A stretch of 64,000 bases of DNA from assembly GCF_900167205.1 (NCBI RefSeq), contig NZ_FUWW01000004.1:62001-126000 (forward strand), read 5' to 3'. The stretch comes from Eubacterium coprostanoligenes. GTDB taxonomy: Bacteria > Bacillota > Clostridia > Oscillospirales > Acutalibacteraceae. The notes beneath the pieces are model-generated. The model was not told the DNA's origin. It searched no databases and saw nothing but the letters and a program-made list of their open reading frames with translations. Shown in pieces: positions 1 through 64,000 of this stretch. A program made the position numbers and the translations under genes. How positions within the stretch are numbered: position 1 is the stretch's first letter; each line of letters begins with the position of its first letter.

Positions 1-1
1 C

Positions 2-982
2 AATTCGTTTTCGCTTTATGTGTCAATCCCGTTTTGCCCGAGTAGATGTTCCTATTGTTCATTTGTGTCGCACAGCATTGCAAATGCAAAGGACTTAATT
101 GCTCCTTATGTTGAACTGCTGTGCAAGGAACTTGTGCATATCGGCAAAATTGCAAACGACCTCGGATTGAGGCTTGAGTCAATTTATTTTGGTGGCGGCA
201 CTCCCACAACACTTTCTGCCGAGCAACTCGATATTCTTCTTTCAACTATTGAGGGCAATTTTGATTTGTCAACTTTGAGGGAATACACTGTTGAGGCAGG
301 CAGACCCGATACCGTGACAGAGGCAAAACTCAATGCTCTTATGTCGTATAATGTGTCAAGAATAAGCATAAATCCGCAAACTTTTAATGATGATGTGCTC
401 AATGCGATCGGCAGACGGCACACTTCTGCCCAAACGATTGATGCCTATGAACTTGCACGCAAGGTTGGGTTTGACAATATCAATATGGATTTTATCGCTG
501 GGCTTAATACCGACACTCCGGAGAGCTTTAAGCAAAGCATAGACACCGCTGTGTCGCTTGCTCCCGAAAGTATCACGGTGCATAATTTGGCGCTGAAATC
601 TGCAGCTTTCCTATGTACTGAAAATGAATTCTTCGATTTGACCGAGCGTAGCAATGCTTCAAAAATGGTGGATTATTCATATAAGGCTATGATTGAAAAC
701 GGCTATAATCCGTACTATATGTATCGTCAAAGCAAATCCCTCGGTAATCTTGAAAATGTCGGATATGCAAAAGACGGTTTTGATTGTCTCTATAATGTCT
801 TTATGATGGACGAAACACACACGGTGCTTGCCGCCGGTGCAGGAGCAGTCACAAAACTCAAAAATCCACAGACCGCTCATATTGAAAGAATATATAATTA
901 TAAGTATCCTTATGAGTATCTCAACAATTTTGATGAGGTTTTATCACGCAAGAAAGGTATAATTGATTTCTATAGTGAATAA
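2..982 (+). CDS. hemZ: HemZ-type radical SAM coproporphyrinogen dehydrogenase, 5' end outside window
   Basis: This is the 3' part of an open frame that runs in from the left edge (326 visible codons); the family is usually near 480-500 residues, so roughly the first third is missing. HemZ/HemW proteins are radical SAM enzymes related to oxygen-independent coproporphyrinogen III oxidase, acting in heme synthesis or heme handling. Seen here: the CxxxCxxC cluster motif at C12, C16 and C19 of the visible part, then FGGGTPTT for SAM binding. The later GNLENVGYAK and GAGAV stretches fit clostridial HemZ better than HemW. A GTG at 20 could be mistaken for a start, but coding continues upstream of it (NSFSLY) and the iron-sulfur motif lies too close to it. 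No other heme gene is visible. Confidence 0.8.
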   Translation, partial: NSFSLYVSIPFCPSRCSYCSFVSHSIANAKDLIAPYVELLCKELVHIGKIANDLGLRLESIYFGGGTPTTLSAEQLDILLSTIEGNFDLSTLREYTVEAGRPDTVTEAKLNALMSYNVSRISINPQTFNDDVLNAIGRRHTSAQTIDAYELARKVGFDNINMDFIAGLNTDTPESFKQSIDTAVSLAPESITVHNLALKSAAFLCTENEFFDLTERSNASKMVDYSYKAMIENGYNPYYMYRQSKSLGNLENVGYAKDGFDCLYNVFMMDETHTVLAAGAGAVTKLKNPQTAHIERIYNYKYPYEYLNNFDEVLSRKKGIIDFYSE

Positions 983-1041
983 ATTTGTATAAATACACTT
1001 ATGACAGTATGTACAAATTTCACTAATAATCACATTTGGTA

Positions 1042-1070
1042 TTGCATTAAATTACATATTGTAATATAAT
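1042..1070 (+). promoter_or_regulatory. Sigma-A-type promoter of the coiled-coil gene
   Basis: TTGCAT at 1042-1047 and TATAAT at 1065-1070 are separated by 17 bases, 21 bases before the start codon at 1091. This is a near-consensus vegetative promoter. Confidence 0.6.
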
Positions 1071-1090
1071 GATATCAAAGAGGTGTAATT

Positions 1091-1519
1091 ATGCGAAATT
1101 TTAACGATGTATTGAATTCTGTTGACGAGGCTATCAATAACGCAAAAAAGAATGGCTCTATTGATGAAGTTATCAATAAAACCAAGGAATATGCCAAAAA
1201 GAGTGCCCAGGCAATAGAAATTTCCCGTAAAAGAATAGAACTTCTTGATACAAAAACCAAGCTTGCCAAAGCATACGAAAAATATGGCAAACTTCAGTTT
1301 AACATTTATGACGGCGGTGAGGTTAGTCAAGATGAGCTTGAAGCAACTTGTGAAGAGATCATTATGCTCAAAAGTCAGTCCGAATTTTTAGAGGCAGAAA
1401 TTGAAGCATTCAAGGAAGCAGTTGCAGCTCAGGTTGATGCCAAGGTCAATCCAAAAAAGGACGAAGATGTTGTTGTTAACGACATTGATGTAGAAGTTGT
1501 TGATTCTGAGTCGGAATAA
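1091..1519 (+). CDS. Small coiled-coil protein of unknown function
   Basis: A 142-residue protein without signal peptide or membrane segment. An AGAGGTG ribosome site lies 6-7 bases before the ATG. The sequence is almost entirely charged helix: residues about 5-60 are rich in Lys, Glu and Ala, and residues about 75-120 form a second heptad-like helix (EELIMLKSQSEFLEAEIEAF-like). It ends in an acidic tail (VVVNDIDVEVVDSESE). I do not recognise a named family; it resembles the short cytoplasmic coiled-coil proteins common in Clostridia. It has its own promoter and terminator, so it is probably monocistronic. No function can be assigned. Confidence 0.7.
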   Translation: MRNFNDVLNSVDEAINNAKKNGSIDEVINKTKEYAKKSAQAIEISRKRIELLDTKTKLAKAYEKYGKLQFNIYDGGEVSQDELEATCEEIIMLKSQSEFLEAEIEAFKEAVAAQVDAKVNPKKDEDVVVNDIDVEVVDSESE

Positions 1520-1537
1520 TATACAAATAATTTTTTT

Positions 1538-1566
1538 AGACGGTGTATTTGCACCGTCTTTTTTTG
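1538..1566 (+). terminator. Intrinsic terminator after the coiled-coil gene
   Basis: AGACGGTG (1538-1545) pairs with CACCGTCT (1552-1559) around a six-base loop and is followed by a T run. It lies just before the start chosen for the downstream flippase, which argues against the longer frame beginning at 1497. Confidence 0.8.
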
Positions 1567-1577
1567 TTGGTGATTTT

Positions 1578-3266
1578 GTGTCCTTAAAGAGTAAATATCT
1601 TTCATCTGCCTTTGTTTTGCTTGTGTCCACTGTGATTGTTAAGGTCATCGGAGCTGTGTATAAAATTCCGTTGACCGCATATATCGGCGGTGTGGGCAGG
1701 GGATATTTTGCCTATGCCTATAATCTTTGCTTGCCTGTTCATGCAATCACTATGGGGGCTTTCCCAATTGCGTTGTCAAAACTTGTCAGTACTTATAATT
1801 CAAAGGGCGACACTCAAATGGTGCTGTCGCTGAAAAAAGGCTCACTCGGATTGTTTACTGTAGTCGGTGCTGTCGGTATGTTTGTTTTGATTTGTGTTGC
1901 AAAGCCGTATTCCGATTTGATTGCCCATTCACCTAAGGCGCTTTATACTGCTCTTGTGCTTGCTCCGTCTGTGCTGTTTTCTTGTATGGGTGCGTCTTAT
2001 CGAGGATATTTTGAAGGTTTTTTGAATATGATTCCGACTGCCGTCAGCCAAACTATTGATGCGCTTTTCAAAATGATTTTCGGTTTGCTGTTTGCAAAAT
2101 ATTCAATGGCATATCTTTTTAAGGAGTATTTGCTGTCGGGCAAGATACTTGGAGAATTTGCAATAAACGATGAAGTCGCTTTGTCGCTTATTTATCCTTA
2201 TACATCGGCATTTGCAATGCTTGGTGCAACATTGGGTGCTTTTGTCAGCCTGTGTTTTTTGTGTGTTTATTCAAAAATTCACAGTACTAAAATAAATAAC
2301 CCTCTTCAAACAAAAATCGCAAACAAGGAACTTTTGATGTTTTCGTTTCCGATTATGGTCAGTACGGGAGTTCAAAGTGTTTTTCAGTTTTTGGATACAG
2401 CGTCTATCCAAATCGTTCTCGGCAAAATGAATATCCTTGCCCTGAAAAATATGTTTTCTCAATCGCTAAATATAGTCAGCATTTCCGATGCTGATTTGCC
2501 GACTTATGTTTATGGCGTGTTATCTGCTTCGCTTGATTTCAAAAATTTAGTGCCCGGTGTAACTATGGCGCTTGGTGTTTCTGCTGTTCCCGCAATCAGC
2601 AGGGCCTTTGAACAGGGAAGCGGCGAACGATTGTCGGCATTGGTGAATTCAATATATAAATACACTTCGTTGTTGTCGCTTCTCGGCGGTGCTTTGCTCT
2701 ATCTTTGCAGTGAGGAAATCCTCACGCTTTTCTACGGCAAGAATTCATATGATATAGTCGTGTCGTCAGTTGCTTTGGTCAAATATTTTGCGCTGACTGT
2801 TGTGCTTTATTCTCTTGCGGGTACCTCGGTTTTTGCCGTTCAGGCTATTGGCTGTGCAAAAAAATCAATCCTGCCTTATGCAGTGTCGGGTGTCATCAGA
2901 GTGATTTTAAATTTTGTGTTGGTTTCCGATGAGCATCTTGTTTTGTACGGTGCGGTCATTTCGGGTTCAGTTGGGTATGCGGTGATTACCGTTTGGAATA
3001 CTGTTGTTTTATGTAAAAAGGCAAAAATAAAATTTGATTTTTTAAGGTCGATAATTTTCCCTGCGTGTTTGTTTTTGCTTGTGGTTTATTTGTGCAATTT
3101 GATTTTTAGTCAAATTTCGTTCCCGTTTTCGATAATCGGTATGATAATAATAAAATGTTCGATTTCTGTCGTTTTATTCTGTATCTTGTGCTTTTTGTGC
3201 GGTATGCTGAATTTTAGGGAGTTTTTTTGTGATCAAATATCCAAAAAAGTTCAAGTAAAACCTTGA
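1578..3266 (+). CDS. SpoVB/YabM-like polysaccharide flippase
   Basis: A 562-residue polytopic membrane protein of the MATE-like polysaccharide-export superfamily, with about 14 hydrophobic segments throughout. Family members (SpoVB, YabM, MurJ) flip lipid-linked glycan precursors across the membrane; SpoVB acts on spore cortex precursors. The N-terminal helix followed by GAVYKIPLTAYIGGVGRGYF is typical. I chose the GTG at 1578 because the open frame before it reads through the terminator at 1538-1566; the ribosome site is weak, so the start is uncertain. Position directly upstream of mazG-hup-rqcP matches yabM-yabN-yabO of Bacillus, favouring a YabM-like role over MurJ. Confidence 0.8.
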   Translation: MSLKSKYLSSAFVLLVSTVIVKVIGAVYKIPLTAYIGGVGRGYFAYAYNLCLPVHAITMGAFPIALSKLVSTYNSKGDTQMVLSLKKGSLGLFTVVGAVGMFVLICVAKPYSDLIAHSPKALYTALVLAPSVLFSCMGASYRGYFEGFLNMIPTAVSQTIDALFKMIFGLLFAKYSMAYLFKEYLLSGKILGEFAINDEVALSLIYPYTSAFAMLGATLGAFVSLCFLCVYSKIHSTKINNPLQTKIANKELLMFSFPIMVSTGVQSVFQFLDTASIQIVLGKMNILALKNMFSQSLNIVSISDADLPTYVYGVLSASLDFKNLVPGVTMALGVSAVPAISRAFEQGSGERLSALVNSIYKYTSLLSLLGGALLYLCSEEILTLFYGKNSYDIVVSSVALVKYFALTVVLYSLAGTSVFAVQAIGCAKKSILPYAVSGVIRVILNFVLVSDEHLVLYGAVISGSVGYAVITVWNTVVLCKKAKIKFDFLRSIIFPACLFLLVVYLCNLIFSQISFPFSIIGMIIIKCSISVVLFCILCFLCGMLNFREFFCDQISKKVQVKP

Positions 3267-3291
3267 AAAGCCCGCATAAATAGTGTATATT
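3263..3291 (+). promoter_or_regulatory. Promoter of the mazG-hup-rqcP genes
   Basis: TTGAAA at 3263-3268 and TATATT at 3286-3291 with a 17-base spacer, starting within the last codons of the flippase gene. It suggests mazG can be transcribed independently of the flippase. Confidence 0.5.
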
Positions 3292-3321
3292 ACAAGAAGA
3301 CACATTACGAGGAAATGACTT

Positions 3322-4149
3322 ATGGCAAAAGAATTTGTATTGAAAGATAAATATAATATAGATGACCTTGTTGCCATTATCAAAGTACTTCGTGCACCGG
3401 GCGGTTGCCCTTGGGACAGAGAGCAAACTCACGAATCTATAAAAAAGAATTTTATAGAGGAAACCTATGAGGTTGTTGAAGCAATAAATAAGCAAAGCAC
3501 CGATATGCTCCGTGAAGAGCTTGGGGATGTTCTTTTGCAGATTGTGCTTCATTCCGAGATGGAAAGTGAGAATGGCAACTTCTCTTTTGATGATGTTGTA
3601 AACGATATTGTGCAAAAACTTGTCGTTCGTCATCCGCATGTTTTCGGCGAGGTTGTTGCAAACAATACTGCCGAGGCACTCAATAGTTGGGATGCTGTAA
3701 AGCTCAAAACCAAAGGACAAAAAAATCAAACAGAGTCTATGCTCAGCGTGCCTCGTGAACTTCCTGCACTTATGCGTGCACAGAAGATTCAGCACAAGGC
3801 GGCAAAGATTGGCTTTGATTGGGATAATGTTGGCGGTGCGGTCGATAAGCTCTATGAAGAGATTGATGAGTTAAAAACAGCAATGGAACAAGGCAAAAGG
3901 TTTGATATTGAGGATGAATTCGGAGATGTTCTTTTTTCCTGCGTAAATATTGCTCGATTTATTGATGTAGACAGCGAGGAGGCTTTAACCGCTTCCACAG
4001 ATAAGTTTATGTCACGCTTTTCACTGGTTGAGCAAATGGCAAGTGAACAAGGGATAGATATGAAAAGTTCATCAATAGAAGAACTTGACAGGCTTTGGGA
4101 CAAGGCTAAGAAAATAAAAAATTCCGAGAAATCGGTAATGGAGGATTAA
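3322..4149 (+). CDS. mazG: MazG nucleoside triphosphate pyrophosphohydrolase
   Basis: A 275-residue all-helical NTP pyrophosphatase that hydrolyses (non-canonical) NTPs to NMP and PPi in the cytoplasm. Two MazG repeats are visible: the first has the CPWDREQTH signature near residue 30 and [10 protein letters not shown] ... EELGDVLLQ; the second has [21 protein letters not shown] ... [10 protein letters not shown] near residues 160-205. The EExxE and ExxD metal-binding patterns are intact in both. Bacillus YabN carries an extra N-terminal methylase domain that is absent here, as in E. coli MazG. The gene ends two bases before hup, whose ribosome site lies in the mazG 3' end. Confidence 0.93.
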
Positions 4150-4151
4150 TT

Positions 4152-4427
4152 ATGAATAAAACTGAATTGGTTGCAGCTGTAGCTGCAAAGGCAGAATTAT
4201 CAAAGAAGGACGCAGAAGCAGCAGTAGCAGCAACATTTGATGCTATCACAGCAGCTCTTGCAGAGGGCGACAAGGTTGCACTTGTTGGCTTCGGAACATT
4301 TGCAGTTAAGGAAAGAGCAGCTCGTACAGGTCTTAACCCTCAAACAAAGGCTAAGATTGAAATCCCTGCATCAAAGGCTCCAAGCTTCAAGGCAGGCAAG
4401 GCACTTAAGGACGCTGTTAACGCTTAA
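4152..4427 (+). CDS. hup: HU-type DNA-binding protein
   Basis: A 91-residue nucleoid protein of the HU/IHF family, a basic dimer that bends DNA. The N terminus ([11 protein letters not shown]), the GFGTF turn and the conserved arm ending in [22 protein letters not shown] are all present at standard length. It is very rich in optimal codons (GCA, GCT, CTT, AAG), as expected for a highly expressed protein. It sits between mazG and rqcP, an arrangement recurrent in Clostridia, and is followed by a hairpin at 4446-4476 that may reduce transcription into rqcP. Confidence 0.96.
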
Positions 4428-4445
4428 TTATTTGCAATAAAATTC

Positions 4446-4476
4446 AAGGTGTCTTTCGGGACACCTTATTTTATTT
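4446..4476 (+). terminator. Intrinsic terminator or attenuator between hup and rqcP
   Basis: AAGGTGTC (4446-4453) pairs with GACACCTT (4460-4467), followed by ATTTTATTT. It lies between hup and rqcP and probably separates abundant hup message from rqcP with partial readthrough. Confidence 0.7.
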
Positions 4477-4489
4477 AAAGGAGTATGAT

Positions 4490-4729
4490 ATGCGACTTGA
4501 TAAGTATTTAAAGGTATCTCGCATCATAAAACGCCGAACCGTTGCCAACGAGGCTTGCGACGCAGGCAGAGTTGAGGTCAACGGAAAGGTGGCAAGAGCA
4601 TCGTATGATGTTAAGGTTGGCGATGTCATAAAAGTGTCGCTCGGCTCAAATGAGCGTGAGTATGAAGTGCTTGAGGTTCTTGAGCACGCATTAAAGGAAG
4701 ATACCACAAAAATGTATAAATCTTTGTGA
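4490..4729 (+). CDS. rqcP: RqcP (YabO) S4-domain ribosome quality-control factor
   Basis: A 79-residue protein consisting of one S4 RNA-binding domain (MRLDKYLKVSRIIKRR ... CDAGRVEVNG ... VKVGDVI). RqcP/YabO binds stalled 50S-peptidyl-tRNA complexes and helps RqcH add alanine tails in Bacillus. The length is standard and an AAAGGAG ribosome site precedes the ATG by seven bases. The alternative name Hsp15/HslR describes the enterobacterial relative; the mazG-hup context supports YabO. A terminator follows. Confidence 0.9.
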   Translation: MRLDKYLKVSRIIKRRTVANEACDAGRVEVNGKVARASYDVKVGDVIKVSLGSNEREYEVLEVLEHALKEDTTKMYKSL

Positions 4730-4735
4730 TTTTTT

Positions 4736-4768
4736 GAGTACAGAAATTCATCTGTACTCTATTTTTTT
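4736..4768 (+). terminator. Intrinsic terminator after rqcP
   Basis: GAGTACAG (4736-4743) pairs with CTGTACTC (4752-4759) and is followed by ATTTTTTT. Confidence 0.85.
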
Positions 4769-4782
4769 ATCAAATTTGAATA

Positions 4783-4810
4783 TTGTTTAATGCACAGATT
4801 GTGTTATGAT
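4783..4810 (+). promoter_or_regulatory. Probable promoter of pdxST
   Basis: TTGTTT at 4783-4788 and TATGAT at 4805-4810 with a 16-base spacer, about 40 bases before pdxS. No PdxR/MocR-type regulator gene is adjacent. Confidence 0.5.
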
Positions 4811-4851
4811 GTAATTGTTCGAACAAATATAATATTTTCGAGGTAATTATT

Positions 4852-5724
4852 ATGAGCAACAGATATGAATTGAACAAGAATCTTGCACAAATGCTTAAGG
4901 GCGGTGTAATTATGGATGTTACAACACCTGAACAAGCAAAGATTGCGGAAGAAGCAGGTGCTTGTGCGGTTATGGCACTTGAGAGAATTCCTGCCGATAT
5001 TCGTGCCGCAGGCGGTGTTTCAAGAATGAGCGACCCAAAGATGATTAAGGGCATTCAAGAAGCAGTGTCTATTCCTGTTATGGCAAAATGCCGTATCGGT
5101 CATATTGCAGAAGCGCAGATTTTGCAGGCGATTGAAATAGATTACATTGACGAGAGCGAGGTTTTGTCTCCTGCCGATGACCTTTATCACATTGACAAAA
5201 CGGAATTTGATGTTCCTTTTGTTTGCGGTGCAAGAGATTTGGGCGAAGCACTTCGCAGAATTGCCGAGGGTGCGTCTATGATCAGAACAAAGGGCGAGCC
5301 GGGCACAGGCGATGTTGTTCAGGCTGTCAGACATATGAGAAAGATTAATGCCGAAATGCGCCGTGTTCAGTCGCTTCGCAAGGATGAACTTTTCGAGGCT
5401 GCAAAGGAATACAGAGTTCCTGTTGAGCTTATCAATTATGTTCACGAAAACGGCAAACTTCCTGTTGTAAACTTCGCTGCCGGCGGTGTTGCAACTCCTG
5501 CCGATGCCGCACTTATGATGCAACTCGGTGCAGAGGGTGTTTTTGTCGGTTCGGGTATCTTCAAATCAGGCAATCCGGCAAAGAGAGCAGCCGCAATCGT
5601 AAAGGCTGTAACCAATTATAACGACCCTCAGATTCTTGCTCAACTCAGCGAAGATTTGGGTGGAGCAATGGTTGGAATCAACGAAAACGAAATAAAAATC
5701 ATTATGGAGGAAAGAGGACAGTAA
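4852..5724 (+). CDS. pdxS: Pyridoxal 5'-phosphate synthase subunit PdxS
   Basis: A 290-residue (beta/alpha)8 synthase subunit that condenses ribose 5-phosphate, glyceraldehyde 3-phosphate and ammonia from PdxT into PLP (DXP-independent pathway). Key residues by count: Asp22 in GGVIMDVTT, Lys79 in MAKCRIGH and Lys147 in RTKGEPGTG, equivalent to the two Schiff-base lysines of the family. Standard length, with a CGAGGTAA ribosome site. pdxT follows after 14 bases, forming a two-gene operon closed by a terminator at 6309. Confidence 0.97.
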
Positions 5725-5738
5725 TCCTCTGAATAATT

Positions 5739-6305
5739 ATGAAAATCGGAGTTCTTGCCTTGCAAGGTGCTTTTGAAGAACATATCAAAAAATTGCACGA
5801 ACTCGGGGTTGAAGCATACGAAATCAGACAGCTTCGTGATCTTAATGAACGACCTGACGGTTTGATTATTCCGGGTGGCGAAAGCACGGTTATGAGCAAA
5901 TTGCTCGATGACCTCGGTATGCGTAGCAAAGTCCTTGAATATACAACCGACGGTGTTCCTGTTTTCGGTACCTGTGCCGGACTTATCCTTATGTCAAAGG
6001 AAACAGGCGACCCTCGTTGCACAGGGCTTGGATTGATTGATTGCACGGCAAAACGCAATGCCTACGGCAGACAACTTGGCAGTTTTGATACCGTTGAGGA
6101 ATTTGGAAATTTTGGCAAAATCCCTATGTTGTTTATCCGTGCACCGTATATCAGCAGAGCTGGTGACGGAGTTGATGTTCTTGCCACGGTGAATAAAAAA
6201 ATTGTTGCTGCGCGCCAAGGAAACTTCCTTGTGACGGCTTTTCATCCCGAACTCACTGATGATTTGTCAGTCCACAAATATTTTATTGATATGATTAAGG
6301 CATAA
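5739..6305 (+). CDS. pdxT: Pyridoxal 5'-phosphate synthase glutaminase subunit PdxT
   Basis: A 188-residue class I glutamine amidotransferase that feeds ammonia to PdxS. The catalytic triad is visible: Cys79 in GTCAGLIL, His169 and Glu171 in AFHPEL. The oxyanion strand is IIPGGEST. Length matches the family. It forms an operon with pdxS and ends in a strong terminator shared in position with the convergent transporter gene. Confidence 0.97.
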   Translation: MKIGVLALQGAFEEHIKKLHELGVEAYEIRQLRDLNERPDGLIIPGGESTVMSKLLDDLGMRSKVLEYTTDGVPVFGTCAGLILMSKETGDPRCTGLGLIDCTAKRNAYGRQLGSFDTVEEFGNFGKIPMLFIRAPYISRAGDGVDVLATVNKKIVAARQGNFLVTAFHPELTDDLSVHKYFIDMIKA

Positions 6306-6308
6306 ATT

Positions 6309-6344
6309 AAGACCTGACTTTTAGTTAAGCCAGGTCTTCTTTTT
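6309..6344 (+). terminator. Intrinsic terminator after pdxT
   Basis: AAGACCTG (6309-6316) pairs with CAGGTCTT (6331-6338), followed by CTTTTT. It lies between convergent pdxT and the transporter gene, and may act on both strands. Confidence 0.8.
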
Positions 6345-6349
6345 GTTTG

Positions 6350-7876
6350 TTATTCACTTTTTGCCGAGTGATTAATTGCTTCTTGTTCAGCAATTCTTTC
6401 TGCACGCTTGTCTGCAAGTTCAACAATCATCTGTTGCTGAACTTTGCCGTGGATAGGATAAAGAATGAAGCATATGCCGTAAAGTCCTCTTGCAAGAGCA
6501 GGGAGGATGCAGAATACTGCCCAGATGCCGTTGAGCATTTTAGGGTCTGTCTGCGGAATAGCGTTTCCGATTGAGTCGGTGAGAGGTATGTAGTTAATCC
6601 AAGTGAGTACCATACCCGAGAGCCAGCCTGTAACCGATGTTGCAAGCTTGCCGAAGTAACCTTGAACTGTTGTAACGAGTGCTTCGTTTCTTAAACCGTG
6701 CTTCCATTCCATATAGTCAAGAGCTTCTGCTGTTACGATTTGTCCCGATACATTGAGGATTTTGTTCGGCAAACCGCAGATTGTTAAGCCAAAGATAACC
6801 CAAATCAAATTGAGTATTCTGTGGTCGGCAAAGTTTTGTCCAAAGGGATGATAGCCAATGAAGAATAATGTCATATATGCAACAAATCCGAACAAACCTG
6901 CAATGATTGAGGTTGCACGGGCACCCCATTTCTTTACCATCTTTGCGGCAAGCGGAACCATTATGTAGTTTGGAATACCGGTGAAAAGTCCGCAAATTGT
7001 TTGGTTCATAAGAGAACCGGTGTTGTTGAGCCAAAAGTATGATTCGGATGAACCGCCGACTGCTTTAAATGAGTTAAAGAAGTTTGCAAGGATAACTGCG
7101 ATGAGCGGTCTGTTTGTAATAATGTTTTTGAGAGATTCAAGCACAGATGTTTCTTTCATTTCTTCACGGCTCATAAGAGGCACACGCTCTCTCATATTGA
7201 AGCAACCGAAGATTGCAAATCCTGCCGAAAGAATAAGCATAAATCTTGCAAATCCGCTGTAAACATCACGCATCGAAATGTTATTGTTGATTTTTGGCAA
7301 CAAAGTAACAAGTATAGGCACAAGTGACGGAATCCAAGTGCCGAAAAGTTCAAAGAACTTTGTAACTGTAATAAGGTTGTCACGCTCGTCGGTGTTTGGA
7401 GTGATGTTGTAAATCATAAGACCCCATGCACCGAAGTAGCTCATACCGAGTCCGTAAATTACAATGGCAACTGCCGCCCAAATGACTTTTCCGTTGAAAT
7501 TGATGTCGGGAGCGGTGAACATCATATATCCGCCGATAACCCATAACGGCAACGGAAGAATGAAAAATGGCTTTATTCGTCCCCAGCGGGTTCTTGTTCT
7601 GTCAATGATAAGACCCGAAATTGTGTCATCAAGTGCATCGTAAATAGATGCAAAAAGATTGATGTTTGCATAAGCGGTTGTGTTCAGCCTTAAGAATTGA
7701 ATCATAAAGAATTCTTTAAATGCGTCTACAAACTGGCTTAAATTCTTTTGACCGAAGTTAACAAGAACATATGCCGCAATTTCTTTCGGAGTTAAATATC
7801 TCTTTTTTGTGTAAGCGAGCTTGTCAAGTTCTTCGTTGGTCATGGTGATGTCCTCAATGGATACTTGTTCTGCCAA
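6350..7876 (-). CDS. GPH-family (MelB-like) sugar:cation symporter
   Basis: A 508-residue major-facilitator-type transporter with about 12 hydrophobic segments and cytoplasmic ends. The stretch after the second helix, DALDDTISGLIIDRTRTRWG followed by R-x-K-P, matches the conserved DxxxDPxxGxxxDRTxxxxGRxRP signature of the glycoside-pentoside-hexuronide (melibiose permease) family. Such proteins import mono- or disaccharides or glycosides with Na+ or H+. The start is supported by GAGGGAT ten bases upstream and by a promoter at 7920-7948. The C-terminal tail is charged. It faces away from the LacZ-type gene 4 kb downstream, for which it is a plausible substrate importer; the actual substrate is unknown. 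Confidence 0.85.
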   Translation of the reverse strand: MAEQVSIEDITMTNEELDKLAYTKKRYLTPKEIAAYVLVNFGQKNLSQFVDAFKEFFMIQFLRLNTTAYANINLFASIYDALDDTISGLIIDRTRTRWGRIKPFFILPLPLWVIGGYMMFTAPDINFNGKVIWAAVAIVIYGLGMSYFGAWGLMIYNITPNTDERDNLITVTKFFELFGTWIPSLVPILVTLLPKINNNISMRDVYSGFARFMLILSAGFAIFGCFNMRERVPLMSREEMKETSVLESLKNIITNRPLIAVILANFFNSFKAVGGSSESYFWLNNTGSLMNQTICGLFTGIPNYIMVPLAAKMVKKWGARATSIIAGLFGFVAYMTLFFIGYHPFGQNFADHRILNLIWVIFGLTICGLPNKILNVSGQIVTAEALDYMEWKHGLRNEALVTTVQGYFGKLATSVTGWLSGMVLTWINYIPLTDSIGNAIPQTDPKMLNGIWAVFCILPALARGLYGICFILYPIHGKVQQQMIVELADKRAERIAEQEAINHSAKSE

Positions 7877-7919
7877 TATAATCCCTCGTTTCCATAACTA
7901 TAGAATGTTATATAAATAG

Positions 7920-7948
7920 ATTTTATCATAGTGAATATATAAATTCAA
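7920..7948 (-). promoter_or_regulatory. Promoter of the GPH transporter
   Basis: On the minus strand TTGAAT (7948-7943) and TAAAAT (7925-7920) are separated by 17 bases, with TG one base ahead of the -10. The stretch 7877-8071 is AT-rich and otherwise holds only the divergent promoter at 8007. Confidence 0.6.
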
Positions 7949-8006
7949 TACTTTTTTATTTGATTTACATTTTATAAGGATTAAATTAAATATTAATGAA
8001 TATCGG

Positions 8007-8035
8007 TTGACAATTGATATAAAAAATTATATTAT
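8007..8035 (+). promoter_or_regulatory. Promoter of the zinc-ribbon membrane protein gene
   Basis: TTGACA at 8007-8012 and TATTAT at 8030-8035 with a 17-base spacer, 36 bases before the start codon at 8072. Confidence 0.65.
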
Positions 8036-8071
8036 ATATTAGAATAAATATAAAGAATAGAGGTTACAGGT

Positions 8072-9001
8072 ATGGCAAGTTCCTGTCCTAATTGTGGCAA
8101 AAAGCTACATTGGTACGATGTAAAAGCCGAATGTTCAAATTGCGGCGTAAGTATTCCTAACTTTAATTGGGAAGAGAGGCTTGAGGCTGATAACGAATTG
8201 GCTGAAAGAAAGTTTGCTGTTTTTTATCGCGGACTTAATCGAATAGCCTATTCTATATGGGGCACAAAACTCCGAATTGTCAGGATTATTCTTTGTGTCT
8301 TGCCCGCCATTGGTTTTATTTTGCCGTGGGCAACTATCAACAGTGACGCCGAAAGTATAGGCTTGGACCTTTTCGGTATAACTTGCAACAAATCACTTAT
8401 AGATTTGCTTAAGGACTTTTTCGCAAATTCAAGCGTATACATAACTAATATGAAATACGAGGGATTTTCAGGCACGCTGAGTTTCACAATGTATTCGGTG
8501 CTGTTTATGGCACTGTCGCTCTTGCTTGCCGTGATTGCGTTTTTCCTTATTATAATACTTGCAAAACATTTCAGAACAAGTGCAATTACTGTTTTTGAAT
8601 GTTTAAGCGTTCTTTCTGCCATAGGCAGTGCAGTGTGTTTCACTTTAGGAATAAAGGGCGCTCCGAATGAAATCGGAATAAACTTCGGCAGTTTCCCTGT
8701 GTATAACGCAACGGGAGGAGTTGCTTGGGGATTTTATTTTGCTCTTGCACTTTTGCTTGTTGCCGTCGGCATCAATATTGCCGTTGTCAAATCACCGGCT
8801 AAAACCGATGAGGAACTTGAAAGCGAAAGACTTGCACGCAAGGCAGCCAAAGAGCAAAAGGAATATGAAGACGCTTTGAAGAAAGAACTCGAAAGAGAAG
8901 AAGCAGAAAAGAAAGAAAAAGAAGAGCAGGCAAGAATTGTTGCCGAGGCAAAGGCAAAACTTGCCGAATCCGAAGAAAAGAAAAATAAAAAGAAGAAGTA
9001 A
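8072..9001 (+). CDS. Zinc-ribbon, four-helix membrane protein with long charged tail, function unknown
   Basis: A 309-residue protein. Residues 4-27 form a zinc ribbon (CPNCGKK ... CSNCG, two CxxC knuckles). Four hydrophobic segments follow at about residues 70-90, 145-170, 178-200 and 215-240. From about residue 250 to the end it is a nearly continuous charged helix of Glu, Lys and Ala ending in a lysine cluster, probably a cytoplasmic coiled coil. The gene is 17 bases from the next one, which also ends in a lysine-rich tail, so the pair probably forms one operon and perhaps one complex. I do not recognise a named family. Confidence 0.75.
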   Translation: MASSCPNCGKKLHWYDVKAECSNCGVSIPNFNWEERLEADNELAERKFAVFYRGLNRIAYSIWGTKLRIVRIILCVLPAIGFILPWATINSDAESIGLDLFGITCNKSLIDLLKDFFANSSVYITNMKYEGFSGTLSFTMYSVLFMALSLLLAVIAFFLIIILAKHFRTSAITVFECLSVLSAIGSAVCFTLGIKGAPNEIGINFGSFPVYNATGGVAWGFYFALALLLVAVGINIAVVKSPAKTDEELESERLARKAAKEQKEYEDALKKELEREEAEKKEKEEQARIVAEAKAKLAESEEKKNKKKK

Positions 9002-9018
9002 TTTTAGAGGTAATTCAA

Positions 9019-9654
9019 ATGGATAATCAAAAGAAAGAAAAAAAGCAAGGCAAATTAATTCCCGGTTCAAAGGTTCATGTTACAACCGTTGCAGTTATAT
9101 CGGTTATTCTTGTAATCTTGCTTGCCATTTCATCATTTGGAGTTGCAGTATTCAGCGCAAAGCCTTTTGAGGAAAAAGAAGGACAGGTAAATGTCTACGA
9201 GCTTAAATCGAAGCTCTATACAAAGGCTGTTATCAAAGCATTGCCTAAAAAAATCACAGGCAATGACGCCGGCAAAAAAATTGATTTCTATATTGAAGAA
9301 AACGATAATTACGATCCTGAAATAAATGAACCTGTTGAGCAATACCGTGTATATTATTATTTAGACGGTAAAAAAGTTGAGGCTCACGGCGGTGTTTATA
9401 AGGGCGACTATGAAACTATGTATCCTCTTATAGGCTTCTTTATTAAGGGTATGGATAACCTTAAAGTACTCAAAAAAACATTTATTGCTTTGGTTGTTAT
9501 AGTTTGCATCGCTATCGTGGCTTTGCTTATTTGGCTTATCGCTCTTCTTATCAAGGTTAAAGAAGAAAGAAAATACAGCGTAAGCTATCAGGAACAAAAG
9601 CTTATCAAAGAGGCTGAAAAGAAAGCAAAAAAAGATAAAGATAAAAATAAATAA
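9019..9654 (+). CDS. Two-helix membrane protein of unknown function
   Basis: A 211-residue protein with a short basic N terminus, one membrane helix at about residues 24-46, an exterior domain of about 100 residues (YDPEINEPVEQYRVYYYLDG region), a second helix at about 155-180 and a lysine-rich cytoplasmic tail. The first helix is not followed by a clear signal peptidase site, so it is likely an anchor. Co-oriented 17 bases behind the zinc-ribbon membrane protein and followed by a terminator. The topology (both tails inside, one domain outside) would suit a sensor or scaffold, but nothing in the sequence proves a role. Confidence 0.7.
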   Translation: MDNQKKEKKQGKLIPGSKVHVTTVAVISVILVILLAISSFGVAVFSAKPFEEKEGQVNVYELKSKLYTKAVIKALPKKITGNDAGKKIDFYIEENDNYDPEINEPVEQYRVYYYLDGKKVEAHGGVYKGDYETMYPLIGFFIKGMDNLKVLKKTFIALVVIVCIAIVALLIWLIALLIKVKEERKYSVSYQEQKLIKEAEKKAKKDKDKNK

Positions 9655-9668
9655 AAAATGATTTTATG

Positions 9669-9697
9669 GGCTTGCCCTCGTCGGCAGGCCTTGTTTT
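9669..9697 (+). terminator. Intrinsic terminator before the reductase gene
   Basis: GGCTTGCC (9669-9676) pairs with GGCAGGCC (9683-9690) with one G-U pair, followed by TTGTTTT. Confidence 0.7.
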
Positions 9698-9721
9698 AAG
9701 ATAATCATAAAGGGGATTTTT

Positions 9722-11794
9722 ATGGATTATAAGATGCTTTTCTCTCCTATGAAAATAGGCAATACTGAAATTAAAAACAGAGTTGTAATGGCACCTATGT
9801 GTATGGGATTCGGTCAGTTTGACGGCAAGGTTACCGACATTATGGCAGACCACTATGTTGAGCGTGCCAAGGGTGGTGTCGGTCTTATCATCACCGAGAT
9901 TACCCGTATCAACGATGTGACCGGTGCTTCGTCATTCGGTCAAATGGCATTAACTCACGATTCACAAATTGCACCGCTCAAGAATATGGTTGACCGTATT
10001 CATTCCTACGGTGCAAAAATTTTTGTTGAGCTTCACCATCCGGGCAGACAAAACCTCGGTCTTATGATGGGTACAGTTCCGCTTTCTGTTGCTTGCGACA
10101 AAATTATGGGCAAGGCGTATGCAAAGCTCCTTACCGGTGCAATTATTCCCCCGGGAAAGAAACTTCAGGATAAGGACATTGTTCCTCGAACTGTTGCTCC
10201 GTCAAAATGTGAAAAGTCAAAAATGGCTGACAGCGTAAACAGAGGACTTACAAAAACAGGCATCAAAAAACTTGTTCGCCAGTTTGTTCAAGGTGCTGTA
10301 AGAGCACAAAAGGCAGGCTGTGACGGTGTTGAACTCCACGCAGCTCACGGATATCTTATTCAGCAATTTTTGTCACCTAACACCAATCACAGAAATGATG
10401 AATACGGTGGCTCACTTGAAAACAGAATGAGATTTCTCAACGAAATTATTGATGGAATAAGACTTGCTTGCGGCAACGATTTTCCTCTTGTTGTTCGTCT
10501 TTCGGTTGATGAGATGTATGCAAAAATCGGTCAACCGGGCAAAGGCTACGATTTGCAGGAAGGACTCAAGATTGCCAAGGCACTTAACGATAAGGGCATT
10601 GACGCTATTGATGTTTCATCAGCAGCTTATGATACATTCAACTATTGGCTCGAGCCAACTACATTCCCTCTCGGCTGGAGAAAGTATCTTGCCGAGGAAG
10701 TTAAAAAGGTTGTTGACATTCCTGTTATCGCAGCAAACCTCATCCGTTCTCCTGAACAAGCAGAACAGCAATTAGAGGATGGTATTCAGGATTTCATTTC
10801 CCTTGGAAGACCGCTTCTTGCAGACCCTCATTGGGTTAATAAGGTTAAAGAGGGCAAGGAAGATACAATCAAGCGTTGCATATGCTGTCTGTACTGCTTC
10901 GAAAGTATGGAAAACAACGCATATGAATATACACACGGCAGATGTTCGGTCAATCCGTTCATCGGCAGAGATTCTCTTGAACTTGAAAAGAACGGCAATG
11001 GCAGAAAGGTTGCAGTTGTCGGCTCCGGTGTTGCAGGTCTTACTGCTGCCGAGCTTCTTTCAAGACGAGGCTTTGATGTCACCGTGTACGAAAAAGAAAG
11101 TGCTGTCGGCGGTCAAATTAATCTTGCCGATAAGCCTCCACACAAGGAAAAACTCCATTGGTGCATTGATGATTTGTACACCAATGCAAAAAACAATGGC
11201 GTAAAATTTGAGTTTAATACAACTGTTACAAAAGAGTTGCTTGACGATGCTTCACCTGATTTTGTTATCAATGCAACAGGTGCAAATGCAGTCTTTCCAA
11301 AGGCTTTTGCAGGCGATAATGTCAGCACCGTTACAGAAATTCTTAATGGCTCAATTAAACTTGAAAACAAAAAAGTTGCAGTTATCGGCTCCGGTATGAC
11401 CGGACTTGAAACTTCCGAGCTTTTGTGTGAAATGGGCAATAAGGTTACCATTCTTGAAATGGCAGACACCATTGCTCCGGGCGCATATTTTCAACAGCTT
11501 GATGATGCTTTGCCAAAACTTAAAGAGGCAGGCACAGTGTTTATGCCGTCAACCAAATTGCTCGAAATCACAGCAGACGGATTGACTGCAGAGAGCACAA
11601 AGAACGGCGACAAGATTAAACTTGATGTTGATTTTGTTGTTCTTTCTATGGGTTGCCGTCCTGACAATGCACTTTATGAGCAAATCAAGGACAGCACAAA
11701 ATACAAAGTTATTAATATCGGCGACAGCGTAAAGGTTGGCAGAATTGCAAATGCTACCGAATCCGCTTTCCAAGCTGTTATGTCAATAAAATAA
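9722..11794 (+). CDS. Old-yellow-enzyme-type NADH:flavin oxidoreductase (FadH/BaiH-like)
   Basis: A 690-residue flavo-iron-sulfur enzyme like 2,4-dienoyl-CoA reductase, 2-enoate reductase and the bile-acid enzymes BaiCD/BaiH. Residues about 5-370 form the FMN barrel (HAAHGYLIQQFLSP with the catalytic HxxH-type pair; NDEYGGSLENR). A [4Fe-4S] site follows: CICCLYC near residues 383-389 and a fourth Cys in HGRCSVNPF. An FAD/NAD domain begins at about residue 422 (VVGSGVAGLTAAELL) with a second Rossmann motif VIGSGMTGLETSELL near 550. Such enzymes reduce activated C=C bonds with NAD(P)H. The LacZ-type gene begins 30 bases later, so the substrate may be the aglycone of a glycoside; this is inference. 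Confidence 0.88.
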   Translation: MDYKMLFSPMKIGNTEIKNRVVMAPMCMGFGQFDGKVTDIMADHYVERAKGGVGLIITEITRINDVTGASSFGQMALTHDSQIAPLKNMVDRIHSYGAKIFVELHHPGRQNLGLMMGTVPLSVACDKIMGKAYAKLLTGAIIPPGKKLQDKDIVPRTVAPSKCEKSKMADSVNRGLTKTGIKKLVRQFVQGAVRAQKAGCDGVELHAAHGYLIQQFLSPNTNHRNDEYGGSLENRMRFLNEIIDGIRLACGNDFPLVVRLSVDEMYAKIGQPGKGYDLQEGLKIAKALNDKGIDAIDVSSAAYDTFNYWLEPTTFPLGWRKYLAEEVKKVVDIPVIAANLIRSPEQAEQQLEDGIQDFISLGRPLLADPHWVNKVKEGKEDTIKRCICCLYCFESMENNAYEYTHGRCSVNPFIGRDSLELEKNGNGRKVAVVGSGVAGLTAAELLSRRGFDVTVYEKESAVGGQINLADKPPHKEKLHWCIDDLYTNAKNNGVKFEFNTTVTKELLDDASPDFVINATGANAVFPKAFAGDNVSTVTEILNGSIKLENKKVAVIGSGMTGLETSELLCEMGNKVTILEMADTIAPGAYFQQLDDALPKLKEAGTVFMPSTKLLEITADGLTAESTKNGDKIKLDVDFVVLSMGCRPDNALYEQIKDSTKYKVINIGDSVKVGRIANATESAFQAVMSIK

Positions 11795-11824
11795 TAAAAA
11801 ACAAAGAGTATAAAAGGGGTATTT

Positions 11825-14800
11825 ATGGGAAAGAAATTTGTTTGGGAAGACCCGAAAACGGTCTATATAAATAAGGAAAAAGGGCATGCCATTGCAATGC
11901 CTTTTGATACTGTTGATGACGCACTTTCGGGCGAACAATCAAAGTATAAGCAAAGCCTCAACGGCAAGTGGAAATTCCACTGGCAGAGAGGTCTTGAAAA
12001 TCAGCCTGACGGTTTTGAAAAGCCAAGCTATGATGTATCTGCTTGGGATGAAATCTCTGTTCCGTCAGTTTGGCAGTGCGAGGGATATAGCGTGCCTTAT
12101 TACTACGCAAGCACATTCCCAAGAGCATTTAGCCGTTCAAGAAGCCGTATTCCGTCAATTGACCATACTATGCAGGAAATCGGTTTTTATCGCAGAAGCT
12201 TCAACATCAGCAATGATTGGGATGGCAGAGATGTATTCCTTCATTTCGGTGCGTGCAAGGCTGCTCTTGAAGTTTGGGTAAACGGCGAGTATGTTGGCTA
12301 TTCAACAGGCTCAATGACTCCTCACGAGTTCGAAATCACAAAGTATCTCAAGGACGGCGAAAATACTGTCGCTGCCAAGGTTTATCGTTATGCTGCTTCA
12401 ACTTATCTTGAAGATCAGGATATGTGGTGGCTTTGCGGTATTTACCGTGAGGTATATCTTTTTGCAGAACCAAAGGTTAGACTTTTCGACTTCTATGCAA
12501 AGACTGACCTTGATGAAGAATATAAGGATTCAACTCTTTCAATTGATTTTTATGTAAATAACCGTCTTGCAAAGGACACATCCGTTACTGTTAAGTCTTA
12601 TCTCATCAGCGATACAGACAAGATTATTGAACTTGATGATGTTTCTGCAAAGATTGCCGGCAAAAATGATGTTGTTTTGAGCATTAAAAATGAGATTAAG
12701 AATCCTAAAAAGTGGTCTGCCGAAGCACCAAATCTCTATCGTCTTGTTATGCAAATTCTTGACGAAAACGGAAATGTTATAACCGTTAAGACATATGAAA
12801 TCGGTTTCAAGAAGGTTGAAATCGTTGGTGAAAAGATTTTGTTCAACGGTATGCCTTTGATGATTAGAGGTGTAAACCGTCACGATTTCGATATGGACAA
12901 CGGTTGGAATGTTCCAAAGGAAAGATACATTCAGGACCTTGACCTTATGAAGATGGCAAATGTAAACGCTATTCGTACATCTCACTATCCTGATGACCCG
13001 TATTTCTACGAACTTTGCAACAGATACGGTTTTTATGTTATGGACGAGTGCGACTTGGAATCTCACGGTGTTCGCCGTAAGGGTGTTCCGGGTTCAAATC
13101 CGCTTTGGACAGATATGGCTGTTGACAAGATGGAAAGAATGGTTCTCCGTGACAGAAACAATCCGTGTATCTTTATGTGGTCACTTGGTAATGAAGCAGG
13201 CGATGGCGACAACTTTATGAAGATGAAGCAAGCTGCTTTGGCTCTTGACGATACTCGTCAGTTCCACTATGAGGGCGACTTTGACCTTACAAAGAGTGAT
13301 GTAATTTCTCGTATGTATCCTGATGAGGCTACTATGAAGAAACTCGGCAACAGAGAGCCTATTACAATTTCTCTTTATGATAATATTGCAAATCAGCTTG
13401 CTGCCGATTCAAAGCCGATTCCGGCTGAAAAGTACACAAAGCCTGTTCTTCTTTGCGAATATGCTCATAGTATGGAAAACTCAATGGGTAACTTCCAAGA
13501 ATATATGGACGATTTTGAAAAGTACGACAATATGTGCGGTGGCTTCATTTGGGACTGGGTTGACCAAACTCTCCATGTTGTTGACGAAAACGGTAAGGAT
13601 AACTATCTCTACGGCACAGACTTTGAAAAGGACGAGCCTCGCCATTGGTACAGCGGAATCAACACAACCGCAATGACAGGTTCAAATACATATTTCTGTG
13701 CAAACGGCGTTATTTCTGCACTTCGTGAGCCACATCCACAGTACTTTGAGGTTGCTCATGTTTATCAGCCAATCGTAACAACTGCTTATGACCTTTCAAA
13801 GGGCAGATTTAATGTTCGTTCAAGATTCTTGTTCACCGATGTTTCTGCTTACAAGTGCAAGTGGAAAATTGAGTGCGAGGGTGATGAAATTCAGTCAGGC
13901 GAAATGGATAAGTTCTCTGTTGCTCCTCTTCAGGAAAACTTCATCGACATTCCATATGACTACGCTTCACTTCCACAGGATAAGGAATGTGTGCTCACAA
14001 TTTCATTCCATTCAAAGAAAAAGACTCCGGGCATCAAGTCAAATGCAGAAATTGCTTTTGACCAATTTATTCTTAACACACCTTCAAAGCCTGTAATTTC
14101 AAAGGAAGGCAAAGCACCTTCAGCAGAAAAGAAGGGCAACAATGTTGTTGTATCGGGTGATAACTTCACAGTTAAGGTTGACAACGGCGCAGTAACATCA
14201 TATGTTGTTGACGGCGAGGAACTCCTCAGAGCACCTATGGCTCCAAACTATTTCAGAGCACTTACAGATAACGATATTGACTTTCTTAACTTCGTTTCTC
14301 CATTCATCTTTGTTCATCCTTATTATAAGTGGAAGCGTGCCACAAAGGCTGTCAGAGCACTTAAGACTACTATCGAGGAAAAGAACAATACGGTTAAGGT
14401 TAAGGTTGCTCTTGATGTTCAGTTTATGAAGAATGCTTATGTATCTTATACTGTATATCCTGACGGCAAACTTGCTGTATATCACAGTGCAGTTCCAAAG
14501 GCAGCACTTCTTCGTTTTGGCTTCCAGTGGAATGTTGACAAGTCGTTGACTCAAATTTCTTGGTACGGCAGAGGAGAAGCTCCGTCTTATCCTGACAGAA
14601 AGACAGGCTACAAGATTGGCAAGTATTCATTGCCTATTGACAAGTTTGAATATACATATATGCGTCCGCAGGAATCTTCAACTCGTGCAGATGTAAGATA
14701 CTTTACATTGACCGACAAGAAGGGTAACGGTATCAAGGTAACTGCATATTATGACAAGCCGGTATTGTTCTGTGCACTTCCTTACACACCGTTTATGCTT

Positions 14801-14980
14801 GATAAGTATGAGCATGTAACCGATATTGACAGAACTCACGACATCACCGTAAATGTTGATTCATCACAGTACGGTATCGGTGGTGATATGCCGGGTCAGG
14901 CTTTCGTTCGTGACAAGTATCAGGTTAAGGCAGGCGAAAAGCAGGCACTTTCATTCCTTGTTGAGCCTTACAAAAAATAA
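11825..14980 (+). CDS. lacZ: LacZ-type glycoside hydrolase family 2 beta-galactosidase
   Basis: A 1051-residue cytoplasmic enzyme with the five-domain LacZ plan: jelly-roll N-terminal domain (FYRRSFNI ... HFGACKAALEVWVNG), two immunoglobulin-like domains, a catalytic barrel and a C-terminal beta-sandwich (NYFRALTDNDIDF; RYGxGE-like YGRGEAPSYPDR). The acid/base is Glu457 in SLGNEAGDG and the nucleophile Glu545 in CEYAHSMENSMG. There is no signal peptide, so the substrate must be imported, plausibly by the GPH transporter at 6350-7876. GH2 members may also act on other beta-glycosides. Codon use is strongly optimised (AAG, CTT, TCA), suggesting high expression. It is cotranscribed with the upstream reductase. 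Confidence 0.92.
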   Translation: MGKKFVWEDPKTVYINKEKGHAIAMPFDTVDDALSGEQSKYKQSLNGKWKFHWQRGLENQPDGFEKPSYDVSAWDEISVPSVWQCEGYSVPYYYASTFPRAFSRSRSRIPSIDHTMQEIGFYRRSFNISNDWDGRDVFLHFGACKAALEVWVNGEYVGYSTGSMTPHEFEITKYLKDGENTVAAKVYRYAASTYLEDQDMWWLCGIYREVYLFAEPKVRLFDFYAKTDLDEEYKDSTLSIDFYVNNRLAKDTSVTVKSYLISDTDKIIELDDVSAKIAGKNDVVLSIKNEIKNPKKWSAEAPNLYRLVMQILDENGNVITVKTYEIGFKKVEIVGEKILFNGMPLMIRGVNRHDFDMDNGWNVPKERYIQDLDLMKMANVNAIRTSHYPDDPYFYELCNRYGFYVMDECDLESHGVRRKGVPGSNPLWTDMAVDKMERMVLRDRNNPCIFMWSLGNEAGDGDNFMKMKQAALALDDTRQFHYEGDFDLTKSDVISRMYPDEATMKKLGNREPITISLYDNIANQLAADSKPIPAEKYTKPVLLCEYAHSMENSMGNFQEYMDDFEKYDNMCGGFIWDWVDQTLHVVDENGKDNYLYGTDFEKDEPRHWYSGINTTAMTGSNTYFCANGVISALREPHPQYFEVAHVYQPIVTTAYDLSKGRFNVRSRFLFTDVSAYKCKWKIECEGDEIQSGEMDKFSVAPLQENFIDIPYDYASLPQDKECVLTISFHSKKKTPGIKSNAEIAFDQFILNTPSKPVISKEGKAPSAEKKGNNVVVSGDNFTVKVDNGAVTSYVVDGEELLRAPMAPNYFRALTDNDIDFLNFVSPFIFVHPYYKWKRATKAVRALKTTIEEKNNTVKVKVALDVQFMKNAYVSYTVYPDGKLAVYHSAVPKAALLRFGFQWNVDKSLTQISWYGRGEAPSYPDRKTGYKIGKYSLPIDKFEYTYMRPQESSTRADVRYFTLTDKKGNGIKVTAYYDKPVLFCALPYTPFMLDKYEHVTDIDRTHDITVNVDSSQYGIGGDMPGQAFVRDKYQVKAGEKQALSFLVEPYKK

Positions 14981-14987
14981 TTAAATC

Positions 14988-17048
14988 ATGAAAAGAGTAT
15001 TCACCTGCATAGGGTTTTCTATGGCAACAACGCTGTTTGCGCTTTGCTTTATAAAATACGAATACATATTTCTTTTGACAGTAGGACTTGCGGTTATTTT
15101 TATCGCAAGTCTTATTATGCCAAATTTCAGACAGGCTGTTGTCGTGCCGTTGTCCCTTGCGTCAGCGGTGTTTGCCTGTCTTTTATTTGTTGCCACAACG
15201 CAAACCACCGTCGAACCTGTTAGGTCGCTTGAAAATCAAACTGCCGAATGTGAGTTTTATGTTATAGATAACGGCACAGTTGGCGACCGTTCAAAAACAT
15301 ATTCGGCAAAGATAGTCAAAATGGACGGCAAAGATGTAAACTTCAAATCTGCCTTGTATTTGGATAAAAAGGTGAATTTGCGTCCGTATACTATTGCAAA
15401 AGGTAAATTGAAGTTTTATTCAGTTGGTAAAGACGGCTTTTCAAGTTATGGCAAATACGCTGACGGTATTTATATTTCTGCCAAATGCAATTTGACGGAA
15501 TGTTTTGGTGAACGGGTCAATTCACCTATGAGATATGTTGTTGCGCTCCGTCAAAACATAAGAGATAAGCTTTCGTATCTTATGTCGGGCAAAGAGGGCG
15601 GATTGTCTGTTGCACTCATAACAGGCGACAAATCGTATCTTGACAGAGATGTAAAAACTGCCTTTATGTATTCGGGAACATCGCATATTATGGCTGTTTC
15701 GGGTTTGCATTTGAGCGTCATAATCGGCGCACTTCTGTTCATTTTTAAAAAGCTGAAAATCAGCCATAAGATTTCAAGTCTTATTTGTATTGCGTCAGTC
15801 ATTTTGTATATGGGTTTGGCAGGCTTTTCAGGTTCTGTTACAAGGGCAGGAATTATGCTTGTTGTAATGCTGTCGGCAGGACTGTTTTCAATGAGGGGCG
15901 ACAGCCTTAATTCTCTCGGTGTAGCGGTCACGATTATGTGCATAGCAAATCCGTATTGCGTAACCGATGTCGGAACTGATTTAAGCGTGCTGTCGGTGTT
16001 GTCACTTGTCACTGTTTATCCGTTTTTCGCTTCAAAACTTCAAACTCATTATGTTGACCCGATTGATAAAACTTCAAAGGAAAAGTTGACAGACGGCATT
16101 CATTCCGTATTCGCAATTTTTTACACATCGGTTTGCGTGTTTGTCTTTACAATCCCTGTTTTGTATATCTTTTTCGGTTATGCAAGTATTGCCGGTATGG
16201 TTTCAAATTTGCTTGCCGTACCGCTTGGCGGTCTGTGCGTTGTTATGTCATTTTTGACCTATTTTGTGTCGCTCTTCGGCATAATTCCTTTGACCGCTTT
16301 TGCAGTGCTTCTTGCAACAAAATGCGATGCGTTGCTGATAGATTTTTGTATGCTGTTCAGAGGGCTAAACAACGCTGTTCTCGGCTTTGATTATGTGTTC
16401 GGTTTGTGCCTTGCTGTTGTTCTTGTGCTGTTTGGGATTGCTTTTGTTTTCAGCAACAAACATCTTTTTAAAAAGATGGCAGCAATTTCTCTTGTGTTTG
16501 TTGCAGTGTTTATGAGCGTGGCAACTGCCTGTAATTATAACTCTCTCACGCTTCGGGTTTTTCCGCACGGTGCAACTGTTTGTAGCTATAAAGGTGTAAC
16601 TGTTGTGTATGGCGTGAACACTTCCGATGATTTTTATTCTGTCAGCAGATATTTGCAAAACAATGCAATTTCGGTTGATTACCTTGTTATTCAAAGATCG
16701 TATTCGTATCCGGCAAAATTGAGCAATTACACAGGCGTTAATGTTCTGCTTTGTGACGGATTCAGCGATTCAATCCTTGTCGGTGGCAGATATAATAATT
16801 TAGAGGTGCAAAATACTTATAATGTTTCACTTGATGATGGCTTTGGTTTTTGCTATAATCAAGGAGATATAGCTTTTTATTTTAACGATGTCACAATCGG
16901 TTCAACAGATGACTGCGATATAAAAATATCTTCGTCAAAAATCATTGACCCCAAAGGTCTTGTTGAATTCAAAGGCGACACCGTTGTTTATAAAATAAAA
17001 GACAAAAATTCTTTTGAGGTGAGGAGGCTCAATCAATGGCAAAAGTAG
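14988..17048 (+). CDS. comEC: ComEC/Rec2 DNA-uptake channel with non-catalytic C-terminal domain
   Basis: A 686-residue polytopic membrane protein. ComEC forms the inner-membrane channel for single-stranded DNA during natural transformation. N-terminal helices are followed by an OB-like exterior region (about residues 75-170) and the competence core with GLSVALITGDKSYL, MAVSGLHLSVI and FSGSVTRAG. After the last helix at about residue 510 a domain of about 170 residues remains that aligns in position with the metallo-beta-lactamase domain of Bacillus ComEC, but I find no HxHxDH motif in it. The gene begins seven bases after lacZ and overlaps holA by 13 bases, the usual comEC-holA order. Confidence 0.87.
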   Translation: MKRVFTCIGFSMATTLFALCFIKYEYIFLLTVGLAVIFIASLIMPNFRQAVVVPLSLASAVFACLLFVATTQTTVEPVRSLENQTAECEFYVIDNGTVGDRSKTYSAKIVKMDGKDVNFKSALYLDKKVNLRPYTIAKGKLKFYSVGKDGFSSYGKYADGIYISAKCNLTECFGERVNSPMRYVVALRQNIRDKLSYLMSGKEGGLSVALITGDKSYLDRDVKTAFMYSGTSHIMAVSGLHLSVIIGALLFIFKKLKISHKISSLICIASVILYMGLAGFSGSVTRAGIMLVVMLSAGLFSMRGDSLNSLGVAVTIMCIANPYCVTDVGTDLSVLSVLSLVTVYPFFASKLQTHYVDPIDKTSKEKLTDGIHSVFAIFYTSVCVFVFTIPVLYIFFGYASIAGMVSNLLAVPLGGLCVVMSFLTYFVSLFGIIPLTAFAVLLATKCDALLIDFCMLFRGLNNAVLGFDYVFGLCLAVVLVLFGIAFVFSNKHLFKKMAAISLVFVAVFMSVATACNYNSLTLRVFPHGATVCSYKGVTVVYGVNTSDDFYSVSRYLQNNAISVDYLVIQRSYSYPAKLSNYTGVNVLLCDGFSDSILVGGRYNNLEVQNTYNVSLDDGFGFCYNQGDIAFYFNDVTIGSTDDCDIKISSSKIIDPKGLVEFKGDTVVYKIKDKNSFEVRRLNQWQK

Positions 17049-18061
17049 GGGAAGCAGAGCTTAAAAACCAAATAAAAGCAGGCGACTTTTCAAATGTCTA
17101 TATGATTTACGGCGAAGAAGATTACCTAAAAGAATTTTATGTAAACAAGCTGAAAAACAAACTTGTTGAGCCTGCGTTTGCCGATTTCAATTTTCATCAG
17201 TATGACGGCAAAAAAACACCTATTTCAGAGATTTTGAATGATGCCGATATGATGCCGATGATGGCTGAATATTCGCTTCTGCTTGTCAATGATTATCCGT
17301 TTGACAAAAGCAAGGAAGATATTGAAAAGGTAAAGAATTACCTAAAAGATATTAATCCGAGTGCCGTTGTTGTGTTCTTATTCACTCAAATTGAAGTCAA
17401 TGCAAAGTTCAAAACTCTTGAAAATGCAATTGCAAAAGCAGGTACGGTTGTAAATCTTGAAAAAAGAACCGAGGGCGAGCTTGCAAAATTAATTATTTCA
17501 TCCGCAAAAAAAAGAGGCTGTTCAATAGACACAGCCAACGCAAAATATATGATTTCGCTTGTCGGAAACGATATAAAAACCATTTTTAACGAGCTTGAAA
17601 AGATGTGCTCTTTTGTCGGAGAGGGCGAGATAACACGCAAAATCATTGACGATTTGGCTGTCAAATGCCTTCAGGCAAGAGTGTTTGATTTGTCAAAATT
17701 TATACTTGCAGGCAACAGCGACGGCGCTTACGAGGTGCTTCGTGTTCTTTTTGCACAAAAGGAAGAGCCTATTGCCGTGCTGTCGGTCATTTCCTCTTGT
17801 TATATTGATATGTATAGGGTGAAGTGCGCCATTGCCTCCGGAGAGGGCGAAAATTCGATTGCAGGCTATTTTAACTATAAGGGCAGGGAATGGCTTATCA
17901 GAAACGCTGTTCGTGACAGCAAAAAACTCAGCCTTGAAAATTTGCGTTCTGCAATTGATGCGCTGTCAAAAACCGATGAACTTTTGAAGTCCACATCTAT
18001 TGATAAAAACTTGCTTCTTGAAGAAACTGTTATGAAACTTTTGATGTTGAGGAATGGCTGA
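17036..18061 (+). CDS. holA: DNA polymerase III subunit delta
   Basis: A 341-residue clamp-loader delta subunit of the AAA+ fold. It opens the beta sliding clamp at the replication fork. The N terminus VYMIYGEEDYLKEFY is the typical degenerate nucleotide-binding region, followed by the lid domain and the C-terminal collar (REWLIRNAVRDSKKLSLENL ... LLEETVMKLLML). Its ATG lies within the comEC 3' end and its last base overlaps the start of the RNase M5-like gene, so the three genes are translationally coupled. Confidence 0.9.
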   Translation: MAKVGEAELKNQIKAGDFSNVYMIYGEEDYLKEFYVNKLKNKLVEPAFADFNFHQYDGKKTPISEILNDADMMPMMAEYSLLLVNDYPFDKSKEDIEKVKNYLKDINPSAVVVFLFTQIEVNAKFKTLENAIAKAGTVVNLEKRTEGELAKLIISSAKKRGCSIDTANAKYMISLVGNDIKTIFNELEKMCSFVGEGEITRKIIDDLAVKCLQARVFDLSKFILAGNSDGAYEVLRVLFAQKEEPIAVLSVISSCYIDMYRVKCAIASGEGENSIAGYFNYKGREWLIRNAVRDSKKLSLENLRSAIDALSKTDELLKSTSIDKNLLLEETVMKLLMLRNG

Positions 18062-18651
18062 TGGAAGAAAAAATCAAACTTACCGAGGCGGTTATTGTTG
18101 AGGGGAAATACGACAAAATGAAGCTGTCAAACATCCTCGATGCGTTTATAATTGAAACAAACGGATTCGCTATTTTTAAAGATAAATCCAAGTTGTCATT
18201 TATCAAAAAACTTGCCAAGGAGAGGGGAATAATCATCCTCACCGACTCCGACCACGCAGGCTTTATGATAAGAAATTATATTTCGTCCGGCGTGCCAAAA
18301 GAACAGATAAAAAATGTCTATATTCCCGATGTTTTCGGCAAGGAAAAACGCAAGGATACACCGTCAAAAGAGGGCAAATTGGGCGTTGAGGGAATGACCA
18401 AGGAAGTGATACTTGCATCTCTTGAAAAAGCAGGTGTTTCGTCAACTTCTTCCGTATGTGACAATCCTATTACTACTGTTGATTTTTATGATTTAGGTCT
18501 GACCGGAGGAGCGAATTCAAAGGCAAAACGCAAGGCTGTTTGTAAGGCTCTTGACTTGCCTGAATTTCTTTCAACTTCGTCACTCATTTCTTGCATAAAT
18601 AATTTTATGACAAAGGAAGAATTTTTTGATTTGTGTCAAAATTTGGACTGA
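18061..18651 (+). CDS. rnmV: Ribonuclease M5-family Toprim protein
   Basis: A 196-residue protein with an N-terminal Toprim fold (IVEGKYDKMKL with catalytic Glu; ILTDSDHAGFMIRNY with the DxD metal pair) and a C-terminal helical extension (residues about 130-196) like the DUF4093 region of RNase M5. RNase M5 trims 5S rRNA precursor together with protein L18. Length and domain order fit the family. Its start shares one base with the holA stop. The GxxGVEGM stretch near residue 113 is typical. Ends in TGA, followed by a bidirectional terminator. Confidence 0.88.
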   Translation: MEEKIKLTEAVIVEGKYDKMKLSNILDAFIIETNGFAIFKDKSKLSFIKKLAKERGIIILTDSDHAGFMIRNYISSGVPKEQIKNVYIPDVFGKEKRKDTPSKEGKLGVEGMTKEVILASLEKAGVSSTSSVCDNPITTVDFYDLGLTGGANSKAKRKAVCKALDLPEFLSTSSLISCINNFMTKEEFFDLCQNLD

Positions 18652-18664
18652 ATATATAAATGAT

Positions 18665-18700
18665 AAAAGCACCGAAGTCGTCAAAATTTCGGTGCTTTTT
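18665..18700. terminator. Bidirectional terminator between rnmV and tmcAL
   Basis: AAAAGCACCGAA (18665-18676) pairs perfectly with TTCGGTGCTTTT (18688-18699). T runs on both strands fit termination of the two convergent genes. Confidence 0.88.
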
Positions 18701-18701
18701 G

Positions 18702-19760
18702 CTATTTTATTATTTCGATTTTTGCTCTTTGTTCTTCTCCGCAAGGCTTAATGTTTGTGTATCCCAAATTGTAAATATCCGTAAATTTACATTCTAAATC
18801 AAACAGTTGTTTTACTTCGCTCGACTCTATGTTGCCGTATTTTGTGATTATTGGCAGGGTGGCGGTCTTTTTCATTTGTGCAAGTATTTCTCTGCCTCTG
18901 TCGTTGAAAGCTAAAATGTGCAGATATTTTGGCTCTTTCGGCATATCTTTAGTGATTCCGAGATATGCACGCAAAATAATTCGTCTGATTCGAGAATGTG
19001 TGTATCTCTTCGTCTTGATGTTGTCGTACAATTCTTCAAGCGTCAATGAGTCTGCAACAGCTCGTACAATCCTGTTTTCAAGTCCTTCGCCGACATCTTC
19101 GATTTGCAAAAAATCCTCTGCCGTCATTGTGCGGAGTTTGTATAAAATAGCCTTTTCGCAGTTCTTCATTGATGAAATTTCGTCAGCGTTTAGGTGCTTC
19201 CTAATCTCGCTTGCAGAGTATTCGTCATCGTCTGTGTCGTGACCTTTGCCGATTCTTTTTATTGCCATTGCTTCAAGTTTTGTGTATGTCAAATATTCAA
19301 TTGCAAGGATGTTATTTGGAGTGTCAAGCAACGGAGAATTAACGGCATTTTTGCGTGCGGTAGGGTAGGAAACTCCTTTTTTAAGTTCCTCTTTAATAAT
19401 ACTATCTTTGTTCTGTATTTCTTTTGCAACTGCCTTTAATTCGTCAACATTGTCGCATTCCGCACCGAATGCAAGACAATCGCATATCCCTGTTGCCTCC
19501 AAAATTTCAACACCGGCTTTTGCGTATCCCTGTGCGGATTGAATTGTGCATAATGCAGGGATTTCTATCACAAGGTCGGCACCGTTTTCAATAGCTGTTC
19601 TTGCACGGGTGTATTTGTCGTATACAGCAAATTCTCCTCGCTGAACAAAGTTACCGCTGAGTGCACATATAACGGTTGAATTTTCACTTTTGCAGTTGTC
19701 AAACAGATATTTGTGCCCTTTGTGCAGGGGGTTAAGCTCGCAAATTATACCGAAATTCAT
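18702..19760 (-). CDS. tmcAL: tRNA(Met) cytidine acetate ligase TmcAL
   Basis: A 352-residue nucleotidyltransferase-fold protein (YlbM family). TmcAL activates acetate with ATP and acetylates the wobble cytidine of elongator tRNA-Met. The N terminus has the family signature: ICELNPLHKGHKYL (HxGH), ALSGNFVQRGE and the ADLVIEIPALC stretch. The protein is slightly shorter than the usual 390-410 residues; the C terminus appears reduced. It is divergent from ackA, a recurrent neighbour in Clostridia, and acetate is common to both enzymes. Confidence 0.88.
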   Translation of the reverse strand: MNFGIICELNPLHKGHKYLFDNCKSENSTVICALSGNFVQRGEFAVYDKYTRARTAIENGADLVIEIPALCTIQSAQGYAKAGVEILEATGICDCLAFGAECDNVDELKAVAKEIQNKDSIIKEELKKGVSYPTARKNAVNSPLLDTPNNILAIEYLTYTKLEAMAIKRIGKGHDTDDDEYSASEIRKHLNADEISSMKNCEKAILYKLRTMTAEDFLQIEDVGEGLENRIVRAVADSLTLEELYDNIKTKRYTHSRIRRIILRAYLGITKDMPKEPKYLHILAFNDRGREILAQMKKTATLPIITKYGNIESSEVKQLFDLECKFTDIYNLGYTNIKPCGEEQRAKIEIIK

Positions 19761-19788
19761 TTTTTTACCCTTTTTCTCTTGATTTCTC

Positions 19789-19817
19789 TTGACATTCTTA
19801 ATTTATAATATTATTAT
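19789..19817 (+). promoter_or_regulatory. Promoter of ackA
   Basis: Consensus TTGACA at 19789-19794 and TATTAT at 19812-19817 with a 17-base spacer, 59 bases before the ackA start. Confidence 0.65.
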
Positions 19818-19875
19818 TACTTATATACTATTCTATATTATTATAAAGAAAATTTCAAGTGCGGAGGAAACATAG

Positions 19876-21093
19876 ATGAAAATTCTTGTAATTAACTGTG
19901 GTAGTTCTTCTTTGAAGTATCAACTTATTGATATGAAAGACGAGTCTGTACTCTGTAAGGGTGCTGTTGAGCGTATCGGCTTAAAGATTGCAGGCGGAGA
20001 AGAAAATGTTATCATAAAGATTAATGACCAAAAATATACTTACGATAAGGAACTGCCAACTCATACAGATGCGTTTAATGAAGTTAAGTATATCTTGTGT
20101 GAAGGTGAACATAAGGTTGTTGACAGCTTTGACGAAATTGACGCTATCGGTCACAGAATCGTACAGGGTGGCGACAGATATACACAATCTGTTATCGTTA
20201 CACCAAAGGTTTGCGATGAGGTAGAAGAACTTGCTCCTCTTGCACCGCTTCACACTCACGCTAACATTGCAGGCTACAAGGCTTGCCTTAATGTTGTAGG
20301 TCCTGAAGTTCCACAGGTATTCGTATTCGACACAGCGTTCCATTCAACAATGCCTCCAAAGGCATATATGTATGCTTTGCCATATGAGTATTATGAAAAG
20401 TACAGTGTTCGCCGTTACGGCTTCCACGGTACATCTCACAAGTTTGTATCTCACAGAGCAGCAGACAGAATCGGCAAGAACATCAAGGATCTCAAAATCA
20501 TCACTTGTCACCTCGGCAACGGCTCATCAATCGCTGCTGTTGACCACGGCAAAGTTGTTGACACATCAATGGGCTTCACTCCACTTGACGGCTTTATGAT
20601 GGGTACTCGTTCGGGCGGTGTTGACCCTTCAGCAGTTACCTTTATTATGAAGAACGAAAATCTTTCTCCTGATGAGATGGATGCAATCCTCAACAAGCAG
20701 TCAGGTGTTCAGGCTATTTCAGGTATCTCATCTGATGACCGTGACATCTGCAAGGCACAGGAGAAGGGCGATGAAAGAGCTATCCTCGCTCACGAAATGC
20801 AGGCTTACGAAATTGCAAAGTTCATCGGTTCATATGTTGCCGCAATGAACGGTGTTGACGCAATCGTATTCACAGGCGGTATCGGTGAAAACGGCGTATG
20901 GCTTCGTTCAAAGGTTTGCTCATATCTCGGCTACCTCGGTGTACACATCAATGAGGCTGTTAACTCAAAGACTCAAAAGGGTGCAGAGGCAGAACTTACA
21001 GAGCCAACGGACAATGTCAGAGTATTCATTCTTGCAACTGACGAAGAGCTTATGATTGCAAGAGATACAGAAGAGCTTGTAAAATCATTGTAA
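19876..21093 (+). CDS. ackA: Acetate kinase
   Basis: A 405-residue kinase that converts acetyl phosphate and ADP to acetate and ATP, the main substrate-level ATP step of acetogenic fermentation. Seen: NCGSSSLKYQ at residues 7-16 (phosphate-binding), the FDTAFHSTMP and RRYGFHGTSHK signatures, HLGNGSS, TRSGGVDP and the C-terminal FTGGIGENG loop. The length is standard. Codons are strongly optimised. A GCGGAGGAAA ribosome site precedes the ATG. No phosphotransacetylase gene is adjacent. Confidence 0.97.
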   Translation: MKILVINCGSSSLKYQLIDMKDESVLCKGAVERIGLKIAGGEENVIIKINDQKYTYDKELPTHTDAFNEVKYILCEGEHKVVDSFDEIDAIGHRIVQGGDRYTQSVIVTPKVCDEVEELAPLAPLHTHANIAGYKACLNVVGPEVPQVFVFDTAFHSTMPPKAYMYALPYEYYEKYSVRRYGFHGTSHKFVSHRAADRIGKNIKDLKIITCHLGNGSSIAAVDHGKVVDTSMGFTPLDGFMMGTRSGGVDPSAVTFIMKNENLSPDEMDAILNKQSGVQAISGISSDDRDICKAQEKGDERAILAHEMQAYEIAKFIGSYVAAMNGVDAIVFTGGIGENGVWLRSKVCSYLGYLGVHINEAVNSKTQKGAEAELTEPTDNVRVFILATDEELMIARDTEELVKSL

Positions 21094-21135
21094 ATTATTA
21101 TTTATCGCATAAGTATTACGAAAGGAGAATAGCAA

Positions 21136-21351
21136 ATGCCAGAAATTAAGTACGAAATCACAGAACACCTTGGTGTAATTTCCGAAACCTCTCGTGGTTG
21201 GACAAGAGAAGTTAATATGATTTCTTGGAACGGCAGAGAACCAAAGGTTGATGTAAGAGATTGGTCACCTGACCACTCAAAGATGAGCAAAGGTCTTACC
21301 TTCACAAAGGAAGAACTTCTTGAACTCACAAAGATTGCTGAAAAAATGTAA
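21136..21351 (+). CDS. YdbC/PC4-like single-stranded DNA-binding protein
   Basis: A 71-residue protein like Lactococcus/Bacillus YdbC, a bacterial relative of the eukaryotic coactivator PC4 that binds single-stranded DNA or RNA as a dimer. The beta-rich core (EHLGVISETSRGWTREVNMISWNG) and the DVRDWSPDHSKMSKG stretch followed by a helix (EELLELTKIAEKM) are characteristic. It has a strong AAAGGAG ribosome site and optimised codons. It lies 42 bases after ackA with no terminator visible between them. Confidence 0.85.
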   Translation: MPEIKYEITEHLGVISETSRGWTREVNMISWNGREPKVDVRDWSPDHSKMSKGLTFTKEELLELTKIAEKM

Positions 21352-21358
21352 TGTCAAT

Positions 21359-21380
21359 AGGCGGAACTTTTGTTCCGCCT
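21359..21380 (+). terminator. Hairpin after ydbC-like gene
   Basis: AGGCGGAAC (21359-21367) pairs with GTTCCGCCT (21372-21380) around TTTT. The following tract is only moderately T-rich (TGATGTTGTTTT), so efficiency is uncertain. Confidence 0.6.
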
Positions 21381-21410
21381 TGATGTTGTTTTAGCACAGA
21401 TTAAATAAAT

Positions 21411-21434
21411 TATAATTTGGCAACTTTTGTTGCC
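21411..21434 (+). promoter_or_regulatory. alaS -10 box and adjacent palindrome
   Basis: TATAAT at 21411-21416 is followed after two bases by GGCAAC-TTTT-GTTGCC (21419-21434), a perfect six-base-pair palindrome at the expected transcription start, just before the alaS ribosome site. No good -35 is visible. There is no room for a T-box leader. Confidence 0.35.
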
Positions 21435-21453
21435 CGATTTGGAGAATATAACT

Positions 21454-24081
21454 ATGGAATGGACATCATTAAATGATATAAGAGAAAAGTATTTGTCATT
21501 TTTTGAAAGCAAGGGACACCTTCGTTTGCCGAGCTTTTCATTAGTGCCAAATAACGATAAGAGCCTTCTTCTTATTAATTCGGGTATGGCTCCTATGAAA
21601 AAGTATTTTACCGGTGAGGTTACCCCTCCGAGAAGCCGAGTTACAACTTGCCAAAAATGTATCAGAACTCCTGATATTGAGCAGGTAGGTAAAACTGCCC
21701 GTCACGGCACATTCTTTGAAATGCTTGGCAACTTCTCATTCGGCGATTACTTCAAAAAAGAAGCAACTGCTTGGGCTTGGGAATTCTGTACCAAAGTTCT
21801 CGAAATGCCTGTTGATAAGCTTTATGTCACAATTTATGAAAATGACGATGAAGCATTTGAGATTTGGACAAAGCAAAACGGCGTAGACCCGTCACACATT
21901 GTTCGTCTTGGCAAAGAGGATAACTTCTGGGAGCACGGTTCAGGCCCTTGCGGCCCTTGTTCCGAGATTTATTTTGACCGTGGCGAAAAGTACGGTTGTG
22001 GCTCTCCTGATTGCGGTCCGGGCTGTGAGTGCGACAGATTTACCGAATTTTGGAACAATGTATTCAGTCAGTTTAATAATGACGGCAACGGCAATTACAC
22101 CGAGCTTGCACAGAAGAATATCGACACAGGTATGGGTCTTGAAAGACTTGCTTGCATTATGCAAGGTGTTGACAATATCTTTGAAGTTGACACTGTTCAA
22201 AACACAATGAAGAAGATTTCGGAGATTTCAGGTGTTAAATATCACGATGATGCAAAGAATGATGTTTCGCTTCGTGTAATTACCGACCATGTTCGTTCAT
22301 CAACATTTATGATTGGCGATGGTGTAATCCCATCAAATAACGGCAGAGGCTATGTTCTTCGCCGTCTTATCCGTAGAGCTTGCCGTCACGGCAGACTCTT
22401 GGGTGTTAATGAGCCTTTCCTCTATAAGGTTTGCGAAACTGTACTTGAAGATAATAAGGTTGCTTATCCTGAACTTCAGGACAAGGCTGAACTCATCAAA
22501 AAGGTTATTTTGTCAGAGGAAGAATCTTTTGGCAAAACAATCGATGCAGGTCTTGCTCGTCTTGATGAATATATTGAAAACACCGAGGGTACTGTGTTCT
22601 CCGGTGAAGATGCGTTCAAACTTAACGATACTTTCGGCTTCCCGCTCGACCTCACAAAGGATGTCCTTGAGGAGCGTGGTATGACCGTTGATGAGGAAAA
22701 GTTCAACGAACTTCTTGCAAATCAAAAGGCTACTGCCCGTGCTGCTCGTAAGGATGCAGGCGCAGACGCTTGGAAGAATACAAGCGTTAAGATTGACGCT
22801 GAAAAGACTGTTTTCACAGGCTATACCGATTTTACTGCCGAGGCAAAGGTTCTTGCTCTTGTCAATGCAGACGGTGAACTTGTTGATATGCTCGGTGCAG
22901 GCGAAAAAGGTTCTGTTGTTCTTGACAAAACTCCGTTTTATGCAACATCCGGCGGTCAGGTTGCCGATACAGGTGTTATTACTGCCGATGGTGTTGAGTT
23001 TGATGTTGAAGACACTTCAAAGAATGCAGACGGCATCTATATTCATAGCGGTACGGTTAAAGAGGGTGTTGTTTCAGTCGGCAACACTGTAAATGCTCAA
23101 ATTGACGCAGACAGAAGAAAGTCTATTATGCGTAATCATACAGCGGCTCACTTGCTTCAAGCCGCACTCCGTGAAGTTCTCGGCACTCATGTTGAACAGG
23201 CAGGTCAGCTTGTAAACGACAAAGAGGTTCGTTTCGATTTCACTCACTTCAATCCTCTCACAACTGAAGAACTCAGTAGGGTTGAAGCAATTGTAAACAA
23301 AGAAATTCTTGCTTGTGCTCCTGTTTCTATGCAGGAAATGCCTATTGAAGAAGCAAAGAAAATGGGCGCTATGATGCTCTTTGGCGAAAAGTACGGCAAT
23401 ATCGTGCGTGTTGTAAAAGCCGGTGATGCTTCAACAGAATTCTGTGGTGGTACTCATGTTGCTTCAACAGGCGAACTCGGTCTTTTCAAGATTGTGTCCG
23501 AAGCATCTGTTGCCGCAGGTGTTCGCAGAATTGTTGCTCTCACAGGTACAGGCGTTCTCAATTATCTCAACGAGTGTGAGGACACCGTTAAGTTTGCTTC
23601 TGCAACATTCAAGTCTGCCGACAATGAAGTTAAGGATAGAATTACCGCTATCGTTGCCGAAAATAAGGCAAAGGATAAGGAAATACAAAATCTTAACGCA
23701 GAAATGACAAAACTCAAGAGCGCTGATATGTTCTCATCAGCTGTTGATGTTGACGGTCTTGAACTTTACACTGCAAAGGTAGAGGGCACAACTCCTGACG
23801 CACTTCGTTCTATGGGCGATGATGTCAAGACAAAGGGCGACAATGTTGTTGCCGTTCTTGCAGGTGTAAACGGCGATAAGGCAAACTTTGTTGCTGTTTG
23901 CGGCAAGGTTGCTATTGCCAAGGGTGTAAAGGCAGGCGACCTAGTTAAGGAAGTCGCAAAGATTGCAAACGGTGGCGGTGGCGGCCGTCCTGATTCTGCA
24001 ATGGCAGGTGCAAAGGATATTACAAAGATTGACGAAGCACTTTCAAAGGCAGAAGAAATTGTAAAGTCATTAATAAAGTAA
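21454..24081 (+). CDS. alaS: Alanyl-tRNA synthetase
   Basis: A class II synthetase of 875 residues from the chosen ATG at 21454; an in-frame TTG at 21427 lies upstream but the GGAG at 21441-21444 is spaced nine bases from this ATG. Domains: aminoacylation core (FFESKGHLRLPSFSL; RHGTFFEMLGNFSFGDYF; GLGLERL-like GMGLERLACIMQG), tRNA-recognition helices, the editing domain with zinc ligands HTAAHLL and CGGTHV, and the C-Ala domain with a GGGGGRPDSAMAG glycine stretch. It charges tRNA-Ala and clears Ser/Gly mischarging. It contains a clostridial cysteine-rich insertion GCGSPDCGPGCECDR near residue 182. Confidence 0.97.
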   Translation: MEWTSLNDIREKYLSFFESKGHLRLPSFSLVPNNDKSLLLINSGMAPMKKYFTGEVTPPRSRVTTCQKCIRTPDIEQVGKTARHGTFFEMLGNFSFGDYFKKEATAWAWEFCTKVLEMPVDKLYVTIYENDDEAFEIWTKQNGVDPSHIVRLGKEDNFWEHGSGPCGPCSEIYFDRGEKYGCGSPDCGPGCECDRFTEFWNNVFSQFNNDGNGNYTELAQKNIDTGMGLERLACIMQGVDNIFEVDTVQNTMKKISEISGVKYHDDAKNDVSLRVITDHVRSSTFMIGDGVIPSNNGRGYVLRRLIRRACRHGRLLGVNEPFLYKVCETVLEDNKVAYPELQDKAELIKKVILSEEESFGKTIDAGLARLDEYIENTEGTVFSGEDAFKLNDTFGFPLDLTKDVLEERGMTVDEEKFNELLANQKATARAARKDAGADAWKNTSVKIDAEKTVFTGYTDFTAEAKVLALVNADGELVDMLGAGEKGSVVLDKTPFYATSGGQVADTGVITADGVEFDVEDTSKNADGIYIHSGTVKEGVVSVGNTVNAQIDADRRKSIMRNHTAAHLLQAALREVLGTHVEQAGQLVNDKEVRFDFTHFNPLTTEELSRVEAIVNKEILACAPVSMQEMPIEEAKKMGAMMLFGEKYGNIVRVVKAGDASTEFCGGTHVASTGELGLFKIVSEASVAAGVRRIVALTGTGVLNYLNECEDTVKFASATFKSADNEVKDRITAIVAENKAKDKEIQNLNAEMTKLKSADMFSSAVDVDGLELYTAKVEGTTPDALRSMGDDVKTKGDNVVAVLAGVNGDKANFVAVCGKVAIAKGVKAGDLVKEVAKIANGGGGGRPDSAMAGAKDITKIDEALSKAEEIVKSLIK

Positions 24082-24162
24082 ACAACATCACCCTCAATTG
24101 CAGTTTTTGTGATTGAGGGGATAAAAAATTTCGAATTGTAAAAGAATTTTCGGAGGCAAAAT

Positions 24163-24495
24163 ATGTGTGTTTTTTGCGAGATAATCAACGGCAATATACC
24201 GTCAACAAAGGTGTATGAGGATGATATGATGGTTGCTTTCAAGGATCTCAATCCTGTTGCACCTGTTCATTTTCTCTGTGTTCCAAAGGAGCATATCGAA
24301 AGTGCAAATGCACTCAATGAGGAAAATGCAAAATATGTCAGCCATATATTTGCAAAAATTCCCGAGATTGCAAAGTCGCAGGGAATTGAGTCATACAGAA
24401 TTATTAATAACTGCGGTTCTGATGCCGGTCAAACTGTTATGCACTTGCATTTTCATGTAATCGGCGGAACAGAGTTAGGGGAGAAGTTAATATGA
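24163..24495 (+). CDS. HIT-family (HinT-like) nucleotide phosphoramidase
   Basis: A 110-residue histidine-triad protein: CVFCEIINGNIPSTKVYEDD at the N terminus and the HLHFHVIGG triad near the C terminus. Hint proteins hydrolyse adenosine phosphoramidates and acyl-adenylates. Its location after alaS is suggestive because Hint enzymes can cleave aminoacyl-adenylates, but the link is inference. Its stop overlaps the start of the phosphoribosyltransferase gene by four bases. The 81-base gap after alaS has a hairpin CCCTCAAT/ATTGAGGG (24091-24119) without a good T tract. Confidence 0.9.
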   Translation: MCVFCEIINGNIPSTKVYEDDMMVAFKDLNPVAPVHFLCVPKEHIESANALNEENAKYVSHIFAKIPEIAKSQGIESYRIINNCGSDAGQTVMHLHFHVIGGTELGEKLI

Positions 24496-25031
24496 AAGAC
24501 ACTTATACATTAAAAATCGGCGGAATTGAAAGAGAACTTCAAAAGTTCCCTGTGTCGGATAAAATGGACATCGCCGCATTCATCCTTTTCGGTGATGTTG
24601 AGCTTACAGAAGTTTGTGCAAGAGAACTTCTCAAGAAAGTTCCGGACTTTGATTACATAGTAACTCCAGAGGCAAAATCAATTCCTCTTGCATACGAAAT
24701 GAGCCGTATGAGCGGCAAAAAATACATTGTTGTTCGTAAGGGCGTAAAGGTTTATATGGACCGCCCTGAAAAGGTTGTTGATGTTTCTCTCACCACTCAA
24801 AAAGAACAGGCTCTTTATCTCGGTCACGAGGATGGTGATTTGCTCGACGGCAAGCGTGTTCTCATTGTTGATGATGTTGTTTCAACAGGCGGAAGCTTAA
24901 AGGCTGTTAAGGAACTTCTTGCAAAGTTCAATGCAAATGTTGTTGCTTCCTGCTTCCCACTTGCAGAGGGCGATGCGGCAGACAGAGATGACATCATTTA
25001 TCTTGAAAAATTGCCTCTTTTCTTTAAATAA
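24492..25031 (+). CDS. Apt-like phosphoribosyltransferase
   Basis: A 179-residue type I phosphoribosyltransferase. The PRPP loop VLIVDDVVSTGGSLKAV lies at about residues 122-138, with PEAKSIPLAYEMSR as the pyrophosphate-binding part and VRKGVKVYM as the flexible loop region. The layout is that of adenine phosphoribosyltransferase or xanthine-type enzymes, which salvage purine bases to nucleotides. The divergent hood (residues 1-50) does not allow a base specificity call. Overlaps the HIT gene by four bases, indicating one transcript. Confidence 0.82.
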   Translation: MKDTYTLKIGGIERELQKFPVSDKMDIAAFILFGDVELTEVCARELLKKVPDFDYIVTPEAKSIPLAYEMSRMSGKKYIVVRKGVKVYMDRPEKVVDVSLTTQKEQALYLGHEDGDLLDGKRVLIVDDVVSTGGSLKAVKELLAKFNANVVASCFPLAEGDAADRDDIIYLEKLPLFFK

Positions 25032-25040
25032 AATATCCAA

Positions 25041-25080
25041 GGCTGTGATTGCAAATTTGCTTTCACAGTCTTTTAATTTT
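25041..25080 (+). terminator. Intrinsic terminator after the phosphoribosyltransferase
   Basis: GGCTGTGA (25041-25048) pairs with TCACAGTC (25063-25070); GCAAATTTGC inside forms further pairing. TTTTAATTTT follows. Confidence 0.75.
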
Positions 25081-25172
25081 AACAAAAAACATCTGCCTTT
25101 TAAAATTGTTGTCATATGTCAAGATTGTATATAATGTAGAAAAAAGCAGCTTTTATAAAGGAATTGAAGTCT

Positions 25173-26960
25173 ATGAAAAGAAGATTAACTGCAATGTTTT
25201 TGTCTATCTGTATTGTGTTTTCGCTTATTCCTGTTTCGGCTCAAGCGGACTTAAAACCTAATATTCAGATAGGCGATTATGTCAAAATGGGCACATATAA
25301 CGGCAACTCGATTTTGTGGCGTTGTGTTGATTTTGACGATAACGGTTTACTGATGCTTGCAGACAAAATTGTTGACACTCTTGCATACGATGCAAAAAGA
25401 AACGACAACAGCAATTCAAAATCACACAGCAGAAGCTATAAGCGTGATGATTACGGTTCTAACTATTGGAGGGACAGTAATATGCGTTCCTGGCTTAATT
25501 CAACAGCAACGGCTCGCAAAGCAATCCTTATGTCGGCTCTGCTCCAAGTAAGCAAGAGGATGACTACACAATTTCGGAACCTGCCGAGGATGCAAATCCG
25601 GATTGGAATGTAAGCACCGAGCAAAGCATTCAGCTCACCCTCGGCCCGTGGTATTCAAATGACGGAAAATACTCTAACCCTACCATCCCTGTTTATACTA
25701 TTCAAAAGACACGAAGCGACCTTGAAAATATGGTTGTTGTCGTTTGCGGCGAGGGATACACAAAAAGTCAGCAGGGCAAATTCATCAATGATGTCAAACG
25801 ACTTTGACAGTACGCTATGAAATATGAACCGTATCGCAGTTATGCCGATAGGTTCAATGTTTACGCTCTTTGAACAGCTTCCGAATCAACTTTTGACAAT
25901 GGCGGAAGCACCTTCTTTGATGTTATAATTGACAAATATAATTCGCCTGTTATTTCTAATAACCTCCACGGAAGTCAGTGGAAAAATCATATTTTTGAGA
26001 GGTGTATCGGTCCTGAATTTATCGAGAAAATTCACGATGCTCATATCAAAAAAACAACCGATCCAAATACAATTCTGTCCGGTTCGGAATATGAGCCTTA
26101 TTATGTTCACGATTACATTGCGCAGTTTGCTATGGCTGTAAACACAAAATCAGATTTCGGCGGTGCATATAACAACCGTGAAAGTGGATTACATTATTTT
26201 ATTTCGCCATCAGACAGTTACCGTGCGTCAAAAACTTTTGCTCACGAGTTCAGACATGGTTTGCTCGGTCTCGGTGATGAATACAGCAACGGATTTTTGC
26301 TTGAGGATAAGGAGCTTAAATCGCTCAATCTTTCTAATGAGCGTAAAGAAATACTCATATCAAATGCTTGATTTGTTCAGCTCTGATGAAAATTACGCAT
26401 CGTTCCGTATAATTATTGTTGATTTGCTCAATTATGGCGCTGCATCACAAGTTTATGCTGGCTATCAAACCGATAATCTTGTGAATTCTGAATTGACTGA
26501 TGTTCAAAAAAGTTGGGCAAGTGTTGATAATGAGGAATTCAAAAACATTAAGAATTACGATTACAAAACAATAGCTAATCCGACTGCTCGTTGGAGAACA
26601 TCGGCGCTTGTACTTGATAATTCTGTAATGCTCCGAGCAAAGTTTTCAGCAGATAATATCGAAAACAAAACTGTAGAAATCATATGTAATGGCAGAACAT
26701 TCACATATACCAAGAATGATTTTGTTGATAACGGAAATGGCACATATTATGTTTGCTGTGACGAATTATATGCAGATGAGATGAGCGATGATATTTTCCT
26801 AACTGTTTATGAAAACGGAGTTCCTTGCAGTAATACAATGCGCTTCAGCATCGAGTCATATGCTCGAATTATACGAGATAATTACCAAGGCAGTGACCTT
26901 GATAAATTAACCACCGCAATGATGCTTTACGGCAAAAGCGCAAGAGCGTATAGAGGCTAA
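25173..26960 (+). pseudogene. Decayed secreted M64-type metallopeptidase with DUF6273 and C-terminal module
   Basis: Three pieces of one former secreted protein lie in different frames. 25173 to about 25515 encodes a signal peptide (KRRLTAMFLSICIVFSLIPV, ending near AQA) and a DUF6273-like domain (WRCVDFDDNGLLMLADKI; YWRDSNMRSWLN). From about 25523 to 26371 another frame encodes an M64 (IgA-peptidase-like) domain, GEGYTKSQQGKF to the zinc motif HEFRHGLLGLGDEY, interrupted by TGA at 25805 and 25871. From about 26337 the first frame resumes with a C-terminal module (YQTDNLVNSELTDVQKSWAS ... NTMRFSIESYA) also present in the next gene. Frame changes at both joints suggest deletions. The zinc site itself is intact. 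Start chosen by AAAGGA ten bases upstream. Confidence 0.75.
26340..26957 (+). repeat. Direct repeat copy 1 (C-terminal module)
   Basis: About 618 bases closely related to 31113-31730 at the DNA and protein level; for instance both encode ENGVPCSNTMRFSIESYAR with few base differences. It encodes the C-terminal module of two adjacent secreted-protein genes. Confidence 0.8.
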
Positions 26961-26991
26961 TATAGCACCGTTAACTAATTAAATATTTTTT

Positions 26992-27027
26992 AAAGTACAT
27001 TCTGATTTTTTTGGAATGTACTTTTTT
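26992..27027 (+). terminator. Intrinsic terminator after the decayed peptidase gene
   Basis: AAAGTACATTC (26992-27002) pairs with GAATGTACTTT (27014-27024), followed by TTT. Confidence 0.85.
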
Positions 27028-27053
27028 AATATTATAAAAATTGTATAATTTCA

Positions 27054-27128
27054 CAATATGTTACCTTTGATAAATTTCAAGGTATCACCCAGGTAACATA
27101 TTGCATTTTTTATATTCTGTGTTAAAAT
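27054..27128 (+). promoter_or_regulatory. Inverted repeat overlapping the promoter of the large secreted-protein gene
   Basis: CAATATGTTACC (27054-27065) and its exact complement GGTAACATATTG (27092-27103) flank 26 bases. The right arm overlaps a -35 box TTGCAT (27101-27106), followed after 16 bases by TAAAAT (27123-27128). It could be an operator; because a T run (27106-27111) follows the right arm, it could also terminate leftover transcription. The rest of 26961-27158 shows nothing else. Confidence 0.5.
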
Positions 27129-27158
27129 GTTTACAGCATTTTATTTGGAGGTAAAATA

Positions 27159-30100
27159 ATGAAATTTGGTAAAAGATTAATCAGCTTGTTTTTGGCTGTA
27201 CTTATGGCAACTAGTGTTGTCACCGCTGTGGATTTTTCTGCGTTTGCGGATTCTAATAGCGGAACAAATGTGGATATTAACGCAATAGCAAAGGACAATT
27301 CTTCAATTGCTATCGGAGATTACATTACACTTGGAACATATTATGGCGAACCGATATTATGGCGTTGTGTGGATATAGACGAGAACGGACCGTTGATGCT
27401 TAGTGATAAAATTTTATGTTTAAAAGCTTTCGATGCTGCCGGTGAAAGTGATGAATACCATAGTGATGGTTGGGGATATATTAGAAAAAGGTATGGTTCG
27501 AATTGTTGGTATGATTCGTCTATAAGACAATGGTTAAATACTTCCGGATCAGTTTCGTATTCGCATTGTCCACCAAGTAAGCAAAATGTTTATAATGGTT
27601 CTAATCCGTATGATGAAGAAAATGGATTTTTATCAGGGTTTTCATTAAATGATTTAAGAGAAATAAAGGAAGTAACACACCGAGTCTATTTGAATAGTTA
27701 TGATCAAACAAGAAAAGGCTACTGTGATGGTGGAAGTAAAGAATTAAATTATCTTATAAACTCTTCAAGTAGTCCGATTGATTATTCAAAGTATTATTAT
27801 CAAAATGTAACTGATAATTTATTCCTTTTGGGTCCGGAACAAATTGATGAGGCTTGTAATAATTTGGGGAAAAACTATATTTTATATCCCTATCCAACTG
27901 CTTCCGCAGTTAAAAACAGTACGTTTAAAAATTCAAGTTTAGACCCTTCAAAAACCTGGGAGACATTTTTTGGTGTTCCCAGAAATGAGGGAGCATCATA
28001 TGAAAATGTAACTTTGTCATGTACTTTAGATGGTACAAATTCAACTCGTGTTATAGCGGCATATAATGGAGAAATTGGAATTCGTCCGGCTTTTTATTTA
28101 AACACAGAAATATACACTCAACATACAGAATACAATAAAGCAATTGAAAACATGCTCGGGGATATAAATTTGGGACCTTATGCATTAAATGGTGCTACTA
28201 TTGATATTGCCGGTCACAAAATACCGCTCGTCAAATTGGAAGCCGGTATCAAAATGAGCATCGGCGATTTCAAAATTATTGACGATCAAAAAAATAATAC
28301 CGTTCAAGTCCTTTTGGGATATGATCAAAAGGCATCCGCAAATATAGACGGGTCGATGAACAGCGGTTATTGGTCGGACTCGTATCGCGAAGTAAAAAGC
28401 ATGTATCAAGATCTGACCGGCAAAAAGGTTGACACAACGCGATTGTGGAACAAATATTCCGCCATGCGAGGAAAACTCAAAAAGGTCGGATGCAATCTTG
28501 TTGTCGGAGTCGATGCCACATTTACAGGCTTTCTCGAGTTTAAAAAAGTAAACGGCGGTCTTGAATATTCCGACGGCGGCATGATGGCAGAGTTTAATGC
28601 CTCCGGCTCATTTCGTCATTATACCGGACCTGCTTATGCAACACTCGGCATAGGTCTCGGAGCAAAGGGCAAACTTTATTTTAAAAACGAAAACAACAAA
28701 ATCAATCCTGCAATAAGCGTTGACCCGTCAATTGCATTGAGTGTGGGCGGCGGCATCGGCACACGAAATACATATGCCGAAATTGTCGGTTACGGCACGC
28801 TCGGCGCAAATATTTCCACTGCCGCAGAAACTCCGTTCAAGGCTTATCTCGACCTCGGCGTTAAATGGGGCGGCTATGTTTTGGGCAAAAAGATTGAAAA
28901 AATTTCAGGTGAGCGCTCCTTTGCCAAGGTGGAACTTTATCCGAATTTCGGCGCAGATGCATCTGCTCGTGCCAAATCTTTTGCCCTTACCAAAGGTGTC
29001 ACGGTGCTCAATAAAAGCGGATATGACAGCCTGATTGATTCGGCTGAATATATCAACAGAGATTATCTTAAAAAATCCGATTCGTCAGCCAGAAAATCAA
29101 GGTCGAAAATCGCCGCTCAATCGGCTGATAACGGCTCACTGTCCAAATTTGAAAAAACAAATGCCTATCCGCTGAGTCAGCCCTCACTTGTCAGCTTTAA
29201 TGATGATACGGCTCTTTTGGTTTGGATAGATGACAACGGCGAAAAGAGCGATGCCAATAAAGCCTCGCTGTATTATTCATATTACAACGGCACATCATGG
29301 TCGACACCTCAAACACTTTTTGAGGACAGAACAAACAACGATATGCCGAGTGTTTATTCAGATGGCGAAAGAGCATATATAGTTTGGCAAAGGGCGTCAA
29401 AGGTGTTTGATGACGCTGCCGATATGTCGGAAATGATAAAATACTATAATTTATACGAAACAACATTCACCGCTTCAAGCGGCGAGTTCAGCGACCCGAT
29501 TCGCATTAATTCAAGCGACAATACTGCCTTTGAGTTTAATCCTGTTGTTTACGGCAGTGACGGCGCATTTTCAGTTTCGTGGATGGAAAATTCGGACAAC
29601 AATGTTTATCAGGAAAGCGGAAATAACACTTTATATTTGGCAAAATATGATTCTGCCGGTGCACAAACCGAGCTTAACTCTGTTGTTTCAACTACCGACA
29701 TTATCACAAAATTTGATGTGGCAGGCACATGCTTGTACTATTCCGTCCAAAGTGATGAAGCAAATTCGCTATATTATTATTCCTCGGGCAGTTCAACAAA
29801 GCTCGTTGATTCCGTAATTGATTTTTCTGGTTTTGACAATAGGGTTTATTACATAGACAATGACAGTGTGTTGAAAGATAAACATAAGCTTCAATATCCT
29901 TCAACATGGTGCTCTACAACATATTCTGAAATCTCCGGTTTACAAGATATTAAAATTGCTTATGACAGTCAAAAAAGTAATATTTATCTTTTTACAACCG
30001 CTGTAAATGAGGATTATACAAAGGATTTGTATTACTGCAAGATCGAATCGGAAACGTGCACTCCTCTTGAAAAATATTCTCAAAGTCATGCATTTATCAG

Positions 30101-31733
30101 GAATTATTCGCCTGTAGTATTATCTGACGGCACACCGTATGTTGCGTATAACAATATTGATTTGTCATCATCAACAGATTATGAGCAGTCAACACTCCTT
30201 GTCGACGGAAAAACCGAGTCTGTAGACACGCAGTTAAACTATGTCGATTTTGACAATTCGCAGTTAAATTCCGAGTCGATTGATTTAAAATGCGAAATTC
30301 AAAATAACAGCTCCGTAAATGTCAATAAATTCAACTTCACTGTGTCCAACAGCAAGGGCGATATTTTATCGTCGGGTGAGCTTAATTGCTTGGTCAACGC
30401 TTTTGCCTCATCGGTTGCGACAATCAATATCCCAACACCGCAGGACAAAAAGGATAAAATCACAGTTATGGTTTTACCCTCCGGTTATGATGATCATAAC
30501 AAAGAAAACAACACGGTCACCACAACGCTTGAATGTGCTCACTCCTATGACGAAACGGTTGTTTTGCCTACCTGCGACGCCCCGGGCAAAATAACATATG
30601 TATGCAAATACTGCTCCGATGAATCCGAAACCGCTTTGGCACAACTTGACGGTTCTGCACTTCAATCGGCACTTGTAAAAGCAAAAAATATGATTGACTC
30701 CAAGGCTCAATATTCGTCAATGATTGAGGATGTCGAAACGCTTTACAACACATATTCCTCCGCTTATCACGATTATCATTATCAAGATGATATTGACAAT
30801 GCTGCTACGAAGCTTCTTTCGGCTATCTCACTTACAGAAAATTTTGTGATTAAAACCGTTTCACTTTCGCTTGAGAGTAGCATAACAATGAACTTCAAGG
30901 TGTTCAAAAACAGTCTTTCGTCTTTTGATGACTTCTATATGACCTTTGAATGTGGCGGAAAAGAAGAAAAAGTTACGAATTATAAGCAGGACGGAAACTA
31001 TTATGTGTTCTCGTACAAAGGCATAAATCCTCAGCTTATGAACGATAAGGTGACTGCTGTTTTGCACGCTAAAAACAGCAATGGTGAATACACAAGCCCT
31101 GAAAAGGTGATGAGTGTCAGAGAGTATGCCTATACAATGCTTGACCGATACAGTTCCGATGATCACTCAAAACTTCGTACTTTGCTTGTGGACTTGCTCA
31201 ATTACGGTTCTGCGACACAAAAATATGTCGGTTATCAAACAGATAATCTTGCAAATTCAGACCTGACTGCCACTCAAAAAAGTTGGGCAAGCAAGGACAC
31301 AAAAGAATTCAAGAACATCAGAAACTTTAATTACAAAACCATAAGTAACCCAACCGTACAGTGGAATTCTTGCGGTTTGGTGCTTGGCAATGCAATTATG
31401 TTTAAGGTGAAGTTCACCGCAAATAATGTTGAAAACAAAACCGTTGAAATCACCTTAAGAAACGCAAAGTTCACCTATGATAAAAATGATTTTAAAGATA
31501 ACGGTGACGGCACATATTATGTGTATTGCAACGAACTTTTTGCACATGAAGTTAGTGACGAGGTGCTTCTTACGGTTTATGAAAACGGTGTTCCTTGCAG
31601 TAACACAATGCGTTTCAGCATTGAATCCTATGCCCGATTGGTAAGGGATAATTACAAGGGCACACCTCTTGACGAAATGATAACAACAATGATGCTGTAC
31701 GGAAACAGCGCAAAAGAATATAAAAATGTATAA
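27159..31733 (+). CDS. Large secreted multidomain protein with DUF6273 domain, function unknown
   Basis: A 1524-residue exported protein. Residues 1-31 form a signal peptide ending near FAD. Residues about 45-330 are DUF6273-like (ILWRCVDIDENGPLML; WYDSSIRQWLN; IGIRPAFYLN). About 335-610 is a glycine-rich beta region (GYVLGKKIEKI). About 660-1020 has WxD- and YxxYNGTSWSTP-type strands suggesting beta-propeller repeats. About 1030-1130 looks like a CARDB-type adhesion domain, followed by a Cys-containing HSYDE...PTCDAPGK linker with two CxxC motifs and a FIVAR-like helix pair. About 1230-1524 is the C-terminal module shared with the upstream pseudogene. No sortase motif or dockerin is seen. 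It probably acts at or outside the cell surface. Confidence 0.8.
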   Translation: MKFGKRLISLFLAVLMATSVVTAVDFSAFADSNSGTNVDINAIAKDNSSIAIGDYITLGTYYGEPILWRCVDIDENGPLMLSDKILCLKAFDAAGESDEYHSDGWGYIRKRYGSNCWYDSSIRQWLNTSGSVSYSHCPPSKQNVYNGSNPYDEENGFLSGFSLNDLREIKEVTHRVYLNSYDQTRKGYCDGGSKELNYLINSSSSPIDYSKYYYQNVTDNLFLLGPEQIDEACNNLGKNYILYPYPTASAVKNSTFKNSSLDPSKTWETFFGVPRNEGASYENVTLSCTLDGTNSTRVIAAYNGEIGIRPAFYLNTEIYTQHTEYNKAIENMLGDINLGPYALNGATIDIAGHKIPLVKLEAGIKMSIGDFKIIDDQKNNTVQVLLGYDQKASANIDGSMNSGYWSDSYREVKSMYQDLTGKKVDTTRLWNKYSAMRGKLKKVGCNLVVGVDATFTGFLEFKKVNGGLEYSDGGMMAEFNASGSFRHYTGPAYATLGIGLGAKGKLYFKNENNKINPAISVDPSIALSVGGGIGTRNTYAEIVGYGTLGANISTAAETPFKAYLDLGVKWGGYVLGKKIEKISGERSFAKVELYPNFGADASARAKSFALTKGVTVLNKSGYDSLIDSAEYINRDYLKKSDSSARKSRSKIAAQSADNGSLSKFEKTNAYPLSQPSLVSFNDDTALLVWIDDNGEKSDANKASLYYSYYNGTSWSTPQTLFEDRTNNDMPSVYSDGERAYIVWQRASKVFDDAADMSEMIKYYNLYETTFTASSGEFSDPIRINSSDNTAFEFNPVVYGSDGAFSVSWMENSDNNVYQESGNNTLYLAKYDSAGAQTELNSVVSTTDIITKFDVAGTCLYYSVQSDEANSLYYYSSGSSTKLVDSVIDFSGFDNRVYYIDNDSVLKDKHKLQYPSTWCSTTYSEISGLQDIKIAYDSQKSNIYLFTTAVNEDYTKDLYYCKIESETCTPLEKYSQSHAFIRNYSPVVLSDGTPYVAYNNIDLSSSTDYEQSTLLVDGKTESVDTQLNYVDFDNSQLNSESIDLKCEIQNNSSVNVNKFNFTVSNSKGDILSSGELNCLVNAFASSVATINIPTPQDKKDKITVMVLPSGYDDHNKENNTVTTTLECAHSYDETVVLPTCDAPGKITYVCKYCSDESETALAQLDGSALQSALVKAKNMIDSKAQYSSMIEDVETLYNTYSSAYHDYHYQDDIDNAATKLLSAISLTENFVIKTVSLSLESSITMNFKVFKNSLSSFDDFYMTFECGGKEEKVTNYKQDGNYYVFSYKGINPQLMNDKVTAVLHAKNSNGEYTSPEKVMSVREYAYTMLDRYSSDDHSKLRTLLVDLLNYGSATQKYVGYQTDNLANSDLTATQKSWASKDTKEFKNIRNFNYKTISNPTVQWNSCGLVLGNAIMFKVKFTANNVENKTVEITLRNAKFTYDKNDFKDNGDGTYYVYCNELFAHEVSDEVLLTVYENGVPCSNTMRFSIESYARLVRDNYKGTPLDEMITTMMLYGNSAKEYKNV
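31113..31730 (+). repeat. Direct repeat copy 2 (C-terminal module)
   Basis: Partner of 26340-26957. It encodes the last 206 residues of the 1524-residue secreted protein. Confidence 0.8.
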
Positions 31734-31743
31734 GGAGGTTAAA

Positions 31744-31854
31744 ATGAAAAAGTATACAAAACCACAGGCTGAATTGCAGGAATTTAAAATCTGTGATGTT
31801 ATTACAACAAGCGCCAATGATAATAGAGAACCTGTTGAAACACCTGATTTATAA
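31744..31854 (+). CDS. 36-residue peptide with YxxP N terminus, function unknown
   Basis: A short gene ten bases after the large secreted-protein gene, with AAGGAGGT (31733-31740) as ribosome site. The product begins MKKYTKPQAELQEFKICDVI followed by TTSANDNREPVETPDL. This pattern (MKKY-x-x-P ... DVITTS) is, from memory, frequent among uncharacterised short proteins of Clostridia. The YxxP element also resembles the leader recognition sequence of paeninodin-type lasso peptide precursors, which are bound by PqqD-like proteins. No lasso cyclase or leader protease is present here. It has one Cys and a Thr/Ser pair. A terminator closes the unit. Confidence 0.7.
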   Translation: MKKYTKPQAELQEFKICDVITTSANDNREPVETPDL

Positions 31855-31867
31855 AAACATAAGTTTT

Positions 31868-31895
31868 AAGAGCGGTCATTATGATCGCTCTTTTT
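31868..31895 (+). terminator. Intrinsic terminator after the peptide gene
   Basis: AAGAGCG (31868-31874) pairs with CGCTCTT (31886-31892), with inner pairing TCA/TGA, followed by TTTTT. Confidence 0.85.
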
Positions 31896-31921
31896 ATATA
31901 ATATATAAATTAATAATTGTG

Positions 31922-31950
31922 TTGAAAAAATCGGCATAAAATGTTAAAAT
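31922..31950 (+). promoter_or_regulatory. Promoter of the tepA-spoIIIE cluster
   Basis: TTGAAA at 31922-31927 and TAAAAT at 31945-31950 with a 17-base spacer, 41 bases before tepA. Confidence 0.55.
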
Positions 31951-31991
31951 ATAATGTAATGCTTTGTGCATAATAGTAAAGAGGTGCTGTT

Positions 31992-32681
31992 ATGTGCAAA
32001 GAAAACGAAGATTTTAACGAAAACAACAATAACGGTGAGCAAGGCTCAACCTTTGAAACAGGCTCGATAACGGTCAAAAAAGATGGGCATTTCATTCATT
32101 GCCTGACTGTTATCGGTCAAATTGAGGGGCATTATATTTTGCCGAGCCAAAACAAAACCACCAAATATGAGCATGTCATTCCACAGCTTGTTGCGATTGA
32201 GGAAAGCAAGGAGATTGACGGATTGTTGATTATACTCAATACCGTTGGCGGAGATGTTGAAGCAGGGCTTGCCATTGCAGAGCTTCTTTCAACTATGAAA
32301 ACTCCCACCGCTTCGCTTGTCCTTGGCGGAGGTCACAGTATCGGCGTTCCGCTTGCTGTCAGCTGTAAGCGTAGCTTCATTGTGCCGACTGCAACAATGA
32401 CCGTGCACCCTGTTCGTATGAACGGAACGGTTCTCGGTGTTCCGCAAACCCTTTCGTATTTTGAAAAAATGCAGGATAGGATTGCAAGGTTTGTTGAGAA
32501 TAATTCGCAGATTACAGCCGATGAATTCAGAGCATTGATGATGAAAACAGGCGAGCTGATTATGGATGTGGGTACTGTGCTTGACGGCGAAGAAGCTGTC
32601 AAATGCGGACTTGTTGATGAACTCGGTGGTTTATCGGATGCACTTGACTATCTTGAATCGGTAATTGAGGAGGAAAACTGA
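31992..32681 (+). CDS. tepA: TepA/ClpP-like serine protease
   Basis: A 229-residue ClpP-fold protein of the TepA (YmfB) branch. After a polar N terminus of about 30 residues, the ClpP core has [20 protein letters not shown], the nucleophile Ser116 in GGGHSIG and His139 in TMTVHPVRM; the third member is probably Asp in the [15 protein letters not shown] helix. TepA of Bacillus was linked to degradation of secreted-protein signal peptides or precursors. The order tepA-ylzJ-(...)-spoIIIE follows Bacillus. Its TGA stop shares one base with the ylzJ start. Confidence 0.87.
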
Positions 32682-32890
32682 TGCTTTATACTGTTGTTGA
32701 TGTTAATGAAGTTTTTTATAAAAACGAAATGATTATTTCCAAGCCTCGTTCTACCAATCCTTATGATTATATCAGGACAGGCTATTATCTTGATAACGCT
32801 CAATTTTTCGGAGGAAAAAACAATGTCGATTTTAACTGCAATATTTCAGGCACTATTCCAAGCGGTGTGCCGAATTTTTCCAATAAGTGA
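32681..32890 (+). CDS. ylzJ: YlzJ-like protein
   Basis: A 69-residue protein matching YlzJ in size and N terminus ([17 protein letters not shown] followed by a polar middle with Tyr residues). YlzJ-like proteins are small, uncharacterised, and found between tepA and spoIIIE in many Firmicutes. The start overlaps the tepA stop by one base. Its last 23 codons overlap the next gene in another frame, a long overlap; the C-terminal part (NNVDFNCNISG) may be unconserved. No function is known. Confidence 0.65.
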   Translation: MLYTVVDVNEVFYKNEMIISKPRSTNPYDYIRTGYYLDNAQFFGGKNNVDFNCNISGTIPSGVPNFSNK

Positions 32891-33686
32891 AACTGCTCAT
32901 TCTTCTGTTTTCCACGATTTTGCCGGCAGATTTTCAGGTGAGTGCTCGTCCCTCACCGGTATTGTACATATAGGTATCGCCGTGGGCATTGTAATTGCTT
33001 CTTATAAGCTGTTTTTGAAAATGTCTTATGAGCTGTTTTCCACTGTCGGCGATGTGTTCAAAAAACGACTAAAGGGAAGCAAACCAAGCGGTGCAAGGCA
33101 TTATATGTATATGACTCTTATGAGCTTTTGCCCAATGCTTTTGTGGCTCATTCCTTGCGGTAAATACGGACTTCTTTATAATGTTCTTCGCACTACACAG
33201 TTCAACAAAACACTCCTTGATGACGGTCTGTTCCTTGCAATTACAGGCGTGCTTCTCATTCTTGCATCGGTTCAACTTGCAAAATCAAGCATACCAAAGC
33301 CGGTTGCGGAACTTCCTGCAATCATTGTCGGAGCATTGAGCGTATTTTTGATTCCTGTATCGGGTTTTTCGTTTATCGGTGTTGTGCTTGCCGTTCTTGT
33401 TCTTTTTGGTGTGAGCAAAAGACACGCAATCAATTATGCGTTGCTGATGAGCGTTCCTGTGCTTGTTGTCAGCGGTATTGTTGAGATTTGCATCAGCGTT
33501 ACTCATGTCGGTGTTGCTTCGATTATTATCGGTCTTGTGATTTCAATCGTTGCTTCGTTTTTAAGCACCGTATTTCTCAAATACTTTGTCAGCAAAGGCT
33601 ATTTGAAGTATTTTGGTTATTATGATGTCGCAGTCGGTATTATAATACTTGTTATCGGTATTTTTGAATTGATATTAAGAAAATAA
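32823..33686 (+). CDS. UppP/BacA-like membrane protein lacking expected catalytic motifs
   Basis: A 287-residue polytopic protein with about eight hydrophobic segments. The start at 32823 follows GGAGG by seven bases. Fold and motif order follow undecaprenyl-pyrophosphate phosphatase UppP (BacA): an N-terminal IFQALFQAVCRIFPISETAH in place of the usual VQGLTEFLPISSSGH, and IPVSGFSFIGVVLAVLVLFG where PGTSRSGATIAGALLLG is expected. Thus the Glu of the first motif is Arg and the SRS of the second is missing. UppP recycles the lipid carrier of cell-wall synthesis; this copy probably does not hydrolyse in the standard way. It lies between ylzJ and spoIIIE. Confidence 0.65.
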   Translation: MSILTAIFQALFQAVCRIFPISETAHSSVFHDFAGRFSGECSSLTGIVHIGIAVGIVIASYKLFLKMSYELFSTVGDVFKKRLKGSKPSGARHYMYMTLMSFCPMLLWLIPCGKYGLLYNVLRTTQFNKTLLDDGLFLAITGVLLILASVQLAKSSIPKPVAELPAIIVGALSVFLIPVSGFSFIGVVLAVLVLFGVSKRHAINYALLMSVPVLVVSGIVEICISVTHVGVASIIIGLVISIVASFLSTVFLKYFVSKGYLKYFGYYDVAVGIIILVIGIFELILRK

Positions 33687-33698
33687 AGTAGGTAAATT

Positions 33699-36257
33699 AT
33701 GGCTAACAGTAAAAATTTTAAACAAAAACAGAATAAAAAGCCGACCCCTAAAAAGCCTGTTACTCATTCAAAAAAGGCTCTTGCAGAGTTTGAGGAGCAA
33801 CAGAGAATTATGGATCTTGAAGCGCAGGCAAACAAAAACAGAATTGTCAGCATAATTATTTTTGCATTTTCGGTTTTGTTTTTCTTTGTTGCGGTTATTC
33901 CGGGCGAGAATTTTTGGAATGATGTTCACAATGTTTACATAGGTCTTTTCGGTTGGATGGCATCAATTGTTTTCCCGCTTTTGAGTCTTGCTTATTCGTT
34001 TCTTGTTCAAAAAACAAAGTCGAGTAAAAAGATGATTGCAGAGCCGATTTGTATTATTCTTATTGTGCTTTTTATCTCTGCATTTATTTATATCATAAAA
34101 GCAAAAAGCGGTGTCCCGTTCCTTGACACTTGCAAGAACGAGTTCGCAGATGCTCCGTTTAATTTTAACGGCGGATTTTTTGGCGCTGTTTTGGGATGGC
34201 TCTTTATGACAATGGGCAAAGCACCTGCGATTGTTATTGATTTGCTTTTTATAATCGTTGTGATTATGCTTCTTTCAAAGGTGACGGTCAATCAATTTTT
34301 CAAAAACACAACAAAGCCTGTTCGTGCTGTTGTTGAAAAGGCAACACCTTATATTGAGGAACGCCGTGAAAGACGCAGAATGAACAATGTTGATATTCCT
34401 CTTGACGATGAGCCTCCTGTTCAGGAAGAAAAGCCGAAGAAAAAGGCAAAGACAAAGGCTGAAAAAACACAGGATGTTGAGGAAGCAGAAGAACCTGCCG
34501 ATGATTATTCCAAACTCATTGCCGAGATTAATCAGGCAACAAGCAAAAATAAGCAGAGCAGACAGGAAACAAAGAAAAAAACTATTGATGACATTGTTAA
34601 AACCGCAAGCGAGGATAAGACAGAAAAGCCTGATGAAGAAAAATCAGAGCCTATCCCAGAGTTTGTGGTTACAGAGGAGGATATGCAAAAGGAAGTTAAG
34701 GAATATAAACTTCCAAGCGTTGATATTCTCAAAACCGTTAAGCATAAATCTGCAAAAGATGTGTCTGCCGAACTTAAAAATAACGCAGAACTTTTGGTTG
34801 ATACTCTTGCTTCGTTTGGTGTTCAGGCAGAAATCACCGATATTTCAAGAGGTCCGACGGTTACAAGATATGAATTAAAACCTGCTTCGGGTGTTCGTAT
34901 CAGTAAGATTACAAATCTTTCGGATGATATTGCGCTTAACCTTGCAGCTGTAAATGTTCGTATTGAAGCTCCTATTCCGGGCAAAGCTGCTGTCGGAATA
35001 GAAATTCCGAATACCGTTAAAAACAGCGTTTCTATGCGTGAGGTTATTGATTCTGCCGATTTCAATGCTCAAAAGTCACTCCTGTCGGCAGGACTTGGCA
35101 AGGATATTGCAGGCAAAACCGTATTTTGTGATATTGCAAAAATGCCTCACTTGCTTATTGCGGGCACAACAGGTTCAGGTAAATCTGTTTGTATGAACTC
35201 AATTATTGTATCTATTCTTTATAGGGCAAATCCCGAAGAAGTAAAATTCCTTATGATTGACCCTAAAAAGGTAGAGTTTTCAAAATATGAGAACATTCCG
35301 CACCTTCTTGTTCCGGTTGTTACCGACCCACGCAAGGCTTCGGGTGCACTCGGCTGGGCAGTGTCGGAAATGCTTGAGCGTTATCAAAAGTTCAGCGACA
35401 CAGGCGTGCGTGACATCGAAGGCTACAATCGTTATGTTGAAAAGCATGAGGATATGAAGCCAATGCCGAAGATTGTTATTTGCATTGATGAGCTTGCCGA
35501 TCTTATGATGGCTGCTCCAAAAGAGGTTGAAGACAGTATTTGTCGTCTTGCTCAAATGGCTCGTGCCGCAGGTATGCACCTTGTTATCGCAACCCAAAGA
35601 CCGTCTGTTGATGTCATCACGGGTCTTATTAAGGCTAATATTTCATCTCGTATCGCACTTACGGTTTCTTCCGCAATCGACTCTCGTACAATTCTTGATT
35701 CCAGCGGTGCAGAAAAACTTCTTGGTATGGGTGATATGCTGTATTCTCCTATCGGTTCAAACAAGCCACTCCGTGTTCAGGGTTGTTATATCAGCGATGA
35801 CGAAGTCGAAGCACTTTGCGAATTCATCAAAAATCAGGGCGAAAGCGAGTACAGCGAAGAAATCCAAAAGGAAATCGAGAGTAAAGCCGTTCAGGACAAA
35901 ACTTCAAACAAGTTTACCGATGGTGGTGATTCGGCTGAAAATCTTGACCCTCTGTTTGATGATGCGGTTGATGTCGTTCTTGAAAACGGCAAGGCTTCAA
36001 CCTCGTTCTTACAGCGTAAGCTCGGAGTCGGTTATTCAAGAGGCTCAAAGATTATGGACCAAATGGAGGATAAGCACATTATCGGTCCTGCCGAGGGTGC
36101 AAAGCCGAGAAAGATATTAATCAATAAACAGCAATGGATTCAGATTAAGGCACAGGGTCCGGCACCTGAATTCACGGCTGATAACACAGAGCAGTTGGAA
36201 TTTGGTTCTGATGAAGTAATAGATAATCAAGATTTGAACGAGGACAGCTATGAATAA
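33699..36257 (+). CDS. spoIIIE: FtsK/SpoIIIE DNA translocase
   Basis: An 852-residue septal DNA pump. Four membrane helices lie at about residues 50-200. A charged linker rich in Lys/Glu spans about 220-340. The alpha/beta motor follows: SRGPTVTRYELKPASGVRISKI, Walker A GTTGSGKS near residue 488, Walker B VICIDELADLMM and ATQRPSVDVITGLIKANI. The C-terminal winged-helix gamma domain (residues about 750-820, FLQRKLGVGYSRGSKIMDQM) reads orienting DNA motifs. In spore-formers SpoIIIE moves the chromosome into the forespore; FtsK-like division roles are also possible. The end overlaps the YgiQ gene by eight bases. Confidence 0.93.
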   Translation: MANSKNFKQKQNKKPTPKKPVTHSKKALAEFEEQQRIMDLEAQANKNRIVSIIIFAFSVLFFFVAVIPGENFWNDVHNVYIGLFGWMASIVFPLLSLAYSFLVQKTKSSKKMIAEPICIILIVLFISAFIYIIKAKSGVPFLDTCKNEFADAPFNFNGGFFGAVLGWLFMTMGKAPAIVIDLLFIIVVIMLLSKVTVNQFFKNTTKPVRAVVEKATPYIEERRERRRMNNVDIPLDDEPPVQEEKPKKKAKTKAEKTQDVEEAEEPADDYSKLIAEINQATSKNKQSRQETKKKTIDDIVKTASEDKTEKPDEEKSEPIPEFVVTEEDMQKEVKEYKLPSVDILKTVKHKSAKDVSAELKNNAELLVDTLASFGVQAEITDISRGPTVTRYELKPASGVRISKITNLSDDIALNLAAVNVRIEAPIPGKAAVGIEIPNTVKNSVSMREVIDSADFNAQKSLLSAGLGKDIAGKTVFCDIAKMPHLLIAGTTGSGKSVCMNSIIVSILYRANPEEVKFLMIDPKKVEFSKYENIPHLLVPVVTDPRKASGALGWAVSEMLERYQKFSDTGVRDIEGYNRYVEKHEDMKPMPKIVICIDELADLMMAAPKEVEDSICRLAQMARAAGMHLVIATQRPSVDVITGLIKANISSRIALTVSSAIDSRTILDSSGAEKLLGMGDMLYSPIGSNKPLRVQGCYISDDEVEALCEFIKNQGESEYSEEIQKEIESKAVQDKTSNKFTDGGDSAENLDPLFDDAVDVVLENGKASTSFLQRKLGVGYSRGSKIMDQMEDKHIIGPAEGAKPRKILINKQQWIQIKAQGPAPEFTADNTEQLEFGSDEVIDNQDLNEDSYE

Positions 36258-38166
36258 TTTTCTCCCCGTAAATCAAAAGGATATGTATGAAAGAGGATGG
36301 GAACAGCCGGATTTTGTGTATATTTCCGGTGACGCTTATGTTGACCATCCTTCTTTCGGTGCGTCAATAATCACTCGTGTGCTTGAAGCAAAGGGCTACA
36401 AGGTTGCTGTTTTGTCACAACCTGATTGGCACGGTACAAAGGATTTTGAGCAGTTCGGCAAGCCACGCTTGGGCTATTTCATTTCAAGCGGTAATATTGA
36501 TTCAATGGTTGCTCATTACACCGTTGCCAAAAAGCCTCGTTCGGTTGATGCCTACACAGCAGGCGGTCAAATGGGCAAGCGACCTGACAGAGCAGTTATT
36601 GTTTATTCAAATATTGTAAAACAACTTTATCCCGATGTACCTGTAATTATCGGCGGACTTGAAGCATCACTTCGCCGTTTTGCACATTATGATTATTGGG
36701 ATGATGCTGTTCGTCCGTCAATTCTACTTGACTCAAAGGCTGATTTGCTCATTTTCGGTATGGGAGAAAATCAAACTATTGAGATTGCCGAACGACTTAA
36801 TAACGGCGAAAGCGTCGACACAATGCACGACATTCTCGGCACGGTTTATGCTGTTGACACAAAGGACACTCCATATGTCGGTGTTGAGTGTCCGTCATTT
36901 GAGAATGTTTGCTCATCAAAAAAGGAATATTCCAAGGCGGCTCGTATCGAACAGGACGAGCAGGATCATATCAGAGGTAAGGTTATCAAGCAGAAGCACG
37001 GCAAAAAAATGGTTGTTCAAAATCAGCCGATGCCGCCGCTAACAACAAAGGAACTCGATTGGGTTTATTCACTTCCGTATATGCGTGCTTATCATCCGAT
37101 GTATGAGGCGCAAGGCGGTGTTCCGGGAATTCAAGAGGTTGAGTTTTCAATCACTCACAACCGTGGTTGCTTCGGTGCTTGCAATTTCTGTTCAATTGCT
37201 TTTCATCAGGGCAGATACATAACTACAAGAAGTAAAAAAAGCATTATGATTGAGGCTGAAAAGCTCACTCATATGCCTAATTTTAAAGGATATATTCACG
37301 ATATAGGCGGTCCTACGGCTAATTTCCGTCAGCCGTCTTGTATGCTTCAAGAGGAACACGGACTGTGTAAAGGCAAAAAATGTCTTGCTCCAAAGCCGTG
37401 TAAAAACCTCGTTGCAAATCACGAGGAATATCTTGATATACTCCGCAGTGTCCGTCAACTTCCGGGCATCAAGAAAGTGTTTATTCGTTCGGGCATAAGA
37501 TACGATTACCTTTTGCAGGATAAGGACGACAGCTTTTTCAGAGAACTTGTAAAATACCATGTATCGGGTCAGCTCAAGGTTGCTCCCGAACATTGTTCTG
37601 CCGCTGTTCTTGACAAAATGGGCAAGCCGCATATTGAGGCTTATATTGAATTTTCAAAGCGTTATTTTCAGTATACGGGCGAGATAGATAAGGAGCAGTA
37701 TTTGGTGCCTTATCTTATGTCGAGTCACCCGGGTTCAACCCTTAACGACGCTATTGATTTGGCTTTGTTTTTAAAGAAAAATCATATTCGCCCTGAGCAG
37801 GTTCAGGATTTCTATCCTACTCCGGGCACAATTTCCACAACAATGTTTTATACAGGGCTTGACCCTTATACTATGGAAGAAGTTTATTCGGCTAAAAATC
37901 CGCACGATAAGGCACTTCAAAGGGCACTTTTGCAGTATTATAACCCAAAGAACTTTGCTCTTGTTGAGGAAGCACTTAAAAAAGCAAAGCGTTTTGATTT
38001 AATCGGTACAGACCCAAAATGTCTTGTCCGTCCGCAAAATTCAGCTCATCAAAAGCAGGGTACAGGCAGAAACAACGGTAAAAATAATAACAGAAATAAT
38101 AAGAATAGGCAAAATTTTGCTCCCAAAAAGCAAAATAAATACGGTAGAAAAAAGAAAAGCAGATGA
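36250..38166 (+). CDS. YgiQ-family radical SAM protein
   Basis: A 638-residue protein. The N-terminal 250 residues form a cobalamin-binding-like Rossmann region (YVDHPSFGASIITRVLEAKG; VIIGGLEASLRRFAHYDYWD). The radical SAM cluster is C-x3-C-x2-C in HNRGCFGACNFCSIAF near residue 310, with a GRYITTRS continuation. The region GLCKGKKCLAPKPCKNL holds extra cysteines typical of YgiQ. The C-terminal 60 residues are Asn/Lys/Arg-rich and disordered. YgiQ function is unknown. It overlaps spoIIIE by eight bases and comEA by four, so it belongs to the same transcript. Confidence 0.9.
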   Translation: MNNFLPVNQKDMYERGWEQPDFVYISGDAYVDHPSFGASIITRVLEAKGYKVAVLSQPDWHGTKDFEQFGKPRLGYFISSGNIDSMVAHYTVAKKPRSVDAYTAGGQMGKRPDRAVIVYSNIVKQLYPDVPVIIGGLEASLRRFAHYDYWDDAVRPSILLDSKADLLIFGMGENQTIEIAERLNNGESVDTMHDILGTVYAVDTKDTPYVGVECPSFENVCSSKKEYSKAARIEQDEQDHIRGKVIKQKHGKKMVVQNQPMPPLTTKELDWVYSLPYMRAYHPMYEAQGGVPGIQEVEFSITHNRGCFGACNFCSIAFHQGRYITTRSKKSIMIEAEKLTHMPNFKGYIHDIGGPTANFRQPSCMLQEEHGLCKGKKCLAPKPCKNLVANHEEYLDILRSVRQLPGIKKVFIRSGIRYDYLLQDKDDSFFRELVKYHVSGQLKVAPEHCSAAVLDKMGKPHIEAYIEFSKRYFQYTGEIDKEQYLVPYLMSSHPGSTLNDAIDLALFLKKNHIRPEQVQDFYPTPGTISTTMFYTGLDPYTMEEVYSAKNPHDKALQRALLQYYNPKNFALVEEALKKAKRFDLIGTDPKCLVRPQNSAHQKQGTGRNNGKNNNRNNKNRQNFAPKKQNKYGRKKKSR

Positions 38167-38576
38167 ACGCAAAACAACAAGCAATGTTTATGATTGGCGT
38201 TGCACTTTTTGTTATGGCAGGAATTTTAATTTATGTGTCGCAGTCATCACCCGGAGTTTATACGGAAACTGCAACAGTTCAGCAAGAGGTCGCATCGCAA
38301 AAAGCATCCGAGTCCGTCAATTCAAAAACTGTAGCTTCCGATGAAGAAACTACATCTGCACCAAAGACCGAAAAGACTGTGACCTATCCCATAAACCTCA
38401 ACACCGCAACTGTTGACGAGTTGGTTACTATTAGAGGAATTGGCGAAAGCAGGGCAAGTGCAATAATTGAATATCGTGAGTATCTCGGCGGATATACAAG
38501 CGTTGAGCAGATTAAGGAAATCAGGGGAATCGGTGAAAGTACATATTCCAAACTTGCACCTTATTTGACGGTGTAG
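38163..38576 (+). CDS. comEA: ComEA-like helix-hairpin-helix DNA-binding protein
   Basis: A 137-residue protein: an N-terminal membrane anchor (about residues 8-27), a Ser/Thr/Glu-rich linker and a C-terminal pair of helix-hairpin-helix motifs (INLNTATVDELVTIRGIGES ... IKEIRGIGESTYSKL). ComEA captures double-stranded DNA outside the membrane for ComEC. Here it lacks the N-terminal SLBB-type domain of Bacillus ComEA, as in shorter clostridial forms. The start overlaps the ygiQ stop by four bases. comEC lies 21 kb away. Confidence 0.87.
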   Translation: MNAKQQAMFMIGVALFVMAGILIYVSQSSPGVYTETATVQQEVASQKASESVNSKTVASDEETTSAPKTEKTVTYPINLNTATVDELVTIRGIGESRASAIIEYREYLGGYTSVEQIKEIRGIGESTYSKLAPYLTV

Positions 38577-38578
38577 TT

Positions 38579-39310
38579 ATGATTAAAGATTTGTTTAAGA
38601 CTTTTTCGTGGTTCGTGTTCACTCGCCGTTGTGATATTTGCGGTGAGGTTGTACCGCTTGGGCAGGGGAGATGTGACGATTGTCTAAATGCTCCCAAAAT
38701 CAAAGGTGAAATATGCAAAACCTGTGGTGCAATAAAGCAAGATTGCAGGTGCAAGGATTCGCATCATAAACCTGAATACGAGGAATTTGTTGCTCCGTTT
38801 TATTATGACGGCAATATTAAAAAAGCTGTTCACAGATTAAAGTTTGCGGGATATTCCGAATTGTCAAAGGGAATGGCTGATGAAATCGCCAAAACGATAA
38901 AAAGGGAGTTTAAGCACATTAATTTTGATGCTATAACATATGTTCCACTTTCTCGAAAGAGGGAAAAGGCACGAGGCTATAATCAAGCAAAACTCATAGC
39001 TGAGGAACTGTCAAAGATTTTAGATATTCCGCTTGAAGATACTTTTTATAAGGCGTATGAAAATCTCTCTCAACGAAATCAATCTGCACGGCAAAGGCGA
39101 GCAAATGTGTTCGGTGCGTTTGATGTAAATGAGAACATTGATCCGGCAAACAAAACTTATCTTGTTGTGGATGATGTAAAAACGACAGGCGCAACACTTT
39201 CGGAATGTGCCGCTGTTCTTGATTGCTACGGTGCAACGGCAACCTATGCAACAGCCTTTGCAATGCGAAAACCAAAAAGTAAAAATAAGGATAAAGATAA
39301 AACGCAGTAG
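38579..39310 (+). CDS. comFC: ComFC-like phosphoribosyltransferase
   Basis: A 243-residue protein with an N-terminal zinc ribbon (CDICGEVV ... CDDC, then CKTCGAIKQDCRC) and a phosphoribosyltransferase domain with YVPLSRKREKARGYNQAKLIAEEL and the PRPP loop YLVVDDVKTTGATLSE. ComFC/GntX proteins assist single-stranded DNA import during transformation. The C terminus is short and lysine-rich. It starts two bases after comEA ends, so the two competence genes are coupled. The stop codon lies inside the left arm of a terminator. Confidence 0.87.
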   Translation: MIKDLFKTFSWFVFTRRCDICGEVVPLGQGRCDDCLNAPKIKGEICKTCGAIKQDCRCKDSHHKPEYEEFVAPFYYDGNIKKAVHRLKFAGYSELSKGMADEIAKTIKREFKHINFDAITYVPLSRKREKARGYNQAKLIAEELSKILDIPLEDTFYKAYENLSQRNQSARQRRANVFGAFDVNENIDPANKTYLVVDDVKTTGATLSECAAVLDCYGATATYATAFAMRKPKSKNKDKDKTQ

Positions 39311-39330
39311 ATTTTCGTCCACTGCGTTTT
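39299..39330. terminator. Hairpin at the end of comFC
   Basis: AAAACGCAGT (39299-39308) pairs with ACTGCGTTTT (39321-39330). Four T residues end the right arm; the left arm overlaps the comFC stop codon. Confidence 0.65.
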
Positions 39331-39382
39331 AGTCTGTCGATAAAGCTCCTGAAACACGCCAAAATAATATCAACCGAATTAT

Positions 39383-39437
39383 GCCTCCACTTTTTTTAAA
39401 AGAGGAGGTGGCAACACATAGTGTTGACGGTGGGGTT
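39383..39437. repeat. Palindromic intergenic repeat-like element
   Basis: GCCTCC (39383-39388) and GGAGGTGGC (39404-39412) can pair around an A/T-rich loop; then CAACAC-ATA-GTGTTG (39412-39426) forms a small hairpin, followed by ACGGTGGGGTT. The plan, GCCTCC ... GGAGGTGGC-hairpin-ACGG-GGGG, resembles a short repeat that I recall as widespread in gut Clostridia such as Faecalibacterium. Only this copy is visible in the window. Confidence 0.45.
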
Positions 39438-39472
39438 AAAAAAGCTGTAAGTATTGAACTTACAGCTTTTTT
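39438..39472. terminator. Strong bidirectional terminator
   Basis: Fifteen perfect base pairs: AAAAAAGCTGTAAGT (39438-39452) with ACTTACAGCTTTTTT (39458-39472), loop ATTGA. It directly abuts the repeat-like element. Confidence 0.88.
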
Positions 39473-39482
39473 GGTGTTTTTC

Positions 39483-39630
39483 GTTTTTTGCGAACAAGCA
39501 AATATAAGGCTTCTAAAAAATCTACGGATTTTTTGGAAAGAGGAAAAACATATGTAGTATACTTACAAAACTATGTTTTATTCTATACGGAATATGTTTT
39601 GACGAGGTACAGCAATGTTCGCAAAAAAAC
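39483..39630. repeat. Short element with 14-base terminal inverted repeats
   Basis: GTTTTTTGCGAACA (39483-39496) is repeated inverted as TGTTCGCAAAAAAAC (39616-39630), one A longer. Inside lies a hairpin AAAAAATC-TACG-GATTTTTT (39515-39534) and no credible gene. It may be a relic of a miniature transposable element or a structured RNA. The remaining bases to 39678 hold nothing I can identify. Confidence 0.35.
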
Positions 39631-39678
39631 AAAATTCAGAACCTTTCTCAACAGCCTCTCCGTATTAAATACTATGAA

Positions 39679-40761
39679 TCAAGCAACTTCTTCTGCTCTT
39701 GCCATAGCTTCCTTGAAGTCGTGCTGTTCTGTGAATACATCCTGCTTGTAAGGGTTGATGTGCTTTTGCTTTGACTTCTTGATGATTGCCATAATGCAGA
39801 TTACATTTGCAACGATGGCAAGTACAGAGATGATGCCCTGTGCCTTTGGGTCTGCATCAGCCTGTGTGAGTGCAAGATTTGCATCCATAACACCGTTTTG
39901 GATCGTTGTTCTGATTTCTTCGCCTCTTGCACCGTATACTGTCGGAAGCACGGTGAAGATACTCTGATTGAGGAATGTAGGGCAAACTTGTGCAAACATA
40001 CACCAAAGTGCAAGTGTGTTTGCTCTGTTTTGAATCCAACCGCCCTTGTTCCAGAATGCGTTTGCAAATGTCGGTGCAAGAAGAAGCGCAACACCGCAAT
40101 ACCAAGTGTGAAGCGGAAGATTGTTGTATGTGTATGCAAAATTCCAAATGTCGTATGCAATGATAAAGCACCATGTCATATCAGGCCAAAGCATATCTTT
40201 TTGGTCCTTTGATGAATAGATGCCCCACCAGCTTGTCATACAGAAAATGTTGATGATACCGGCAATACCGTTAAGGATGTTCCACCATCCGCCGTAGAGC
40301 CAAACGCCTTCGTTTGAGTACCACCAGCCACCTGCGATTGAGCCTGCTTGGAAGCCTTTTACAGCTGATTCAAAGTCAGAAGCAACTGCAATAAGGATGT
40401 TGATTGCAACGATTACAAACGGAAAAACTTTGAACCAATCTTTTTTGCCAATGCCCCATTTGTATTTGATGAACATAAAACCGATACATCCGATCGTTGC
40501 GGCATACAGCTTGGCGTAATGGAACCATCCGCCCATTTGCACAACCGTTTGGTTGTTGACTGCCCAATCGGCACCTTTTGCGTTACCTATTGCAAGAGCA
40601 ATGAAGTAAACTGTGAGCACAGCCGGAACAACCAAGAAACAGAAAATTCCGCCTGCTTTTGAACGCCTTGCAACTTCGTTGAGAAGCACAAGTGCAGCGA
40701 ATACCATCACCCAACCGAGAAGTTGGTATATAGAGGTATCACCATAAATTTGGAAAAACAC
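39679..40761 (-). CDS. Polytopic membrane protein (DUF5692-like)
   Basis: A 360-residue integral membrane protein with about nine hydrophobic segments and many Trp, Tyr and Phe residues near their ends (GGWWYSNEGVWLYGGWWN; WPDMTWCFIIAYDIWNF). It ends in a short cytoplasmic tail. I believe this is the family called DUF5692, but this is from memory. It starts with GTG; AAAGGAGG lies eight bases upstream. It is encoded 67 bases downstream of a large flavin/iron-sulfur oxidoreductase on the same strand, and the pairing suggests a membrane partner of that enzyme or a transporter for its substrate. No catalytic motif is evident. Confidence 0.72.
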   Translation of the reverse strand: MFFQIYGDTSIYQLLGWVMVFAALVLLNEVARRSKAGGIFCFLVVPAVLTVYFIALAIGNAKGADWAVNNQTVVQMGGWFHYAKLYAATIGCIGFMFIKYKWGIGKKDWFKVFPFVIVAINILIAVASDFESAVKGFQAGSIAGGWWYSNEGVWLYGGWWNILNGIAGIINIFCMTSWWGIYSSKDQKDMLWPDMTWCFIIAYDIWNFAYTYNNLPLHTWYCGVALLLAPTFANAFWNKGGWIQNRANTLALWCMFAQVCPTFLNQSIFTVLPTVYGARGEEIRTTIQNGVMDANLALTQADADPKAQGIISVLAIVANVICIMAIIKKSKQKHINPYKQDVFTEQHDFKEAMARAEEVA

Positions 40762-40828
40762 GAGTAATTCCTCCTTTGAATAATAATATATTTACGGTTC
40801 AAGGAAGTGAGCCGTTAAGCTTTCAAAA

Positions 40829-43606
40829 TTATTTGTTTTTTGATGCTTTCTTGATTTTGATTTGACGCTTAATCATATATGGCAAAATCTTCTTCATCTT
40901 GTCCTCCGCCTTAACCATATTTGAGCAGTTAGGGCGTTCTCTGACAATCTTAATAGCATCAAATTCACACTTTGTTGTGCAAATACCGCAACCAACGCAT
41001 CTGTTTTTGTCAACGATTGTTGCACCACAGCCGAGGCAACGGGCAGTTTCAGTCTTGACTTGTTCTTCTGTGAGGAACTTGTCGTCATCTCTGAATCCAA
41101 GCTCTTTAACCTGCTTTGTGGCTTGTGGAATTTGACGGGAAGAATTATCGTAGCTTTCAAGCACAATGTCATCCTTGTCAAGCTCAACATAGTATCTTGG
41201 ATTCCTGCCGATTGTAAGTGATGAATGTGGCTGAACAAATCTGTGGATAGAAATTGCAGCTTCCTTGCCTGTTGCAATAGCGTCAATTGCAAAGCGTGGA
41301 CCTGTGTATGCGTCACCGCCGACAAAAATATCTTCTTGTGCTGTTTGAAGTGTCTTTTCATCAGCCTGAAGTGTACCGTTTTTGTTGATTATAGTTGCGG
41401 CACCGTCAAGCAAATTGCCCCAAACAATGCTTTGACCTATACTCAAAATAACATTGTCGCATTCAACAGTGATTGTGTCGTCCTCGTCATATACAGGAGC
41501 AAATCTGCCTTGTTCGTCCTTAACCTGAACACACTTTTTGAATACAATTGCCTTAACTTTGTCTTTTTTCTTGATGATTTCCTTTGGACCCCAAGAGCAA
41601 TTAATCTTTACTCCGTCCTCTTCGGCTTCCTCAATTTCATAGTCAGCCGCCGGCATTTCGTTTCTTGCTTCAAGGCAGAACATCTGAACATTCTGGCCAC
41701 CGCATCTTCTTGCAACTCTCGCTGCGTCAATTGCAACATTACCGCCACCGACAACTACAACATCTTTGCCGAGGTCAAATTTTTCTGTTGCGGCACATTC
41801 GTGGAGGAATTCAACAGCAGTGAACACACCCTCTGCGTCTTCACCCTCAATGCCTGCTTTTCTGCCGCCTTGTGCACCTACGGCAATGTAGAATGCTTTG
41901 TAACCCTGCTTGCGAAGTTCGTCAAGTGTGATGTCCTTGCCAACCTCTACACCGCATTTGATTTCAACACCAAGCTCCTTGATGATGTCAATTTCGGCAG
42001 AAATAACATCCTTTTCAAGTTTATAGTTTGGAATACCGTAGCGGAGCATACCGCCGGCTTCTTCGTTCTTTTCAAATACGGTTACATTTACATAGCCTTT
42101 TTCTGCAAGATAATATGCACACGAAAGACCTGACGGACCTGCACCGATGATGGCAATCTTTTCATCAAATTGACCTCTGACACTCGGCACAACCTTTTTT
42201 GGAACATATCTTGTTTCGGCGTCCAAATCCTTTTGTGCAATGAATTTTTTTATGTCGTCAATAGCAACAGCTCTGTCAACAGTGCCTCTTGTGCAGGCAT
42301 CTTCGCATCTCTTGTTGCAGATTCGTCCGCAAACGGCAGGGAACGGATTTTCTTTTTTGATGAGTGCAAGAGCATCTGTGTATCTGCCTTGAGCAGCCAT
42401 CTTTATGTATCCCTGAACCGCAATGTGTGCAGGACAAGCTGTTTTGCAAGGAGCAGTGCCTGATTCGTGAGTGTTGATACGGTTTTTATCTCTGTATTCT
42501 TCTTCCCACTTTTCAGGTCCCCACTTTGTTTCGTCAGGAAGTTCCTGCTTTGGATATTCAACTTCACCGTGCGATGTGCATAGTTTTTGACCGAGTTTGA
42601 GTGCACCGGCAGGGCAGTGCTCAACACATCTTCCGCAAGCAACGCAGTTGTCCTTATTTACATCGGCAACATATGCACTTCTTGAAAGGTTAGGTGTGTT
42701 GAAAAGCTGTGATGTACGCAGTGCGTAGCAAACATTTACATTGCAATTGCAAATGGCAAAAATCTTGTTTTCGCCGTCAATGTTTGTGATTTGGTGCACA
42801 AAGCCGTTGTCCTCTGCTTTTTGGAGAATTTCGAGTGCTTCTTCCTTGGTGATGTATCTGCCACCTTTGTTGGTTTCAACAACATAGTCTGCCATATCAC
42901 CCACAGCAATGCACCAATCGTTTGTGTCGTCTGCACAGCCCTCGTCATATGTTTTTCTCGAACGGCGACAGCTACAAGGGGAAGCCGCATATTTTCCATC
43001 ATATTTGTCAAGCCAGTATGAAATATGTTCAATGTCAAGTGATTGATTTTGCGTGTCAATAGCCTTTTCAACAGGAATAACATGCATACCGATTCCTGCA
43101 CCGCCTTCAGGAACCATTGGAGTAACCTTTTCAAGCGGAATACGGCTCATTCTTTCAAAAAATCTGCCCATTTCAGGATGCTCAGCAAGCACACTTTCGC
43201 TCATATTTGTGAATTCGGCACTTCCCGGAACATACATAGGAAGCACCCATTGCTTTTCGTGCTGTGGATTTTCCCAGTTGTATTCAAGGATACCGACTTC
43301 GCTCAAGTCGTGAAGCAACTGCTCGAGTTTTTCGTCTGTCATATTAGGCATTTTTTGAGACAGTTTTTTCATATCTGCCCAGGTTCTCGGCTTTCTTTTG
43401 CCCATAAGAATAGCAAGTTCTGCCATCTCGTCTGTACATATAGGAGCAAGTCCCCAGTATTCAGGCGATTCCTTTGTGATTTTTTCCTTGCCGATTTTAA
43501 CAGGCAATCTGTCTGTTATGAGCTTTCCAAGTCTTACGATAGGCTCACGGATAGGCTCGTCATTGTTCATTGTGTCAGGAACAAATCCTGCAAGTTTGTC
43601 TGCCAT
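40829..43606 (-). CDS. Multidomain FAD/[4Fe-4S] NAD(P)-dependent oxidoreductase, substrate unknown
   Basis: A 925-residue cytoplasmic enzyme. Residues 1-150 resemble a winged-helix region. About 205-300 is Cys-rich (SPCSCRRSRKTYDEGC; AICNCNVNVCYA). A ferredoxin-like site CVACGRCVEHCPAGAL follows near 318. Residues about 380-780 are like the small subunit of glutamate synthase: CKTACPAHIAVQGYIK and CGRICNKRCEDACTRG iron-sulfur ligands, FAD motif IIGAGPSGLSCAYYLAEKG and NAD(P) motif VVVGGGNVAIDAARVARR. The C terminus has CLGCGATIVDKNRCVGCGICTTKC. It can pass electrons between NAD(P)H, FAD and several clusters. It pairs with the membrane protein at 39679-40761. Substrate and direction are unknown. 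Confidence 0.85.
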   Translation of the reverse strand: MADKLAGFVPDTMNNDEPIREPIVRLGKLITDRLPVKIGKEKITKESPEYWGLAPICTDEMAELAILMGKRKPRTWADMKKLSQKMPNMTDEKLEQLLHDLSEVGILEYNWENPQHEKQWVLPMYVPGSAEFTNMSESVLAEHPEMGRFFERMSRIPLEKVTPMVPEGGAGIGMHVIPVEKAIDTQNQSLDIEHISYWLDKYDGKYAASPCSCRRSRKTYDEGCADDTNDWCIAVGDMADYVVETNKGGRYITKEEALEILQKAEDNGFVHQITNIDGENKIFAICNCNVNVCYALRTSQLFNTPNLSRSAYVADVNKDNCVACGRCVEHCPAGALKLGQKLCTSHGEVEYPKQELPDETKWGPEKWEEEYRDKNRINTHESGTAPCKTACPAHIAVQGYIKMAAQGRYTDALALIKKENPFPAVCGRICNKRCEDACTRGTVDRAVAIDDIKKFIAQKDLDAETRYVPKKVVPSVRGQFDEKIAIIGAGPSGLSCAYYLAEKGYVNVTVFEKNEEAGGMLRYGIPNYKLEKDVISAEIDIIKELGVEIKCGVEVGKDITLDELRKQGYKAFYIAVGAQGGRKAGIEGEDAEGVFTAVEFLHECAATEKFDLGKDVVVVGGGNVAIDAARVARRCGGQNVQMFCLEARNEMPAADYEIEEAEEDGVKINCSWGPKEIIKKKDKVKAIVFKKCVQVKDEQGRFAPVYDEDDTITVECDNVILSIGQSIVWGNLLDGAATIINKNGTLQADEKTLQTAQEDIFVGGDAYTGPRFAIDAIATGKEAAISIHRFVQPHSSLTIGRNPRYYVELDKDDIVLESYDNSSRQIPQATKQVKELGFRDDDKFLTEEQVKTETARCLGCGATIVDKNRCVGCGICTTKCEFDAIKIVRERPNCSNMVKAEDKMKKILPYMIKRQIKIKKASKNK

Positions 43607-43668
43607 AGTCCACCTCGTTAATATATATTACATTATTATATTGTGGTTTATAACCTCTGTTTGCCCTT

Positions 43669-43697
43669 ATTTTATTACAGGTGTATAAAAAAGTCAA
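43669..43697 (-). promoter_or_regulatory. Promoter of the oxidoreductase gene
   Basis: On the minus strand TTGACT (43697-43692) and TAAAAT (43674-43669) are separated by 17 bases. An imperfect palindrome GGTTTATAACC lies at about 43645-43655, between promoter and gene. Confidence 0.6.
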
Positions 43698-43721
43698 TAT
43701 ATAAATTTATACTATTTTTAT

Positions 43722-43750
43722 TTGACAAAAAAAGTTTTAATAATTATAAT
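43722..43750 (+). promoter_or_regulatory. Consensus promoter of tRNA-Arg
   Basis: TTGACA at 43722-43727 and TATAAT at 43745-43750 with exactly 17 bases between them, 52 bases before the mature tRNA 5' end. Confidence 0.8.
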
Positions 43751-43802
43751 AGAATATGGTGTGTCAAAGTGCCGCTTTTTTTCGCTTTGTCAAACTCAAT
43801 AC

Positions 43803-43879
43803 CTGCCCGTAGCACAGCTGGATAATGCCTCCGACTCCGACTCGGAAGATCACGAGTTCGAATCTCGTCGGGCAGGCCA
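43803..43879 (+). tRNA. tRNA-Arg(CCG)
   Basis: A 77-base cloverleaf. Acceptor CTGCCCG pairs with CGGGCAG; the D arm is GCAC/ATGC with one mismatch; the anticodon stem TCCGA/TCGGA encloses loop CTCCGAC, anticodon CCG at 43837-43839; the T arm ACGAG-TTCGAAT-CTCGT is perfect. Discriminator G and an encoded CCA end at 43879, followed by TTTTTT. It reads CGG codons. Confidence 0.95.
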
Positions 43880-43927
43880 TTTTTTAGTCTTATTTTAAGA
43901 TTTTAGTAAAATAAATGTAAAATTTTC

Positions 43928-43956
43928 TTGACTTTTATTATATATTATAAGATAAT
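43928..43956 (+). promoter_or_regulatory. Promoter of the first Na/Pi cotransporter
   Basis: TTGACT at 43928-43933 and GATAAT at 43951-43956 with a 17-base spacer. No Pho-box-like repeat is visible here, unlike the paralogue at 51458. Confidence 0.55.
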
Positions 43957-44010
43957 TTATATGCATATTATATAAAAGACATAGACTAATTTTGTGTAAG
44001 AGGAAAATAT

Positions 44011-45657
44011 ATGGGTATATCTAACATCATCAGCCTTCTTGGCGGTCTTGGTTTGTTTTTGTTCGGAATGAAATATATGTCCGATGGCTTAAATCAGGTC
44101 GCAGGTAACAAGATGAGATTGCTTCTTGAAAAGCTAACTCGTAACAGATTCAAGGGATTTTTGCTCGGTGTTTTGGTAACAGCTGTTATTCAGTCATCAT
44201 CTGCCACAACCGTTATGCTTATGGGCTTTTTGAACGCCGGCATTATGGATTTGGCACAGGCAACAGGGGTTATTATCGGTGCAAATATCGGTACCACAAT
44301 CACCGCTGTTCTTATTGCTATTGATGTTTCTGCCATTGCACCGTTTTGCATTTTTATAGGAACGGTTATGGCTTTGTTCAGCAAAAAACAAACACAAAAG
44401 TTTATCGGGCAAATTATTCTCGGCTTTGGTGTTTTGTTCTTTGGTTTAAAGTATATGAGCGGTCCCGAAGCTATGGGAGTGCTTAAAACAAGTGCGGCAT
44501 TTCAGACATTTATTACAAAAGCCAATAATCCGTTTCTCGGCCTTTTGATTGGCTTTATTATGTGTTCCGTGCTTCAAAGCTCAAGTGCGTCAATCGGTGT
44601 TTTGCAGGCTCTTGCAATGACAAGTGCAAGCCTTATGCCGATGAAGTTTGCAATTTATCTTATTATCGGTATCAATGTAGGCTCTGCAATGCCGCTTTTC
44701 CTTTCTGCTCTCGGTGCAAAAACAAATGCAAAGCGTGCCGCAGTTATTTACTTTATTTTCGATTTTGTGGGTATGCTGATATTCACACCTATTGCACTCA
44801 TATTCCCACAGTATGCCGAGTGGATAACAACCTTGTCGGATAACGGCTCGGTGCAGGTCGCTATTGCACATATCATTTTCAAGGTAGTTACTGCCTTTGT
44901 TATGTTGCCGTTCATAAAATGGGTTGTTAAACTCAGTGAAGTTATTATCAAACCTAAAGAGCACGACACTCGACTTCGCTTTGAGTTTATTGACAAGAAA
45001 ATCAGCGAAAACCCTATTTCAACCGCACTTCAAATCGGTAGTGAGGTTGAGCGTATGGCAAGACTTGTCAGACATAATTTTGTCATTGCCTGCGAGGGAT
45101 TCCTTGTTATGGACAATAGCAAACATCGTGAGCTTGAAGAAAATGAAGAACTTATAAATTGGCTTAATCATAATATTTCCGACTTTATGATAACCGTTAC
45201 TTCAAAGGAAATTACCGGTGATGTGTCGGAATATATTGGTAAACTTTTCCATGTAATTACCGACCTTGAAAGAATCGGTGACCATGCAGAAAATATTATG
45301 AGAAGAGTGACCACTGCAAAAGAAGAAAATTACGAGTTTTCGGATATAGGTATTGCAGAATTTAAGGAAATATATGAGGTTGACCTTGAACTTCTCGACC
45401 GTGCACTCGGTGCTTTCACAAACAAGCATTTGACCGATGCAGAGGAACATCAGCTTCATTATCTTGAAGATACAATTGATTATCTCACATTGCAGGCACA
45501 GGACAATCATGTTCAACGACTTCGTGAAAAGAAGTGCCACACTTCGTCGGGTGTTATATTCACAAAGGCACTTCAAGACCTTGAAAGAGTCGGTGACCAT
45601 TCATATAATATTGCTTGGGCTGCAAGGATTGATAAGGATTTGATTAGACAAATTTAG
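44011..45657 (+). CDS. Na+/Pi cotransporter with C-terminal PhoU-like domain (paralogue 1)
   Basis: A 548-residue NptA-type phosphate symporter. The two inverted transport repeats each carry the QSSSA motif (residues 61-65 and 189-193), followed by GANIGTT and INVGSAMPLF. About nine helices reach residue 310; the rest is a cytoplasmic PhoU-like helical bundle (DLERIGDHAENIM; DLERVGDHSYNIAW). It would import phosphate with sodium. It shares domain order and motif positions with the protein at 51458-53212. It is expressed from its own promoter after the tRNA gene. Confidence 0.9.
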   Translation: MGISNIISLLGGLGLFLFGMKYMSDGLNQVAGNKMRLLLEKLTRNRFKGFLLGVLVTAVIQSSSATTVMLMGFLNAGIMDLAQATGVIIGANIGTTITAVLIAIDVSAIAPFCIFIGTVMALFSKKQTQKFIGQIILGFGVLFFGLKYMSGPEAMGVLKTSAAFQTFITKANNPFLGLLIGFIMCSVLQSSSASIGVLQALAMTSASLMPMKFAIYLIIGINVGSAMPLFLSALGAKTNAKRAAVIYFIFDFVGMLIFTPIALIFPQYAEWITTLSDNGSVQVAIAHIIFKVVTAFVMLPFIKWVVKLSEVIIKPKEHDTRLRFEFIDKKISENPISTALQIGSEVERMARLVRHNFVIACEGFLVMDNSKHRELEENEELINWLNHNISDFMITVTSKEITGDVSEYIGKLFHVITDLERIGDHAENIMRRVTTAKEENYEFSDIGIAEFKEIYEVDLELLDRALGAFTNKHLTDAEEHQLHYLEDTIDYLTLQAQDNHVQRLREKKCHTSSGVIFTKALQDLERVGDHSYNIAWAARIDKDLIRQI

Positions 45658-45708
45658 TGATTATTAAAAAATAATATATTTAAAATATATTATGGAGGAG
45701 ATATAACA

Positions 45709-46815
45709 ATGGCAAATATCAGAGAGGTTATTGATATTTTTAATTTTAAAGGCGATTTTGTTGATGTTGAGGAGTTTGGCTCAGGTCATATCAACAAAAC
45801 ATATCTTGTAAAATTTAATAATGAAGGCTCGGAGCAAAGATACATTCTTCAACAGCTTAATGACAATGTTTTTAAGAATATCGAACAGCTTATGAAAAAT
45901 GTTTTTGCCGTAACGTCATATCTTCGTTCTGTTATTAAGAAAAACGGCGGTGACCCTGACAGAGAAACATTGCACTATATCCACACTAAGGACGGCAATG
46001 AATTCTATAAGTCACCGGAGGATAATACATATTACAGAGCATATATCTTTGTTCGTGATTCTGTCAGCTTCAACACTGCTGAAAATGCAGAAATGTTCAA
46101 ATCGAGTGGTGAGGCTTTCGGCAAGTTCCAAAGACTTTTGTCTGATTTTAATGCGGAAGAACTTACAGAAACAATTCCGCACTTCCACGATACTTTGTGG
46201 AGATACAACAACGAGTTTGTTCCTGCTCTTGAGAAGAATGCTTCGGGTAGACTTGACACTTGCAAGGCAGAGGTTGATTTTGTGAATAAGTATGCCGATG
46301 AAATGGGCAAACTCACCGCAATGACCGAGAAGGGCGAACTTCCGCTCCGTGTAACTCACAACGACACAAAGCTCAATAATGTTATGTTTGATAAGGATAC
46401 AAACAAGTGCGTTTGCGTTATCGACCTTGACACCGTTATGCCGGGTCTTGCTCTTTATGATTTTGGTGATTCAATCCGCTTTGGTGCATCAACCGCTGCC
46501 GAGGACGAAACCGATCTTGATAAGGTAGAAATGGATTTGGATTACTTCAAGGCTTATGCAGAGGGCTTTTTGGGCGAAGCAGGTGAGTACTTCAATCAAG
46601 CAGAAATTGACAACCTTGCATTTGCCTCAAAGCTTATGACTCTCGAATGCGGTATGCGTTTCTTGACCGACTACATCAACGGCGATGTTTATTTCAGAAC
46701 AGAATATCCTGAACATAACCTTGACCGTGCACGCAATCAGTTCAAACTTGTTGCTGATATGGACAGCAAGATGGACAAGATGGAAGAAATTATTAAAAAT
46801 ATACAGAAGGCATAA
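45709..46815 (+). CDS. Aminoglycoside-phosphotransferase-fold sugar kinase (NahK-like)
   Basis: A 368-residue kinase of the APH/choline kinase fold. The N terminus GSGHINKTYLV is the nucleotide-binding loop; the catalytic loop is THNDTKLNNVMFD (HxDxxxxN) and the metal motif is VIDLDTVMPGLALYDFGDSIR. This pattern matches N-acetylhexosamine 1-kinase and related anomeric sugar kinases rather than antibiotic resistance enzymes. The substrate is inferred only; no phosphorylase or pyrophosphorylase is adjacent. GGAGGAGA precedes the ATG. It lies between Na/Pi paralogue 1 and rlmD. Confidence 0.78.
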   Translation: MANIREVIDIFNFKGDFVDVEEFGSGHINKTYLVKFNNEGSEQRYILQQLNDNVFKNIEQLMKNVFAVTSYLRSVIKKNGGDPDRETLHYIHTKDGNEFYKSPEDNTYYRAYIFVRDSVSFNTAENAEMFKSSGEAFGKFQRLLSDFNAEELTETIPHFHDTLWRYNNEFVPALEKNASGRLDTCKAEVDFVNKYADEMGKLTAMTEKGELPLRVTHNDTKLNNVMFDKDTNKCVCVIDLDTVMPGLALYDFGDSIRFGASTAAEDETDLDKVEMDLDYFKAYAEGFLGEAGEYFNQAEIDNLAFASKLMTLECGMRFLTDYINGDVYFRTEYPEHNLDRARNQFKLVADMDSKMDKMEEIIKNIQKA

Positions 46816-46846
46816 GGGTGGTTATATACTGCCCTTAACTTAATTT

Positions 46847-48199
46847 ATGAGTATTAAGAAAAACGATGATATAACATTAAAAATTGAAGATATGACAAAC
46901 GAAGGCTCGTCAGTCGGTCACTATGACGGTATGGCGGTTTTTGTTCGTGGCGCAGTAACGGGTGATGAAATTATCGCTCATATTATCAAAGCCAAAAAGA
47001 ACTATGCAATCGGCATTGTAAAAGAAATTCTCAATCCGTCACCATGCAGAATTGAGTCCGTTTGTCCTGTGTCTGACAAGTGCGGAGGCTGTTCGTTTAG
47101 AAATATGACTTATGATGCCGAGCTTCAATATAAGCAGGGCAGAGTAGCAGACGCCGTTAAAAGAATAGGTCATATTGATGCTACGATCAAGCCGATTATC
47201 GGTGCCGATACGGTTGATAATTATCGCAATAAGGCACAATATCCTGTTTGCATCACAAACGGCGAACTTCAGGCAGGCTTTTATGCTTACAAAAGTCATA
47301 GGATTATTCCGTGTGCAGATTGCCGACTTCAGCATAGTAGCTTCAAAGATATTCTCGACATAATCGCAAAATGGGTGCGTGCAAATAATGTTACATCTTA
47401 TGATGAACAAACTGGCAGGGGACTGCTCCGCCATATTTATATTCGCAGAGCACCGATGACGGCAGAAACAATGGTCTGCCTTGTCATCAACGGCAAGAGT
47501 GTGCCGAATGAAATCGACCTTGTTGCTTCGCTTAAGCAGCATGACGGAGTAAAGTCAATTTGCTTAAATATTAATCGAGAAAACACAAATGTAATTCTCG
47601 GTAACGAAACAAAACTGATTTACGGCGAACCGACTGTTACAGATGTTTTGCTTGGCAAAAAGTTTGTGATTTCGCCAGAGTCATTTTATCAAATCAACCA
47701 CGACCAATGCGAAAAATTGTACACTAAAGCTGCCGAATATGCAGGTTTGACAGGCAACGAAACCGTTGTTGACCTCTACTGCGGTGTCGGTACAATCGGA
47801 TTGACAATGGCAGATAATGCAAAGCAGATTTTCGGTATTGAGATTATCCCGCAGGCTATTGAAAATGCAAAAATCAACGCCAGACAAAACGGAATAACAA
47901 ATGCAGAATTTTTCTGCGGTGATGCCTATGACGGTGCAAAGGAACTTGAAAAAAGAGGAATAACTCCCGATGTCGTTATCCTCGACCCACCTCGCAAGGG
48001 CTGTCAAAAAGAACTGTTTGATGTTGTTGAAAAAATGAACCCAAAGAGAATAGTTTATGTTTCGTGCGACAGCGCCACCCTCGCCCGAGATTTGGAAATT
48101 CTACAAACAAAAGGCTACCAAACCCTCGAAGTCACCCCGGTTGATATGTTCCCCCGCACTCCGCACACAGAAGCAGTGGCACTTATTGAAAGAAATTAA
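46847..48199 (+). CDS. rlmD: 23S rRNA (uracil-5-)-methyltransferase RlmD/RumA family
   Basis: A 450-residue SAM-dependent RNA methyltransferase. An N-terminal TRAM domain (residues about 10-65) precedes a [4Fe-4S] site CPVSDKCGGC with a further Cys at CADC. The Rossmann catalytic domain has DLYCGVGTIGLTM, the motif DPPRKGC and catalytic Cys in YVSCDSATLARDL near residue 406. RlmD makes m5U in 23S rRNA; RlmCD-like members modify two sites, and the sequence does not separate them. No clear ribosome site precedes the ATG; a small hairpin AAGGG/CCCTT lies at 46815-46837. Confidence 0.87.
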   Translation: MSIKKNDDITLKIEDMTNEGSSVGHYDGMAVFVRGAVTGDEIIAHIIKAKKNYAIGIVKEILNPSPCRIESVCPVSDKCGGCSFRNMTYDAELQYKQGRVADAVKRIGHIDATIKPIIGADTVDNYRNKAQYPVCITNGELQAGFYAYKSHRIIPCADCRLQHSSFKDILDIIAKWVRANNVTSYDEQTGRGLLRHIYIRRAPMTAETMVCLVINGKSVPNEIDLVASLKQHDGVKSICLNINRENTNVILGNETKLIYGEPTVTDVLLGKKFVISPESFYQINHDQCEKLYTKAAEYAGLTGNETVVDLYCGVGTIGLTMADNAKQIFGIEIIPQAIENAKINARQNGITNAEFFCGDAYDGAKELEKRGITPDVVILDPPRKGCQKELFDVVEKMNPKRIVYVSCDSATLARDLEILQTKGYQTLEVTPVDMFPRTPHTEAVALIERN

Positions 48200-48227
48200 T
48201 AGATGCATAAATTTTGGAGGTATGATT

Positions 48228-48752
48228 ATGTCCGATATGTTAGATGTTATGAAATCAAGAAGAAGTATTAAGAAATACAAGTCCGCTCCTGTGGCTGACG
48301 AACTTCTTGACAAAATTGTTGAAGCCGGTCTTTATGCCGCAAACGGCAGAGGTAACCAAAATTCAATTATTATCAAGGTGACAGACAAAAAAGTTCGTGA
48401 TGAACTGTCTGCACTTAATTGCAAAATCGGAGGCTGGAAGCCTGATTTTGACCCGTTTTATAACGCTCCTGCCGTTCTTGTTGTTCTTGATAAAAAGGAC
48501 AGCTCAACCTGTGTTTATGATGGCAGTCTTGTAATGGGCAATATGATGCTCGAAGCGCACGCTTTGGGTCTTGGCAGTTGCTGGATTCACCGTGCCAAGG
48601 AAGAATTCGAAACCGAGCAAGGCAAACAACTCCTTGAAAAACTGGGCATCACGGAGGAATATGTCGGCGTGGGTCATTGCATAGTCGGTTATCCTGACGG
48701 CGAAGCACCAAAAACACCAGACAGAAAGCCTAACAGAGTTTACAGTATTTGA
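48228..48752 (+). CDS. Nitroreductase-family flavoprotein
   Basis: A 174-residue FMN-dependent reductase: MKSRRSIKKYKSAPV at the N terminus (FMN phosphate binding), GLYAANGRGNQNS, the LGSCWIH motif and the C-terminal VGYPDG. Members reduce nitro groups, quinones or flavins with NAD(P)H. The ATG at 48228 lies nine bases after GGAGG (48214-48218); an in-frame ATG at 48222 is too close to it. The frame is open upstream, overlapping rlmD, but that part is not coding-like. The middle of the protein is shorter than in E. coli NfsB. Confidence 0.87.
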   Translation: MSDMLDVMKSRRSIKKYKSAPVADELLDKIVEAGLYAANGRGNQNSIIIKVTDKKVRDELSALNCKIGGWKPDFDPFYNAPAVLVVLDKKDSSTCVYDGSLVMGNMMLEAHALGLGSCWIHRAKEEFETEQGKQLLEKLGITEEYVGVGHCIVGYPDGEAPKTPDRKPNRVYSI

Positions 48753-48777
48753 TAATAAAAACTTTACAATTTATGTA

Positions 48778-48810
48778 AAACTCCTTGATTTATAAAATCG
48801 GGGAGTTTTT
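48778..48810 (+). terminator. Intrinsic terminator after the nitroreductase
   Basis: AAACTCC (48778-48784) pairs with GGAGTTT (48802-48808), extended inward by TTGATTT/AAATCGG with G-U pairs, followed by TT. Confidence 0.8.
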
Positions 48811-48878
48811 GTTGTATATGGCGGTTTCATATTGTATAATAAAATTGTAAAGATTGATTGTAAAGAAAAATTTGCAAT

Positions 48879-48895
48879 TTTACTTAGATTTTACA
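48879..48895 (+). promoter_or_regulatory. Pho-box-like direct repeats before the two-component system
   Basis: TTTACT (48879-48884) and TTTACA (48890-48895) are spaced 11 bases start to start, as in PhoP half-sites of Gram-positive bacteria (TTnACA, 11-base period). A further TTTACT lies at 48913-48918. Confidence 0.5.
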
Positions 48896-48958
48896 AACCT
48901 TGTGTTTTTGATTTTACTTTTTCTTTGTAATATTAAAGTAAAGAAAGGCGGAATAATT

Positions 48959-49633
48959 ATGATTTACTGTATAGAAGATGACAACGGCATCAGAGATTTG
49001 ATTGTATACACTCTTACCGCCTCCGGATTTGAAGCGAAAGGTTTTGCGGATTCAACCGAATTTTGGTCTGCCGTTAAGGAAGAAACTCCAAATTTGATTT
49101 TGCTTGATATTATGCTTCCGAATGAGGACGGTATCAGCATCCTTAAAAAAATCCGTTCCGACAACAGAACGGCTGATATTCCCGTTATTATGGAAACGGC
49201 AAAGGAAACCGAGTACGACAAGGTTGTTGCTCTCGATTTGGGTGCTGACGATTATCTCACAAAACCATTTGGTATGATGGAAATGGTGTCAAGAGTAAGA
49301 GCGGTTCTTCGCCGTTCTTTAAAAGAAGATAAAAAGCAAGATTTGAAACTTAACGATTTGAAAATAGACACAGCTAAACATATTGTTTATGCCAATGGCG
49401 AGGAAATCAATTTGACCTTGAAGGAATATGATTTGCTCAAACTGTTTATGGAAAATATCGGCAGAGCATTTACTCGTGATCAGCTTTTAAGCTGTGTTTG
49501 GGGCACAGAATATGTTGGCGAAACAAGAACGGTTGATGTGCATATCGGCACGCTTCGTACCAAACTCGGGAAATGCGGAGATTATATAAAAACCGTTCGT
49601 GGTGTCGGTTACAGAATGGAGGATAAATTATGA
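48959..49633 (+). CDS. PhoP-like OmpR-family response regulator
   Basis: A 224-residue DNA-binding response regulator. The receiver domain has acidic pocket Glu6-Asp7-Asp8, phospho-acceptor Asp50 in LILLDIMLP, Thr80 and Lys102. The residue before Thr80 is Glu (PVIMETAK), where a hydrophobic residue is usual. The C-terminal winged helix (residues about 128-222) has LTLKEYDLLKLFMEN and VDVHIGTLRTKLG. The start at 48959 follows AAAGGCGG; upstream in-frame codons overlap the Pho-box-like repeats. It overlaps the kinase gene by four bases. Neighbouring Na/Pi genes suggest phosphate control. Confidence 0.88.
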   Translation: MIYCIEDDNGIRDLIVYTLTASGFEAKGFADSTEFWSAVKEETPNLILLDIMLPNEDGISILKKIRSDNRTADIPVIMETAKETEYDKVVALDLGADDYLTKPFGMMEMVSRVRAVLRRSLKEDKKQDLKLNDLKIDTAKHIVYANGEEINLTLKEYDLLKLFMENIGRAFTRDQLLSCVWGTEYVGETRTVDVHIGTLRTKLGKCGDYIKTVRGVGYRMEDKL

Positions 49634-51285
49634 CAAAAAAGATTTTTCGCTCTATTTGTTCCGTTGCAGTTTGTATCACTCTTGCTGTGCTTGCCATAAT
49701 TTTGGGCGTGCTTTATAATTACTATTCCGATATTCAAAGGCAACGCCTTGACACGCAGGCAGAATATGTTGCAAGTGCGGTTGAACTTGACGGTATGAAT
49801 TATCTCAATAAAATTGATGACAAAACCTATCGTATGACTTGGATTGATAAGAACGGCAAGGTGCTTTTTGATAATGAAGCAAATACCGATGAAATGGGCA
49901 ATCACCTTGAGCGTTCGGAAGTCAAACAAGCAATAATGACAGGCAAGGGAAGCGCAGACAGATATTCGGAAACCCTTACGGAACATCTTTATTATACCGC
50001 CGTTCGCTTGGATGACGGTAGCGTAATGCGACTTTCCGTCAACGAACTTTCGTGGTGGGCACTTCTTCTTGCAATGCTTCAGCCGATTATAATTGTGTTC
50101 TTGGTTGCGGTGCTTGTTTCACTATATTTTGCATATAGACTTTCAAAGAAAATCGTTGAACCTCTTAATCAAATTAATCTTGACAAGCCTGATGACGCAA
50201 AAGTATATGAGGAACTTACACCGCTCCTTGAAAAAGTCAGAATTCAGAAAAAACAGATAAAAAATCAACAGCTTGAACTTGAAAAGAAACGAAACGAATT
50301 TGAAGCGGCAACCGAAAATATGTCAGAGGGAATTATTCTTCTTAATTCCGACGGCGTGATTATCAGTATAAACAAAACCGCTTCACGACTTCTCGGCATA
50401 AGCAGTTATTGTGTAGGAAAAGATTTACTTCTTTTCAGCAGTGGCGTTGAGGTTCAGGAGCTTCTCCGCAAGGCAGAAAACGGCAAGCATAGCGAAATCA
50501 TCCTTGATATTGATGATGTAAGCTATCATTTCAGCGCAACTCCGATTATGTCGGGCGACAAGGTAACAGGTGTTGCACTTATTATCTTCGACTTTACGGA
50601 AATGGAAAAGGCAGAGGAAGTTCGCAGAGAGTTCACGGCAAATGTTTCACACGAGCTTCGCACTCCGCTTCAAACAATCGCAGGCAGTGCCGAACTTCTT
50701 TCAAACGGTATGGTTGCCGAAAAAGATGTTCCGCAGTTTTCACAGAAGATTTACAAAGAAGCAAAGCGACTTATCACTCTTGTTGAGGATATTATCAAAC
50801 TTTCTCATCTTGACGAAGAAAGTTCGGATATAATTTCCGAAAAAGTTGACCTTTATGATGTGTCAAAAATGACGGTTACCAACCTTACTCCTGTTGCAGA
50901 AAAGGCAGGTGTTGAGCTTGCTGTAAAGGGTGAGCCGTCAATCATCACCGGCAAATCACAGCTTCTTACAAGTATTGTATTTAACCTTTGCGATAATGCC
51001 ATCAAATACAATCGTCCGGGTGGCAGAGTTGAGGTTGAGGTTAAGAATTGTGTCGATTGTGTAAAGCTTTCTGTAAGCGATACGGGTATAGGTATTCCTC
51101 TTGACCAGCAGTCAAGAATATTTGAGAGGTTTTATCGTGTAGATAAAAGCCGTTCAAAAGAGGTTGGCGGAACAGGTCTTGGTTTGTCAATCGTAAAGCA
51201 CGCCGCCAAACTTCACAATGCCGAAATCGAACTTAGAAGCGTGGTAGGCAAGGGAACAACAATTATTCTCACTTTTCCAAAATAA
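49630..51285 (+). CDS. PhoR-like sensor histidine kinase
   Basis: A 551-residue membrane kinase. Membrane helices lie at about residues 9-30 and 142-169, enclosing an exterior sensor of about 110 residues. A PAS domain covers about 222-325. The phospho-acceptor is His341 in NVSHELRTPLQT; N box NLCDNAIKYN, G1 DTGIGIP, F box FERFYRVDKSRS and G2 GGTGLGLSIVK follow. It forms an operon with the response regulator and is closed by a terminator, beyond which a Na/Pi cotransporter with Pho-box-like repeats begins. The specific signal is inferred from this context. Confidence 0.88.
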   Translation: MTKKIFRSICSVAVCITLAVLAIILGVLYNYYSDIQRQRLDTQAEYVASAVELDGMNYLNKIDDKTYRMTWIDKNGKVLFDNEANTDEMGNHLERSEVKQAIMTGKGSADRYSETLTEHLYYTAVRLDDGSVMRLSVNELSWWALLLAMLQPIIIVFLVAVLVSLYFAYRLSKKIVEPLNQINLDKPDDAKVYEELTPLLEKVRIQKKQIKNQQLELEKKRNEFEAATENMSEGIILLNSDGVIISINKTASRLLGISSYCVGKDLLLFSSGVEVQELLRKAENGKHSEIILDIDDVSYHFSATPIMSGDKVTGVALIIFDFTEMEKAEEVRREFTANVSHELRTPLQTIAGSAELLSNGMVAEKDVPQFSQKIYKEAKRLITLVEDIIKLSHLDEESSDIISEKVDLYDVSKMTVTNLTPVAEKAGVELAVKGEPSIITGKSQLLTSIVFNLCDNAIKYNRPGGRVEVEVKNCVDCVKLSVSDTGIGIPLDQQSRIFERFYRVDKSRSKEVGGTGLGLSIVKHAAKLHNAEIELRSVVGKGTTIILTFPK

Positions 51286-51295
51286 TTAAACAATC

Positions 51296-51340
51296 AAGGC
51301 TCTCTTTGATTTACTTTCAAGGGGAGTCTTTTCTGTTTTT
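51296..51340 (+). terminator. Intrinsic terminator after the sensor kinase
   Basis: A 14-base stem (51296-51309 with 51317-51330) including G-U pairs, core AAGGCTCTC with GGGGAGTCTT, followed by TTCTGTTTTTT. Confidence 0.8.
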
Positions 51341-51362
51341 TAAACATATAAAAGCTTTACAC

Positions 51363-51390
51363 TTTACATTGATTTTACATAACCTTGATA
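51363..51390 (+). promoter_or_regulatory. Pho-box-like direct repeats before Na/Pi paralogue 2
   Basis: TTTACA (51363-51368), TTTACA (51374-51379) and TTGATA (51385-51390) are spaced 11 bases apart. Another TTTACA lies at 51356-51361. The pattern fits tandem PhoP half-sites. Confidence 0.55.
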
Positions 51391-51457
51391 ATAGATTTGA
51401 TGTAAATTTGATATTCTCAAACCGTAAAATAATAATTTTAAAAATCAAGGAGTAATT

Positions 51458-53212
51458 ATGAGTATATTTGACGCATTGAAAATGGTGGGAGGACTTTGTC
51501 TGTTCCTGTTCGGTATGAATACTATGGGTGAGGCTCTCGAACGCAGAGCCGGTAATAAACTTCGTGGCATTCTTGCAAAAATGACAACCAACAAGTTTGC
51601 GGGATTTCTCACGGGTTGTGCCGTAACTGCGGTTATTCAAAGTTCTTCGGCAACTACTGTTATGGTGGTGGGTTTTGTTAATTCGGGACTTATGAATCTC
51701 CGTCAGGCTATCAATGTAATTATGGGTGCAAATGTCGGAACAACAGTCACAAGCTGGATTTTGTCGTTGTCGGGCATCAGCAGTGAAAATGTGTGGGTGA
51801 GCCTTTTGAAGCCGTCATCATTCACTCCTGTTCTTGCACTTGTGGGCATAATTCTTTATATGTTCTCAAAGAAAAGTGAAAAGAAGGACAGTGGTATTGT
51901 ACTCCTCAGTTTTGCAACTCTTATGTTTGGCATGGAGACAATGTCGGGTTCAGTCAGCGGTCTTTCCGAGGTTCCTGAATTTCAGCAAATGTTCGTTATG
52001 TTTAAAAATCCGTTTTTGGGCGTTTTAGTCGGTGCTGTTCTCACAGGCATTATTCAGTCAAGTTCTGCATCGGTCGGCATTTTGCAGGCTCTCGCTGTCA
52101 CCGGTCAGGTTTCCCTCGGTGCGGCAATTCCAATCATTATGGGTCAAAACATCGGCACTTGCGTAACTGCTCTTATCTCATCAGTCGGTGCAAATAAAAA
52201 CGCAAAGCGTACCGCCTTTGTTCACCTTATGTTCAATGTTATCGGTTCAATATTTATGCTCGTGCTGTTCTCGATTTGGAAGTATGGCTTTGAACCTGCG
52301 GTTCTCGACACTCCTGCAACCGCTTTCAGCATTGCCGTGGTTCACACAATATTTAATGTTTTGTGTGTTGCACTTCTTATGCCAAATGCAAAACTTCTCG
52401 AAAAACTTGCACTTAAATTCATCAAAGATGATGAAGAACCTGAAGAGGTTGAAATCCTCGATTCTCGTCTTCTTGCAACTCCAACTCTTGCACTTCAGCA
52501 GTGCTACAGCGTTGCAATAAAAATGGCAAATTGCTCCGAGCGTGCAATTGAAAAAAGTATAACTTGCATAACAAATTATACCGATGCCGATGCCGAACGC
52601 ATAAGAAAAGATGAGGCAAAGTGCGACAGATACGAAGATGTAATCGGCACTTATCTTGTTAATTTGAGCTCACAAAAAATGGGCGATGAGGAAAGCGAGC
52701 AGGCAGCTGCACTTCTTAAAATGATAGGCGACCTTGAACGAATTTCGGACCATGCGGTTAATGTTCTCAATTCCACTGAGGAACTTCGTCAAAAAGGATA
52801 CACTCTCACTGAAGACGCTATCAAGGAACTTGACATCCTCACAGGTGCAACAAAGGAGATTCTCGATATAACATTTAAGGCGTTGAAAGACACTGATACC
52901 GAGATTGCAAAGAGGGTTCAGCCTCTTGAACAGGTCATTGATATAATCAAGGAAAAAATGCGTACTCATCATATTCGCCGTATGCAACAAGGCTTGTGCA
53001 CAATCGAGGCAGGCTTTGTGTGGTCAGATTTGCTCACTGATTTGGAGCGTGTGTCCGACCATTGTTCAAATATTGCAGGCTGTTTGATTGATGCATCAAT
53101 AATGCACAATCTCTCAATCCACGAAACACAGCGTATCGCCGAGGATTCATCAAGCGACTATGGCAAATTGTTCAAGGATTACAGCAAAAAATATAGCTTC
53201 TCAAATATTTAG
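51458..53212 (+). CDS. Na+/Pi cotransporter with C-terminal PhoU-like domain (paralogue 2)
   Basis: A 584-residue NptA-type symporter. QSSSA motifs begin at residue 61 and again in GIIQSSSASVGIL, each followed by the conserved glycine loops GANVGTT and GQNIGTC. Helices end near residue 320; the cytoplasmic PhoU-like bundle has DLERISDHAVNVL and DLERVSDHCSNI. It directly follows the PhoP/PhoR-like pair and has the best Pho-box-like repeats in the window, so phosphate-starvation induction is likely. A terminator follows at 53222. Confidence 0.9.
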   Translation: MSIFDALKMVGGLCLFLFGMNTMGEALERRAGNKLRGILAKMTTNKFAGFLTGCAVTAVIQSSSATTVMVVGFVNSGLMNLRQAINVIMGANVGTTVTSWILSLSGISSENVWVSLLKPSSFTPVLALVGIILYMFSKKSEKKDSGIVLLSFATLMFGMETMSGSVSGLSEVPEFQQMFVMFKNPFLGVLVGAVLTGIIQSSSASVGILQALAVTGQVSLGAAIPIIMGQNIGTCVTALISSVGANKNAKRTAFVHLMFNVIGSIFMLVLFSIWKYGFEPAVLDTPATAFSIAVVHTIFNVLCVALLMPNAKLLEKLALKFIKDDEEPEEVEILDSRLLATPTLALQQCYSVAIKMANCSERAIEKSITCITNYTDADAERIRKDEAKCDRYEDVIGTYLVNLSSQKMGDEESEQAAALLKMIGDLERISDHAVNVLNSTEELRQKGYTLTEDAIKELDILTGATKEILDITFKALKDTDTEIAKRVQPLEQVIDIIKEKMRTHHIRRMQQGLCTIEAGFVWSDLLTDLERVSDHCSNIAGCLIDASIMHNLSIHETQRIAEDSSSDYGKLFKDYSKKYSFSNI

Positions 53213-53221
53213 ACTCTGTTT

Positions 53222-53258
53222 GGGGGATGCCGTTATATGCGGTGTCCCTCTTCTTTTA
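53222..53258 (+). terminator. Intrinsic terminator after Na/Pi paralogue 2
   Basis: GGGATGCCG (53224-53232) pairs with CGGTGTCCC (53240-53248) with two G-U pairs, followed by a T-rich tract. Confidence 0.75.
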
Positions 53259-53293
53259 TTGTCCGTTTTTCGGTACTGTACATTTGAGCTTCG

Positions 53294-53322
53294 TTGACAT
53301 AAACATCCTTTGGTAGTATTAT
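53294..53322 (+). promoter_or_regulatory. Promoter of the zinc-ribbon/glycine-zipper gene
   Basis: TTGACA at 53294-53299 and TATTAT at 53317-53322 with a 17-base spacer, 60 bases before the start codon. Confidence 0.65.
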
Positions 53323-53382
53323 TAGTACAAACAATAAGCCAAGACGAATTTATATAAATATACCAAATGAGGAGAGTTGAAA

Positions 53383-54261
53383 ATGTATTGTATTAATTGC
53401 GGAACAAAACTTCCTGACGGTGCAAAATTCTGTTTTGAGTGTGGTTCGCCTGTAAATGTTGTGCCTGTTGAAGATGATGAATACAGTATTAAAACATCAA
53501 CTGCAGATGAAATTCAAAATACAGAAACGGAAGATTGGATAACTCATACTTTTGTTAACGACTTATCATCAAAGGGCAAGGGCAATCCTAAAATATACAG
53601 GAGTTTTAGATTTCAAGACCGCAGAAGTAACGACACTTTTTTGTTTGTGACTCCTTTTGATATAAGGCAGTCAATAGATGTGATTTACAGTGCTTTTAAG
53701 AGATGCGGAGATGTAAAAAGCGTAAACCCGGAGCGTGGATATATTAAGGCACAATTAGTTGAATCAAGCCTCGGTAAGATTATTTTCGAAACATATATTA
53801 CACCGATAGAAGACGGAAACGGGTGCAAGGTAAGAATCGTTATACAATCGGTTTGGGGTTCAAGGCAACTTTTGCCTCCTAAAACTTCAGACAATGTATA
53901 TGACAGATTTTTAAGAGAGCTGTTTACAATAGAACCTAATGTTAATTTCGGCGTCAGCTTGGCAAACAAAGCTCCTTATGTTATTGCGGTTAATCAAATC
54001 GGCAGTAATATCGCAATGCAAACCGATTCGATTATCGAGCAAATTCCTAATGTCGGAGGAATGATTATCGGCGACTTTCTCTTTGGCGAAGCCGGTGCCA
54101 TTGTCGGCGGTATGTCGGGAACGAGAAGAAGCACAGGCGTTACAAGAGAGGTTTTCGTCCAAAACAGACTTGCAAGCGTAATATTCAATAACGGTAAAGT
54201 GTACGAGGGCGAAATAAGAGTCGGCACACCTCTTTATAACGAAGTTATGGCAAAAATTTAA
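53383..54261 (+). CDS. Zinc-ribbon protein with glycine-zipper segment, function unknown
   Basis: A 292-residue protein starting at the ATG after GAGGAGAG. Residues 2-24 form a zinc ribbon (YCINCGTKLPDGAKFCFECG). An acidic linker to about residue 60 precedes a mixed alpha/beta domain of about 120 residues (RQSIDVIYSAFKRCGDVK ... FETYITPIEDGNGCKVRI). Near residues 220-250 there is GMIIGDFLFGEAGAIVGGMS, a Gly/Ala-spaced segment like glycine zippers that insert into membranes. A short beta-rich end follows. I do not recognise the family. It stands alone between promoter and terminator. Confidence 0.72.
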   Translation: MYCINCGTKLPDGAKFCFECGSPVNVVPVEDDEYSIKTSTADEIQNTETEDWITHTFVNDLSSKGKGNPKIYRSFRFQDRRSNDTFLFVTPFDIRQSIDVIYSAFKRCGDVKSVNPERGYIKAQLVESSLGKIIFETYITPIEDGNGCKVRIVIQSVWGSRQLLPPKTSDNVYDRFLRELFTIEPNVNFGVSLANKAPYVIAVNQIGSNIAMQTDSIIEQIPNVGGMIIGDFLFGEAGAIVGGMSGTRRSTGVTREVFVQNRLASVIFNNGKVYEGEIRVGTPLYNEVMAKI

Positions 54262-54275
54262 TAATGTAGTATTAT

Positions 54276-54322
54276 CAATATCTAAACTTTGTAAATTTAC
54301 GAATTTTAGATATTGATTTTTA
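54276..54322 (+). terminator. Intrinsic terminator after the zinc-ribbon gene
   Basis: CAATATCTAAA (54276-54286) pairs perfectly with TTTAGATATTG (54305-54315), with an inner GTAAATTTAC palindrome, followed by ATTTTTAT. It overlaps the -35 of the next promoter. Confidence 0.75.
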
Positions 54323-54340
54323 TTTATAATATGGTAAAAT
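54313..54340 (+). promoter_or_regulatory. Probable promoter of the COG2509-type flavoprotein
   Basis: TTGATT at 54313-54318 and TAAAAT at 54335-54340 with a 16-base spacer and an extended TG before the -10. Confidence 0.45.
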
Positions 54341-54451
54341 GTATAAAGGGTATTATGTGATACTGTGTTCAGTTTTGCTGATACAACAAAAATGAGCCAA
54401 CTTCCCCTCATTTCAATGGAAGTGTTATGTTTTTAAATGAGAGGTAAAAAA

Positions 54452-55840
54452 ATGACTAATAAAGATTATGATGTAATTATTATCGGTGCAGGTCCGGGCG
54501 GTATCTTTTCCGCATATGAGCTTATCAACAAGCATAGTGATTTAAAGATTGCCGTGTTTGAAGCAGGCAACGAGCTTGCAAAGAGAAAATGCCCGATTGA
54601 CGGCGACAAGGTTAAGTCTTGTATTCAGTGCAAAACCTGCGCTATTATGAGCGGTTTCGGCGGTGCAGGAGCATTTTCCGACGGTAAGTATAATATAACA
54701 AATGATTTCGGCGGCACACTTTACGAGTATATCGGCAAGAAAAAAGCCATCGAACTTATGAAATATGTTGACAAAATCAATGTTGAACACGGCGGACAAA
54801 ACTGCAAACTTTACACAACCGCAGGTTCGCATTTCAAAAAACTTTGTATCCAAAATCAGCTTAACCTTCTTGATGCTTCCGTTAGACATTTGGGTACGGA
54901 TATTAACTATGTGGTTCTTGAAAATATCTATAATGAACTCAAGGACAAGGTTGAATGGCATTTCAACACTCACATTGATTCTGTTGAAAAACTTTCAGAC
55001 GGCTTTAAGGTTGAATGTAAAAAAGGCGAGTTCACTTGCAAGGATTGTATCATTTCCGTTGGCAGAAGCGGCAGCAAATGGATGGAGGGTATATGCGACC
55101 ATCTCGGTATCGTTACTCATTCAAACCGTGTTGACATCGGTGTTCGTGTTGAACTTCCTGCTGTTGTTTTCTCACACCTTACAGATGAACTTTACGAGAG
55201 TAAAATTGTTTACAGAACAAAGAATTATGAGGATGCTGTTCGTACTTTCTGTATGAATCCAAAGGGCAGTGTCGTAAATGAAAATACAAACGGCATCATT
55301 ACCGTTAACGGTCACAGCTATGAGGACCCTGAAAAGCAAACCGAAAATACAAACTTTGCACTTTTGGTTTCAAAGCATTTTTCAGAGCCGTTCAAGGACA
55401 GTAACGGCTACGGCGAAAGCATTGCACGCCTTTCAAATATGCTCGGCGGCGGTGTAATTGTTCAGCGTTTCGGCGACCTTGTATCAGGAAGAAGAAGCAA
55501 TCCGAAGCGTATTGAAGAGGGTATGGTTGAGCCTACTTTGGCAGCCACTCCGGGCGACCTTTCGCTTGTTCTTCCAAAGAGAATTTTGGACGGCATTATC
55601 GAGATGATTTATGCACTCGACAAGATTGCTCCGGGCACTGCAAATCCGGATACACTTCTTTACGGTGTTGAAGTTAAGTTCTACAATATGGAGGTTGAAC
55701 TCGACGAAAATCTCGAAACCGTGCACAAGGGTCTTTATGTTATCGGTGACGGTTCAGGTGTTACTCATTCACTTTCACACGCTTCCGCAAGCGGTGTTTA
55801 TGTGGCTCAAAGAATTATTGACGAAATAAATAATAAATAA
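54452..55840 (+). CDS. FAD-dependent dehydrogenase (COG2509-like)
   Basis: A 462-residue flavoprotein with an N-terminal Rossmann motif VIIIGAGPGGIFSAYELI and a C-terminal FAD signature VIGDGSGVTHSLSHASASG. The middle has CPIDGDKVKSCIQCKTC and SGFGGAGAFSDGK, typical of the uncharacterised dehydrogenases COG2509. Their substrate is unknown. The start at 54452 fits GAGAGGT seven bases upstream; the ATG at 54437 includes that site within codons. It precedes the PqqD-like and nucleotidyltransferase genes with a gap of 23 bases, so the three may be one transcript. Confidence 0.85.
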   Translation: MTNKDYDVIIIGAGPGGIFSAYELINKHSDLKIAVFEAGNELAKRKCPIDGDKVKSCIQCKTCAIMSGFGGAGAFSDGKYNITNDFGGTLYEYIGKKKAIELMKYVDKINVEHGGQNCKLYTTAGSHFKKLCIQNQLNLLDASVRHLGTDINYVVLENIYNELKDKVEWHFNTHIDSVEKLSDGFKVECKKGEFTCKDCIISVGRSGSKWMEGICDHLGIVTHSNRVDIGVRVELPAVVFSHLTDELYESKIVYRTKNYEDAVRTFCMNPKGSVVNENTNGIITVNGHSYEDPEKQTENTNFALLVSKHFSEPFKDSNGYGESIARLSNMLGGGVIVQRFGDLVSGRRSNPKRIEEGMVEPTLAATPGDLSLVLPKRILDGIIEMIYALDKIAPGTANPDTLLYGVEVKFYNMEVELDENLETVHKGLYVIGDGSGVTHSLSHASASGVYVAQRIIDEINNK

Positions 55841-55863
55841 ATTTTATATAAGGGGTAATTATA

Positions 55864-56130
55864 ATGAAATTAAAAAAGGGTATTGTATTAGGTAATATTG
55901 ACGGTCAGGATTTTGCCATCGCAACAGGCAAACTTTCAAACGAACTTTCAGGTATTATCAACAATAATGAAACCGCAAACTACATCTTCACTCTTCTTCA
56001 AAAAGAGCAAACTGTTGACAGCATTGTTTCTGCAATGTCTGCAAGATATGATGCTCCAAAAGAAGAAATCGAAAAGGATGTAGCAGATTTTATTGAAACT
56101 CTCGATGGCTTCGGAGTTTTGGAGAAGTAA
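55864..56130 (+). CDS. PqqD-like small protein (RiPP-recognition-element fold)
   Basis: An 88-residue protein with the PqqD plan: an N-terminal beta hairpin (GIVLGNIDGQDFAIATG), an N-E-T-A helix start (SGIINNNETANYIFTLLQKE) and C-terminal helices (EIEKDVADFIETLDGFGVLE). PqqD-like domains bind leader peptides for modification enzymes, but many lone copies lie outside peptide clusters. AAGGGGTAAT precedes the ATG. It is separated by two bases from the nucleotidyltransferase gene, hence translationally linked with it. Confidence 0.8.
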   Translation: MKLKKGIVLGNIDGQDFAIATGKLSNELSGIINNNETANYIFTLLQKEQTVDSIVSAMSARYDAPKEEIEKDVADFIETLDGFGVLEK

Positions 56131-56132
56131 GA

Positions 56133-57263
56133 ATGAAATATGCAAAGGAAGATGTTTTTTCTTTAGTTTATCTTCTAACTTGTGCAATCAAAGGTGAAGA
56201 ACCTGACTATTCAAGAAATATCAATTATCCTGCCATTCTTGAATTGGCAAGGGAACATCAAGTATATAACATTATTATATCAATCGTTCAAAATGCACCG
56301 GATATTTCATCGGAGTATAAAAAGTTATTTAAGGATTATAATTTGTCCGAAATAACAAAAATGATTGTTGTTAATAATGAACGAGAAAATGTTTTTGAGT
56401 TTCTTGAAGAAAATTCCATAAAGCATATGCCTCTTAAGGGTCTTATAATTCGTGATTATTATCCAAATCAATCTATGAGGCAAATGAGTGATAATGATAT
56501 TTTGTTTGATATATCTTATCGTGATGAAGTTGCGCACTTTATGAAGAAAAATGGATATAAAGCTGTTGCAACAGGCGAAAACTCTGATGATTACAAAAAA
56601 CCGCCTTATTGTATGTTTGAATTTCATAAGGATTTGTTTTTTAAAGAAAACGATTTTTGCCCCGTATTTGATAATTTGTGGGATAATGCAGTGCAAGACA
56701 GTGAGCATCCGTATTTGTATCATATGGGCATAAATGATGTTTATATTTATTCCGTGTGCCATATGTATAAGCATTTTTCCACAGGGGGCTGTGGAATTAG
56801 ATTCTTGATTGATCACTATTTGTTTTTAAAAAAGGAATATGATAATCTTGATTGGAATATTATCAATGCTTTCCTCGAAAAATATAATATTTTGGAATTT
56901 GAAAAAATAACAAGATCAATAGCTTTTAAATTGTTTGACGGCGATGAACTTGACAATCAAGAACTTGAAATGTTTGAGGCTATTATAAATTCCGGAATAT
57001 TTGGAAATGAATCTGTCAGATTAGTAAACGAAATCAGTAATATGGATGTGTCTTCTGTTGAAGAAGCAAAACGAATTATTATGTGGCGCAGACTTTTTCC
57101 TCCAAAGAAAAAGATGATTGCCGATTACAGAATTTTGGAAAAACATCCGTATTTGTTAGTGGGTACTTATATTTACCGTTTGTTTAAGGCTTTGTTTAAT
57201 GGAAAAAGAACTTTGAACGAAGTTAAAACAATAAAAAATATTGAGATAGACGAAAAAAATTAA
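56133..57263 (+). CDS. Uncharacterised nucleotidyltransferase-fold protein (PF14907-like)
   Basis: A 376-residue protein. The signature lies near residues 98-125: HMPLKGLIIRDYYPNQSMRQ followed by MSDNDILFD, corresponding to the GK...YP....R-x-x-x-D-x-D motif of these nucleotidyltransferase-like proteins. The rest is helical with SVCHMYKHFSTGGCGIRFLIDHYLF. Members often sit next to PqqD-like proteins and in some lasso-peptide or surface-polymer loci, but their reaction is not established. Codon use is more AT-rich than in flanking genes (frequent AAT, TAT, ATA). It ends 15 bases before lepA. Confidence 0.78.
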   Translation: MKYAKEDVFSLVYLLTCAIKGEEPDYSRNINYPAILELAREHQVYNIIISIVQNAPDISSEYKKLFKDYNLSEITKMIVVNNERENVFEFLEENSIKHMPLKGLIIRDYYPNQSMRQMSDNDILFDISYRDEVAHFMKKNGYKAVATGENSDDYKKPPYCMFEFHKDLFFKENDFCPVFDNLWDNAVQDSEHPYLYHMGINDVYIYSVCHMYKHFSTGGCGIRFLIDHYLFLKKEYDNLDWNIINAFLEKYNILEFEKITRSIAFKLFDGDELDNQELEMFEAIINSGIFGNESVRLVNEISNMDVSSVEEAKRIIMWRRLFPPKKKMIADYRILEKHPYLLVGTYIYRLFKALFNGKRTLNEVKTIKNIEIDEKN

Positions 57264-57278
57264 CGGAGGACAACTTTT

Positions 57279-59099
57279 TTGTCGGTTAATAAAAACAACA
57301 TTAGAAACTTTTCAATTATAGCCCATATCGACCACGGCAAGTCAACTCTTGCAGACAGATTGCTTGAACTTACAAGTTCCGTTCAAAAGCGTGATATGCA
57401 AGAGCAGATTTTGGACGATATGGACCTTGAGCGTGAGCGTGGTATCACAATCAAAGCCCACGCAGTAAAACTGAATTATACTGCCAAAGACGGTCAGGAA
57501 TATATCTTTAATCTTATAGACACTCCCGGCCATGTCGATTTTAACTATGAGGTTTCCCGTTCGCTTGCGGCTTGTGAGGGCGCTATTCTCATCGTTGACG
57601 CTTCGCAGGGCGTAGAGGCACAGACCCTTGCAAATACCTATTTGGCTCTTGACCACGATTTGGATATTTTGCCTGTAATCAACAAGATTGACCTACCGGC
57701 TGCAGACCCCGAAAGAGTGGCACAAGAGGTTGAAGAAATTGTTGGTATTCCTTGTATGGATGCTCCTCGCATCTCTGCCAAAACAGGTGAAAATGTTGAG
57801 GAAGTCCTTGAATATATCGTAAAAGAGATTGCTCCGCCGCAGGGGGATGATAATAAGCCTCTTAAGGCTCTTATTTTCGACTCGGTTTATGATAGCTATC
57901 GTGGTGTAATCGTTTATGTAAGAATCAAAGAGGGCAAAATCAAAGCCGGCGACACAATGCGTATTATGTCAACCGGTGCAGAATTTACCGTTGTTGAGGT
58001 TGGCTATATGCGTGCAACCTCTATGGAAAAGGCAAATGAACTCACAGCAGGCGAGGTTGGATATATCACTGCTTCAATCAAAACTGTCGGTGATGCTCAT
58101 GTCGGTGACACAGTCACAACTGCCGATAACCCTGCCGAGGAGGCTTTGCCGGGCTATCGTCATGTGAACCCAATGGTGTATTGCGGTCTTTATCCTGCCG
58201 ACGGTGCCGATTATGAGGCACTTCGTGACGCACTTGAAAAATTGCAACTCAATGACGCATCTCTTTCATACGAACCTGAAACTTCGGGTGCTCTCGGCTT
58301 TGGTTTTAGATGCGGTTTCTTGGGACTTTTGCATCTCGAAATCATCCAGGAACGCCTTGATCGAGAATATAATCTTGACCTTATTGCAACTGTTCCTTCG
58401 GTTGTATATAAGATTTATCTTACCGACGGCACGATGGTTGAGATTGATAATCCAACAAATTATCCCGACCCTGCATATATTGATTACTGCGAAGAACCGT
58501 TTGCAGATGCACATATTTATGTTCCGAGCGAGTTTGTCGGCACTGTTATGGATATGTGTCAGGATAAGCGTGGAATATTCAAGAATATGAACTATATCAC
58601 TCCCGACAGAGTTGATATTCACTATGAACTTCCGCTTAATGAAATTATTTACGATTTCTTCGATGCACTCAAATCAAGAACAAGAGGCTATGCTTCTTTC
58701 GATTATGAAATGAAAGATTACAGAAAATCTGATCTTGTTAAGGTTGATGTAATGCTCAACGGTGATATTATTGACGCACTTTCATTCATCATTCATCGAG
58801 AAAAAGCATATTCCCGTGCAAGAAGAATTGCAGAACAACTCAAAAAATATATTCCTCGTCATTTGTTTGAAGTTCCTATTCAGGTTGCAATCGGCGGTAA
58901 GGTTATCGCAAGAGAAACTGTTAAGGCACTCCGCAAGGATGTACTTGCAAAGTGCTACGGCGGTGATGTAACCCGTAAAAAGAAACTCCTTGAAAAGCAA
59001 AAAGAGGGTAAAAAGCGTATGCGCCAGTTCGGATCTGTTGAAGTTCCGCAAGAAGCCTTTATGGCAGTGCTCCGCTTGTCCTCCGATGATGACGATTAA
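57279..59099 (+). CDS. lepA: Elongation factor 4 (LepA)
   Basis: A 606-residue translational GTPase that acts on ribosomes under stress or during initiation. G1 is [10 protein letters not shown]2 [10 protein letters not shown]3 DTPGHVDF and G4 NKIDLP. Domains II, III ([16 protein letters not shown]) and the LepA-specific C-terminal domain ([20 protein letters not shown]) are complete. The best start is TTG at 57279, eight bases after GGAGGA (57265-57270); no ATG is near it. It follows the nucleotidyltransferase gene by 15 bases, probably by chance of local arrangement. Confidence 0.96.
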
Positions 59100-59117
59100 A
59101 ATATGATATAAATAATT

Positions 59118-59154
59118 AATCCCTAAAGCGTTGTTGCTTTAGGGATTGTTTTTT
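59118..59154. terminator. Bidirectional terminator between lepA and the SCIFF maturase
   Basis: AATCCCTAAAGC (59118-59129) pairs perfectly with GCTTTAGGGATT (59136-59147), then GTTTTTT. Convergent genes end on both sides. Confidence 0.88.
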
Positions 59155-60547
59155 AGTATTCAACTTTTAAGTTTTCTTCGGCTTCTGCCACTTTTAGCAT
59201 AATCGCACATTCAATTCTCTTTCTGTGGAGTTCACAGCCGAATTCGTAAACGCCGTTTACACTGCCTGTGGTGTGGTATGCGTTTGCGGCACATCCGCCC
59301 GAGCAGTACAGCTTTGCAAAACAGTCCTTACACTCTTTGTGAGAATAGACATTACATTCTTGGAATTGCTCAAGCACATTCGGATTTGTAACTCCGTCAT
59401 AAATGTTGCCGAGCTTGAACTTGTCATCACCGACAAATTGGTGGCAAGGGAAGAGGTCACCGCTTGGAGTAACCGCCATATATTCCGTACCCACTCCGCA
59501 ACCGCTTACTCTCTTGACGATGCAAGGTCCGTGGTCGAGGTCAATCATGTAATGATAAAATGTAAAGCCGTTTCCGCTTCTGTATCGTTTGAGCATTTCG
59601 TTTGCAAGAATTTGGTATTGTTCTTTGAGAATAGGCAAGTCGCTTTCCCTGAGTGCCCACGGCTCTTTAGGGTCGCACACAACAGGCTCAACCGATAATT
59701 CCTTAAAACCGAGGTCTGCCATATGCAGCAAATCGTTTGAAAAGTCGGTATTGAAGTGAGTGTATGTGCCTCTCATATAATAGTTCTTTTGCTTTCTGCT
59801 GTCGGCAAATTTTTTGAACTTGTCAATGATTAAATCATAACTGCCTTTGCCGTTTGGAGTTTTGCGGAGGTTGTCGTGAACATTCTTTCTACCGTCAAGC
59901 GAAAGCACAACATTGCTCATTTCCTTGTTGCAAAAGTCGATTACTTCATCGTCAACAAGCACACCGTTTGTTGTAAGAGTAAAGCGGAAATTTTTGTCAA
60001 ATTTCTTTTCCTGCTCTCTGCCGTATTTGACAAGCTCTTTGCACACATCCCAGTTGAGAAGCGGTTCTCCGCCGAAAAAGTCAACTTCAAGATTCTTTCT
60101 TGTTCCACTTTGCTCAATCAAAAAGTCGAGTGCTCTTTTGCCGACTTCAAGACTCATCAAGCCTTTGTCAGCACCGCCGTATTCGCCTTTGCCTGCAAAA
60201 CAGTATTCGCAGTTGAGGTTGCATCCGTGTGCAACATGAAGGCAAATGGCTTTGATTACACCTTGACGCTTTTTGAATTCCTTTGCGGTTGCTTCAAAAG
60301 TGTCCTCTGCAAAAAGTCTGCCGTCTGCAATAAGGCTCTCAATATCCTCAAAACATTCCTCAATATCCTCGTCGGTTACATCTGCTCTGTCGGAATATTT
60401 GTCAAGAATATATGCCTTGATTTCGTCTTTTGTATTTTCTTTGTATCGGGTGATAATATCATATGCAACCTCGTCAACGCTGTGAACACATCCGCTGTTT
60501 TGGTCAAGAATGATATTGTATCCGTTCATTTTGTATGCGTGTATCAT
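59153..60547 (-). CDS. SCIFF-peptide radical SAM maturase (CteB-like)
   Basis: A 464-residue radical SAM-SPASM enzyme that makes thioether cross-links in a SCIFF-type peptide (ranthipeptide). The N-terminal 90 residues form the RRE-like leader-binding region. The SAM cluster is C-x3-C-x2-C in HVAHGCNLNCEYCFAGKG near residue 110. The SPASM region holds two auxiliary clusters: SGCGVG, FPCHQF and CKDCFAKLYCSGGCAANAYH, with a final Cys in FGCELHRKR. Start ATG by homology of MIHAYKMNGYNIILDQNSG. The precursor gene lies 77 bases upstream on the same strand, separated by a terminator hairpin. Confidence 0.93.
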   Translation of the reverse strand: MIHAYKMNGYNIILDQNSGCVHSVDEVAYDIITRYKENTKDEIKAYILDKYSDRADVTDEDIEECFEDIESLIADGRLFAEDTFEATAKEFKKRQGVIKAICLHVAHGCNLNCEYCFAGKGEYGGADKGLMSLEVGKRALDFLIEQSGTRKNLEVDFFGGEPLLNWDVCKELVKYGREQEKKFDKNFRFTLTTNGVLVDDEVIDFCNKEMSNVVLSLDGRKNVHDNLRKTPNGKGSYDLIIDKFKKFADSRKQKNYYMRGTYTHFNTDFSNDLLHMADLGFKELSVEPVVCDPKEPWALRESDLPILKEQYQILANEMLKRYRSGNGFTFYHYMIDLDHGPCIVKRVSGCGVGTEYMAVTPSGDLFPCHQFVGDDKFKLGNIYDGVTNPNVLEQFQECNVYSHKECKDCFAKLYCSGGCAANAYHTTGSVNGVYEFGCELHRKRIECAIMLKVAEAEENLKVEY

Positions 60548-60581
60548 AATCTTTTCCTATCAAAATTGTACTTATAACATA

Positions 60582-60611
60582 GAAAAACGGTAGCCTAAAA
60601 TCAGCTACCGT
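60582..60611 (-). terminator. Intrinsic terminator between SCIFF and its maturase
   Basis: On the minus strand ACGGTAGC (60611-60604) pairs with GCTACCGT (60594-60587), followed by TTTTTC. It would terminate most transcripts after the precursor and let some reach the maturase. Confidence 0.75.
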
Positions 60612-60624
60612 AAGTCCGTTGTAA

Positions 60625-60771
60625 TTACTTCTTAAGTTGCTCGCACTGTTGGTTTGCTACTGAGCAAGAAGTTTTTGATGCTGATTGGCAAGATGTCTGG
60701 CATTCACCGCAGCCGCCCTTCTTAGCTGATTCGCAAAGATTTCTTGAGCTTAAAGTATTAATTCTCTTCAT
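60625..60771 (-). CDS. SCIFF-type (ranthipeptide) precursor with altered cross-link residues
   Basis: A 48-residue peptide with six Cys at 13, 21, 24, 28, 36 and 43. Its first 20 residues, MKRINTLSSRNLCESAKKGG, contain the leader; the core continues CGECQTSCQSASKTSCSVAN and QQCEQLKK. This matches the SCIFF (six Cys in forty-five) family. From memory the family consensus has Cys at 32 and Thr at 37 (QSACKTSCTV), the pair joined in CteA of Clostridium thermocellum; here both are Ser, and Cys13 is additional. GAGGTG lies five bases before the ATG. It has a consensus promoter, and the maturase follows. Confidence 0.92.
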   Translation of the reverse strand: MKRINTLSSRNLCESAKKGGCGECQTSCQSASKTSCSVANQQCEQLKK

Positions 60772-60803
60772 AAGAACACCTCATAAAAATTTATTACAGG
60801 CTT

Positions 60804-60832
60804 ATTATAGATTATAAACCCGCTTTTGTCAA
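60804..60832 (-). promoter_or_regulatory. Consensus promoter of the SCIFF precursor
   Basis: On the minus strand TTGACA (60832-60827) and TATAAT (60809-60804) are separated by exactly 17 bases. The -35 lies inside the 3' end of the upstream decarboxylase gene. Confidence 0.75.
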
Positions 60833-62128
60833 TATTTTATTGGGAAGTTGACCGCTGTCGGATATAATATTCACTCCGTCAGCCATTGCATTTTTGATGT
60901 AATCAACCGCTTCTGCCGTGATAATTTCGTTTGGAGCAATTATCGGAATGTCGGGCGGATAGGCATAAACAAATTCGTTTGATACCTTTCCGACACATTC
61001 GTTTGTGTCCGTCAAAATTCCGTTGTCTGCAATAGAAACAACGATTTCGTTCCTGTCAACAGGTGGCTTTCTAATCGGCTTTGCAGGTGAGTATTCAAGT
61101 TTGGCATCGGTTTCAAGAACAGCCATTTTGAGCAGAGCCAATCCCTCGTCTGTGTCGCCGATGGTTGCCATAAGCAAAATGTAATTTTGCGATACCGCTT
61201 CGGGTTCGATTTTGTATTTGTTTCTGAAAATATCTGCAAGTTCGCTTCCTGTGATATTTGTGCTTGCACAGGACAAAACTATTTTTGAAATGTCGTCATT
61301 GTATTGAATTTTTAAATTGTCTGTTTCAACAAGCCTTAAATCACAAAGTTTTTCGTAAAATTTGCCAAATTCGTTTCGGCAATTCAGCACATAATCACAG
61401 CAGATGTCAATGCTGTTCATCAGCACATAGCTTGGCGAGGTCGTTTGAAAAATATCCATATATCGCTTGACTTTGTCGACGTATTTCTCGTTAAAAACAT
61501 TCACAACCGATGTTTGAGTGAGTGACGGCAAAGTTTTGTGAAGTGAAGATATAACAATATCGCCGCTCGGATATTTGGGAAAGTATGGCATACCAAAATG
61601 CGCACCGTGTGCCGCATCAATTATCAGCGGTATATCGCATTTGATGTCGGACACAAACCCCTCATATGTAGGTGATGTTATGATAAACGCTTTTGCCTCC
61701 GGATTGCGGCTTATCGCACTGTTTACGGCGTCTTGTTTAAGGTTTGTGTAGTAACCGTTTGTAAGGTCGTATTGAGGTTCTATAAATATGATTTTCAGTT
61801 TCAACAGCATACAGGCATTGTACACGCTTTTGTGGCAGTTGCGTGCAACAATCACGGTGCCACCCTCGTTGCACACAGCAAAAATTGCGGCAAGTATACC
61901 ACCGCTCGAACCGTTAACACTTATGAATGAACGCTCGCTTTTGTATATGCTTTTGAGTTTGTCCTCGGTGTTTTTTATCACTCCGCTTGGGGAATGTAAA
62001 TTGTCAAAGTCGTCAATTTCGGTTATGTCTATCTCACTACCCAAAATGCCGAATTTGTCGTTTCGTTTGTGCCCCGGCATATGAAACGGATATGTGTCAA
62101 TGTCTTTTAATTTATCGTGTAAGTTCAA
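60812..62128 (-). CDS. Orn/Lys/Arg decarboxylase-family PLP enzyme
   Basis: A 438-residue fold-type I PLP protein. The N terminus has FHMPGHKRN and DITEIDDFDNLHSPSG; the cofactor lysine is in SSLHKTLPSLTQT near residue 214, preceded by IIDAAHGAHFG (Asp for the pyridine ring). The C-terminal domain ends in YPPDIPIIAPNE, typical of arginine/lysine/ornithine decarboxylases of the short YaaO/SpeA-like type. It may make polyamine precursors; the exact amino acid is not predictable. It is cotranscribed with, and overlaps by 17 bases, the membrane protein upstream. Confidence 0.88.
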   Translation of the reverse strand: MNLHDKLKDIDTYPFHMPGHKRNDKFGILGSEIDITEIDDFDNLHSPSGVIKNTEDKLKSIYKSERSFISVNGSSGGILAAIFAVCNEGGTVIVARNCHKSVYNACMLLKLKIIFIEPQYDLTNGYYTNLKQDAVNSAISRNPEAKAFIITSPTYEGFVSDIKCDIPLIIDAAHGAHFGMPYFPKYPSGDIVISSLHKTLPSLTQTSVVNVFNEKYVDKVKRYMDIFQTTSPSYVLMNSIDICCDYVLNCRNEFGKFYEKLCDLRLVETDNLKIQYNDDISKIVLSCASTNITGSELADIFRNKYKIEPEAVSQNYILLMATIGDTDEGLALLKMAVLETDAKLEYSPAKPIRKPPVDRNEIVVSIADNGILTDTNECVGKVSNEFVYAYPPDIPIIAPNEIITAEAVDYIKNAMADGVNIISDSGQLPNKILTKAGL

Positions 62129-62666
62129 CCTTTTCTCTCCTTAAATTCACAATGCCAAGCAGTAAATATCCTGCAAATATCGGAAATGCTTCTATAAGTC
62201 CTGTTTCTTTGAATATCAACAAGCAAATCAAATCCGCTATCAAAATCGTTGCCGTGATGTATGTAAAAATTTTGAATATTCTGCCTTTTTTGTAGTTTAG
62301 CAAAAATAAAAGGAATATCGTTATTCCCGTTACTGCCGAGAATGTAAGTGACCCTGTGCAATGCAAAAAATACTGCACCTTGTTGTCGTAGTCAAAATCG
62401 TTGGTAAGCGTCAATATCATTCCGATTCCCGATATTGCAAGGAGCGGAATATATGCTTTTGTTTTTAGATATTTTTGGTATGCCAATGTGATTGCCAGTG
62501 CAAGTGCAACAAATGTCAAAATGCCCCAAATTGCAAATAAACCGTGGTGTTCCAACCCGATTTTTGACAGTGCACCCGAGTTTTTGTATGGCGTTCCAAA
62601 GTGCATATACCAAATTGTGTACGCTGTTGCAATTGCCGACAGCACACAGCTGATTGTTCTCTTCAT
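62112..62666 (-). CDS. Six-helix membrane protein of unknown function
   Basis: A 184-residue integral membrane protein with about six hydrophobic segments (MKRTISCVLSAIATAYTIWY at the N terminus; YLLLGIVNLRRE at the C terminus). It starts with ATG after an AGGTGA site. It has a conserved-looking HHGLFAIWG near residue 40 and FLHCTGSLTFS near 110. The 17-base overlap with the decarboxylase shows a shared transcript. It could transport or sense an amine, but nothing in the sequence shows that. Confidence 0.72.
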   Translation of the reverse strand: MKRTISCVLSAIATAYTIWYMHFGTPYKNSGALSKIGLEHHGLFAIWGILTFVALALAITLAYQKYLKTKAYIPLLAISGIGMILTLTNDFDYDNKVQYFLHCTGSLTFSAVTGITIFLLFLLNYKKGRIFKIFTYITATILIADLICLLIFKETGLIEAFPIFAGYLLLGIVNLRREKVELTR

Positions 62667-62718
62667 TTTATCACCTGTAATATTATACCATATAAATTAT
62701 AATTATTAAAGATTATAT

Positions 62719-62747
62719 TTGCAATAGTAATTAGTCTATTGTATAAT
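62719..62747 (+). promoter_or_regulatory. Promoter of xthA
   Basis: TTGCAA at 62719-62724 and TATAAT at 62742-62747 with a 17-base spacer. Confidence 0.65.
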
Positions 62748-62779
62748 TAGGGTGTAATATATCAATGTGAGGTAAAAAG

Positions 62780-63535
62780 ATGAAATTTATTTCTTGGAAT
62801 GTAAACGGACTTCGTGCCTGTGTTACAAAGGGCTTTAAAGATTTTTTCAACGATATTGATGCAGATATTTTTTGCGTGCAGGAAACCAAACTTCAGGAGG
62901 GTCAGATTGATTTTGCTCCGGAGGGCTATCACGCATATTGGAATTATGCCGAGAAAAAAGGATATTCGGGAACGGCGATTTTCACAAAGAAAGAACCAAT
63001 CAGTGTAACTTACGGTCTTGGAATTGACGAGCACGACAAAGAGGGCAGACTTATTACCCTTGAATTTGACGATTTCTATTTTGCAACGGTTTATGTTCCG
63101 AATTCAAAGCAGGAGCTTCTCCGCCTTGATTACCGTATGGTATGGGAGGACGATTTCAGGGAGTATATGCTCAAACTTAACGAGAAAAAACCTGTTGTGT
63201 TCTGCGGTGACCTGAATGTTGCTCATAAAGAAATTGACCTTAAAAACCCAAAGACAAATCACAAAAACGCAGGCTTTACCGATGAGGAAAGAAGCAAGAT
63301 GACTGCACTTCTTGACAGTGGTTTTACAGATACATTCAGATATTTTTATCCTGATCAAGAGGGTATCTATTCATGGTGGTCATATAGATTTAAGGCAAGA
63401 GAAAAGAATTCAGGATGGAGAATTGACTATTTCATCACTTCAAATTCTCTTAATGACAAATTGCAGGATGCCAAAATTCACACCGAAGTTATGGGCAGTG
63501 ACCATTGCCCTGTTGAACTCGATATTGATTTATGA
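62780..63535 (+). CDS. xthA: Exodeoxyribonuclease III (ExoA/XthA)
   Basis: A 251-residue AP endonuclease/3' exonuclease of base-excision repair. Seen: [10 protein letters not shown], the metal-binding CVQETKLQ, the YSGTAIF strand, [17 protein letters not shown] with catalytic Asp and Asn, [21 protein letters not shown] and terminal [10 protein letters not shown] with the catalytic His. Length is standard. An GAGGTAAAA ribosome site is present. Its stop overlaps the HAD gene start by four bases. Confidence 0.95.
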
Positions 63536-64000
63536 TAAAAATAATTTTGTGGGATATTGACGCCACACTTCTTGATTTTTTAAAAAGTGAAAATATGGCA
63601 CTCAAAAAAGCGTTTGCTCGCTTTGATTTGGGCGAATGTACCGACAGCACGGTTGCCGAATATTCCGCTATCAATCAAAGTTATTGGAACAGGCTCGAAA
63701 CGGGTGAACTCACCAAAGAACAGGTGCTTATCGGCAGATTTGAGGAATTTTTGAATGTAAAAGGTTTTTGCGATGTTGATGCAAATGAGTTTTGCGAATT
63801 CTACGAATCGTCATTGCCCGATCGCGTTGAATTTATCGGCAATGCAGAGGAAACGATAAAAGCTCTTTCAAATTCCTATTATCAATATGCAGTCACCAAC
63901 GGTGCAAAAAATGTTCAAACAAAAAAACTTGCAGTGTCGGGAATTGACGGCATATTCAACGGCGCATTTATTTCTGATGATGTCGGCTATGCAAAACCGT
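63532..64000 (+). CDS. HAD-family phosphatase (YjjG-like), 3' end outside window
   Basis: The first 156 codons of a HAD hydrolase, probably a noncanonical nucleotide phosphatase. Motif I is [10 protein letters not shown] (DxD); motif II Thr/Ser is in [14 protein letters not shown]; motif III would begin after GYAKP at the window edge. The helical cap lies between ([10 protein letters not shown]). The YjjG branch cleans up nucleotide monophosphates, a plausible partner of xthA. It overlaps the xthA stop by four bases and runs off the right edge. Confidence 0.83.

Follow-up and report, generated by a model that had tools for sequence, protein, structure and literature searches.

The comparisons reported here establish that the SCIFF precursor gene scfA, which lies within the window (the whole 64,000-nucleotide stretch of Eubacterium coprostanoligenes DNA analysed), encodes a peptide with serine at both positions 32 and 37, and that the Ser32 subclass to which it belongs is, judged by its genes, conserved, fixed throughout the genus and accompanied by a complete ScfB maturase. 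We put at about 95 % the probability that scfA is a functional SCIFF precursor of a real, distinct and old subclass, here called class III. Both rings reported for the studied peptide CteA use Cys32, so that neither is possible in the window peptide, and in Ser32 SCIFFs a ring, if there is one, must be formed in another way. The literature searched, of which coverage was incomplete, contained no mention of a Ser32 subclass or of a Ser32 SCIFF product, and either may already be published.

The scfA reading frame (60625-60771, minus strand; 147 bases) translates into 48 residues, MKRINTLSSRNLCESAKKGGCGECQTSCQSASKTSCSVANQQCEQLKK, and because the peptide scores above the cut-offs of both TIGR03973 (74.9 bits, cut-off 50, E 3.3e-21) and PF13165 (76.7 bits, cut-off 27) it is not a chance ORF. 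It is the only SCIFF match in its genome (1.82 Mb, 99% complete), and its cysteines at 13, 21, 24, 28, 36 and 43 give the six in about 45 residues to which the family name refers; the first-pass annotation had correctly recorded a 48-residue SCIFF precursor with Ser32, Ser37 and six cysteines in total. The numbering of CteA fits scfA: in PMC8326336, which also describes a CteA fragment of residues 1 to 21 whose Cys21 contacts the enzyme, Cys32 is the fourth cysteine of CteA, and this cysteine falls at the position of Ser32. Codon 32 (60676-60678; this and the following codons are on the minus strand), which encodes the donor cysteine in studied SCIFFs, and codon 37 (60661-60663), a threonine in CteA, are both TCA. 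Thr34 (60670-60672), to which the ring was reported to close in E. coli, is kept; Cys28 (60688-60690) is a candidate alternative donor and Cys36 (60664-60666) a second one, and Cys13 (60733-60735) lies in the leader and is common among relatives. Since TCA is two bases away from either cysteine codon, a change from Cys to Ser32 by a single-base error is unworkable.

The rings reported for CteA are Cys32-Thr37 in vitro and Cys32-Thr34 on co-expression in E. coli (PMC8172795, PMC8326336), the gamma carbon being the linked atom in the co-expression work (PMC8172795). The Cys32-Thr34 ring had been overlooked by the first-pass annotation, and its acceptor is the one of the two that scfA retains. 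CteA/CteB (thermocellin) and Tte1186a/Tte1186 have the maturase family TIGR03974 in common with the window and are placed in the same precursor family by reviews; compared with CteA and Tte1186a, the window peptide keeps Thr34 but carries serine at their Cys32 and Thr37. With the Cys32 donor and the Thr37 acceptor both absent, the earlier argument that any thioether would have to use another cysteine is supported. By model and by partner scfA is a SCIFF, with ring residues that, on its sequence, depart from the CteA pattern; we class it among the SCIFF precursors as a subclass of its own, and as a putative ranthipeptide.

Across relatives we distinguished class I (Cys32/Thr37), class II (Cys32/Gly37) and class III (Ser32 with Ser37 or Ala37). 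In a phylum-wide sample 313 of 398 genomes had a match, 311 above the cut-off and the window's genome among them, and 128 other SCIFFs (the 30 best and roughly one per family, leaving out the sub-threshold G203) were read: 122 were Cys32/Thr37 and six Cys32/Gly37, and Ser32 occurred in 0/128. In the window's own family (93 of 120 genomes with a match), all 90 precursors from outside the genus were read, comprising eight of class III, a degenerate Ser32 row (L270), one with Val32 (L269) and 80 with Cys32. In the family to which Mobilibacterium timonense belongs (Anaerovoracaceae, according to the L084 record), 66 of 81 genomes had a match, and one peptide from each gave 21 of class III, 28 of class II and 17 of class I. 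After addition of the best 80 loci from a named genome collection, a best-match list biased toward the Ser32 type, the combined set held 430 loci with 400 distinct core DNAs, which are enriched in relatives and do not reflect natural frequencies: 185 class I, 106 class II, 107 class III and two others. Ser37 was present in 103 of the class III cores and Ala37 in four, and 23 of the 107 had at most five cysteines in total. Among the same 400 cores none combined Cys32 with a residue 37 other than Thr or Gly.

These counts alter the earlier picture of how unusual the peptide is. The statement that Cys and Thr are nearly universal in SCIFFs is right for Cys32 (128/128 phylum-wide) and less so for Thr37 (122/128; 106 of the 400 cores are Cys32/Gly37), and the peptide is no isolated departure, class III accounting for 107 of the 400 relative-enriched cores and for 21 of 66 peptides in a second family. 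The alignment that had been proposed shows position 32 to be other than Cys in 109 of these 400 cores (Ser in 108, Val in one), as against 0/128 phylum-wide. Two things had been named beforehand as making the observation ordinary; many Ser32/Ser37 precursors were indeed found, and sequencing error is contradicted by the agreement of 66/66 genus rows. Nor is Cys13 new, as had been claimed: an equivalent is present in 60/106 Cys32/Gly37 cores and 69/107 Ser32 cores, and, having much the same frequency in the class that keeps Cys32, it was rejected as a compensating cysteine. Class II SCIFFs, whose labels include Oscillospiraceae, Acutalibacteraceae and Lachnospiraceae, are the nearest relatives of class III in maturase trees and often share both Cys13 and the NLCESAKKGGC leader; unlike the window peptide they keep Cys32, and with Gly37 only the Thr34 ring of the two reported is possible in them. 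One class II locus, L365, carries a single 93-aa ORF (1498-1779) containing two complete tandem SCIFF precursors, both Cys32/Gly37, with the second leader included.

Within the genus, 71 of 80 genomes carried a SCIFF (73 matches), and Ser32 and Thr34 were present in all 66 of the 73 that were read, the window included; residue 37 was Ser in 64 and Ala in two. Ser32 was encoded by AGC in 56, TCA in six and AGT in four, that is, by both serine codon boxes. The first 62 genus precursors had 62 distinct core DNAs (residues 21 to 43) encoding four core peptides, with a mean pS of 0.641 against a pN of 0.0108 (pN/pS about 0.02), which indicates strong purifying selection on the core. A core frozen along its whole length shows, from these alignments, a working peptide, and implies no special role of Ser32 alone. 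One same-genus locus, L333, has Gly for Cys at residue 21 and no Cys13; its match starts at a contig edge.

The partner gene scfB (59153-60547, minus strand; 464 aa), 77 nt downstream of scfA, encodes a radical SAM/SPASM maturase that scores 743 bits against TIGR03974 (cut-off 425), is the one match above the cut-off in its genome (two weak ones lie below) and has CteB (5WGG) as its best PDB match at 569.6 bits. Similarity to the anaerobic sulfatase-maturating enzyme structures 4K36/4K37 is weak (about 53 bits), and the PapB-type model NF047865 gives 281 bits, under its cut-off of 340. As first annotated, the maturase is intact, with a full set of 11 cysteines in its CX3CX2C motif and SPASM region, which, from that motif and the alignment to CteB, we take to be cluster ligands. 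None of the 11 is missing from any representative whose sequence extends that far (143 class I, 69 class II and 66 class III), and ScfB stands beside the precursor in 60/61 same-genus loci. Two maturase residues were considered as explanations of Ser32 and rejected. Gln95 occurs in 90/94 Ser32 maturases and 0/69 Gly37 representatives, but is absent from L075, L288, L060 and L076 and present in the Cys32/Thr37 row L111; Val352, two residues past the conserved Cys350, occurs in 66/66 class III representatives yet also in ten Cys32/Gly37 maturases. Both may be only clade markers.

Upstream of scfA lies a promoter-like site (TTGACA-17-TATAAT; 60804-60832, minus strand) matching 12/12 consensus bases. 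Because such sites are no more frequent in the region than expected (nine against a shuffled mean of 8.9), the argument for a promoter draws on the complete match, its location and its conservation, a site scoring 11 or 12 of 12 being present within 110 nt upstream in 55/59 same-genus loci, compared with 12/169 class I loci. The site overlaps the end of an Orn/Lys/Arg-decarboxylase-like gene (60812-62128, minus strand; PF01276) directly upstream of scfA, a homologue of which was seen in 32/34 long Cys32/Gly37 loci and 13/20 long Ser32 loci (at least 6 kb, L031-L110). Between scfA and scfB a terminator-like hairpin (60587-60611, minus strand; -16.2 kcal/mol, z -4.73) is predicted, in a region with five such sites against a shuffled mean of 3.8; a simple scan recovers it in 46/60 same-genus loci. 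The scfA gene is probably well expressed, and a promoter followed by a hairpin before scfB is the arrangement that we infer would supply peptide in excess over enzyme.

The Ser32 type is best read, from the maturase trees, as having one old origin, with L270 a separate, degenerate case; this is the simpler reading. Classes II and III group in one supported clade that adjoins some of the Cys32/Thr37 rows, and free trees require three to five changes at residue 32. Trees constrained to keep the Ser32 rows together were not rejected: with 41 rows the held tree lay 12.6 log-units below the free one (p-AU 0.365), removal of L075 put it 17.1 log-units ahead (p 0.689), and an enlarged set that omitted the long rows L075, L288, L274 and L279 put it 49.9 log-units ahead (p 0.906). 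The free trees had first pointed to several independent origins of Ser32 with a coupled change at 37, a reading that was dropped because these tests did not reject a single Ser32 clade. Since class III, as one clade, comes close to one evolutionary event, the pairing of residues 32 and 37 is statistically weak, and an independent-pairs count (2/2 on supported branches, p 0.5) carries no weight.

Turning to the residues that might form a ring, Cys24, Cys28 and Cys43 are present in every one of the 400 distinct cores (the row parser was anchored on Cys28, an anchor that every locus with a SCIFF hit satisfied), Cys21 everywhere except in L333, and Ser35 in 399. Residue 34 is Thr in 397 and Val in three, both side chains having a gamma carbon; Val, in L273, L283 and L270, is the sole alternative seen there. 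Cys36 is present in 106/107 class III cores, the exception, L421, having Ser. It is replaced in ten loci, of which seven keep Cys32 and three (L421, L269 and L270) lack both. The seven are five distant SCIFFs with Leu or Ile (KTSL/KTSI; L182, L196, L199, L242 and L254), L163 with Ala and L271 with Glu. In L421 a precursor with Ser32, Ser36 and Ser37 (286-447), and so with no cysteine two residues away from Thr34 on either side, is followed by an intact ScfB of 470 aa (481-1893). L269 and L270 look degenerate at 32 to 37 (VKTSSA and SKVDNT), each with a complete ScfB; all three are single assemblies, and their maturases retain the 11 cysteines.

We suggest that in class III ScfB would still form a non-alpha thioether at the gamma carbon of Thr34, with another cysteine, Cys28 or Cys36, replacing Cys32 as donor, in which case Cys32 would be a donor abandoned by part of the family and not a universal one. 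For such a ring we would offer somewhat less than even odds. Cys28 would be the first choice, although taken singly an improbable one, and is preferred because it is never lost, even in the three relatives without both Cys32 and Cys36; the invariance of Cys28 and Thr34 is by itself no mark of ring residues, since the core is frozen throughout. Slightly behind, as second choice, comes Cys36, which lies two residues away from Thr34 on the other side. In the comparison of classes with two degenerate cores set aside, Cys36 was lost only where Cys32 was kept (7/168 class I against 0/169 class II and III; Fisher p 0.007, uncorrected for relatedness), and Cys36 as sole replacement donor is weakened by the Ser32/Ser36 peptide of L421. 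A shift of donor is plausible by analogy with PapA/PapB (freyrasin), a radical SAM/SPASM ranthipeptide system of another family, whose maturase is described as flexible in orientation and in Cys-to-acceptor spacing, accepting Cys-Xn-Asp with n of 0 to 6 (PMC9413430); the Cys28-Thr34 spacing, n = 5, would lie inside that range. PapA/PapB differs from the window system in its family model (NF047865) and in its Asp/Glu acceptors. Against the proposed ring, the other cysteines were, according to reviews, not seen to act in the studied SCIFFs.

The constancy of Cys21, Cys24, Cys28 and Cys43 (with one exception at Cys21), set beside variation at 32, 36 and 37, would suit a different view, namely that the main native modification of SCIFFs is something other than the Cys32 ring and that all classes share one or more rings on these four cysteines, missed both in vitro and in E. 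coli, class III merely being without an accessory Cys32 ring. Work in vitro and work in E. coli gave different rings, and a review regards the participation of other cysteines as open (PMC8326336). Outside class III, however, Cys32 is nearly always kept (128/128 phylum-wide) and so matters there, and we regard shared rings of this kind as improbable, about on a par with Cys28 taken singly as donor. Class III might alternatively go without any thioether, ScfB only binding or otherwise altering a peptide that works as a free cysteine-rich one, through thiol, disulfide or metal chemistry. Both reported rings are indeed impossible with Ser32, and a single thioether was found in studied SCIFFs despite their six cysteines, as reported in PMC8326336, but the maturase keeps its cluster-type cysteines, which a binding-only role would not need, and adjoins the precursor in nearly every genus locus; this we consider unlikely.

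A little less likely again is that Ser32 itself acts chemically, as ether oxygen donor to Thr34, as acceptor for Cys28 (a Cys-X3-Ser like the Cys-X3-Asp of PapB) or as a residue oxidised in the manner of anaerobic sulfatase maturases, enzymes that act on Cys or Ser. The near-exclusive choice of Ser where Cys32 is missing, its encoding by two codon boxes and the weak similarity of ScfB to 4K36/4K37 speak for such chemistry; Ser35 is equally frozen, so Ser32 need not be special, and we know of no precedent in the SCIFF family. Its most specific form, in which class III ScfB would close an ether ring from the Ser32 oxygen to the gamma carbon of Thr34, as an oxygen counterpart of a ranthipeptide, is very improbable; if true, the product would likewise be lighter by 2 Da and could pass for a thioether. 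Sequencing error, or a decaying and non-functional precursor, has a negligible share: the relatives L269 and L270 do look degenerate at 32 to 37, but the agreement of the genus rows, the low pN/pS, the two-base distance to Cys and the conserved promoter-like site all stand against it.

Finally, the SCIFF ring is disputed between two acceptors, Thr34 and Thr37, and the family offers three natural states of the ring residues (Cys32/Thr37, Cys32/Gly37 and Ser32/Ser37), each with its own maturase, which makes both the native ring and the need for Cys32 directly testable. A possible source of native peptide is Mobilibacterium timonense, a named strain whose SCIFF is of class III (L084).
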